64,000 bases of DNA, taken from Gambelia wislizenii (taxonomy: Eukaryota; Chordata; Lepidosauria; Squamata; Crotaphytidae). Both the position numbers and the translations under genes were made by a program. The notes under the pieces were generated by a model. That model was not told the origin of the DNA and made no database searches. It saw nothing but the letters and a program-made list of their open reading frames with translations. This document shows, piece after piece, positions 1 through 64,000 of the stretch; within the stretch, counting starts at the first letter, position 1, and every line of letters begins with the position of its first letter. The DNA is taken from assembly GCA_030847615.1 (NCBI GenBank), contig JAUMIR010000012.1, forward strand, positions 3,775,501 through 3,839,500. The letters run 5' to 3'.

Positions 1-90
1 ATCTGTGAAATGGCAGGAGGCGTGGATTCCTGCCATTTCATAGATCCTTGTGTCTTCCTCTAGCCTTGCAAATACAGTACAGGTATGTAT

Positions 91-708
91 CATAGAATCA
101 TAGAATTGTAGAGTTGGAAGAGACCATGAGGGCCATCCAGTCCAACCCCCTGCCATGCAGGAAATCACAATCAAAGCATCCCCGACAGATGGCCATCCAG
201 CCTCTGTTTAAAGACCTGCAAGGAAGGAGACCCCATCACGCTCCGAGGGAGTGTGTTCCACTGCCGAACAGGTCTTACTGTCAAAAAGTTCCTCCTCATG
301 TTGATGTGGAATGTCTGCTCCTGGAGCTTGCACCCATTGCTCCGTGTTCCAGTCTCTGGAGCAGCAGAAAACAAGCCTGCTCCATCCTCAGCGTGACATC
401 CCTTCAAATACTTAAACAGGGCTATCATATCGCCTCTTAACCGTCTTTTTTCCAGGCTAAACATACCCAGCTCCCTAAGTCTCTCCTTATAAGGCATTGT
501 TTCCAGACCTTTCACCATTTTAGTTGTCCTTCTTTGGACATGCTCCAATTTGTCAATATCCTTTTTGAATTGTGGTGCCCAGAACTGGACACAGTATTCT
601 AAGTGAGGTCTGACCAAGGCAGAATAGAGTGGCACTATTACTTGCCTTGATCTAGACACTATACTTCTATTGATACAGCCCAAAATCGCATTGGCCTTTT
701 TAGCTGCC
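91..708 (-). mobile_element. CR1 LINE 3' end, 5'-truncated
   Basis: Read on the minus strand, it encodes the C-terminal part of a CR1 reverse transcriptase ([15 protein letters not shown] through the RQWNTLP region). It ends with the CR1 terminal ATTCTATGATTCTATG octamer repeat at 91-106 of the plus strand. It is closely related to the copy at 46.5-47.4 kb and is broken. Confidence 0.9.
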
Positions 709-762
709 ATATGTACTACGCTACTTGTGTTGTAGCTCAAAATGTTTTTGGATTTTGGAGTA

Positions 763-992
763 CAGTTGTCCCTCCACATTCACAGATTTGGCATTCATGG
801 TTTTAAGTATTCACGGCTTTAAAATATTCTTAAAAAAATAATAATCCAAAAAGCAAACCTTGATTTTGCCGCCTTATATCAGGGACACCATTTTGCTATG
901 CCATTGCATATCATGGGATTTGAGTATTCATGGATTTGGGTATTCACGGGGGGTCCTGGAACCAAACCCCAGCGAATGTGAAGGGACAACTG
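763..992 (+). mobile_element. Tigger/pogo-like MITE (family A), copy 1
   Basis: About 230 bp bounded by inverted repeats starting CAGTTGTCCCT and ending AGGGACAACTG. It is flanked by TA on both sides (761-762 and 993-994), the mariner-superfamily target duplication. The termini resemble the mammalian MER2/Tigger group. Non-coding. Confidence 0.85.
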
Positions 993-1276
993 TACTTCGG
1001 TTTTCAGAATTCCAGATAAGGGATGCTCCACCTGTATTAATGATATTAAAACAAGTAAATGACAACATTACATTTTATACTTTCAATTTACAGTTAAAAT
1101 CTCAGTTATTTCTCAAGTGTCTGGTATCTCTGCTGTAAGCCCACAGTCTGCTGGCAACTTGTAAAGCCCTGTAAAGATTGACATTAAAATAGAATCCAAA
1201 TTCTTCGCATCGTGAGATCTCTGCTTCCTCTCTTTTTGATCTTTTTAGGGAGCCCAGTAGGCCGGGTAGCTGTGAG

Positions 1277-15899
<14,623 letters not shown>

Positions 15900-17690
15900 C
15901 CTGAATATGGCTTGCCCTGCACTAGGGAGAACTCCTTACTTTGAACCTTTAACCTGTGTGTTTTTACGTGCATCATGGAGGTCCTTTGCTGCTCAGATCT
16001 GGAGGATTGCTCAGGACAGAGATGGAAGAGGACTCAGAATCCTGTTGGGCTCACTATTGTGCACCAAGACTTAATGTTCTTCATTATTAACCCTGGAGTT
16101 TGGAGCTCCTTAACTTCTGCCTGATCATGAGAAAGAAAGGCTCTCTCCTCTGGAAACACCCCTCATCTGATTTAGTGCCATTAAATGCGGGACTCTCAGT
16201 ATCCGCTATCTTGCTGAGCATTTTTTAGTGAAACTTGAAGACTCACTGCCACTCTTGGTCCTTCTCCTTTGATGGTAGCCTAACAGAATGGGCTAGTTGA
16301 CCTACGATCTGACAAATGCAAGCTTCATCAATACCTGTATATGCTCATATTTCAGTTTTGATGGAATGACTTCTAAGCATACAGTTGTAAGCATCCTGTG
16401 AATTTGTTCCTAAAATGATACTGAAAGTTGGGTTAAAATTATTTATAAAATGCACTGTTTGTACTTGATTATCTTCAGTACCTAATGTGGTTACAATTTT
16501 TTAAAAAATTAAATTAAATGGTAGCTGTTTAATATTAGAACTAAGTTGATCATCTTGTACTGAGAAGTCTAGACACATAGACCAAGACTGAATTGCTTTC
16601 TTTTGATAAACGATTGTGACTCAATCAGATTTTGCCTGGGAAAGGGAAGCTTACTGTATATTTTTATAGTGTGGAGAACTGGACCACAAGGCCCTATACA
16701 GTCTTGTAGTGGAAAACAATGTAAAAAGTTAGTTCGTAGCCATTTGTGTCTGAAAAAAGTGCTGAAGCTTGGCTCTTTAAATAGAACCAGACTCTTGACA
16801 GCAACAAATAAAAAAAAGAAGCAAACTGCCTGATGAATTATTTTAAAAATGTATTATAGCTTGATATTTGGTGGTATCACTCAGCCAATTCCTGTCCCTA
16901 AATCTTGTTCCATGTTCAAATGCTTACATAAAAGGAATTTAGGGTGCAATTCAGCCAAGGTCTACATTTATAAGTGCTATATATAAAGTTATAATTTAAT
17001 GGGAGAAAGTTTGAAATATGTGTTTACCTCTTTTACTAGTTTCAGTCAGACTGAAAAGTATTTACTTTAAATTGTGCCCATTGATTTCTCAATACCATCA
17101 CTGAGCGCTCTGATAAACTGATAATCTGTCAATATTCGCTTCACAAATTCTGCCCAGGAGGTTTTCAATTGGATTTTTGGCTGCAGGACTGGCACATAGG
17201 TGTCTGAATGGATAGGTCAATGTTACACAACTAAAGTAACAAAATTGCTGGTGAAATGTATCTGTAGAAATTGGGACAGCTTGTAAATAAATCTGTGGAA
17301 GAAGACAGCAACTGCTACTTTCCGCCTTTTATCCACCTAATATTTTGTTATTTTTAATTACGTAACTAAATTACACATTCCACCAGTCATCGTTGTAGGG
17401 AGAATCCAACTTGAAAGTGCTTTATGCTGAATTTTAAAATGGGGGAAGCATTTTTTTGGTTAAAAAAAAATATGTGGATTATGAGTTGTTATTCTTGCCT
17501 TGTACTAACTGATTTATCATATTGATTCTAGAGTGGGTTAAAGATTTTAATATCTGTATTTGTCTCCTGTACAGGAAGGTTTCTTAAGGAAATAAAACTT
17601 TCACCTTATTGTAGATTTTAGCATGTTTATGTTGGAGTTTTGTTGCTTTAATGTACATGTAAAAATACAAAGCAATAAAAGAGCTATTTC
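15900..17690 (+). other. FLCN: FLCN 3' UTR (end uncertain) with three AATAAA signals
   Basis: No further ORF or recognisable transposon occurs after the FLCN stop until the MITE near 17.8 kb. AATAAA hexamers lie at 16807-16812, 17591-17596 and 17674-17679. The last two, followed by T/C-rich sequence, would give a 3' UTR of about 1.7-1.8 kb. The true cleavage site cannot be fixed without transcripts. Confidence 0.6.
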
Positions 17691-17797
17691 CCCCCTCTCT
17701 CCCACTAGGAAAACATGGTTTTTGTGTTATGAGTGGGGCTTTTCAAGAATTGGCTTTACTGTTCAGATCAGTAAAATATCATACTTTCCTACTGTCA

Positions 17798-18424
17798 CAG
17801 GTGCCGTCTACATGGTTAAAAAAATTACATACGGCGTTTGGAAGATTGATCATGTGTACACACGGCCGTTCGGATGCATACATGTCTTTTGGAAGGGGGG
17901 CTAGCGAATCCCCCGTAAACTATGTGGATTTGGTATTCGGGAGGATTAGCGAATCTCGAGCTCCGTACAGCCGTTTGTATTATTGACGGTCTGTACATCC
18001 CGTTCGCACACATACGAACAAGCAGTGTAATCTGATTGGCTGGCCAAGCACAGGGGGCCATATTGGATTCCCAGCTAAGTGAGAGTCACCATGTTGGATT
18101 CCCGGCTAAGCGAGAGTCCAGTAAGTCCATGAAATGCAGATTTTTATATATTCATTTTTATTTTACATTATAAATAGGGAAAACCGACTGTCTGCGAAAA
18201 AGGCACCTTTTAAAATGAAAAAAAAAAAAAGCGTTGGGAGATTCAAAACCGCCGCTTGGTTCGCTCGCTCCAGCCAGCTGGGCAAGGGGGGGGGTCATAT
18301 GGAATTTGGGGGGGGGTAAAAAATTGTGTAGGCAGATCATACACATATGAATGGCTGCCTTTTGGGATTTTTTACCCCCCAAATGGGTACTTTTTTTTTC
18401 CCCCATCATGTAGACGGGGCCTCA
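17798..18424. mobile_element. MITE with GCCCCGTCTACATG inverted termini
   Basis: The left end GTGCCGTCTACATG (17801-17814) is the inverted match of CATGTAGACGGGGCCTC at 18408-18424. The interior has further inverted segments (GAATCCCCCGTAAAC, TTTTTTACCCCCCAAATGGG). It carries no transposase frame. It sits between the FLCN 3' end and the PLD6 promoter. Confidence 0.75.
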
Positions 18425-18828
18425 ATTTGGCAGGGACAGCCCTGATTAATTCTCTTTGTCATTCCACTTTTTTTTCAGCTTCTTTTAAAATATTCCATTT
18501 TTTTTTCCTCTTCCGGCTTTGTCCTCAGCTTACTTTAATTGCTGCAAATTGAGTTCAAAGAGCAAAACCAGTTTGCATAAAATTAGCATGAGGGGAGATG
18601 AGAGAAAAGGGCAGAATCTTGCTCTTCCCAGTTGGCTCAGGCAAAAGCACACTGCTGCAGCCTCTCCTAGCTTGTCTGTTCTTCTCCATGACTAATATTT
18701 GCCATCTTGATCATAATAATTGATCAAAAATTGATCATGCAAAATCAAAAAATTGATCATGCAAAAGGGATCTAGGAGCCTTATCGGACCACAAGCTGAT
18801 TTAGCCTTTAAGAGAAAGTGGACAGTGG

Positions 18829-19340
18829 TGCGCATGCGTTGACTACAGCGCTCAGGGGTGAAAAAAACGCAGAAGCTCCGACTGGTGGAAGGGGCGTGGC
18901 TAAGTGGGACAGCGCAGGCGCAATGGTGTAACCACGCCCCTCTTGATTGCAGCGGGTGGGTAGAGAAGGGAGCTCGAGAGGATGCGCATGCGCCTTGGTG
19001 TCCCCACGCGCTGTGTGAAGGAAAGGGCGGTAAAAGGCGACCGGCGGTTGGACTGGGAAGGGAGCGCGAGGGGACCGCGCATGCGCCTTGGCTCTTTGGA
19101 GGTGAAGGCGGTGAAAGAAGGCAGGCGGTTGGACTGAGAAGGGAGCGTGGCGGAATCGCGCATGCGCTATGCCTCTGTGGAGAAAAAGGCGGTAAAAGGA
19201 AACCGGCGGTTAGGCAGGAGGGATTAGGAGCGCGCGACACTGGGAGCGCGCATGCGCCTTAGCCTTCCCACGCGCCCTGAGCGGTAAAATCCAAACGGAA
19301 ATTGGAGAAAGGAGCGCGAAAGGAATAGGGTGCGCATGCG
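18829..19340 (+). promoter_or_regulatory. PLD6: PLD6 promoter: seven ~84-bp repeat units with NRF1-type palindromes
   Basis: The palindrome core GCGCATGCG occurs at 18830, 18984, 19077, 19158, 19248 and 19332, with a variant AGCGCAGGCGC at 18911; spacings are 72-93 bp. Each unit also has GGAGCGCG-like and GGCGGT(T/A)-like text, so whole units were duplicated. TGCGCATGCGC is the consensus for the activator NRF1. The block is CpG-rich and ends about 85 bp before the PLD6 ATG. Confidence 0.85.
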
Positions 19341-19424
19341 TATTCCGCTTCTAGGCGGAAAAGGGCGGTTAATCCGCGAGGAGGAGTCCGGAGCGCGACG
19401 CCAAGGACGCCGCCTGAGGCGAGG

Positions 19425-19854
19425 ATGTGGGGCGTCCACGCGAGGGCCTTGCTGGCCGTGGGGCTGGGCGCGGCCCTGGAGGCGCTGGCCTGCTGGCTGC
19501 TGAGGCGGCGAGGCGAGGCGTCGCCGGTGCGCGAGGTGCTTTTCTTCCCGTCGCGGGCGGCCTGCGTCCAGGAGCTGCTGGCCGAGGCCGAGGCCGGGAG
19601 AGAGGCCGAGTCGGAGCCCCCTCGCCCGCCCTGCCCGTGCCCGCTCCCGCACCGCCCCAGCGCCCTCGGCCGCCTCCTGGCCCGCCTGCTCTCGGCCCGC
19701 CGCTCGCTCGAGGTCTGCGTCTTCGCCTTCTCCAGCCCGCAGCTCCGCCGGGCCGTCGTCGCCCTCCACCGCCGAGGGGTCCGCGTCCGCGTCGTCACCG
19801 ACACCGACTACATGGCCCTCAGGGGATCCCAGATCGGCCTCCTCCGCCTGGCCG
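19425..19854 (+). CDS. PLD6: PLD6 exon 1 coding part (residues 1-143)
   Basis: GC-rich exon from ATG to the donor GCCG|GTAGGT. Encodes the membrane anchor, the zinc-binding region and the first half of the PLD fold, ending [10 protein letters not shown]. The Gly codon is split by the intron. Confidence 0.96.
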
Positions 19855-22800
19855 GTAGGTACGGAGCGAAGGGAGCCCTGGCCGGTCAGTTAACGCCGGC
19901 TCAGTGAGGCTGCTGGAGCCACAACCTAAGTCGCTAAAATGAGTGCGATAGGACCCCCTTATCCGCGGGGAGTGGTTCTGGGAGAGCCGTGGATACAAAA
20001 GACCGTGGATAATAGCGAGCGCCATTGAAAATTATGGGACTTCCGGTTTTAAATACCATCGAGCTGGGGAACCTTGCTTTGTAACTCTTAAACTAAGAAC
20101 AACCCTTGGTTTGCAAAGCTGATTGTAAAAGGAGCAAAAAAGCCAGGATTTGCAGTTCAAAAAATTAGCAAGCGTTCTGGCTTGTACTGTTCTAATGCAA
20201 CTGTTGTATCTGCTAGGTATGTTGATGTTAGAGAAGTTTCCCTATGTGAATAAACAATTACTTTGCTCATTTCTCAAATATTAACATAACATAAATAATA
20301 GCATAACTAAACTATTACAAAGATATATATAAATAAAAATAAAGACACTTGGCATCTTACCTCCCAGCAGTTGGTTAGACAGTTGTCCCTCCACATTCAC
20401 GGATGTGGCATTCACGGTTTTAAGTATTCACGGTTTGAAAATATTCTTTAAAAAATGATAATCCAAAAAGCAAACTTTGATTTTACCCTCTTATAGAAGG
20501 GACACCATTTTGCTATGCCATTGCATAGAATGGGACTTGAGTATTCACTGATTTGGGTTATTCAGGGGGTGTGTGTTTCCTGTATCTATTAAATCAAGGC
20601 ATCTTATTTTGATCTAATGAAAACAAAAATAAACTGCTCCAGATTGTGTAGTAAGTGTCAGGCTCATCCCTGAATTCTGGGTATTGGAGTGGAATTCATG
20701 GAGGCCCTGACATGTAGCTAGTATTTTTCTAGGTTGCGCCTGAGGCGTCGCGGCTGGCAAGGAGAACCCCCTCCCCGCTCTTTTTTGGGGGCTGAGGCCG
20801 GAGGGAACGCGCGCCCTTCGGGGCTCCGGGCGCTTGGCGGTGCCTCTCCGCGGGGCAAGAAAAGCCGCCTGAGCCCGGTGGGAACGAGGGAGCCCCCCAC
20901 CAAGCCTCGCCTGGCCCTCCCCTCCATCTTCCCTCGCTCCCTCCCTCCCTCTCCCCTGGACCTCCCTCCCCTCCCGCCTGGCGACTTCTCCCGGGGCTCC
21001 CGCGGCTGCCTTTTTCGATTGGTTGGGGATGTGTCTGTTTACCTCTGGCTCGAACTTCTCCCAGGAGCAGCTCAACTCTAGGTTATGGGCAAGTCAGAAA
21101 GTCAGATGGATATAACTGAAATGAACTCTCCAAGACAAAAGAAAAAACTGCGATGGAGTGCGTTGGAAATAGGGCTCACTGTTGTTGTCATTCTCCTTGC
21201 TATTGTGGCTATCACCATGATCACTCTGTATGCTACTTATGATGATGGTGTTTGTAAAACATCTGATTGCATAAAATCAGCTGCCCGAATCATTGAGAAC
21301 ATGGATACAACATCACAACCTTGTGAAAATTTCTATCAGTATGCTTGTGGAGGATGGTTAAAGAAGAACATCATCCCAGAGACAAGTTCCCGTTATAGTA
21401 ACTTTGACATTTTAAGAGATGAGCTAGAAGTTGTTTTGAAAGATGTCCTCGACAAGGAAAACAGTGATGATATAGAAGCTGTCAAGAAAGCAAAAACACT
21501 TTACAGATCTTGCATAAATGAGACGGCTATTGATAGCAGAGGAGGCAAACCACTCATCGACATAATGCCAACTTTTTCTGACTGGCCTGTGGCATCGGAC
21601 ACCTGGGACCGTGATTATGGCACCTCATGGCGTTCCGGCCAAGATTGTGTCGGATCGGGGGGCACAATTTACCTCGCAGTTTTGGAAGGCTTTCACGAAC
21701 CTTCTAGGGGTGGAGCTCGGTCTCAGCAGCTCCCATCATCCCCAATCGGATGGACAATCGGAACGAACGAATCAGACTCTGGAACAATACCTAAGATGCT
21801 ATGTGAATTTCCAACAATCTGATTGGGTTGATCTTCTGCCTTTTGCTGAAGTGGCCTACAATAATGCCACTCACCAGAGCACTGGGCTCTCACCGTTCAA
21901 GGTTGTGTCCCTGGGCATGATTTCGGTCCCCTCCCCTTGTTGGAGGGGTCCCCCAACTCTGACCCCGTTTCGGTCTCCCAGTGGAGTCAAAAGGTCAGGG
22001 ATGCGTGGCCTCATGTAATCTCGGCCTTGGACTTTGCCAAAGCACGCTACAAACATTATGCTGATCAGAAACGGGACGCTTCCCCTAGATATGCAGTGGG
22101 AGATCTGGTTTATTTGTCCACCAAATTCCTTAAGTGTCCCCAACCCTCTAAAAAGTTGGGAGCCAAATACATTGGGCCTTTTCGTGTGGTTAGGATGTTA
22201 AATCCTGTGGCTTTTGAACTGTCTTTGCCTAAGTTGTACCGTCATGTACATCCTGTGTTTCATTCTAGCCTGCTCAAGCCCGTGCACCCTCCGGACAAAC
22301 ACCATCCGGCTCCAGAACCTGCTCCTCAGCCGATCCTGGTGGATCAGGACCAACATTTTGAAATTTCTGAGATTCTGGACTCTAGACTTCACCGGGGAGG
22401 GTTACAGTATTTGGTAAGGTGGAAACACCTGCCTTTGGGCCATGCGGAGTGGGTTGCTTCTGAGCATGTCAATGCCAAACGCTTGTTGCGAAAGTTTCAT
22501 GCCCGCTTTCCCGATAAGCCTGGCTGAGAAAGGGGGAGGGTTGGTCTTCAGGGGGGCAGTATGTCAGGCTCATCCCTGAATTCTGGGTATTGGAGTGGAA
22601 TTCATGGAGGCCCTGACATGTAGCTAGTATTTTTCTCAGGCTTTTGGAATGTCTGAGAATTGAGCCAGGCCTCCTGGTTGGCATGGTAACGCAAGTCCTA
22701 CCAGGAATTCAAGGCCACGCTTGCCGGCTACTCTTGCTCCCCCGTGGAATAACTCCCACCCTGCTCTGTCTGTTCTCACGCTTGATGCCTTATTATCTCT

Positions 22801-24686
22801 AGTTTGTTTATCTATACTTCAGTAGCAGCTTTGCCACTGTTCCTTACACATGCTTCTCTTCCAATAAAGAAATTTATTGAAGATATCTGAGTTTGTGTTC
22901 TGTGTACATCACAGTAAGTACTTATGCCTATCAGTCCTGGGGATTTCATTTCATTTGCTACTTCATTTTTAGGAGAGTAGTGCTGAGTCAAGATAGTGTA
23001 AAGCTGTAATGAGTAATGCTGGGAAGGAGAGAGAAGAGTTGTTCAGTGTAGTTTCCTATAGAATCCAACTTAATGACAGGAGAAGCTGTCAGTGTTGGTG
23101 GTAGTCGGGTGGGTGGGTGGGTGGGCGTGCGTTGAAGTGCCATAGGCTGGATCCCATCTATTCTGTGGGCTTATTGGCAAAAGGGCTTGATTGCCCCATT
23201 CCTATCTGAAGATGCTTGGTTGAAGTGCTGCCTAGAAACCTCTGATGTTTTCATTGTGAAGATGGCAAGAACGAGTCAAGACAGTTTCCTGAGGAGTTGA
23301 TTGAGTCACAACTTGGCAATACAGCCAGATTGGCCCCTTCCTTGCTTTTTTCACACACAAAGGGTGAGAGAAGAGTGAATAGGCTCACCAGACCTAAAGT
23401 GCAGGCAGAGCATGCATTAGTCTTGGCTCCTGTTTTGTTTTCCTTGTGAGGAGTAAAATGACTGAGCTGTTGTCTTGAGGTTGCAGACCAGTTAATCTTT
23501 CCACCTCTTTTCCTTTTGAAGGCACTGGGCTTTGGGAGAGGGTGAGACCTTGTTTTCAGGCTGTGTAAGGTCAGAGGTTCCCCTTCTCTGCTTATATGGT
23601 AATATTTAATATACTAGTATTTCAAGATACTTTGTTGTACCCTATGTACAAAAGTGCAGAAATATAAAACGGAACACTGAAGTTAGAATCATCCAAGTCA
23701 TCATATTTTCCCATCACCATGTATGGATGTGAGAGCTGGACAGTGAAGAAAGCTGATAGAACTCTTCCCTGGAAGCCAAGATGACTAAATTGAGGCCCTT
23801 GTACTTCGACGACATTGTGAGAAGGCATGACTCACTAGAAAAGACAATAATACTAGTAAAAGGTGGGCAGGAGAAAGAGGAAGATGGCATACCAGATGGA
23901 TAGACCCAATCGAGGTCCTGAGCCAAGCAGTTGAGAACAGGACGCCTTGGAGGTGTCTCACTCCTGGGGTCGTCATGAGTCGAAGTCAACTTGAAGGCAG
24001 TTAACAAGAACAAACAACAACAAAGGCACCAGTTCCCATCTGATATTGGATGCTAAACAGGGTCAACCATGGTTAGTACTTTGATGGGAACCTGCCAACA
24101 AAGACCAGGTGTTGTTGGCTATATTTCAGAGGAAGGAACTGGCAAAAGCACCTCTCAGGATTCCTTGCCTAAGAAAACCCTATGTACATTTTATATGTAC
24201 TCATATATTCTTTTTTTACCAGCAAAGAGATGCAAGCCCTATTTAGTTGTAAATTGATATGGTTTTATGGCTGGATTTACACCGTTGTTTAGGGAGTATA
24301 TGAAGAATAATCTATGGCTAACTTGATTTATGTCAGCCTTTTTGCTGAATTAAGATTTTTGTAGAATACTGAGGTAAATTTGGCGGGAAGACAAAAAATG
24401 AACTTCTTAACATTGAATTTTCTGTTCTGCTTTTGTAGGGATTCAGGTACGTCATGATCAAGAGTCTGGTTACATGCACAATAAGTTTGCCATAATTGAC
24501 AAAAAGATGCTGATCACAGGCTCTTTGAACTGGACCACTCAAGCGATCCAAAATAACAGAGAGAATGTCCTGATAGTAGAAGACAAAGACTGTGTGAATG
24601 TTTTCCTGGCAGAATTTGAGAAGATTTGGGAGAACTACAATCCAGCTAATTATACATTTTTTGCCACTGAGGAAAGCAGGTATTGA
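19425..24686 (+). CDS. PLD6: PLD6 (MitoPLD/Zucchini), two exons
   Basis: A phospholipase-D-family protein of the mitochondrial outer membrane. It makes phosphatidic acid from cardiolipin and acts as the endonuclease in primary piRNA biogenesis (family knowledge). Exons 19425-19854 and 24439-24686 join to 225 residues (human 252; the C-tail is shorter). An N-terminal hydrophobic anchor lies at about residues 5-25. The CCCH zinc-finger cysteines and histidine follow (CVQELL ... CPCPLPH). Next come [15 protein letters not shown] and [16 protein letters not shown], then the single HKD motif H157-K159-D164 (HNKFAIID) and [19 protein letters not shown]. The ATG at 19425 is the first after the CpG-rich promoter. 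The 4.6-kb intron contains the neprilysin-bearing LTR element on the same strand. Confidence 0.97.
20390..20576 (+). mobile_element. Tigger/pogo-like MITE (family A), copy 3, right end lost
   Basis: CAGTTGTCCCTCCACATTCA starts the element, as in copy 1. Interior text (CCAAAAAGCAAACTTTGATT, CACCATTTTGCTATGCCATT) is closely similar. The right terminal repeat is replaced by TGTGTGTTTCCTG. Confidence 0.8.
20651..20655. repeat. Target-site duplication GTAAG, left copy
   Basis: GTAAG directly precedes the TGTCAGG start of the LTR element and matches 22914-22918. Five bp is a usual duplication length for Ty3/gypsy integrases. Confidence 0.85.
20656..20730 (+). repeat. Truncated 5' LTR (75 nt)
   Basis: All 75 bases match 22562-22636, the start of the 3' LTR. 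After 20730 the sequence leaves the LTR and enters the CpG-rich neprilysin 5' UTR. Only the integrase-recognised outer end is retained; R, U5 and the primer-binding site are missing. Confidence 0.93.
20731..21084 (+). other. MME: Captured neprilysin 5' UTR (inferred)
   Basis: About 354 nt, very GC-rich with many CpGs, joined without interruption to the MME start codon and unlike both the LTR and the surrounding AT-rich intron. It is most simply the 5' UTR of the captured transcript, perhaps up to its cap. I infer this from position; a comparison with the MME locus would settle it. Confidence 0.75.
21085..21630 (+). pseudogene. MME: Spliced, 3'-truncated neprilysin (MME/CD10) retrocopy
   Basis: Neprilysin is a type II membrane zinc endopeptidase (M13) that degrades peptides at the cell surface. 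Codons 1-182 are open and closely resemble mammalian MME. The cytoplasmic tail begins [11 protein letters not shown] and has a basic KKK stop-transfer cluster. The transmembrane segment is at about residues 28-50. The ectodomain start holds [29 protein letters not shown] and [15 protein letters not shown]. No intron is present although the parent gene has several here, so it derives from mRNA. The catalytic HExxH and later zinc ligands are absent, so no peptidase activity is expected. After Trp182 the frame runs about 63 codons into gypsy sequence in a foreign frame and stops at 21820-21822. Confidence 0.95.
21624..22527 (+). pseudogene. Ty3/gypsy integrase C-terminal half with chromodomain, frameshifted
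   Basis: Encodes the integrase from [20 protein letters not shown] (second catalytic Asp in SDRG) through [20 protein letters not shown] (catalytic Glu). A frameshift lies near 21910. The second frame carries [31 protein letters not shown] and a chromodomain-like [20 protein letters not shown] with WKHLP and AEWV, ending at the stop 22525-22527. A C-terminal chromodomain marks the chromovirus branch of Ty3/gypsy. The first catalytic Asp and everything upstream are missing. Confidence 0.93.
22562..22913 (+). repeat. Complete 3' LTR (352 nt)
   Basis: Starts TGTCAGGCTC and ends ACATCACA. It has an AATAAA poly(A) signal at 22863-22868 and is preceded by purine-rich tracts (AGAAAGGGGGAGGG at 22527-22540 and AGGGGGGCAG nearer the LTR) suitable as polypurine primer. 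Confidence 0.92.
22914..22918. repeat. Target-site duplication GTAAG, right copy
   Basis: Directly follows the CATCACA end of the 3' LTR and matches 20651-20655. Confidence 0.85.
22919..23689. other. PLD6 intron; one G-quadruplex motif
   Basis: No gene or transposon recognised. GGGTGGGTGGGTGGGTGGG at 23107-23125 is a perfect five-run G tract on the PLD6 sense strand. Confidence 0.6.
23690..24014 (+). mobile_element. BovB/RTE LINE 3' end
   Basis: Diverged coding text gives [13 protein letters not shown], a signature of the BovB/RTE C-terminus. It is followed by GGGTCGTCATGAGTCGAAGT and CAACTTGAAGGCAGTTAACA with an (AACAAC) tail, the typical BovB 3' end. Confidence 0.8.
24025..24185 (+). mobile_element. 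5S rRNA-derived SINE, copy 1
   Basis: CCCATCTGATATTGGATGCT, AACAGGGTCAACCATGGTTA and GTACTTTGATGGGAACCTGC align with the internal promoter region of vertebrate 5S rRNA. The body (AAAGCACCTCTCAGGATTCC, TTGCCTAAGAAAACCCTATG) resembles that of the tRNA-headed SINEs here. Confidence 0.8.
24439..24686 (+). CDS. PLD6: PLD6 exon 2 (residues 144-225 and stop)
   Basis: Acceptor CTTTTGTAG at 24430-24438. Encodes [20 protein letters not shown] with the catalytic HKD, then [16 protein letters not shown] and [16 protein letters not shown] at 24684-24686. AATAAA occurs at 24692 and 24843; the latter is the nearest plausible poly(A) signal. Confidence 0.97.
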
Positions 24687-27600
24687 ATAAGAATAAAACT
24701 ATGTGGTACAGAAATAGAGCATAGCAAGTAACAAAAGTTTTGGTCCAAAGATTATTACAAACATTATTTTAAAATAGTGGAGTTTAATGGTCATAGATCA
24801 ACCAAGCTATTGTCTGTTTTCCTGAATAAGTTAATTTTTTTTAATAAACAGAATATAAAAGGTATAGTGTATTTGTTGAAAAAGAAATAGCACATAAATT
24901 CAGATCACCTAAGCCGGTGTGGAGCAGGAATATATGTTGCTTATCTGTTCCCGTTTCACCTGGAAAGTTGGATTTTCAAGAAGTGTCTTATTTTAGCTGT
25001 CTTCCAGAGTTTTTAGCTTCAATATGCTGGATGTTGTGTGATAGAGAAGGAAAGAGAGACAGCATTTGAATGTGTGCCTTATGCATTTTTGTTCTGTAGT
25101 GATAATACTCTAGACAGGAAAGAACCATCTACTTTCCTAAACAGTACACTGCAGTGTTTTGACTACCAACAAATCAAATCGGAAATAAACACTCAATATA
25201 TGCATATGTGTGCTTAATTCACTGGTGGTTTCTATGCTGCCTTTTCATCTTCGGACTTAATAGCCAAAATCCTAGGTTATACTGTGATGGGATGAAGGTC
25301 TTGTGTTTGAAGGGAGGTGGCAGAGGCATCTCTCTGTGTTTGGCTGCTCTGCTCTGGGTGCAATAGCTGAGGGACTGCCAGGGAGAGCTCCATCTTCCTG
25401 GCCACTGACAGCCACAGGAGGATGCTTCTGAATCTGGTAGTCCCAGTCAGAGTAAATATTGAATCTATGGGAATTTGGTAATTGAGCATATAAGTCCCAT
25501 TAATTCATTGGATCTGCTTTAGTTGGACCAGCCGTTAGAGCTAGACCAATGTTAGCATGCAGAGTATAGTTAGGATGTGGTTTAAGATTTAAGAGTAGAA
25601 ATGTGCCTGGTATTTATAGGCTGAGGCAGTTTCAGGAGTGACAGGCATGAAAACAGAAAAGTAAAAAAAATTGAAATGTTGGTCTTGGTATCTAGTCCAC
25701 TAGCAGTGTTTCTATTTTAAGGAGAGCAGTTAGTTAATCTCTAATCAAAAGCTGAATTAGATGCAGTTACATCAATTCACCTTTTTGTTTAAGCTTGAAG
25801 GATGGTTTAATTCTGCATTTCCTATACTGGTTTTTATACACACTTTTGAGAAAATAAGGGTCAGCTCCTTTTTATTTAGTTACAGCAGAACTTGTGCAGA
25901 GAGTTGCTATTTTTCCAATTTGGAGACTAAAATGCTGCAATACAGCCAAACAGCGTGTTCTTTGTTCCGGCTTTTCAAAAGCTTCCTGATGTCCTAAAAT
26001 AATGAAGGAAAAAGAGCAGGGATGGATAGCAGTTTTTTTTCTTGCCTTAATGATACTGACTGGCACCCTACATTGCAGTTAAGACTTTGTAACCACTCCG
26101 TATTCAGCCATGCCCTGTATTCACAGTTGTGGTACTATTGCCATGATCACAAATGCTACACATGCCTTTAGCAACCATCAGATACACTGAGTGGCGGAGG
26201 TCTGTTCTAGTGGTGATCTGGACACAGCGGGGTGACGTTTCCACCCCCCCCCACCAGTAGTCTCTGGCGCAACAATCAGAAGATCACTGGCAGGAGGGGA
26301 CAAGAAATATCCTGCTGCACGTGCGCCTCATCATCAGTAGAACAGACCTCTATTGCTCGATTCAGCAGGTGGCAGTTAAGGTAGGCCTAGGGAGTTGGGA
26401 TAGGAAATCAGGCATAGTTGTGCTTTCTTAACTATGTATTTGATGTAGGATCTCACTATTGTTTGCAAATGCTATTCATGAAAGAAGCTTAGAAGTACGG
26501 TTACAGACTACGCAAGTGTAGATACCTGAATACTTTTTAAGAACTTTCCTTCAGACTTGTGTATTGTTAGTAAAACTAGATCCGAAGATAAAGTATGTGA
26601 TTCTCATAATACTTTGCAATACTAGACTCTTGACTATAACAAAGAGGTGACTACATGATAATGGCTTGAATGTACATTTTCCCTGTGTCTTGAAGGATAA
26701 TCTAGATTTCTAACAATATACGAGATCACTAACTAGATACCAGCAGTATGTTTTCTAATTTTCTGCTGTTTCCTTGTATATTGCCTTTTTCAATTTACAG
26801 TAAAACTTTTATTTAGCACTACGTGAGCTTTAACAGTGGGTTTTACTGTACCATCATAGGCAAAATAAAGCAAGTTAACTGTTTGTTTTTAAAACTTCAT
26901 TTGAATTTACAGCCATCCTTGGGGCTGTTGTGTATGTACTATATTTCAAGTGTCAGTAATTGGATTACCCAACAGCCGAGGAGTTTCCCACCCTTCCAGC
27001 CCAAGTTCATAAAATGTTGAAATAACATTTGTGAACAAATGCCTTGTCTTGGCATTTACTGAGATCCTGCATTATGAAGGTGGAGTATAAACACCCTGGC
27101 TGCACAGTTCGGGTGGGCTACTGCCCCCCTCCCCGTAAAGGCAGCTTCCCAGCCTCTGTTCATACAACCATGACCATGTATGGCTGGCCTTTTCTCCTGT
27201 TGACTATTCTATTCTATTCTATTCCTGTTGACTAAACCGCAGATGGATGCTGCCAGGCTCCCCCTATGACCAGACTAATAAACATCCGTAAGAAGCAATC
27301 CACTGGTGAAGTTGCCTTGGGGGGGGGAGAGTGTGCATTGTCCAACTGGTACTGGGAACCTCCTTGTGCAACAACCTTAAAAAACATATGCTTGTGTAAC
27401 CATCATACATATGTGAGCATACATCACCAACCAGATTTCAGCCATAGAGAAAGTCAGTCTTTGGAACAACAGGAGGGTGTTTTTAATAGTAAGGCTGATG
27501 TACAGGACATGTGGAGTGTATATACAGTCACAGTAGTTACGTATTGCACAGAGCTTACTTGTCAACCGTCGGTGCTGTTGAGTTCGCCATCTTTTACTAG

Positions 27601-27760
27601 CCATAAGATGTATACATGCCACACGACGGAGGAATGGCAGAATGTTAATTCCACTGTTATTTCCTGACTCTAGCTCAGGTACTGTTAGCCTGTGACCTAA
27701 TAAGAGTCTAGTTTCAACAAAAACCTTCTCCAGAGCATGCCAAGGGTGGTGCAAAAATAG
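24687..27760. other. PLD6 3' flank and tail-to-tail intergenic region
   Basis: No coding exon and no clear transposon. The proximal part is probably PLD6 3' UTR (AATAAA at 24692 and 24843). An (ATTCT)n pentanucleotide run lies at about 27204-27225. The distal part leads into the presumed end of the MPRIP 3' UTR. Confidence 0.5.
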
Positions 27761-30700
27761 TTTATTACCATATAGTTTTATGTATAGTTAAGTAATTATA
27801 TTTACAAAATAATCATCAGCTACATCCATGGGAACCCTAGCGTGTGGAATAAATACTGTGACAAAGTGATACTTCTATTACAGTGAACAGCTGAAGAGGG
27901 AACTAGCTTTTTTCAAAGCAAGAAAACGAAATTAACAGAAAGATACCTTTCAGACTCATCGTTAAAGCACATTCTTCTTTGCAAGGCAGGCAGAGTAGAT
28001 TCGTTGCTCAGCAGACAGGTTTTCAGCTCTCCAGTGAACTGATTTTATTTAAATCTGCCTCTTCCATGTGAGTTAGTTTTTCAGTGGTTAGCATCATAGT
28101 ATCCCCTCCTCCTCTGCAAACAAAGAACACTACCACAGCCTTATTCTGCCTCTGAATTTTGCAGAGCAGTAGGAATTGTCTTCATGCATAATTCTTGGAG
28201 GACCACTCTGGGAAACAGTCATTTTTCAGTTTGGAGATGAAGTTCATGTAGGTCTGCTTATCAGGCAGGCAGGCTTAGAGTGTAAGCTGAAACAGTCTTG
28301 GCATCTTTTAGAAGTAGGCTGGTGATAAGTGTGAGTGAGAAATAGCTGAAGTAGTGATACTATGTATAGTACTAGCCGCACTCTTAGTCACAGGTACATT
28401 TGTTCAAACACACAGTTGTTGCTATTTTAAAGTAGATTAGAATCAGTGCTTTACTTGCCAGAATGAAATGAAAGCCTTAAGCAATCATCGTTGAGTAGAT
28501 CTGCTAGTTTTCTTGTTACTGTGCAAGACTGTGTTCTACTGCCAACTCCCACAATATAATTTACCCTCTGGTGGATTTTGAGGCGCTCCAGAAGCTGTTG
28601 AACACTACTGCAAAACCAAAACAGTTATGTGGCACTTAACCTTTCTTGGTCATGCAGTCAGTAATGGGCTCCCCTCATGAGAAACTTTTCAGATTCAAGT
28701 AGTAAGGATGGCCTTAGCTCTGCACCTTTGCTGAAATTACATTGCAATGAAATACGGTGTAAGTAAACTGAGCAGTCATCCTACCTTGACTGCATTCTGC
28801 CATGCTGTTAAAACACCATACCATGTGAAAGGGGTGTCAATGTTGTGGGAATCAAATCTAGTTGCTTCCCTTATAGAAATCCTCTGTTTGCTCTGCAGTA
28901 GTTAAGTAACCATGCAAGAATATTGGTAGGCTTAGTAAGAGTAGTTACCACCACCATAACTATATAAATATAGTGTTATCTGAACACCCAAGAGTTGTTT
29001 ATGCTACTGCCAACTAGAAGAGAAGGGAAGTGAATAAGAATGAAAATCTATGTATAGGTAAGTACGTTTAAAGTTCTGAAGCACTGTACATGTTCTTTGG
29101 ACAGGCATTTCCAAAACTAAAAAGGTATCAGAGAAATTTAAAAATATATTTGTAACATTCAAACAAACCAACAAACATTCTGTAAGGGAACATAGAGTAG
29201 GTTTATCAGGTTACACTAAATTCCTTTTCCAAGTCAAAAGGACATCTGTATTAGACCAAGATTAAAAAAAAGTCACCCCAAAAAACCCTCCACTAGTTTT
29301 TGAGTAATAAATATTTACATTGCGTGCTCTGAATACTATACAGGTTTTAAATTATTTTTAAAGAGAATAACAAAGCTTTAAAAATGGGGGAAAAAATTAC
29401 AAAGGAGAGGTAAGCTACACTAAGCGTGCATGTGCTTAAAGTGTTCACAACAAAGTACTGCATATGAACCACCAAAATGCAAAAAGTCCAGTGGGAGTCT
29501 AATCAAGTCATTACGAAAAGCAACACTTTAAAATAATGCACTGGGATACTTGCAGGCAGCCTCTGCCACAGGAAAAACAGCCTGCTTGGATTTTGCATAT
29601 CAGCACAAGCAATCCTCCTCTTCCATTTCTTAACAGGATAAAGGAAAACAAGCTGTTTTAATAGAGGACTAAATTCTGTTTCAGAAAAGTGAGAAAAAGA
29701 AAAAAGATTTTCAGCAAACAAGATTTAGGAAGCCATTATGCAAATGTATTTGTACTGTACATCCATTTGTTTTAACTTTCTCTTAGACCATACGTTCTGG
29801 TTACTTTTGTAGTCCATGTAGGCTCATGTAAAATGGAGCAGCTTGCAACAGAATATACCTGTATTTTCATATAACATATATACTGTAACCTCTCAAAGAG
29901 TATCTGCTTGCTTTGCGGTGTATGGAGAGCACCTTGGTCACAGCAGTGTAGACTGTCTTGAGCAAAAGGAACTTTAATAGCTTCACTAATAAGTATCACC
30001 AATTTAAATTTTGTGAAATATGGGCTTAGAGGAGAGATGACTTTCAAAAAGAAGTAGATGGATTAATTCCAATGCTATCTGCAATGATTTTGCAAAACAT
30101 AATTTGTTCTAGCGCATTTATCTCAAAAAATAACTTTCTTCTACTCTGGTAAAAGCCTAGTCTCCTGAAGGAGCAAGAAAACCAAATCAAGCCTGGAATA
30201 CATTTTTAGAGACAGTTGCACATCCAGTTCCTCCTTTACTACATCAGGGTATAAGATGCTGGTTGTCTCAGTAAAGTACCAGTATCTCTCTGCAGCCAGG
30301 TGGTATGGACAGTGCTAAGAAACAACAATGAAACCCAGCCAACCTGTATCCTTCTCATATAGAATTAAAAAAGAACTGCCAGACACAAAACAAGACACAA
30401 AGCCAGAGTTCTGCTACTGAGACCATGCTGTTCCAAGATGACAATTCCTCTTGAAGGAATATTACACAACAGACACATGTCCCTCTTTGCTTTAACCATT
30501 AATAGCAGCAAAGGTCCACAGAGAGTATTTCTGTGGTACATTAAAAGATAATCAGGAGCATGGGGAAAAATATCATCCAGCCTCAGTTTCTGTAGCATGC
30601 CTTGAGTGTATTTTTGCTCCAAAAGGAGTATCTACTTAGAAACAACAATGCCATTGCTATGAAATTATGTTTCTGGGCATTGAGGACAGCATGAATTATT

Positions 30701-32446
30701 TAAGATATGGGCTGACTTGGCTGTCAGAACCTCATTTTGTAGATTAGTTTTTGCCTAAAAGACCAAGGCTTTTGGTATGAATAGACTGCACAGCAGAAAT
30801 CCACTTCCAAGTAACCTAAAGCTACAGAATTAGTACAGAATGCAAGTAAAAGACTTTAAAATACAAAAATGATGTTGCCCTTAAAGTTTACAGAATTACA
30901 GAATGCTATAAGCCGTTCAACAGAGCAGGGCTCCCTTGTTTTGGGGTGGGGGGTGGGGAAATGCATGCATTGTTCAATGCCTCTCTATGTACAATAATAT
31001 CTTGGTTGGGAGAGACCACTGGCCCAGCAGCCCAGTACATCCAATAATGTATTCAGTGCTTACAGCACTGGGCACAACAAGCAGAAAAAAGAAATCCAGA
31101 TAGAACCATAGAACTGTTTTGTTTCAGATAAATGATACTGAACATTAATACATTCTACCAACTTTTGACCTGCCATTTCCCTGCTACTTAAGATCTCCCC
31201 ACTCTATTACCATCATGCAACTCACTACCCCCATACAGATAATATTAGCATGCATGAACAGACAGACATCTCCGTTCTTAAACGGTTGTACACCTGCTAA
31301 GCAAAATCCAAGGGCGAGCCCCCTTTTTGCTTCTACTCTGCTTGTGAGTCAGGCCTGACCTCAGCAGTACTATCTCGGATACCTCACATCTCAACTGTTT
31401 TCTGCTTTAGAAAGAGTCCTACTTACAGTTCTGTACCATTCCTGCCAGTTGCATGGTGGAAGCTGGCAAAAATTTAGCTGAAGGGCAGATTAAAAAGTGC
31501 AATTTGCTTCTTTAACAGCCATCTTTAAGAAAGGAAACAATCTCTGAGTGTCTAGGCAGAACACAAAGTCTAGGCCCACACAATCAAGGAAAAATTCTGG
31601 TCTATGCTATGCTATGCACACTCAGGCAACTGCACCCCACTAAAAGAAGACAGGGTGCAGCTGTTAACATGACTTGCCCTGAAGTGTAACTGGAAGGATA
31701 GCAATTGCTGATTATATGAAATGGTAAATTCTTCCACGAGCCTGCCTAATAGTTGACCTATTTTTCACGAAGCTTGTCAAGCCTCAATAAATCACCTGTG
31801 TGCAAGGCAGTTTAGTCATAGTTGTAAGCTAGATTAAGGGAAATAAATTTGATTTGACCACAGTGGATTTATGTAAGATACTATCCCAAATGCTCCTCCT
31901 GCCCAAAAGCAATCCAGTGTTTTTGTTCTTGTGGCTGTAACCAACACACTGTACTAAGGGGGCTCACTATGTCAAAACCTGATGCGTATTTTGTTCAAGA
32001 GGTGTAAAATATGGCTCAAAGCATGCACCTAAGTGCTGGGTTATTCCCAACTGTGGCAGAGCTTAGCACAGTATGTGGCCTCTTCCCTCCCAGGGCCCTG
32101 TTGCTATAGCATTCAGTGAAACAGAGCTAGCTTATCAATAGGCTGTTAAGCCTTAATACTGACACTTAGTGTAATGGATATACAGTAGGAAGGATTTTTC
32201 CGTGTAGAATGCCAAAGGGGTATATATCCCCATTACCTCCCTGTTCTTGTCAAGATCATCAACAAGGAGTCACTGAGTCCACTGGACAGTGGGCAGTAGA
32301 ACTGCCAGATTCTTCAGTCTTTTCTGCATCCATTTTAAAAAAAGCAATGAGAATCTTAAGGAACAAAAAACAAACAAAAGGGTGCTTGTGCTCTGATGCT
32401 GCAAGCGAGGATGTGCACGTGATCAAGCTAAACGGAAAGGAGAGAA
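27761..32446 (-). other. MPRIP: Presumed MPRIP 3' UTR (about 4.7 kb)
   Basis: Directly follows the MPRIP stop on the minus strand. It lacks recognisable transposons although surrounding introns are dense with them, and it contains no coding exon. A minus-strand AATAAA (TTTATT at 27761-27766) is a candidate end. The extent is an inference from repeat depletion. Confidence 0.5.
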
Positions 32447-32518
32447 CTAGTCTTTCTTCAAGTCCTTGGATTCAAAGAGCTTGAGGCGCTCCTGCACCGT
32501 CAGGCCTTCCTTCAGACT
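32447..32518 (-). CDS. MPRIP: MPRIP last exon, C-terminus and stop
   Basis: Acceptor TGTGCAG at 32519-32525 on the minus strand, then 23 codons starting SLKEGLTVQERLKLFESKD and ending KKD before TAG at 32449-32447. This is the longer of the two C-termini known in mammals. I did not find the alternative short ending (VIEQVSWDT type). Confidence 0.96.
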   Translation of the reverse strand, partial: SLKEGLTVQERLKLFESKDLKKD

Positions 32519-35500
32519 CTGCACATGAAGGGAGCGGGGTGAAGGGGAGGAGAAAGAACAAATTGTTAAAATGCCATTTGGGAAAAAAGGGCAAAGTCCA
32601 GTAAAGAGAGCTGGCACAGATGTTCAGGCAAAGAAAAGGCAAAAGATGGCATCCTAAATAAGATTAGAACATGCTCAAGAAAATGCACCATTATGGGGTG
32701 GTGTTATTGGTGAATCAATCCAAGATGGAGAAAGGCTACAGGTGAATTGGATGATCACAGGCATAGCTAACTTGAGTGGAAACATGATTGCGTGGGTATT
32801 CTGAGGCAGCTTTTAAAAACATTTCAATTCATCAATTCCACAAAGCTGCCTTTCCCCCCATCCCGTAACAATGTCATGCTAGTATCCTGTTCTGCTTATG
32901 CTCCAGGGCTGTGAGCAACAGCTGTCAAGCAAGGGATTCTTTCAGCAGGCACTGTGTCCTGTTGACACAACTGTTAATCCTGGCCAAGACCATAGTGCTC
33001 CGGAATTATTGTTTTGTCGGGAATTATTGTTTTGTTTTGTTCTATTTTGTGTTTTAAAGTACTGAGGTCCATCAGGTGAAAGCCCATCTCCTGATTTAAA
33101 GTAATGTTTACAAACCTGAGTGTCCTACTTAACCCCCCCCCCTTAACAGAAAGGTGCACTATGTAAGTTAAACTTTGCTTGTCTGTTAAGGATATATTCT
33201 CGGTCCTTTGGATTTCGACACAACAACATCAACAATATTCTGAACACTTTTACCTGCCTATGACATTTGCTCTTTCCTGGCAGGTTCTGGCGATCTCATT
33301 TTATGTTTGTTGAAATGTTTAAATTCAGGATTTTGAAGGTGAATAGTTAACAACACAGCTTCCTGTTCTGCCTTTCAACAGTGATTTGTGGGGGGGAAAG
33401 GTATAAAGCTGCTGAGTGCCAGACACTGGCTATTTCAGACTGGAACACAGATTTCTTAGAGGTAGCTCATCACAAACCAGTGACACATGCAGTTTTCATT
33501 CATTTCTAGAATTTTAGAAATTGGATGCTCGCCCAAGTAAACAGGCCTTCCCTTTCATGTCAAATGTATGACCATGAAAGTCTCCCAATTATTTTGTTTC
33601 ACAGGAAGGAAAAAAAACACAATGATTAGCTTGCGTCCCTATTGCTGGCAGTATTAGTTGATTTATAGATAAAAGAATGAGGATCAGCTCCAGATCGACT
33701 GTACCGCTCCAAACTGCATGGCAGTGATAGGAAATGTAATTTTAGGAAAGTTCTTCCTCAACAAAGGCTCCATGCATTCTAGAAAGTAAGGGAGAAGCTG
33801 CTGTTAATAACTCTTCACCCTGATGTGTTAATTTTTTTGTGCTAATGGATTTTTTAAAATAGGTGAGGGACAGATAGCCAAATTTAGTTTGTGACTGTCC
33901 TCCAGCACAAAAACGGAAGGAACATACTTCATTCAGTAGAGTAGCATCATGCAAGGTTCTGAGGTAGCATAGATTTTTGTCGACTAAATGCAGTATTATT
34001 TGGATGGGAACGTATAAAACAAGTAACTCCTTTTCATATTTAGGGGTTGTCTTTACCGATACAGGGGCCTAGAATAATAATTGTAAACAAAACTCTATAA
34101 AGGCCACAGCAAGCTCCAAAACACTAACCAAATTACTCTTATAACCATCCAACTTCTCTGCTCCCTATCTTAAAGATTTAAAAGGCAAAAACATATGGTG
34201 CTGAATTGGGGGGACTATTACATGCCCTCATTACTCAAGCAAAACCAAGGACACTTTTAAACAACTATTATGGGGACTGACAGGCATGCTCCCGAAGCAG
34301 TGGTAAGAGCTGAAACAGGTATTCATTCCAGTCTAACAGTAATTAAAGTTTTCAACTATTGGTGGAGGATTCTTCAAATTGAAACTAATAGACTACCAAA
34401 AATGTGCCTAGAAGAACAAATGGGTGCACTTCAACAGACTTCATGGACTAATCAGCTTCTTCAAACCATCCCACAACTTGGTTTTTCAATACAATACCTA
34501 TTTTTAGCTGGCAATCTAGCCACAGCCATCCAAAACGAGTGTTGGATGTGAATGCCCAACTGGTATTGAAACACCTGCGAACATCAGATCATTGAAATGG
34601 CTGGCCAAAAATAAATTGTCTTTTCAAATAAAAAACTATCTGAAAATGGGTTTGACTCAATACCATAAGACAGCTCTAACTAGAGCAAGGTTTGAACAGC
34701 TAAACTCTGTGGTTAAATATGGACAATTTCATCAAGTTTCATATGTACACGAGAGAATATGTGTTTGTGGAGCCGCTGAAACAGAAGACATTGCAGACGT
34801 TCTATTCAACTGTCAACTATATGCTCCAGCAAGGGCTCAGTACTTACAGGCACTACATGGCAGAATTATACATTGGGACCATAATAAAGAGTTATCTTAC
34901 TTCCTCCAGGGCACAAATATAAACGCAGTTGTTAGAATGGCTAAGCTTATAGTTAGGGCTATACAACTGAGAACACATTTTATTGAACACATTGGGCTTG
35001 CATGCGAAGCTGATGAATTTACTTAAAGCATACAGTATATCGCTTTTGTATTTTATCATCTTCTATTCCATTATAAGATGACAATCTGTTATATATTTTG
35101 GTGGTATCTTACAATCCATACCTTTTTAATTTTTAACTTTTTTTAATTTTATCCTATTGCATCTCATTGTATCTTATTTTAATACAGTCTTAGTTTACCA
35201 TACATATTGTATTTTACCTACTTCATTTCACTGTATTTTATAATGTTCAATTGTTTTAATATGGTCAACTGACTAACCAATAAACTATAACTAACTAACA
35301 AACCATATTAGTCCAATTATCAGACATGCAAACTTTGCTCCTGCTTCAGAAAAAGGCCACTATAATCCATAGTTGTTTTCTGGGTTACAATTGTTTCCCT
35401 GTAATACAGACAGCAGAACAAGTGACTAGAGGGGAACAGTTACAGAACAACCAAGCCAAGCTCGATATGGCATACTATTTTTGCTGTACTGTATTAAAAA

Positions 35501-38500
35501 CGAATGGCTCTAAAGGACTTATTGGTCAGGTGACAGAACACAATATACTCATTTCTGAAAAATAAAGGGCTCTTTCAGCATGAATTCACATGTAGAAAAA
35601 TATCCCTTTTATACAACAGGGCCTAGAGCTTGGAAAAACTACTTTTTTTGACAACTCACAGACTTTCACAGCATAGCTATTGGCTCCTAAGTAATACCGT
35701 AGCTTCTTTTTTTCTGCTCTTGAAGATAATGCAACTGGCTTCTTGGGTAACTTCTGGCTACCCTGCTAAGTAGCAAGTTTTGATCAGATTCACCTGTATG
35801 AGAGTCTAGCATGAGTGGATCAAATGGTTGCCTTCTGAGTGTAAGCTCTGCTTGTTGTGGAGGGTTAAGTCTGAGGCATGCACATTAATCCAGCATGCAT
35901 GCTTTGTCCCATGCCCTCAATATAGCACTCTTTGTGCATCTGAGAAGGTGCATAAGCCCTCTAGCGATGAATGTCAGTAAGGGCAGAGTGAGGCAGAAGG
36001 ATGGGTGAGCCACAGACGCAGCCATTCACTTATGTGATAAGTTCTAAAAGTCTGGTTCTTGCTTCTTGCACCCAAACTTCATGTAACTGGAGGTGGGGAG
36101 GACTCCTCATTAGCCATGGAGATGTGAGCAGGACATGCATTAATTAAGTGGGCTGCCCCTTAGAGAAGCAGCAGTGCTTGGTAGGTACTGGTTGGATTAC
36201 CTATATGACTGGAATCTGGTGCATTTCAGTTATCCCATGAGACCTGCTCAATAACGGACTGTTATTGGAAGCAAAGACAAAACAAAAACACAAGAAACAC
36301 ATAAATCCTAATTGCTTCAGAGGCCCAACCATCCCCAACCATTTCCCCTCCCATTTTGGCAAGAACAAAGCAACATGGCCCTTTGGGCTTTCCTGATTTG
36401 CAAGATACAAGTTTGCTTCCTTGTATAAATGAAGCCACAAAAGTAAAACAAAGCATACAACTTGGCAGTAAAGGGAAATCAAGCAACAACAAAAACAAAC
36501 AAATTGGGAATTCCTGTGTAAAGAATAGAAGTGAAACAAAAATGTTGAGACTTTAACAAGACTTGAGTTCAATCTGCACATAACACTATGTTATTTGTAT
36601 TTTGTGAGTGCAGGCTATATATCAAGTTTCAGAGAAACTTGGGCTTCTTCAGTACCCATGTAAACATTGGCTTGAAACGCAACATACAGCTATGCATCAA
36701 TTTTTATTTAATTTAATTATACAAGTGTTTGTGTATGTGTGAGATGTTTATGGTGAATGCATACATGGGAAAGAAGGAGTACTTGCTCGTTCTCCAGCAG
36801 AAGGGAGAAAGAAATAGCCCCTCACACACACCATGCAGCCAGAGCATTCAGAAAATATGTTCCCACTGGCATTAATGAGGATTTTGTTCCTACAGCCTTC
36901 TAAATGTTGCTGGACTGCAATTCCAATATTTTTCATCAATTGACTATGCTGGGAAGGGCTCTTGGGAGCTGCAGTCCAATATCAAGAGGCTTGCATGGTT
37001 CTTACCTCTGCCCTAAGTTCCCACATGTGTTAACATTGCAAAGCACACATTAAACCACACACACCCAAACCTAGAGATTGTGAGGGGAGAATCTAAACAG
37101 CTGGCATTCTGGTAACTCAACTTAGAATGCATCAGACTTTCACCAATAGATTTCTGTGGTGCTCCACACATAGAACCATAAGAAGGACCACAAAAACTCA
37201 CCTTTGACCTGATATTTCTTAATTGCCGGCCAACACTGGTTCTGTCTTTCTTCAAGAAATCAGGGTTGCTTTTGGACTTCATGATATCTAGATGGGTAAG
37301 AAGAGGAAGCCACTTTACCTTACTGTCAAAATCACCACAAATGCAAAGTGTCTTTCTACACTATGGATCTAAGAAGACACCACCCAAGAAATGGCCAAAC
37401 CCGTTAACAGAAGACTGACCATATCCAGATACTGTGCTGTTTTCTGGGGACTTTTCACCAAGGGCTTCAGTGGCTGCCTTGAGCTGCTCTTTCAACCTGC
37501 TGATGTCACAGTCTGCCTTTGCTTTCACAATGCTGAGTTCTGTATAGATGTCTTTATACTTATCACTGGCATATTTCTTATCCTTGGGAAAAAAAGAGGC
37601 AATTTCAGTTAATATTCAGTTGAGTCTGAAAAAAAAAACCCACTAAAAACACATGCTATAGGCCATCATGGAGAAACAGGTTTCTATCCTGGAAAACTCA
37701 AAGAAATGCTCTGTCCCTCTCTCCTTGCATGTAGAACTCCTGCGGAGACCTCACCTCCCCCACAGCCATTTATAGTAGATGGGGGGGGGACACGTGACAG
37801 CCACACAGTGTTTGTATAGTTGGACACATTACATGGTCCTCCATTTATCTCCTAGGTGTCCTCACAAGTCCCAGAGGATGACATCATAAGTGTAGGAACA
37901 CAGCTGGACACTGTGAGGCTGGCCCGGCCTTGCCCTGGCCAGAAAATGGTCAAGCATGGGGTGTTGTGCAGGAGAGGGTTGAGTGGTGAGGAGAGTCATT
38001 ACACAAGGAAGTTTCTGAAAACCTCCCCCCACAACAACCCTAAAAAGATATATGCAGACATAAGGTGGATGTATGCCTATGTCCAAGATGCCAGCCCATA
38101 ATTTACCACTGTGCGTACCCAACATCTGAAGCTTTTACAGGATTTAGCTTTAGTTAAAAAAAGGTATTTCGTTTCGCAAAATCTGCTGAGGCAGGCCCTG
38201 TTCTTATAAAGCAAAAGAGCACCTGAAAAAGCAACATGCTTATCGAACAGTTGTATGGCATTTCCCTAATAACCTATGAAGCAGAACAACACACACACCT
38301 CTCAAAACAAATCTGTGCTTCAGGGAGATGGAGGCAGCAAATTTAGAACAATGTTGGCAAATAATGCTACCCACAGAGCTTGCTCTTGCCATGGATGTGG
38401 GTTTACACTGAGAACAGAGCTTATGGTTAGCACCTATGTCCCAGCTGCATAGTCCAAAAGCACATGATGCAGTAAGTTTAAGCTAAACAGGTCTGGGTTT

Positions 38501-41500
38501 GATCAGTGTCTGGATGGGAGATGGCCTGAGAACCTAGTGTTCCCTGTTTGGCATTCCATGATGAAAAATAGAATAAAAACACTTCTCTTTAAGGGCTACA
38601 TTGTAGAGGAGATAGATTGCGGCGAAGGTGGAATTCTACATGGACTACCAACCGGTCCTGCTGCCATAACCACCATTCTGGAACATACACCTCTTACTCC
38701 TGGATCAGTAAAGTTGCTTTAGGAGCCTTGGTTGCTGACCTCTTTATATCCCATCTTTCCATTAAAAAGGGTGGTGGCTTAGCCCATGTTGAAAGCTGGG
38801 AAACTTAACCTAATATCGATATCATATTACACATTCTTCCAACAACGACTGCCCTATCAAGTTAGAATCTGCCAGGAAGGATAAAGATAAAATAAACCTT
38901 TACAATAACTTGTGTTGTTCAAGTGAAAAAGAAGGTTTGCCTTCTCCAAAACTATTTACCCTTAATGCTGTTTGCAATTCATCCTTCAAGGAGCTGATTT
39001 CCTGCTTCAAGTACTGGATTTCTGATTCCTTGACTCGCAGCAGGACCTGCAAGTGGGGAGAACCCAGGCAAGTCCCTTTTATGTCAGGCAAACAGACACC
39101 GCCAATGAAAACAATGTTTATAATCTAAAGAAACTGTGTAAGGATGTGAGTCCATCTCACACTTGTTGGCCCCTTGAACACCATTGAACTTTGCTTAACA
39201 CCTGGAATTGAAGCAGAGGTCACTCACTTCCAACTCGTAGGCGTCCTTGCCTTGGGTGAGAGGTGAACCAGCAGTCTCCACCCCACCCTCCCCAGTCAGT
39301 AGTGTTCGTAGTCGAGTGATTTCTGCAGCTAGGCGGTTGTTTAGCTCCTGTGAGAATACAACAAAATTTCTATCAGTAGCAGTTCTGGATAAACCACGTT
39401 AATCCTAGCAACTTGACACACCCACTTTGGTCTTGCTGGGATGGGACTGCTAGCAAATTCATGCTTGTAATCCCCCAAAGCAAAGTTGGTGGTTCTTTTG
39501 GCCTTCCTTGCTACTACTTTCTCCTCCACAATGTTTCAGTCAGAGGAATGAAGCAGGACATCTTTACAGACACAAACCAAATAATTAATTTTCATTTCCC
39601 CACGATCAGCCCATCTTAAGTTCCAGAAGCCCGTGACCTGATAGAGACAGTATGTGTGCAGGAGAGCTGTTGTGCTTACCACAAGATAGTGGGGAGGTTG
39701 TAATGGTAGAAGGACATCCTTCTGGTGGGCTGTTCTTCCCACTCAGAGAGGCAGAAAATGAAACACATGGAACTCACCCTATAGTGGGAGATTCATATGG
39801 AACTCACCCTATAGTGGGAGAGCAACACCTGAAACCCCATCTTATAATGACAGCTGAGAGAAAAGACTCCCAATGGGAAGAGCTACCACAAAGGCCCAAG
39901 AGAGGGGAAGAAGGCAAAGAAAACCCACTTAGACAGCAGGGGGAAACATCAGTAGCACCCAAGCACTACAGGAAAGTAAGGGTGCCTTCTTACTCCTACA
40001 GGAAATCATCATGGTAAATAACAAATTCTTTTTCCTTTAATGGAGGAAGGCATCCTTCTGGTGAGGCATACCACAGTCAATATTGATACAACACAGGATT
40101 GTGCTGCTCCAAACCCTGGTACAGGACAATGAAGACCTACATACACTGAGGGGAACTGACTTTAAGGACTACAGTTGTCCCTTCACATTCACTGGGGTTT
40201 GGTTCCAGGACCCCCTGTGAATACCCAAATCGGTGAATATTCAAGTCCCATTATATGCAATGGCATAGCAAAATGGTGTCCCTTATATAAGATGGCAAAA
40301 TCAAGGTTTGCTATTAGGATCATTATTTTTTTAAGAATATTTTCAAGCCGTGAATACTCAAATCCGTGAATGTCAAATTGGTGAATGTGGAGGGACAACT
40401 GTAGTTCAATGACTGACTACATCTTGGAGGATTTGTTGATGAAAGGAAGCTTCCATTAACTCAAAAGATATTCAGCCTGCAGTGTCATATAAAGGAGGAC
40501 ACACATTTCCATGTGGGTACCCAGCAAGTATCCAAGGAACCCTATCCCTGAAGGCTGAGGAAGTAGCTGAGGTCCTTTAGGGCATTTCTACAGTTCTTTG
40601 TATACAATTAGTATAGCTGTAACCAGTGTAACATATGCCGTTATAGGAGATTGTAAAGGTTATAAACTAATAACTCATATTATTTATTCATATATTTCAT
40701 AACTTGTTTTATGTGTTTTTTCTCATTGTTTTACATGTGGGTGGTGAGTGAGAGGAGCGCTTGTGAGGCTGGAGGTATAGATGTAAATTGAATGGCAGGA
40801 GTGGATTGTGAGGTGGAGAGGGAATTTGCATGTGGGTGGTGATGCATGTGGGGTGTGGGTGGTGACTGGCTGAGCAACCAATCCTAAGCAACCAATCAGC
40901 ACACTTGGAAAGGAAACATACCCAAGAGTTTTATATAGAGAGAGAAGGAAAAGACCAGGATGACACGGGTGTCAACCGGAAGAAACAGGAGATGTGCAAG
41001 TTCTGATTTAGGCAAGGTATATGAGCCTTTTAACCTGAGAGCTGCTGGAACAAGAGGCAGCTGACCTGTCCCACTCACCTGTATTTGGGGAAAGGAACAT
41101 ACTATTTATTTATTTATTTATTTACCTATCAGAATATTCATAACACAACCTTTAACTAAAGATTTCAGAGTGAGACACAGACAGCAGAAAAATTTAAACA
41201 ATCTACAACAGGGCTGGGAATTGTGCAGCATTTTGGAAGCAGCCAGCTCTATACAGCAGAATTGTCTGCTGGTGAACGTGGAAGGCTTCAACTGTCATCA
41301 CCAGTACCACAAATCGACCCCTCCCATGAATCTGTTCTAGGTGCAGCTTGCTGCTGAATTTCAGCAGCAAATCACATCACTACCCAATCATGCAAAACTC
41401 TGGTAACACAGTGCTTTTTGTATCACTGCATCTTGGGGGAGCACAAAAAAAGAGGTCCAGGGAAGTGCTCCTTGCCCACCCCCATGCTAACAACTCCTTT

Positions 41501-43847
41501 TAACTAGAGATATGGAAGAATGAATCCCAGATTTTCTTCATACAAAGTAAGTGCTTTGCTACTGAGCTACAGCCCCTTGCTTTGGACACCTGCTCAGCAC
41601 AGCTCACAGCATCCTAGAACATCTGAATCAAGTAACCCAGAGATGGATCACTCCCACAGACTGGGATTACAGGTGTGGGTGCCATGAACAACGGAAGACC
41701 TCTAGGCTTCTAGTCCAGTTGCTGCTAGAGCACAGCTGGAAAGCAATCTTCTTGGCCAAAAAAAAAAAGCATAGTCAATCACAGAGTACCACTGTACTGA
41801 ACATCAAAAACTCCTAAAGGCACATATTCCTCTCTCCCAGCTGAGAGGTCGAGAATATGATACTTCACCTGATTGTGTGCATTGAGCTCCTGGTTCTCTC
41901 TCTGGCACTGACGGAGGGCCTGCCTCTCTGCCTCCAGAGCCTGGGCCAGGTGAGCATTTTCCAAACACTTCTGAGAGTATTGCTCTGAGAGGACTTCAAG
42001 CTCACGCTGGACAGACTGCAGCTCCTCCCTAAGGTGGCATGGATGGGGGGAAAGGGAAGATAAGACTGTCATGTAAGGCCAACTGTACCTTTCACAGTAA
42101 AGAAATCATTGCTTAATATAGGATATGGGGAGGAGAAAAGGGTTAACCATTTGCACAGTCTGTCACCAATGGGAAGAAAGGAACACTGAAGTTTAGTGGT
42201 TTGGCAAGCAGCATCATAATTTATTCCCTCAGAGTAATTAGCTAGCTAGCTACCCGAGTGTAAGCATTGTATAGAAATGCTGGAATGAACCCCTTCAAAA
42301 TCAAGATGGTGGAATTCAGCTATCTTTAAGTGATCAGAGACCATAATATACATTTTATTCAGGTCATTTTCATGTTGCGTATGTGAGAACTATGGTGAAC
42401 TTGCCACGGGTCAGCGTAAGAGAGGCGCTCCAAAAAAGTGATACAAGGATTCCCTGAAACAACATCTCAGGCTCAGCCAAACTGATCACCAACAATGGTC
42501 CGCCCTGGCCTCACATTGGGAGGCATGGAGACGCACTATCCACAATGCCGAACAAGTCTTGAAGAGAAACAACAACGCAGAAAGAATCACAACCCGGAAA
42601 CATCATCCAAGGAGACCTTCTGCTGTGCTTTTTGCAACCAGACTTATTTATCTTGGATTGGCCTTTTTAGTCATCAACGCGCTTGCAGAAAGTGCAGGAT
42701 GAGTCCTTCCTGAATCTTCGTTTGCGAAGAAAAGCCAGAGAGAGAAAGAGAGAGAGAGAGAGAGGTGAGAGAATCATGAATCTCTCTTGGGGCTTGTCTG
42801 AACTGGCTTTTTACCACGTCTTGCCCCTGTCTTGGAGCCCTGCAGTCCAGACGATGTAGGGCATTTGCCCCGGGCAGTCCTCATGACTCCTGGGGCAAAG
42901 ATGGGGGAAGACAGAGTAAGTGCCATTGCACCGTTTAAAAAAAAACCAACTGGTAAAATCCATTTTCAGCTGGCAAAAAAACAGATCGGGCCCCCACATG
43001 ACTGCAGGAGCCCCTTTCGGCCTATTGCTGCAGTTGCCGTCTGCCTCGCTCTTCCATAGCCAGGAAGGAGTCCCCCAGCATGTGACCAAGGCTGGTCACA
43101 TGCAGGGCCCTTGTTCACTTGCTGCAGTCTGGCTTCCTGGCTACGGAGAGAGCAATGCAGGTGGCGGCGGCTGTAGAAACCAGCTGGCATGGCAGTCTGG
43201 ACTCCATCCCATTTTGTGCCGCTAATGGGGGATGAATGGGCCTGATCTGCAGGCAGAATACTGGCATATTCTGGCCCATGTAGATGAGCCTTCAGATATA
43301 GATCCGGATGTGATACAACCTATTCTGAAGTGTTACAGGTTGGGATTACAATCCGTTAATAGAAACATTTAGAGGCATAGCACAGATAAGTCAATAAAAG
43401 GGATTAAAGTGGATTCACCAGCTAATTTCACTACAATAAATACAAGAAGAGTATCAAAAAATGTCTTTACCAATTATGTTCCACAATGGCTCTCATGCAT
43501 CTTTTTAAAATGCATCTATGTGTTACTTTTAGTCAAAAATTTCAGAGCAGCTTCTAAATAAAACAAAATATTCAAATAAATACTAAACTGGATGTTAACA
43601 AGTGCAGAAGCAGAATGAAATACTAAAATTCAGTAGAGCAATCAAATCGTTAAAACAGCTAAAAATATGGCTTGGACCAATAACAAAGGGAGAAGATTGT
43701 CTATCTCAATCACCACTTATTTAAGTTCAGAAGGCATATGGTAGAATAGCTTCCTCCTTTTCCCAGTGGCCAAACCTGGCCATGGTGCAGAATGGCAAGC
43801 TGCTCCATCAAGTGCAACCATTTTCCAGGGCAATGAACCTACAAAAT

Positions 43848-43891
<44 letters not shown>

Positions 43892-46800
43892 CATACAAGT
43901 ATTGTCTCTGGAGAGCTTCAATGTCTGAGTTGATGCTGCTAATTTGGGAACGGTGAGTCTTCTCCAGTTCCCGCTCAAGCTCCTCCCGGTGGGCGTTCTT
44001 CATGGCTTCTATGGCTGGGGAAAAAAAAGGAAGATTGCAACTAGTGTAACTAACCCTTGTTTTGCCACCAGAACTATAATCTAATGCTAATTCTTCTGTT
44101 CAGAACTATGTTGCTTTCCTCTTTGCTCTACCTGAGATGGTAGCGGCAGTCTCCTCTGCTAGCAAGCGGTCCTTCTCCTCCCGTAGTTTCTCCAGTTCCC
44201 GCTGGTGCTGCCTTTGCAAATCTTCTATCTTTTTCTGATGTGTCTCTTCCATGGCTGCAAACCCTCGTTCACAGGTTGCCTGGGAAAAGGGGAAGGGGGC
44301 AGTCCTGTTACAATCTATTCATACATGTTGGTGATCCAACCTAAACAGGGACATGTGATTATGTAACTGGATGAAAGGATGGATAGGCAGAGAGATGAAT
44401 ACAACTACAGGCACAATACTGATGGAATAAGCATGCGTGGAAGGGGAGGAGTAATGATCTATTGGCTTGGTTGGAACTCTTAAAGAGGAGATTCATCATA
44501 CTTCTCCAACTGGAACTTGATGGGAAAATTACCTGCAAGCTGTTTGATTAAGGAAAGTGTTTTTTCAGAACCCTCTGAAACAGAAACTTTTGGAGAAATG
44601 AGAGATTTTAAACTTCAGGAAGAGGCTTACTGGTCCTGATGTTAGGCCATTTTGTTAAGATTCGGTGGGGGCAACTCAATCAGCCAAGCACCACTATGAT
44701 ATAATGCAGCTGTTGAGTGGAAGTCATAAGCTAGATTGAACACTTAGCTACAAAATCCATGAGGTGGCCTGAACGTAGTATTACGTTTGTCTGCACTCAT
44801 GCATACTACCTCTCAGAGGCACTGAAAGTGGCTTGGTGTCCATCCTACTTCTGCATCTTTACTCCTTATCACTTTTAATCTGGAGCAAAATATATACCCT
44901 GCTTTGTTGACACCATCCTTTAGAACTGCTTCTCATACAAGTTTTGTACCTGGAGCACACAGGATGTTCACCAAGTATGAAGATGTGAGTACTCTTTAAT
45001 CCCAACAGACACAAGACTTTTGACAGAATTTGTAAGCTTATATTCATGACCTGCCTTGAGGTGAAAGCAGTTCACTATCCTGCACATTTGTGATCATTTG
45101 GCTCATAGTGGAGAACAAAGAGATCAATGCAAGAACAAACCACCCACCCACCACAAAACCCTTCTGGATCACTTTTAAAACCCAAGGGCCTATCTCATTT
45201 TCTCTGTGTTATTTCTTGTGAATAATTCCATGCTAAAACAACTGATCTTTGGTTGGCTAAATAACTTGATGATGTCAGCCTGGCTTTTTCTGCATTAAGG
45301 TACAAAGTTGTAATTGTAAAGTTCAACAACATGTGCAGTGCACAAGTAGTTTTAAGTCAGGGGAATGCTAAAGCCAAAATTCATGCCTAAGCAAATTACC
45401 AAAGCTTGTGGAGAGGGAGAAGGGCAAAGGGTTAGGGCCATTTCTAGAACTACTTGTGCCTATTATGATAGTATTCTCTTTGCTTGTTTGCTTAATGAAA
45501 GACTAGATAAATCAACATATAATTGACGATCTAAACACATTCTGTACTGGTTTTTAATGCCATCTTGAAAAAGTCTTAGTCCTTGATAAGCAGAGTTGCT
45601 GTGTGACCAGCTAGCGACTGCTGTTCCACAGACATTGCCCAAGGTTACTTAAGCCGTAGATTTACCAAGTGAATGGAAGCTTTTAAGAAGGCACAACATT
45701 GGTCCAGAGGAAGATCCAGTGCTTTGCAAGGGAACTTTAAAATAATCTTTTTAGTGCCAGCTGGCCACAGGGGACAAGTACCCTGCCTAACAAGCCTCAT
45801 AGCTGTCAATTCCATCTTATTAAGTACCTGGAGGGTATAAAACATTTTAAGAAAGAGGCAGCTCTTGTACATAGCAGCAGCCTTAGAGAGTGTCTGGAAC
45901 AGTGGATCTTCTCAGAGCAGTTGGATTGTTTTTGACATTGTATTTTTACAATGTGCCTAAAGACACCAGATCCCATCTGATCTTGGAAGCTAAGTAGGGA
46001 CGGCCCTAGTTGGTACTTGGATGGGAGCCTGCCAATGACTATCAGTTGCTGTAAGTTATATTTCAGGGGACAGAAATGGCAAACCTCCTCTGAGTATTCC
46101 TTGCCTAAGGAAAACCTGTGAAATTCATGGAGTTGGCCTAAGTTAACAGGTGACGTGAGGGGCACATACACGCAAAATGCCCCACCAAGTGTGAAGAAAC
46201 CTTTTCAGCCCAAGGGCCACATTTGCTGTGTAAATCACACAGGGCCTGCGTGCCCAAACCCAAATGTTGGTGTGGCCAGAACAGTAATCTCCACCTCATC
46301 TTCTCTATTTTCTCTGTCGTCTCACTACACATACAATCTGCTTTTGCCTCCTCTGCTTTCTCCCTGCGTTCAATGATCTTACATCTTGAGTCTTCCATTT
46401 AAAAGCCAGGGTTGTTAAACTGGATAGAATGCTAGTCTTGGTCTGGGAAGATCTGGGTTTAAATCCTGACTCAGCAGTGAAATAAATTGGGTGAGACCTG
46501 GTGTAATTGTGATAAGTGTGATAAGGAGCACAGTTATCAAATTTGCAGATGACACCAAATTAGAAGGAGTAGCTAATACCCTAGAGAACAGGAACAAAAT
46601 TCAGAATGACCTGGATAGACTGGAGAGCTGGGCCAAAGCTAACAAAATGAAATTCAACATGGAGAAATGTAAAGTACTGCACTTAGGGCGGAAAAATGAA
46701 ATGCATAGATATAGGATGGGAGAGACCTGGCTGAACGAGACTGCGTGTGAAAGGGAACTAGGAGTCCTAGTAGACCACAAGTTGAACATGAGTCAACAGT

Positions 46801-49800
46801 GTGATGCGGCAGCTAAAAAGGCCAATGCGATTTTGGGCTGTATCAACAGAAGTATAGCATCTAGATCAAGGGAAGTAATAGTGCCACTCTATTCTGCCTT
46901 GGTCAGACCTCACCTAGAATACTGTGTCCAGTTCTGGGCACCACAATTCAAAAAGGATATTGACAAATTGGAGCGTGTCCAGAGGAGGGCGACTAAAATG
47001 GTGAAAGGTCTGGAAACGATGCCTTATGAGGAGAGACTTAGGGAGCTGGGTATGTTTAGCCTGGAAAAAAGACGGTTAAGAGGCGATATGATCGCCCTGT
47101 TTAAGTATTTGAAGGGGTGTCACGCTGAGGATGGAGCAGGCTTGTTTTCTGCTGCTCCAGAGACTGGAACATGGAGCAATGGGTGCAAGCTCCAGGAACA
47201 GAGATTCCACCTCAACATTAGGAGGAACTTTTTGACAGTAAGAGCTGTTCGGCAGTGGAACGCACTCCCTCCGAGCGTGGTGGGGTCTCCTTCCTTGGAG
47301 GTCTTTAAACAGAGGCTGGATGGCCATCTGTCGGGGATGCTTTGATCAAGATTTCCTGCGTGGCAGGGGGTTGGACTGGATGGCCCTCGTGGTCTCTTCC
47401 AACTCTACAATTCTATGATTCTATTTGCTATTTTCTTAGTCTAACGTGTCCTACAAGGTTGTCCCCTAGATAAAATGATATAAACCCGCCCATATATATC
47501 AGTGCTACTCGCAGTGGTGATCCATGGACCTGTGCTGTTCTGCAAGCCGTTAACTACCAGTCTGTGGCAAGTTTCCAAGCAAGAAAGAACCAGTAGTAGC
47601 TAACTAGACACAAATGAGGTGCTGGCTCCTGGCTTATTGGGGGAAAATCCCCTGCCAGTCCACAACATCATAAAGCTTAAGACATAGTAATGTACATCAC
47701 CCTACCATCTTCGAAGGAAGGGTGGGATAGAAATATGGCAAAAATAGATTTGTGTTGAGCTATAAATTATCTGGTATGTTCTCATCTCAGCAGCCTTTTG
47801 TGATTGATTTGCTTTTCTGCCTTGTTCAGTTTTGCCTTAGCAAATGTTTGTGTTTTTTGTACCTTCTGGCTTGTTTCCCCCACCCCCCATGAATCAGGCT
47901 AATAGTGTCCAACTACATCAGAAAGAGTGAGAGGAAGAAAATGATGGAATTGATAGGGTGCTACTTAGTAAAGCAATAATCTTCTGGGAAGAATAAAGAA
48001 TTCTGAAATGGTGTAGGATTAATTATACATCTGTTTTAAGTACAAACAGAGCAAACAATAGGTGATGACTTGTTTTGAAACAGAAGCTAATTTCCACAGA
48101 TATAATTATCTATTGTTTAGGTTTATGATTCCTGCTTAACCATAATAAAGTGTGTGTGCATGTGTGTAAAATGGAAGCCCAACATAGGAGAAGATGCTGA
48201 TTATCCCAGCTTAATCTTCTAGCCAGTTGTAGTCACATCCATAAAACTACTTAACCCTTTAAAATCATATTTTGTAGTATTTTGCTTAAGACACATTGTT
48301 TAAGAAATTACTTTTTGGTTGTTACTTCGTGTTTATGTCTAAGGAAAAGTAAAATGGTTTTTAACAAGGATTCCCCCCTTGAGTTCTAGATATATACTAA
48401 ATATTGATATAAAACTGCTACCAAACCTGGATTTACAGAAGCTGGTGAATTCTCTTGGAAAGGTTCACACTTGACCAACCTAAACCTGATCTAAATAATT
48501 AGACAGTGAAAGCCTGTGCAAAAGAAGACACCATGACAGTCTAGGATGACTTTGTGGGGAAAATGAGTTTTTAAAATGAACATAAAAAGCATCCCATGTA
48601 GTCAAGTAAAGAGAATTCATTTGATACAATTTCTGCTTGAAATAAGATATTCCCTTTCTAGACCTGCTATAAAGCAGTTTCCCCTAGTACCATATATTCC
48701 TGCATATAAGACTGCTTTTTAACACTTGAAAATCTCAAAAGTGGCGGGTCGCCTTATATGCCCAGCAGATCCTTCCCCCTGCTGTGAGAATGACTGCTTT
48801 GCCTTTGACGTGTTAAACTGCCCTCCATTTAGGGATTGTATTTTGGTAAACTTGCCAGGAAGATTTCCATTTGCATAGTTTTGGGGATTTCCTCTCCAGG
48901 AGTTTGCAAGTCTACCAATGTGGCTCTAAAATCATTAATGTACTCATTCAAAAATTTGGGATTTGAATGAAACCTTACTTTCCAAAGACTGAACACCACA
49001 GAGATTTTTCAAAGTATCCCATGCTTTTTTAGCTGTTCTCAGTCTTTTAATTTCACAGACTATCCCATCATCTACAGCCACTGAGCTGGCTGGCTGGTGG
49101 GGGTCAGGCTTTCCAGCCAGGTGGCTGGCTGGAGGGGGGGTGGCAAAGTCTATATTTTAACTTAAAAATGGGGGGGGGGTTGTCTTATGCACCCAGTCAT
49201 CTTATACGCCGGAATATACGGCACTTTGTTGTGAGATTCGGTAAAATTCATCCTGTAAAACATCCTCAGCTTATATGGCTATTCCAATTGCTATTCAAGT
49301 AGAACCTGAATAAAAATCTTGCCTTTCTCACCTCCACTTTTTCACAATACTATAAAGGACTCAGGGTCCAAGTTCAACAGAAAAAGAGATGAGATCATAA
49401 CAAAAGGTTTATTTGAAGAACAGTTATAAGAAACCTATCTGGGGATCTTAGTGATAAGGTCTTGTGTAGGCCACATCTGTTGAAGTTGGAAAGCATCCTA
49501 GGACACTCTTTTTATCACCTCAAGCAATTGGTGTCATGCCTGGAAAAGACTGCAATGCAAAATTTCTGTTTCATTTTTTAAGGGCTAGTCTCAAATATGT
49601 TAAGAATTTATTTAAAATTTACTACTTGCATAACTGTCATGGGTTGTGAATCACACCTATGAAAGTTACACACAGAAAATGAAATCAAGAATTTTGCCCC
49701 AGCTCTCTTTTGGTTCTATCCACTAGCCGTCTGATTCTAGATGCTTATTTGCTTTAAAAGAAATGTGTGTGGGGGGAGCATTGATTGCACTAACATGAGG

Positions 49801-52800
49801 GGGGTTTACATTAATAGCTTAGTAATAAGATTATATGCGTCAAGAAAAAAGACCTTAAGATTTTCAAAATCTTTCTGGTATTTCTCCCGCAGTGTGGTGG
49901 CATTCCCTTCAAGGTGTTTATTCTCCAGCTCGTCTCTCATGACATCCATTTGGGCTTCCAGTTCTTGAATGCGCTCTCTAAGCCCATGCATGGCATTCTG
50001 CTCACTTTCTGAGACCTGCATTCCACCAGTGACCTTATTGGCAGCCAATGGTTCTCTTGCAGCAGATGGTATGGTGGCCGATGTTTCTGGGTGCTGCTTC
50101 TGGTACTCATCCAAAGATTCCTGCAAATGCTGTAGCTTCTTGTTGTAACAATCCTGCAAGGCCTGCAGCTCCTCACTGTGGAGAACCTGCAGTTCTTTCA
50201 TCTTGGTCTGGAACTCCTCCTCTAGCGCTTGCATTTGCTCAAGGTGGTGCCTTTCTAAGTTCTCCTTATCTTGCACAAGGACATCTAGTCGGAGGAGCCC
50301 CTCCGTTTGTTCTGTTTTTAGCATGTCCTTAGTCTTGTTTAGCTGCTCAATGACATTTTGGATTTCCTCTTCATATTTACCCTGGAGTTCTGATATATTT
50401 CGGCTCTGCTTATATTCTTCCTCCTCCAGGATCTTCCGTTGATGGTCAAGCTGCTCTACTTTGGCCTTGAGTTCTGCATTCTCTCTTTCGAGCACAGCAA
50501 TCATTTCTGCGTACTCATTCTGCTGCTTTCGGAGCAATTCTTCATACTCTTCTCTGAGAACAGCAACTGCCCTTATGCGTTCCTGACACAGCGCATCAAC
50601 ATTTTGAAGAGAGTTCTTGTACAGCATAGCCTCCTTCGCATACTCCAGCCTTGCTCTGTAAGCCCCGTAACAAACCTGGGCCTGGACAATTGCATCCTGC
50701 ACTAGTAGAGAAGAGTAACGCTCAAGGTCCCCCATGCAAATATCATAGGGAGGACTGCAAGAAATCTTTAAGAGTTTGTGGCAGTCTTTCAGGGCATCAT
50801 CAGGGGACAGAGATAGAAGAGCAGAAGATATTTCTTTGAGGACATTTGCCCTGTCTTTGAGCTGCTGAGCAAGATCATCTTGAACAGAAGCCAGAGCTTG
50901 ACTGCTAAGATCTTGCAAACTGTGGGCTCCTGCCATGGAGTCGTGAAGGCTTACATCCCACACTGTATGGACTGCTTCTGATGCGTCCTCTTGGATTTCA
51001 AGGGCTTTAGAAATCTGATGCATAACACCATCAAAATCGGGTGTCCTGTAAGCTTTAATGATTTCCTCCAACATGCACTTATGTTGCTGAAGGGCTGTTT
51101 TAGTATTGTGGAGGTCTTCTTCAATGGCTTTTAACCTCTGATGAAAGGATTCTCTCATTTTCTGGGCAACAAAACCAAGCTCTGCTTTAATCAGTGTGCT
51201 GTCTGCAACTGACTGAATGAGGCACTCTGGGACATTTGAACTCCTCCCCACCATCTTCTCATTCTCATCTTCATCCATAGCACCCAAGTGCTTCCTTAAC
51301 TCCTCTACCTGACTCCAAAACTGATCTTCCAACACCAGCTTTTTAGATAAGACATCAGCCAACGCTACTGCAGTATGTGAAATATTTGAAGGCTCTAACA
51401 GAACTGCATCCACTGTACCATGAATCTCTCTAAGGGCCAAAGAAATCTTAGAAGATGCATCTCTCAAAGACTCTGCTATCTGGTTGATCAAAGAGGATTC
51501 AAAAGCCACCCTCCTGGAAAGCAACCTCAACTGGTCTTGTACAGAAAATTCCAGTTGCTGCTGCTGTGGAGAAGAAGCTTTCTCCTCTTCAAGGCAGCTG
51601 CCTTCTGCATGCAGAGGCTGGGCTGTAGAGCCCTCTTCTGCTTGATGGTCAGGCAAAGAAAATGTCAGTTTTAACACCTGGATTGCATTAGACAAAGTGC
51701 TTTCCATACTGGATAGGGCATCCAGAAACACCTCTCTCTCTTTTTCCTTCTCAGATCTGGGCAACATTCTTAGCTGTTCTCTACACTGGTTTAAGCAAAT
51801 CAAGGCTTGGTTGTTTCTTCCATGGAGACCCCCCACTTCACTGATGTGGTTCTCAATTAGCTTAAGTTTTGACTGCTTCTCACTTTCCAGTTGGGAAGCC
51901 AGCATGCTGACTTGAGCCAAACTGTCCTGGAGCTGTTCCCTCAGCTGTGCTTCTGTGCTGGCCCACTGGTGATGAAGGGCAATGAGGGTGTCTTGATTAT
52001 GGCCTTGCTGGCTTTCAAGTTTCATGGTCACATCTTTGAGTTTTTCTTCTGTGATATAAAGTTTTGTTTCCAAGGAGTGAATGATCGACAGATAAGTCTC
52101 ATTATCACCTGAGGCCGGATAACAGGGAGCTGGTTCTGATGACATGCTATCTTCAGAAAGTGACCTGTCCTGGCTGGTGTCAGAGGATGTGCTGCTGGTC
52201 CATGTCTTCTCTGATCCATCAGGGTGAACATACTTTTGGCACTGAATGCTGGAGAAACGAATCCTTTGCCTTTTGGCTCCTGGAACTTCTACATCAGGTT
52301 TTGACAAGTCCTTCTGAAAAATCTCCCTTACATTAAAGTCTGTAGACTTTGATGGAGATTTGCATTCTTCTGTGTTCATCACTGCATGCTCAGGTATCTG
52401 CCTCTGACTAGCATTGGGGCCATCGTCATCATCCATACCATGGATCATGCAGTCTGAGTCTGGGAATCTTCCTTCCGCTTGTGAATCTTGCACTTCCTCT
52501 ACAACTTGGCCAGTATCAGCTATGTCTCTTGCTAAATTCTCATCAGACAAGATTTTCAACACATCTTCTTTGGGTTGCTGATTTTCTCCTGCTTCCTCTA
52601 TGCTGCCACAAATGGCAGACTTTTTAAATGAAGATTCACTGAAGTCTTGATCCTTTTTCTCAATAATCTTCAAATGGGTTTCCCTCACTACTCTCAGCTC
52701 TTCCTCCTTCTCTTTCAGGACTTTCTGCAAGTTCTGAAATTGTCCTGATACCGCCTCATATGTACGTTCCAGAGTGTGATAGTTGCTCTCTTCCAGATGC

Positions 52801-55800
52801 AACTTGGCTTGTAGCTTGGCCACCTCATTATCTGACTCGGCAACTTGGTTCATCAGTTCTTGGAACCGGAACTTAATCTGATCCCTTTCCTCCTCAAGAC
52901 TTTTTATGTGGTCAACAAGTTTCTGGATGCTGTCTTCCTTCATTTCCAGCTGCTCCTCCAGTTGGTGGATAATTTCACTGCTTTCAAATTTGGCAGTCAA
53001 TTTCTCTTTCTGCAAAATTTCCATCTGCTGCTCACTATTCTGTAGCTGATTCTCATACTCACTGGCTTTATCCTCTACTTCCTTCAAACTCTGGATCAAA
53101 ACCTGCTTTTCCTTCTCACAGCTTTCTAGCAAAGCCTCATAATTCCTCTGGAGTTTCTCCTCCATTGACATCCGAGACTGCTCACTGGCACTCAACTGCC
53201 GGCTCAGGTCAGCAATCCGATCCTGAAGCCGCTGTACTTCTTTCTGGTAATCTCTTTGCAAAGCCTGTTGTGTCTCCAGGTCCCTCAGCTCTTGGGTCTT
53301 TTCTAACAAGAGTGCTTCTGCCTTCTTCAGCTTCTGCTCACTGGCTTTTAACTGGGAGCTCAGTGCTGTTTCGCTGTGCTGCCATTCTTCCATCTGCTCT
53401 TGAGCTTTCTTCTTTTCTGCTTTCAAGTCGTTCTTCAGCTTGGCCAGCGTCTGCTCTTTGATGGAGAGCTCAGCAGCTGCATTGCTGAGTCTTGCTTGCA
53501 GACTCTGGATCTCTGCCTCATGGTGCCGTATGACATCCTTTGCTTCCCCGTAGCTACGCTTGAGTGACTGAATCTGCTGATTGATCAGCTCCTGGCGCTG
53601 GCATTGGGCTTCCAGCTCACTCTGGAGGTCTCGATTGACTTTATGAAGCCTCTGCCAGGCCCCCGATGAGGAAGCGGCCACCTCAGTCTTTAAAAAAAAA
53701 ATTGATTAAATAGGAGATTAGTAACACTCTTGGCTCCCAGTTCTGAGTGTCACACCTCTGGCCACAGAACAACTCCTTGCAAGTGGTTTGGCCACACAAT
53801 CCATCTGTTCCAATTTTGGATGTTGTCAGTTTTGTTTTGTTTTTAAAATCGATTTTATTCAAAGAAATGAGGGGCAATGTCTTCCAGGTTAACAAACAAC
53901 ATAGATGATGAACACCAAAACAGCTTTAATGCAAGACAGCCTAAGAGAAACAAACTGAATCAAACAAAATGAAAATGATGGACACCACAGGAAGAATAAT
54001 GACATAGGACAAGGAGAAGAAAGGTTGGAAAAGGAGTGAAAACTGCAAGGAAGAGAGATGGTGGCCAGCAATGCCTATGGAAACCTTTTGTAAGGCTGGG
54101 AAAACCTACTTTTGGGGCTCAAGGCTAAATTGGGAATTCTATTCTGATGGATTTTATTTTTGTTTTTGTTGCCTACCCCAACTTTTGGGATGGGGCAATC
54201 TCTAAGTAGGACCAATACTGTGTGTGCCAATGTCTACATTTAAATATGCCTTTGTAAAGCAAACAATGCAAAGCTTCAGATAATGTCCCAGAGAAACGAG
54301 ACCAAGAAGCAACACAACTGCTCTCCCCATTCTTAACAGATGGCAACAGCCATGGTGAACTCATTCCTGCCACAACTTTACAATGAATGTTTTCTGCAAT
54401 ATTGGGGGGGGGGGGAACAAAACAAAACAAAACCCGCAACAACTGTAAGCGATGTTTAAAATATGGAGCCTCTGGATCTGTCTACTGTGTTTGTTGTATC
54501 TTTAAACAAAGACGAGCAAAGAAGGAAAGAAGGGATACGATGAGAACATAAAAGTTAGAACAAGGAATCACTGGAGAGATTCAAACCAAAGCCATGATGC
54601 ATGCACGGAGAAAAACTTACAAAGAATCATGCAAGAGTTGGACAAGAAACAATGTGGCTTGCAGAATACACAAACAGAAAGAGGAAAGAGAAGCACAGCA
54701 TTAAGCCTAATCATTTGGCCTGCCTTGCTGTACTGTGATTTCTGGCAGGGACAGCCCACAGATGTGACACTCAGGTACATTTAAGTCAGTTAACATGCTT
54801 CCACAGGAAAAATAAACCCATGCAATATTATCCACACCCAAGAGAGATTAGTAGAGTGACCTCTCCCCCCTCACCACCCCCAAAAAGCCAGAAGACACAA
54901 TTGGTATCTTGGAAAAAAGAATAACAATAATCATGCTGAATTTTCTTTTTGCATCCACTGGGCTTCAGGAGCTCAACTTGCAACCAAGCTCAAGGCAGAA
55001 GATATGCAGGAAAAGTTACATTGCAAGAGATCAATGAGGGGCTTCAGTTCAACATGCATGTGATCAAGCCCTGAGAATACACAGAACCCTTGACTGAGAA
55101 GAAAACCTGTAATATTTGACATATAAACCGAGAATGGGACAAAGCTCTGGTTTTTTGCAGAAAAATATAACAATATGTTCATACAAAGTTGCAACTACCA
55201 ACTTTTCACAAGTATTATTTGCTTCTCCACTGCCCAAAACAAAACCAACCAAGAAGGAACATTTTTTTTAAAAAAAAGGAAGAAAAGACAGAGATCTTTA
55301 GTTCTACAAGCCAAAGTACAATGATCAGACTGCACATTCCAAGTCGGGCTCCTAGACTAAATGGCATGAAATACCTGAGGAGTCTGGTGCACACTAATGA
55401 AATTAATGCCATTATTTTGGGCCAGAAAATCTCCATGGCCGTCCACTTCAGTTTCCAATGATGAGGGTGGGGGGTGGGCGAGGCCAACAAGATAATTCCA
55501 CACCACAACACCTTCCCTGGTGTATCTTGAGACAGACTGTATTTCTTTTGAGACAGAAAGGACTCTATATAACTTTGGCCCAAGACCAAGAGAACATAGA
55601 TGTATATTTGCCAGCTTGAGATTACAAGAAGAAGAATTAAATAGACCGAGTGGGGGCATCAGTTTTCTTCTACTGCCATGCAAGATACCCTGTTTTAAAA
55701 TACAATTCATCTCCAGTCACCACTAAAGAATCCTGGCCAGTGGTCAGGTCATCTCTTCCCAAGTGCTCAGAATTGTGGGCATGGTGTGAAGGTCCCACAC

Positions 55801-58800
55801 TGCAGGGTCCTTCTGCAGAACTGTACTTAATCTGCTAAAAAAGCAGAGTGCTGCTATAGTAGGACAGAAGATGGTGCAACAGATCTTCAATTTCAGAGTT
55901 CCCACCCACTCTGCTCTTTTAAAAAAGTCAAGTAAGAGTTCTTCAGAAGGACCCTGCAAAGTGGTGCCCTCGCACCATTTCTACAGTTCTGGGAGCAGGT
56001 GGTGATCTAGCCAAGATTCTTCATTGGTGGATGGAGAGGAATACCCTTTTAAAACAATAGTTAATAAGCAGGAGTAAAGACTACTTTTCTGTGTATTTTT
56101 ATATCAAATTTAAAGAATCACACAGGGTTCTAGGTCCTACCACAACAGAACTTACAGAAAGATGAACCCATCAACCTCTACAAAACAGGTTACTGACACA
56201 CATGACAAAACGCTTCCCGTTGCTAAGCTAGTCCAATTCAGATGGTCCAATACTCCCATGCAAGTCTCAGCCACTCACCAGAAACAAAGAGAGCATCACT
56301 AATTACCAGAGAAAATAGGCAGGGAAAAATCCACAGGTGATGCAGGAGAAAAAAGTCTTTTAACTCAATACATTTTGAACATATTGCTCTTTTTCAAAGG
56401 TACTACGAAATAAAAGGTGCATCCATGTAATAGTAAGACTGAACACTAAGTACAGAAAATGCTATTTTTTCATACTTTTATTGGATGCATTACTTATGAT
56501 GACAAATCGGAGTATTTTATTTTGTTGCCATCTAATTAAATAAACTGAGTCAATCTGCATATATGTGAATGTATGAATTCACATATGGAGAATACAGACA
56601 TGAAGAGATTTAGATGGTTCACGTATCGATGTCACAACAGGAATCAGTACAGAAAAGATATAATGCTGCTTGTGTGCATAAGAAGGAAGTGCTTCTTCAA
56701 AAATGAGGGCTGCTATTTGCAGTTTATTATGTGTTGTCTGGTTAATTGATAATGCCTTTGTAGTGGATTAAGAAGTGTTTTCACTTATTAAAGACTGCAT
56801 TCATATTATATTTATTTGTAAAGTACCTTTAATAAAGAGCCATTGTTTTGAAACAAACTAGAGTAAACTACAAAGTAAATAAAGAAATCCCATGTCTTTT
56901 GAGGTTCCTGCCCTCACGCTTTTTATTCATCCATGTATCTGCACCCTCACCAGCTACAGAAAATACAAACCAGCTGGTACCTAGATGGTAGAGTACAAAG
57001 CAAGCAGTTTCAGGTGCCTTTGTGATTTGGTTTAAGGATATTCCTGGGCAAGCGACTTGAGAGTGGGCAGAATATCCAGAATTCTGGATAGAAGGGACGC
57101 TTCTTCTATACCTGTACCTGTAGAAAGAGGATTAATACCACAAAAGCCTTCTCCCTCCCCATAAGATGACTGAAGAAGTGTTGCAGACTCTGTCTGCATT
57201 CCAGGCATACTCACAAGCACCTTGGACTGAAGCCCCGCAGATAAGAACCACAATCACAGAAAAGGTCTTCCTCTCACTCTCCTCCTACCTGTAGAACATA
57301 ACCTTCCCGGGCACTCTGTTCACGGCCCAAGGCTATTTTCAGCTGGTCCTGCAATACACGATTCTGCTCCAGAAGTTCTGAGGCGGTTTTTTGGCTCTGC
57401 TCCAGCTGAAATCAAGACACAGAAAACAGGAGAAGAAAACCAATGATATAGCATTCACAGGGCATCCACAGCTCCGATCAACACTTGCTGTTAAACAGAA
57501 CATGCTGTCATATAGGAACCAGATTAGTAAAGTGGAAACATTTCCATACAACTCATAAATGGGAGACAAAGCTATGGAGCAAGAAACAATCAGAGTTTGG
57601 TCTACAAAGCAATGTCCCTCCCAAAGAAAAGGGCTGGCTTGTTCCACACTGCACCAAGGACTTCCGCAGCTCAATCAGCCAGGGTTCTTCCTCATCCATC
57701 CCACACCCCTTACTTCTCACTTGAAATATTCCTGGTTCCTCCATAATGGCCTCAGTGACTCTGCTAACATAGTTCAGTTCTGTAAGAAACAACACTTATG
57801 ATGGATTGGGGCTTAGGTTTCTTCTCAGATACAGGAGTCCCTCATCGGACCCAGATAACGAATGTGTCAATGTGGCATTTTCCTTCCTTTTCACTTCCCC
57901 TAGGATTGGATTATTCATTGTAGATGCTGCAAAAGCAACAGGACAGACCAGATAAAACTGAGCACAGTTCTGATGCAGCCGTACTAAAGTGAGCTGAGCC
58001 GCTGAGGTTTGGAAGGAGCATAAAGGAGTAAAAGCACACTGCTCCAAGACCAACACCGAATTGACATTTGCCCATATATTTGTACATTCTTCCCCTAAGA
58101 CAACTTGTGTTTCCGATCATTCTCAGACCACAACATGAATAACTGTCTCTGGATAAACAGATTAACATGTCCCTGCCAATGAAGCTTCTAACACCAAGTG
58201 ACAGTGGGGAAAATGCCAAGAGAGAAGGAAGATCAGAAGAATGACGAAGGGAACAGCAGCTCCTCACACTTTCAAATCAGCCTCTTTCTGCTTCATCCAG
58301 GGCTAACCTTATAACACTAGCACATGTATCAGTCTTAAAAAGGCCTACTACAAAAGTCCAAATCCCACCCAGCTGAACCCACTATGTACCACCCTTCTCA
58401 CGTTACCTCCTTTTCCAGGAGTGTGGTGAGGTGATGCTTGTGGAGTGTTTCGCTGCTGTCCTCTGAATGTGTGAGGTGCAACGGGGCGATGGGGACTTGC
58501 TTCTCCTCCCGCAGTGGTGTTGTCTCCACCTGGTGCCAACGCTGCTCTATCTCCACATGAACATTCTGGGACTTGGTTTCTGAAGAGACGGGCAACCCTG
58601 GAAATCTGTCTACCTCCATCCTGGAGTAGTCTTCGGGGCCTCCCCCGTCTGGAGCATCCAGACTTTCAAATCGCTTACGCCTCTCCTCCCTTCGCCGAGC
58701 ACGTTCTCTCTCAAGTTCCCCAGAATCTCCATCTTGGGAGCCAGGCTCCTTGGGCAATGCAGAACTGTCCTTCAAATTCTCTGCCATATTTGCTCGTTCC

Positions 58801-58995
58801 TGTGCCAGAGCTTGCTGGATGGGACGGAACTCAGCCCAGTCAAAGGTTTTGGAGCGACCCTCTCGCCTGCGTTCCCGGGCACGACTGCGCTTGTGTTCAG
58901 GGTCAATTTCTGCTTGCTCTGCATCCTGTTTCTCACTTGGCTTGGGACAGGCATCGAAGGAGGAGCTGGTTTTGCTCCTTTCCTCTGGCAAAGAG
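32447..58995 (-). CDS. MPRIP: Myosin phosphatase Rho-interacting protein, 3' half
   Basis: MPRIP (p116Rip) binds F-actin, RhoA and the MYPT1 subunit, targeting myosin light-chain phosphatase to stress fibres (family knowledge). Minus-strand exons in transcript order: 58995-58407, 57405-57289, 53681-49854, 44279-44132, 44014-43897, 42028-41869, 39347-39228, 39046-38960, 37582-37420, 37287-37202 and 32518-32447. All join in frame with GT-AG sites. Recognisable blocks are TFDWAEFRPIQQALAQER, VEIEQRWHQVETTPLREEKQ, the MYPT1-binding coiled coil around RRQYLEELQSVQ-like text, KSKSNPDFLKKDR and the C-terminus LTVQERLKLFESKDLKKD. The PH-domain half lies beyond 64000. The 1276-residue exon is an in-frame cassette; without it the protein would match the ~1000-residue form. 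Confidence 0.97.
32519..34010. other. MPRIP last intron, no feature recognised
   Basis: I see no exon or transposon here. An 18-bp GGGAATTATTGTTTTGTT-like direct repeat occurs near 33000-33035. Confidence 0.5.
34011..35301 (+). mobile_element. Non-LTR retrotransposon 3' end (clade uncertain)
   Basis: Two broken frames. The second (34592-35023) has TRARFEQLNSVVKYGQFHQV and a degenerate zinc knuckle, ICVCGAAETEDIADVLFNCQ, as in the C-terminal region of several LINE RT proteins. It ends with CAATAAACTATAACTAACTAACA. It lies antisense in the MPRIP last intron. Confidence 0.75.
35302..37201. other. MPRIP intron
   Basis: No exon seen. A degraded palindromic MITE-like repeat (TGTTGCTGGACTGCAATTCC ... 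GGGAGCTGCAGTCCAATATC) occupies 36904-36982. Confidence 0.5.
37202..37287 (-). CDS. MPRIP: MPRIP exon encoding the KSKSNPDFLKKDR segment
   Basis: Acceptor CATCTAG, donor AAG|GTGAGT, 86 nt. Encodes IMKSKSNPDFLKKDRTSVGR and QLRNIRSK. Confidence 0.96.
37420..37582 (-). CDS. MPRIP: MPRIP coiled-coil exon
   Basis: Acceptor CCCAAG, donor TATG|GTCAGT, 163 nt. Encodes DKKYASDKYKDIYTELSIAK, then RLKEQLKAATEALGEKSPE and STVSGY, with the Asp codon split. Confidence 0.95.
38465..38560 (+). mobile_element. Degraded 5S rRNA-like SINE fragment
   Basis: TTTAAGCTAAACAGGTCTGG ... GATCAGTGTCTGGATGGGAG resembles the 5S rRNA internal region (GAAGCTAAGCAGGG ... TACTTGGATGGGAG). Short and diverged. Confidence 0.5.
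38960..39046 (-). CDS. MPRIP: MPRIP coiled-coil exon
   Basis: Acceptor TTGCAG, donor AGG|GTAAAT, 87 nt. Encodes VLLRVKESEIQYLKQEISSL and KDELQTALR, phase 0 at both ends. Confidence 0.96.
39228..39347 (-). CDS. MPRIP: MPRIP coiled-coil exon
   Basis: Acceptor CTCACAG, donor GAA|GTGAGT, 120 nt. Encodes ELNNRLAAEITRLRTLLTGE, a Gly/Thr-rich turn and GKDAYELE. Confidence 0.95.
40172..40401 (-). mobile_element. Tigger/pogo-like MITE (family A), copy 4, full length
   Basis: Inverted termini CAGTTGTCCCTTCACATTC and GAATGTGGAGGGACAACTG, flanked by TA on both sides (40170-40171 and 40402-40403). It is in reverse orientation relative to copy 1 and the same length, 230 bp. Confidence 0.85.
41101..41126. 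repeat. (TTTA)n microsatellite
   Basis: About five TTTA units in the MPRIP intron. Confidence 0.8.
41869..42028 (-). CDS. MPRIP: MPRIP coiled-coil exon (MYPT1-binding region)
   Basis: Acceptor CACCTTAG, donor CAG|GTGAAG, 160 nt. Encodes EELQSVQRELEVLSEQYSQK, ENAHLAQALEAERQALRQC and ENQELNAHNQ, nearly identical to mammalian MPRIP. Confidence 0.96.
42385..42764 (+). mobile_element. LINE 3' end with (GA)n tail, copy 3
   Basis: Same family as 3885-4456: CACGGGTCAGCGTAAGAG, the zinc-finger coding segment (CAFCNQTYLSWIGLFSHQRA) and GAAGAAAAGCCAGAGAGAGA, then (GA)n to 42764. One finger cysteine (position 4 of the pattern after the first pair) reads Tyr. Confidence 0.8.
43850..43888. repeat. Poly(A)/poly(T) run, 39 nt
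   Basis: An uninterrupted A run on the plus strand, read as T on the MPRIP sense strand, beginning eight bases after the 5' splice site of the 44014-43897 exon. The length may be imprecise in any assembly. Confidence 0.85.
43897..44014 (-). CDS. MPRIP: MPRIP coiled-coil exon with T tract after its donor
   Basis: Acceptor TCCCCAG, donor ACTT|GTATGC, 118 nt. Encodes AIEAMKNAHREELERELEKT and QISSINSDIEALQRQY. Eight bases into the intron a run of 39 T (minus strand) begins. Confidence 0.95.
44132..44279 (-). CDS. MPRIP: MPRIP coiled-coil exon
   Basis: Acceptor TTCCCAG, donor TCAG|GTAGAG, 148 nt. Encodes ATCERGFAAMEETHQKKIED, QRQHQRELEKLREEKDRLLA and ETAATIS. Confidence 0.96.
44280..45960. other. 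MPRIP intron, no feature recognised
   Basis: Between the giant exon and the ATCERGF exon. No coding or repeat signature that I can support. Confidence 0.5.
45963..46172 (+). mobile_element. 5S rRNA-derived SINE, copy 2 (best preserved)
   Basis: GATCCCATCTGATCTTGGAA, GCTAAGTAGGGACGGCCCTA and TTGGTACTTGGATGGGAGCC follow vertebrate 5S rRNA closely. The body GGCAAACCTCCTCTGAGTAT and TTGCCTAAGGAAAACC resembles the tRNA-headed SINEs. The tail (TGGCCTAAGTTAACAGGTGA) resembles the BovB end. Confidence 0.88.
46495..47424 (+). mobile_element. CR1 LINE 3' part, longest copy, open frame
   Basis: A 284-codon frame (46491-47345) carries the end of the RT domain: FADDTKLEGVANTLENRNK (the FADD catalytic box), KMKFNMEKCKVLHLGRKN and [20 protein letters not shown]. 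It continues to the normal CR1 stop. The 3' UTR ends CTACAATTCTATGATTCTAT. The endonuclease and most of the RT are missing, so it is a 5'-truncated insertion, probably recent. Confidence 0.92.
47430..48688. other. MPRIP intron, no feature recognised
   Basis: Apart from a short TGTGTGTGCATGTGTGT run at 48150 I see no repeat, exon or ORF. Confidence 0.5.
48689..49225. mobile_element. MITE with CCGTATATTCC inverted termini
   Basis: The left end CCATATATTCCTGCATATAA and right end CTTATACGCCGGAATATACGG are inverted counterparts. The sub-terminal CCTTATATGCCC and GTCTTATGCACCC also pair. No coding capacity. It lies in the MPRIP intron downstream of the giant exon. Confidence 0.7.
49607..49612 (-). 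promoter_or_regulatory. MPRIP: Candidate poly(A) signal after the giant exon
   Basis: AATAAA on the minus strand, about 195 nt beyond the stop reached if the giant exon's donor is not used; another lies at 49408-49413. It could serve an alternative terminal exon. Speculative. Confidence 0.35.
49854..53681 (-). CDS. MPRIP: MPRIP giant in-frame coiled-coil exon (1276 residues)
   Basis: One 3828-nt exon, phase 0 at both ends, from acceptor AAAGACTGAG to a probable donor AAG|GTCTTT. The first codon is GTG (Val), not a start. Residues 1-360 of the exon are almost continuous heptads rich in Leu, Glu, Gln and Lys. About 370-560 is a Ser/Asp/Pro-rich linker with an acidic MDDDDGP run. A second long coiled coil follows, strongest from about 1040 and ending REKYQKDFENLK. 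Position between YVLQ and ATCERGF exons matches the long MPRIP isoform annotated in mammals (recalled). If the weak donor is skipped, the frame continues 17 codons to a stop at 49808-49806. Confidence 0.9.
53682..57288. other. MPRIP intron, no feature recognised
   Basis: 3.6 kb without a recognised exon or transposon. A G9 run followed by AACAAAACAAAAC is at 54405-54433. Minus-strand frames present are short and unsupported. Confidence 0.5.
57289..57405 (-). CDS. MPRIP: MPRIP exon preceding the giant exon
   Basis: Acceptor GATTTCAG, donor CAG|GTAGGA, 117 nt, phase 0. Encodes LEQSQKTASELLEQNRVLQD and ALGREQSAREGYVLQ. Confidence 0.96.
58407..58995 (-). CDS. MPRIP: MPRIP exon with the TFDWAEFRPIQQ block
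   Basis: Acceptor TCTGATTAG, donor GAG|GTAACG, 589 nt. Encodes an Arg-rich RSRARERRREGRSKTFDWAE block, ALAQER, an ERARRREERRKRFESLDA stretch and VHVEIEQRWHQVETTPLREE, ending LLEKE. This is the most upstream MPRIP exon I can find; none is recognised at 59-64 kb. Confidence 0.95.
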
Positions 58996-59100
58996 CTAAT
59001 CAGAATGAACCAAAGGAGACAGGAGAGCAAACAAGTGTTAGGCATCAACTTAACATTTGTCTCCACACGTTCCCTTACATTTATTCTAGGGACAACACCG

Positions 59101-59357
59101 AGCCAGTGTGGTGTAGTGGTTGGGGTGTTGGGCTAGGCTATGACTCTGGGAGACCATGGTTCGAATCCCTGCTCAGCCATAGAAACCCACTGGGTGACCT
59201 TGGGCAAGTCACACACTCTCAGCCTCAGAGGAAGGCAATAGCAAACCCCTTCTGAACCAATCTTGCAAAAAAAAAAAATGATAGGTTTGCCTTAGAGGTG
59301 CTTTGAGGTGGCCTTAAGTCAGAAATGACCTGAAGGTACACACCACCACCACCACTG
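59101..59357 (+). mobile_element. tRNA-headed SINE with BovB-like tail, copy 4
   Basis: GAGCCAGTGTGGTGTAGTGG with box B GTTCGAATCCC, body CATAGAAACCCACTGGGTGA and GGCAAACCCC-like text, tail GTCAGAAATGACCTGAAGGT with an (ACC)n end. The best-preserved head of this family in the window. Confidence 0.88.
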
Positions 59358-61585
59358 TGGCCCAGAAGCACTAAATGAAGGACTAAAACCTTTTCAAATT
59401 TCAGCCACTAGCAACTCTGAAGCTTCTTGCCATAAATCTTGGTCTACGTTCAGCATTTAACATCCAGCAGAGTGAGTGGCAGGCCAGCTTGCCTTGTCTT
59501 GAGCCAAAACCAATTTCATGTTTTGAAGCTTTGCAGAATCATTTTACATTCTAAGCCAGAGAAAAACTTCTTAAGAAAATAATTCTCAATTCAGAATATA
59601 CCCAAGCATTACAAGCAGGACACATTCATGTTCTGAAGCAGGTAATCCATGAATTTTGGCAACAACACTAGTCAAACTAGAAAGTCCTGTATTAAATACT
59701 TTTTACTAAGCAGGCTGGACAGCAGAATAGCTTCTCCTTGTTTTGTCCTTCTCAGCAAAGGCTTTACTATTCCTGCTTAAAAACCCTATAAGAACAATAG
59801 AAAGTTCCTCTCCACAGCTTGCTTACAATTGGGCTTTGATATTGGTGACTAAAAGATGAAGTAATATTTCCAAGGAGTCTTATTAAAGATAGCCTAGGAA
59901 ACAAAATTCAGAGGAAACTGCAAAATATATTTTTCCTTTCATGAAGGAACACATGAAAAACCCAATGTGGTGTGGATGGTGTATTTCAATGTTTTTATTT
60001 TGATGTATATTCCTCCAGGAGATCCACCCTCAGTGAAGACAAATGTCATGTCAGGATCAACCATAAGTGGAAACAAAATCAAAATACTGGGCTTGTTCAC
60101 CCATTTGAGTAGCAGGCTGCCCTATATTCCTAGTTTTCTGTTTTAAACTGCCCCATCTTTTAGCCTAGTTTAGTCCCCAAGTGAAGACTTGATTTCAACC
60201 AGTTAGATGAGTTGTCAGACCTTAGGTTAACAACTGAGGATGAGTGAATATAAGAGAGTAAGCAACTATCTGAAGAAAATGTGAACTGACATTCTACAAA
60301 AGGATTCCTTGGGCAAGGTTCTCCATGAAATATCTCCAAGCTATTCTCTGTACTGAATATTCAGACTCTTTCAACAACACCTGACAAGGATGTTTTCCCA
60401 ACCCAAATGGTGACTTCAGACCCCACAATCCCATGCATGCTATGCAACCGCCACCTTTAGCAGTGCTACTTTTGCAGCTGTCAAAAATGGATAATATCGC
60501 ACCTTTGTCTGGCTGCATGAGATGTTCCTGTCCAAAGCTATTCAGAGTTGATGCATGTGTGAAATCATGCAAAATATGGTTGCCACTAATGTGTACACCT
60601 GGAAACTACAGCACCCACAGCAGCTTTGAACACATCCAGTAATGATGAAATGGGCAATTGAGCACCTTTTTGTAACAGATTTTATATGTCCTCTTCTGTA
60701 CTTATGTAGAAAAAAGGTGGAGTATGAAGAAACTATGGTTTACAGGCAATATCACAGACCTGAACTTCAAGATATGGCATTGTTTTGCTTCTTCTAAAGA
60801 CAGGAATCAGCACAAGGCCTAATGCAAGCTATCACTGACAAAGAAAGCTGCAGCACTGAAGATCAATGTTGAGAAAGAAAAGAAAGAGCAATACACACAG
60901 GCAGCAGACAGGCAAGGTAAAGGAAAGGAATTTCAGACATCTGAGGAGAGCCTAAAAGGAACTCAACAAAATGTAACACATGCCAGCCTTCAGCATGCAA
61001 ATTTGCAGACTGGGTTTAAAAATAAGACAGCAATAATCTAACTGCAGTGATTCTACAGAGAAACATTCAGTCACAAACCAGGGAACAGAACTCCAAGGTA
61101 AACTAATAATAATAAATACATTTTATCACCCATACCAGTGAAGTACTGTACTCTACTTTGAACAAAGAATATAGAAAATGCAAATACGGTACACTTGCAG
61201 TGCCTTCTATTGAAGTGAATGAATGAGAACCACTCAGTTTTACTGGAGAAAGTCAACAGAGAAAAATACTCATAGCGATAGGCACTTTGCTAGCTGGTAA
61301 ATAAATTCCACCCAACTTGCCAATTGTCACCAACATCTGCTGCAACACCGCCCATTAAAATGGCAGTGTCTGCATGACTGTTAACTGGATACAGCAGATT
61401 ACCTTACTTTCTGGCCTATAAAAGCCTACTGGCTTTCTGGAGTAGCCACACAGAACTACAAATCTATGTGCCCTGCCATAGAAGCATCTCAGAAACTATC
61501 TAGTCTGAAGCACCACTGCAGATGTTGTTCTTGTGTATTCCCTACTGAAAGCTGTTGAAAGCACGTCAGTTAAGATAATTAAGAA
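59358..61585. other. MPRIP intron, no feature recognised
   Basis: No exon or transposon signature seen on either strand. Confidence 0.5.
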
Positions 61586-61890
61586 AAAGTATGCTTCATT
61601 GGACCAAACATCCATCTGGTTCAGCATTCTGTTCCAGTAGCCAGCAAGATGCCTATGGGAAGTCCACACACAGGACACAACTGCAACACAACCTTCATGC
61701 TTCTGCCTCCTGCCATCTACGTTGGGGGCATACTGCCTTGATACTGGAGGTAATATCAGCCATCATGACTACTAGCCACTGATAACATTATCCATCACAA
61801 ATTTGCCCAGCCCCTTTCTGAAGCTTTTGGCAGCACTCACTTCATCTCATGATAGTGAGTTCCTCAGTTTATGTGCTGGATGAAAAAGGG
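61586..61890 (+). mobile_element. CR1/L3-like LINE 3' UTR repeat, diverged
   Basis: CATCCATCTGGTTCAGCATT, CAGCAAGATGCCTATGGGAA, GGCATACTGCCTTGATACTG and CATCACAAATTTGCCCAGCC follow the order of a common amniote LINE 3' end. Diverged; family assignment is from memory. Confidence 0.55.
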
Positions 61891-64000
61891 GAGGGAGAAT
61901 CAAAGGATTTATATATGTTGGAACCACCTTTCATGTCTATTATTATCTACCAATGACCCTGAAAACCAGCGTTTCTGATTGTTTGGGCAGCTATGACAAA
62001 GCTCACGTAAAATTGACTTTTGGCTACAGATTGTGAAACAGCAGAATGTAGCAATTACAGCCAGCATCCCAAAATTAATTGCTCCTCAAGTTCAGGGTAC
62101 TGGATCCCAGACCTGATACCTGCCTTCTCCAAAGCAGAACAATAGAGGAAAACAGTCTGATTCCACAGTGAGCTAGAACAGCTTGTTTTATTTTCAGAAT
62201 TTATACCTTTTCTTGGTAATGTATAAAATGTTCAGGACTTCCCTTTGTCTTATTCCAATATGTATCTATTCAGTTATCAGTGGCTCAGGTAACTATATAC
62301 ACAATTGAGTGTCAAGGCTTCTTTTGCTTGCTTCTGCCCAAATGCAGCCACCCGTACAAATCCCACGTAGATCAATCAGGGGCCTCGGCCAGGAAATGTC
62401 CAACTCCTCATAACCACTGAAACAGGAAGGCCTCCCTCTCTCAGGATCCTTTGTGTCCCTGAGAGTTGCGCCCCACTGTACTTCAGGTTCCTCATGCTCT
62501 CCAAATTTTGGTACCTACTGTGTAGACTCCAGTGCATGGTACCCTGCTCAACCGTCTTGCCATCAGTATTTAAAGATGCAGAAAATCACACAAGTACCTA
62601 GGGTAACTTGCTGTGTGACATCATACCCCAAGTGTGTTGCCACATATAATTCTGCTTGACTAGTCATAATCATCCGCTGATTTCTTTGAAAAAAGAAGTG
62701 CCTATGAATTTACTAGTCTTTGGGAAATCCATGTGAGCACAGCACACAAATATGCAGCACCAGAGGCCATTTAACTTGCAGAGGCTGCCACCTCAAGATA
62801 TTTGTACTTGCTTCAGGTCCCCATCAGCCTTAGCAACGTGATGAACATGCAGCTGAGGAATGCTCTCTGCCCAAGCTTTAATCTTAGTATAAGCTCTGCC
62901 ACAAATTATTTTAGCTAATGCACATCTTGAATTCCTTGTGTCAAGGAGATGGCACACTACGATGGGATTTGGGCCCCAGCTGCTTAGCAAAATGGTTGGA
63001 TCCTCATATGCTTACCTGTCATTCCTGTGTGCTCGATCACTGCGATTCAGAGGTGTTGAGAAGCATTTCTTTACCATGTTGGCAGAGCATTTGATTACAC
63101 AAATAGTTACTGAACAAAGAGTAGCTGCAAGAGACACCATGGTCTCAGACTGTTTCAACACCGATCCAACTGTGCTGTGGATCCATGCTGTAACTTCAGC
63201 TATTTCCTCCTTCTGATCAGACTGGGTGTCTCTTCCATGGTACACATTTCCAACACGGAAAAGTCCCATAAGATATTTAGGGGACCGTGTGAAAACATAA
63301 CATAGCTAAAGGCTACTGTTTCCAGGAAATCACATGTACTGCATCTTTCAGAAAGGGACGAGCTTGTAATTAGCCTTCCTACTTTATATTTTCAAATACT
63401 GGCTCAGTTGTGACATTTCTATGTTGTCAAGATGAGACAACATAGAGAATATCGCTGTGCTGAAAAAGGCAATTCAGTAGCAAAACCGGGCCCTGACTCT
63501 GTGCCCTCTTCTCTACCCTTTGCTTGCACATTTTTAAAGCAGAGAAGCAAGACTTGTACCCATTCATACTGCAGCAAAGAGAGGGGAGCATGCAGTGAAT
63601 CACAAGATATACAAACCACAAAACGTTAATACAGGAGAGAACACAGTTTTCCAACCTGGGCTTCAGCACCGATAGTTTCAAAGAGAAGCTTTTCCTGGGA
63701 ACGCATGGAAATTAAACATATGAAGGAGTGAGGAGAGAAAGAGAAGAGGGCACAGAAGCACCCAGACAGTGGTGGGGCGATGTACAAAGAAAGGTAAATG
63801 GATCCTTTTGAGTTGAAATTGCTGCTTTTTGACAGTGTCTGCACATCTCCTTATGTCCAAAAGTCTGGCTTTAGCAAAAGCATAACACTCAGGATTACAA
63901 CCCATTTGCTCCTCCCTTGACACAAGCAGGTAAATTAACCAGAAAAGATTGATTTGCATGACATTCAAATCCAGGGTTATAGTTCAGTGCACCAAGGTTT
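61891..64000. other. MPRIP intron to window end, no feature recognised
   Basis: Minus-strand frames here show no similarity to MPRIP as I know it. I see no transposon hallmark. Confidence 0.45.

Follow-up and report, generated by a model that had tools for sequence, protein, structure and literature searches.

In Gambelia wislizenii, the first intron of the PLD6 gene carries an insertion in which a spliced transcript of the neprilysin gene MME has been captured by a Ty3/gypsy chromovirus, and there is good support both for this capture and for its having been a single integration event. The insertion was read directly from the window, by which we mean the whole 64,000-nt stretch of DNA that was analysed. 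It lies on the same strand as PLD6, between the two coding exons, and measures 2,258 bp. From left to right it consists of 75 nt of LTR U3, a single A, a spliced MME portion of 899 nt, 937 nt that hold the chromovirus pol tail and the polypurine tract, and a complete 352-bp LTR, while the MME part and the pol tail overlap by the 6-nt word TCATGG (Table 1). The host sequence therefore sits between the LTR ends of one element, the 5' LTR being partial, and inside one target-site duplication. A sequence-only reading of this DNA had placed the insertion at 20656..22913 between GTAAG duplications, which proved correct to the base. With a probability of roughly 0.87, we attribute the insertion to a Tf1/sushi-type chromovirus and a spliced MME transcript that were combined by template switching, likely in one faulty round of reverse transcription, the product then likely being inserted into PLD6 intron 1 by integrase.

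Table 1. Features of the insertion and of the flanking PLD6 exons, in window positions
Feature	Position	Strand	Basis
PLD6 coding exon 1	19425..19854	+	Pfam PLDc_2; protein search; GT follows
Left target-site duplication GTAAG	20651..20655	+	Read directly
Truncated 5' LTR, first 75 nt of U3 only	20656..20730	+	75/75 identical to 22562-22636
Single base A, matched by neither contiguous U3 nor MME parent	20731..20731	+	Window vs parent comparison
MME exon 1 (5' UTR), 343 nt vs 347 in parent	20732..21074	+	Loss of one 4-bp repeat unit; 5 substitutions, and a sixth at the exon's last base
MME exon 2, start codon at 21085	21075..21244	+	Identical to C22 block, flanked by AG and GT
Chimeric reading frame, 245 aa (182 MME codons and 63 codons out of integrase frame)	21085..21822	+	ORF; Pfam
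MME exon 3, 36 nt	21245..21280	+	Match to parent, splice flanks
MME exon 4, 162 nt	21281..21442	+	Match to parent, splice flanks
MME exon 5, 81 nt	21443..21523	+	Match to parent, splice flanks
MME exon 6, 96 nt	21524..21619	+	Match to parent
MME exon 7, first 11 nt, ending in TCATGG (putative template-switch site)	21620..21630	+	Parent/element/insert comparison
Chromovirus pol tail: integrase core end, Tf2-1-like SH3, chromodomain, polypurine tract	21625..22561	+	Genome search, Pfam
Complete 3' LTR, 352 bp; predicted R start 22821; AATAAA 22864-22869	22562..22913	+	Sequence, family comparison
Right target-site duplication GTAAG	22914..22918	+	Read directly
PLD6 coding exon 2	24439..24686	+	Pfam PLDc_2; AG precedes

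A whole-genome search with positions 20731-21630, which passes over simple repeats and very common words, gave seven matches (7/7 candidates scored): the window itself and six blocks on contig C22. The latter belong to the parental MME gene, which runs on the minus strand from ~38.139 to 38.079 Mb with its six exon blocks spread over about 60 kb. Splice sites flank these blocks, and in the insert the six parental introns have been removed exactly, leaving exact seams, which means that the insert is a copy of a spliced mRNA. The alignment to MME thereby bears out the claim of an intronless MME 5' UTR followed by 182 intact codons that had been made from the window alone. That reading had also suggested looking for further LTR-MME chimeras in the genome, and no sibling copy was found by this search in the assembly of one individual. 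Parental exons 1-6 measure 347, 170, 36, 162, 81 and 96 nt, and, as a detail beyond the sequence-only reading, the insert runs 11 nt into a seventh exon, before which the parent has an intron of 109 bp.

Compared with the spliced parent (903 nt), the 899 nt of the insert differ by six substitutions and the loss of one 4-bp repeat unit, and MME exons 2 to 6 are identical in the two. Five of the six substitutions turn a parental CpG into TpG or CpA, while the sixth is an A to C change; the matching parental stretch holds 41 CpGs, 32 of them in exon 1. Such a loss of CpGs would be the expected fate of CpG-rich promoter-side sequence placed in methylated surroundings, and the capture event looks recent.

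The MME frame stays open for a further 63 codons, which do not correspond to the integrase frame, and ends with a stop at 21820-21822. Pfam detects a partial Peptidase_M13_N domain in this chimeric frame (profile positions 1-98 of 381), and a hydrophobic anchor is seen by eye in its MME part. Since the zinc-binding half of neprilysin is not within the captured portion, peptidase activity is not expected, and the chimera is predicted to encode at most a membrane-anchored stub. A protein search with the chimera, in which length limits left out full-length neprilysins and which is informative for similar-length chimeras only, yielded 53 relatives among 418 candidates. The best of these covers 74% of the query, corresponding to the MME part, and the largest coverage among the matches listed is 84%.

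The remaining part of the insertion derives from an abundant element family. Genome searches with the LTR and the integrase tail gave 2,275 and 2,111 first-look candidates, respectively, 40 of which were scored in each case, and relatives among the loci compared reach 98.6% identity in the LTR and 99.0% in the integrase. In the pol tail, the Pfam domains SH3_Tf2-1 and chromodomain (PF00385) exceed their cut-offs, and the match to the end of the integrase core stays below the one set for it. The family matches and domains agree with the fusion to a chromovirus integrase and a complete 3' LTR, all in one orientation, that the sequence-only reading had described, and the integrase frame of the insert is broken relative to the family copies. 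Relative to the full-length family copy L075, the insert comprises only the start of U3 and the part from ~4702 to the end (the last 1.3 kb of the element), and it lacks 5' R, U5, the primer-binding site, gag and reverse transcriptase. In L075, the sequence that follows the 5' LTR (GAAAGCTGCTACT..) has a 12-nt complement at LTR position 260; self-priming is therefore predicted, and the RNA start is placed at this position. An exact 24-nt pattern across the self-priming site occurs 97 times in the genome, the site being absent from the insert itself, and an exact 31-nt polypurine-U3 pattern occurs 268 times. The available text of PMC10085805 gives self-priming as a common feature of the Tf1/sushi group. 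Judged from its sequence, the element is a Tf1/sushi-type chromovirus, a likeness that rests on two features, the chromodomain and the self-priming arrangement.

Where MME gives way to the element, parental exon 7 reads CACC TCATGG ACAG, the element copy L045 reads CGGAT TCATGG CGTTCC, and the insert reads CACC TCATGG CGTTCC. The 3' junction is thus located inside exon 7, at a 6-nt word common to parent and element and not at a splice site. By a rough estimate, six shared bases would be found at a random join about once in a thousand, and such a word is as expected for template switching.

At the 5' end, a proper 75-nt U3 terminus is set against the MME 5' UTR with one extra A between them, and comparison of the window with U3 and with the MME parent revealed no clear microhomology at this join. 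The base preceding the MME match is a G before a G, which is not a typical transcription start. A query across the left junction (20651-20790) had a match over its full 140 bases nowhere but in the window, and no second U3-into-MME locus was found with it (40 of 1,652 candidates scored). Both LTR ends of the insert contain a run of five Ts. The exact 21-nt pattern GTAGCTAGTATTTTTCTCAGG that includes this run, and that misses copies with further changes in those bases, occurs once in the 2.47-Gb genome, namely in the insert's own 3' LTR; among the 29 LTR loci compared, the run is one T shorter in the six nearest. Since the run is shared by the LTR ends and the exact pattern gave no other locus, the two ends very likely stem from one template and probably from a single copying event.

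The first 57 nt of U3 (window 22562-22618) are predicted to fold as single-stranded DNA into a hairpin with a 7-bp TGTCAGG/CCTGACA stem and nested GAATTC pairing. Its minimum energy of -12 kcal/mol compares with a mean of -6.42 for shuffled sequences (z -2.78), and 2/200 shuffles are as good. In the MME insert U3 breaks off 18 nt past this hairpin, and in a second insertion, L062 (C1:483452060 region, locus positions 330-2786), it does so 5 nt past it. L062 has an AGAAC duplication and 62 nt of U3, two of which also belong to pol, and then continues as pol from about 3591. Its 5' layout is therefore like that of the MME insert, with a short U3 joined directly to internal sequence, and these two insertions make up the short-U3 class.

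We propose that the RNA of the element and the MME mRNA came together in one particle, where self-priming would have started minus-strand DNA, which would then have moved to the 3' end of the former RNA. The minus strand would then have copied the LTR, the polypurine tract and the integrase tail before jumping at TCATGG into MME exon 7, a jump of which the junction itself is observed. From there copying would have proceeded along the mRNA, whose spliced copy is seen in the insert, as far as its 5' end or close to it, the cap end being part of the proposal. A capture 5' of pol leaves no primer-binding site, without which the standard second transfer would have been impossible. The 75 nt of plus-strand U3, begun at the polypurine tract, may have been joined to the minus-strand end with one extra base, by a putative route that ends in the join observed. 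In both short-U3 cases, the nascent plus strand of 60-75 nt U3 may have folded, left its template and joined an available minus-strand end. The outer ends, U3 and U5, would still have been usable by integrase, resulting in the 5-bp duplication; 5-bp duplications also flank the family copies L062 and L066 (CGTAC). In its general form we put this idea forward only tentatively: even where a primer-binding site is missing, self-primed chromoviruses might complete a DNA fit for integration if 60-75 nt of hairpin-forming plus-strand U3 are stitched onto any cDNA switched to, which would graft the 5' half of any mRNA, cap end included, and leave a short-U3 class of insertions across vertebrate genomes.

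An alternative account differs from this proposal at the 5' end only and has the capture in common with it. An ordinary double switch would have produced a full 5' LTR, a leader and MME, and a later or concurrent deletion would have removed the sequence from U3 position 75 to the MME 5' UTR. Family copies L074, L076, L078 and L079 do have internal deletions, L062 could be another such case, and both short-U3 insertions could instead be deletions. In the MME insert, however, the deletion must have one breakpoint in the U3 end and the other where the MME homology begins, and no longer sibling copy emerged from the DNA search. We regard this account as the less likely of the two, but as a serious rival. 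The overlaps at internal joins are 15 nt in L074, 12 in L076 and L028, 2 in L062 and L079, and 0 in L078, as taken from BLAST ends against one copy, with L077 being more complex. L074 (C33:138693165-138694379, locus 566-1780) was rejected as a second capture: its LTRs start 864 bp apart, and its interior is element leader and polypurine tract. It is a very short copy with 513 bp between the LTRs and a leader-to-polypurine-tract deletion at the 15-nt overlap. L077, L078 and L079 were likewise rejected as captures, being family copies that are internally deleted or rearranged.

We also compared 29 other loci (L045-L073) over ~1.5 kb upstream of the integrase segment, a sample of best-scoring copies only, some of which are probably duplicates (e.g. 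L052/L053, which have the same differences). The sequence continues as element in 24 of them and does not in five (L048, L054, L062, L066 and L068). Within the DNA examined, none of these five discontinuous loci has non-element sequence between the LTR pieces of one insertion, and MME-type capture is rare in the sample. In L048, L054 and L068 the sequence upstream of the element is non-element sequence. The family U3 start is absent there within ~3.9 to 4.3 kb upstream, as is a duplication beside the join, and these loci are therefore read as 5'-truncated. L068 is an element copy missing its 5' part, and the sequence around it resembles the 3' end of a CR1 element. In L066 (locus 153-496), a divergent U3 is joined to an R/U5 piece of the MME insert's family and is followed by a jump into pol, an arrangement suggestive of a strand transfer from one element RNA to another.

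An intronless 5' MME fused to the element would likewise be obtained if an element residing in MME had given rise to a read-through or spliced MME-element transcript that was reverse transcribed. Because the join is within an exon, off any splice site, splicing into the element does not account for it, and parental exon 7 is unbroken around the junction point. Moreover, no LTR or integrase match was detected in six stretches of the parental MME gene comprising 16,006 bases (including 9.3 kb with exons 6, 7 and downstream sequence). This origin is thus very improbable.

The sequence-only reading had likened the insertion to the cellular genes carried by acute retroviruses. Its claim that spliced MME was captured by a Ty3/gypsy chromovirus stands, but the likeness does not. 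The same orientation, the LTR ends and the intact codons would fit a replicating element that moves a host gene, whereas the insert has nothing of the element but the U3 start and its last part, without 5' R/U5, a primer-binding site, gag or reverse transcriptase, and the chimera is single-copy in the assembly. We consider a transducing element of this kind highly unlikely. Since no sibling copy was found, nothing shows that the insert ever moved again, and without a 5' R region and a primer-binding site the product is predicted to be immobile. It is likely that the insert is a dead end and not a virus that carries a gene.

It is no more probable that the insertion is an assembly chimera, given the matching 5-bp duplication, the five-T run at both LTR ends, the directional CpG decay relative to the parent and the location of the site within a 30.9-Mb contig. 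A processed pseudogene produced by a LINE and subsequently combined with an LTR element would be intronless as well, but it can be dismissed, as the insert has no poly(A) tail, retains the 5' and not the 3' end of the mRNA, has the 6-nt word at the junction and is enclosed as a whole by a single 5-bp duplication.

The host gene PLD6 belongs to the piRNA pathway. Its protein search (7,998 candidates scored) was led by squamate mitochondrial cardiolipin hydrolases, and the 20 best-scoring relatives listed are all squamate, with Sceloporus undulatus and Rhineura floridana first at 80% identity. The sense AATAAA of the 3' LTR is now within the PLD6 intron and could shorten PLD6 transcripts, which is the one plausible effect of the insert predicted from its sequence. 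Nothing upstream of MME exon 1 was carried along and the U3 piece is without R; activity of the insert's own is not expected. Just 5' of PLD6 exon 1 lies an 81-bp tandem repeat with 2.4 copies and GCGCATGCGC motifs (window 19014-19211). The window further contains a tandem array of a 99-bp unit (6554-7277; 7.3 copies, 90% matches), reverse-transcriptase-like open frames that are of LINE type by eye (46470-47345 and 171-779), and a coiled-coil-type open frame of 1,299 residues on the minus strand (49806-53705). The last of these resembles MPRIP, which is a PLD6 neighbour in other vertebrates. Neither RNA families, at the gathering threshold, nor tRNAs were found in the 64-kb window.

LTR-mediated retroposition of host mRNAs was said by the sequence-only reading to be known in principle in animals. 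This is confirmed by the available parts of PMC5408686 and PMC8232201 (citing Tan et al. 2016, Genome Res.), which describe host mRNA capture via microsimilarity and template switching. The MME insert resembles the cases described there in having a spliced host mRNA inside LTR-element ends, and the process is alike in that switching takes place within virus-like particles at short stretches of similarity, often with a partial parental mRNA as the outcome. Consistent with such a retrocopy, introns are absent, the parental gene is still present (C22, exons 1 to 7 seen) and a 6-nt word marks the 3' switch. According to the accessible text of PMC5408686, however, retrocopies acquire LTRs and hence a promoter, whereas the MME insert has 75 nt of U3 as its 5' LTR and no primer-binding site. 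In reptiles, crocodilian endogenous retroviruses have similarly taken up host mRNAs, those of KIT-ligand and nectin3 (PMC4299795). As far as the available portion of that paper goes, these are lineages with open captured frames, signs of purifying selection and nectin3 in six insertions, unlike the single, non-enveloped and immobile-looking MME copy. The maize LTR retrotransposon Bs1 also holds host-gene pieces; in contrast to the MME insert, this plant element has pieces of three genes, and the later chimeric gene is transcribed and translated, as stated in the accessible parts of PMC13317346 and PMC5408686. A fusion of two elements is reported for plants in the available part of PMC1950507.

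A literature search of titles and abstract openings, with most subscription journals outside its coverage, returned no description of a neprilysin capture by an LTR element. The process behind the MME insert is already known, and the insert adds to it a clean new case whose 5' end is unusual. Captures that are young and little changed are informative on the transport of host mRNA by LTR elements because their switch points can still be read. The present case suggests that integrase may need only a short U3 piece at one end and that loss of the primer-binding site need not stop the process. For genome surveys, it provides a signature in which a 5-bp duplication is followed by 60-75 nt of U3 that lead into the 5' end of a foreign mRNA.
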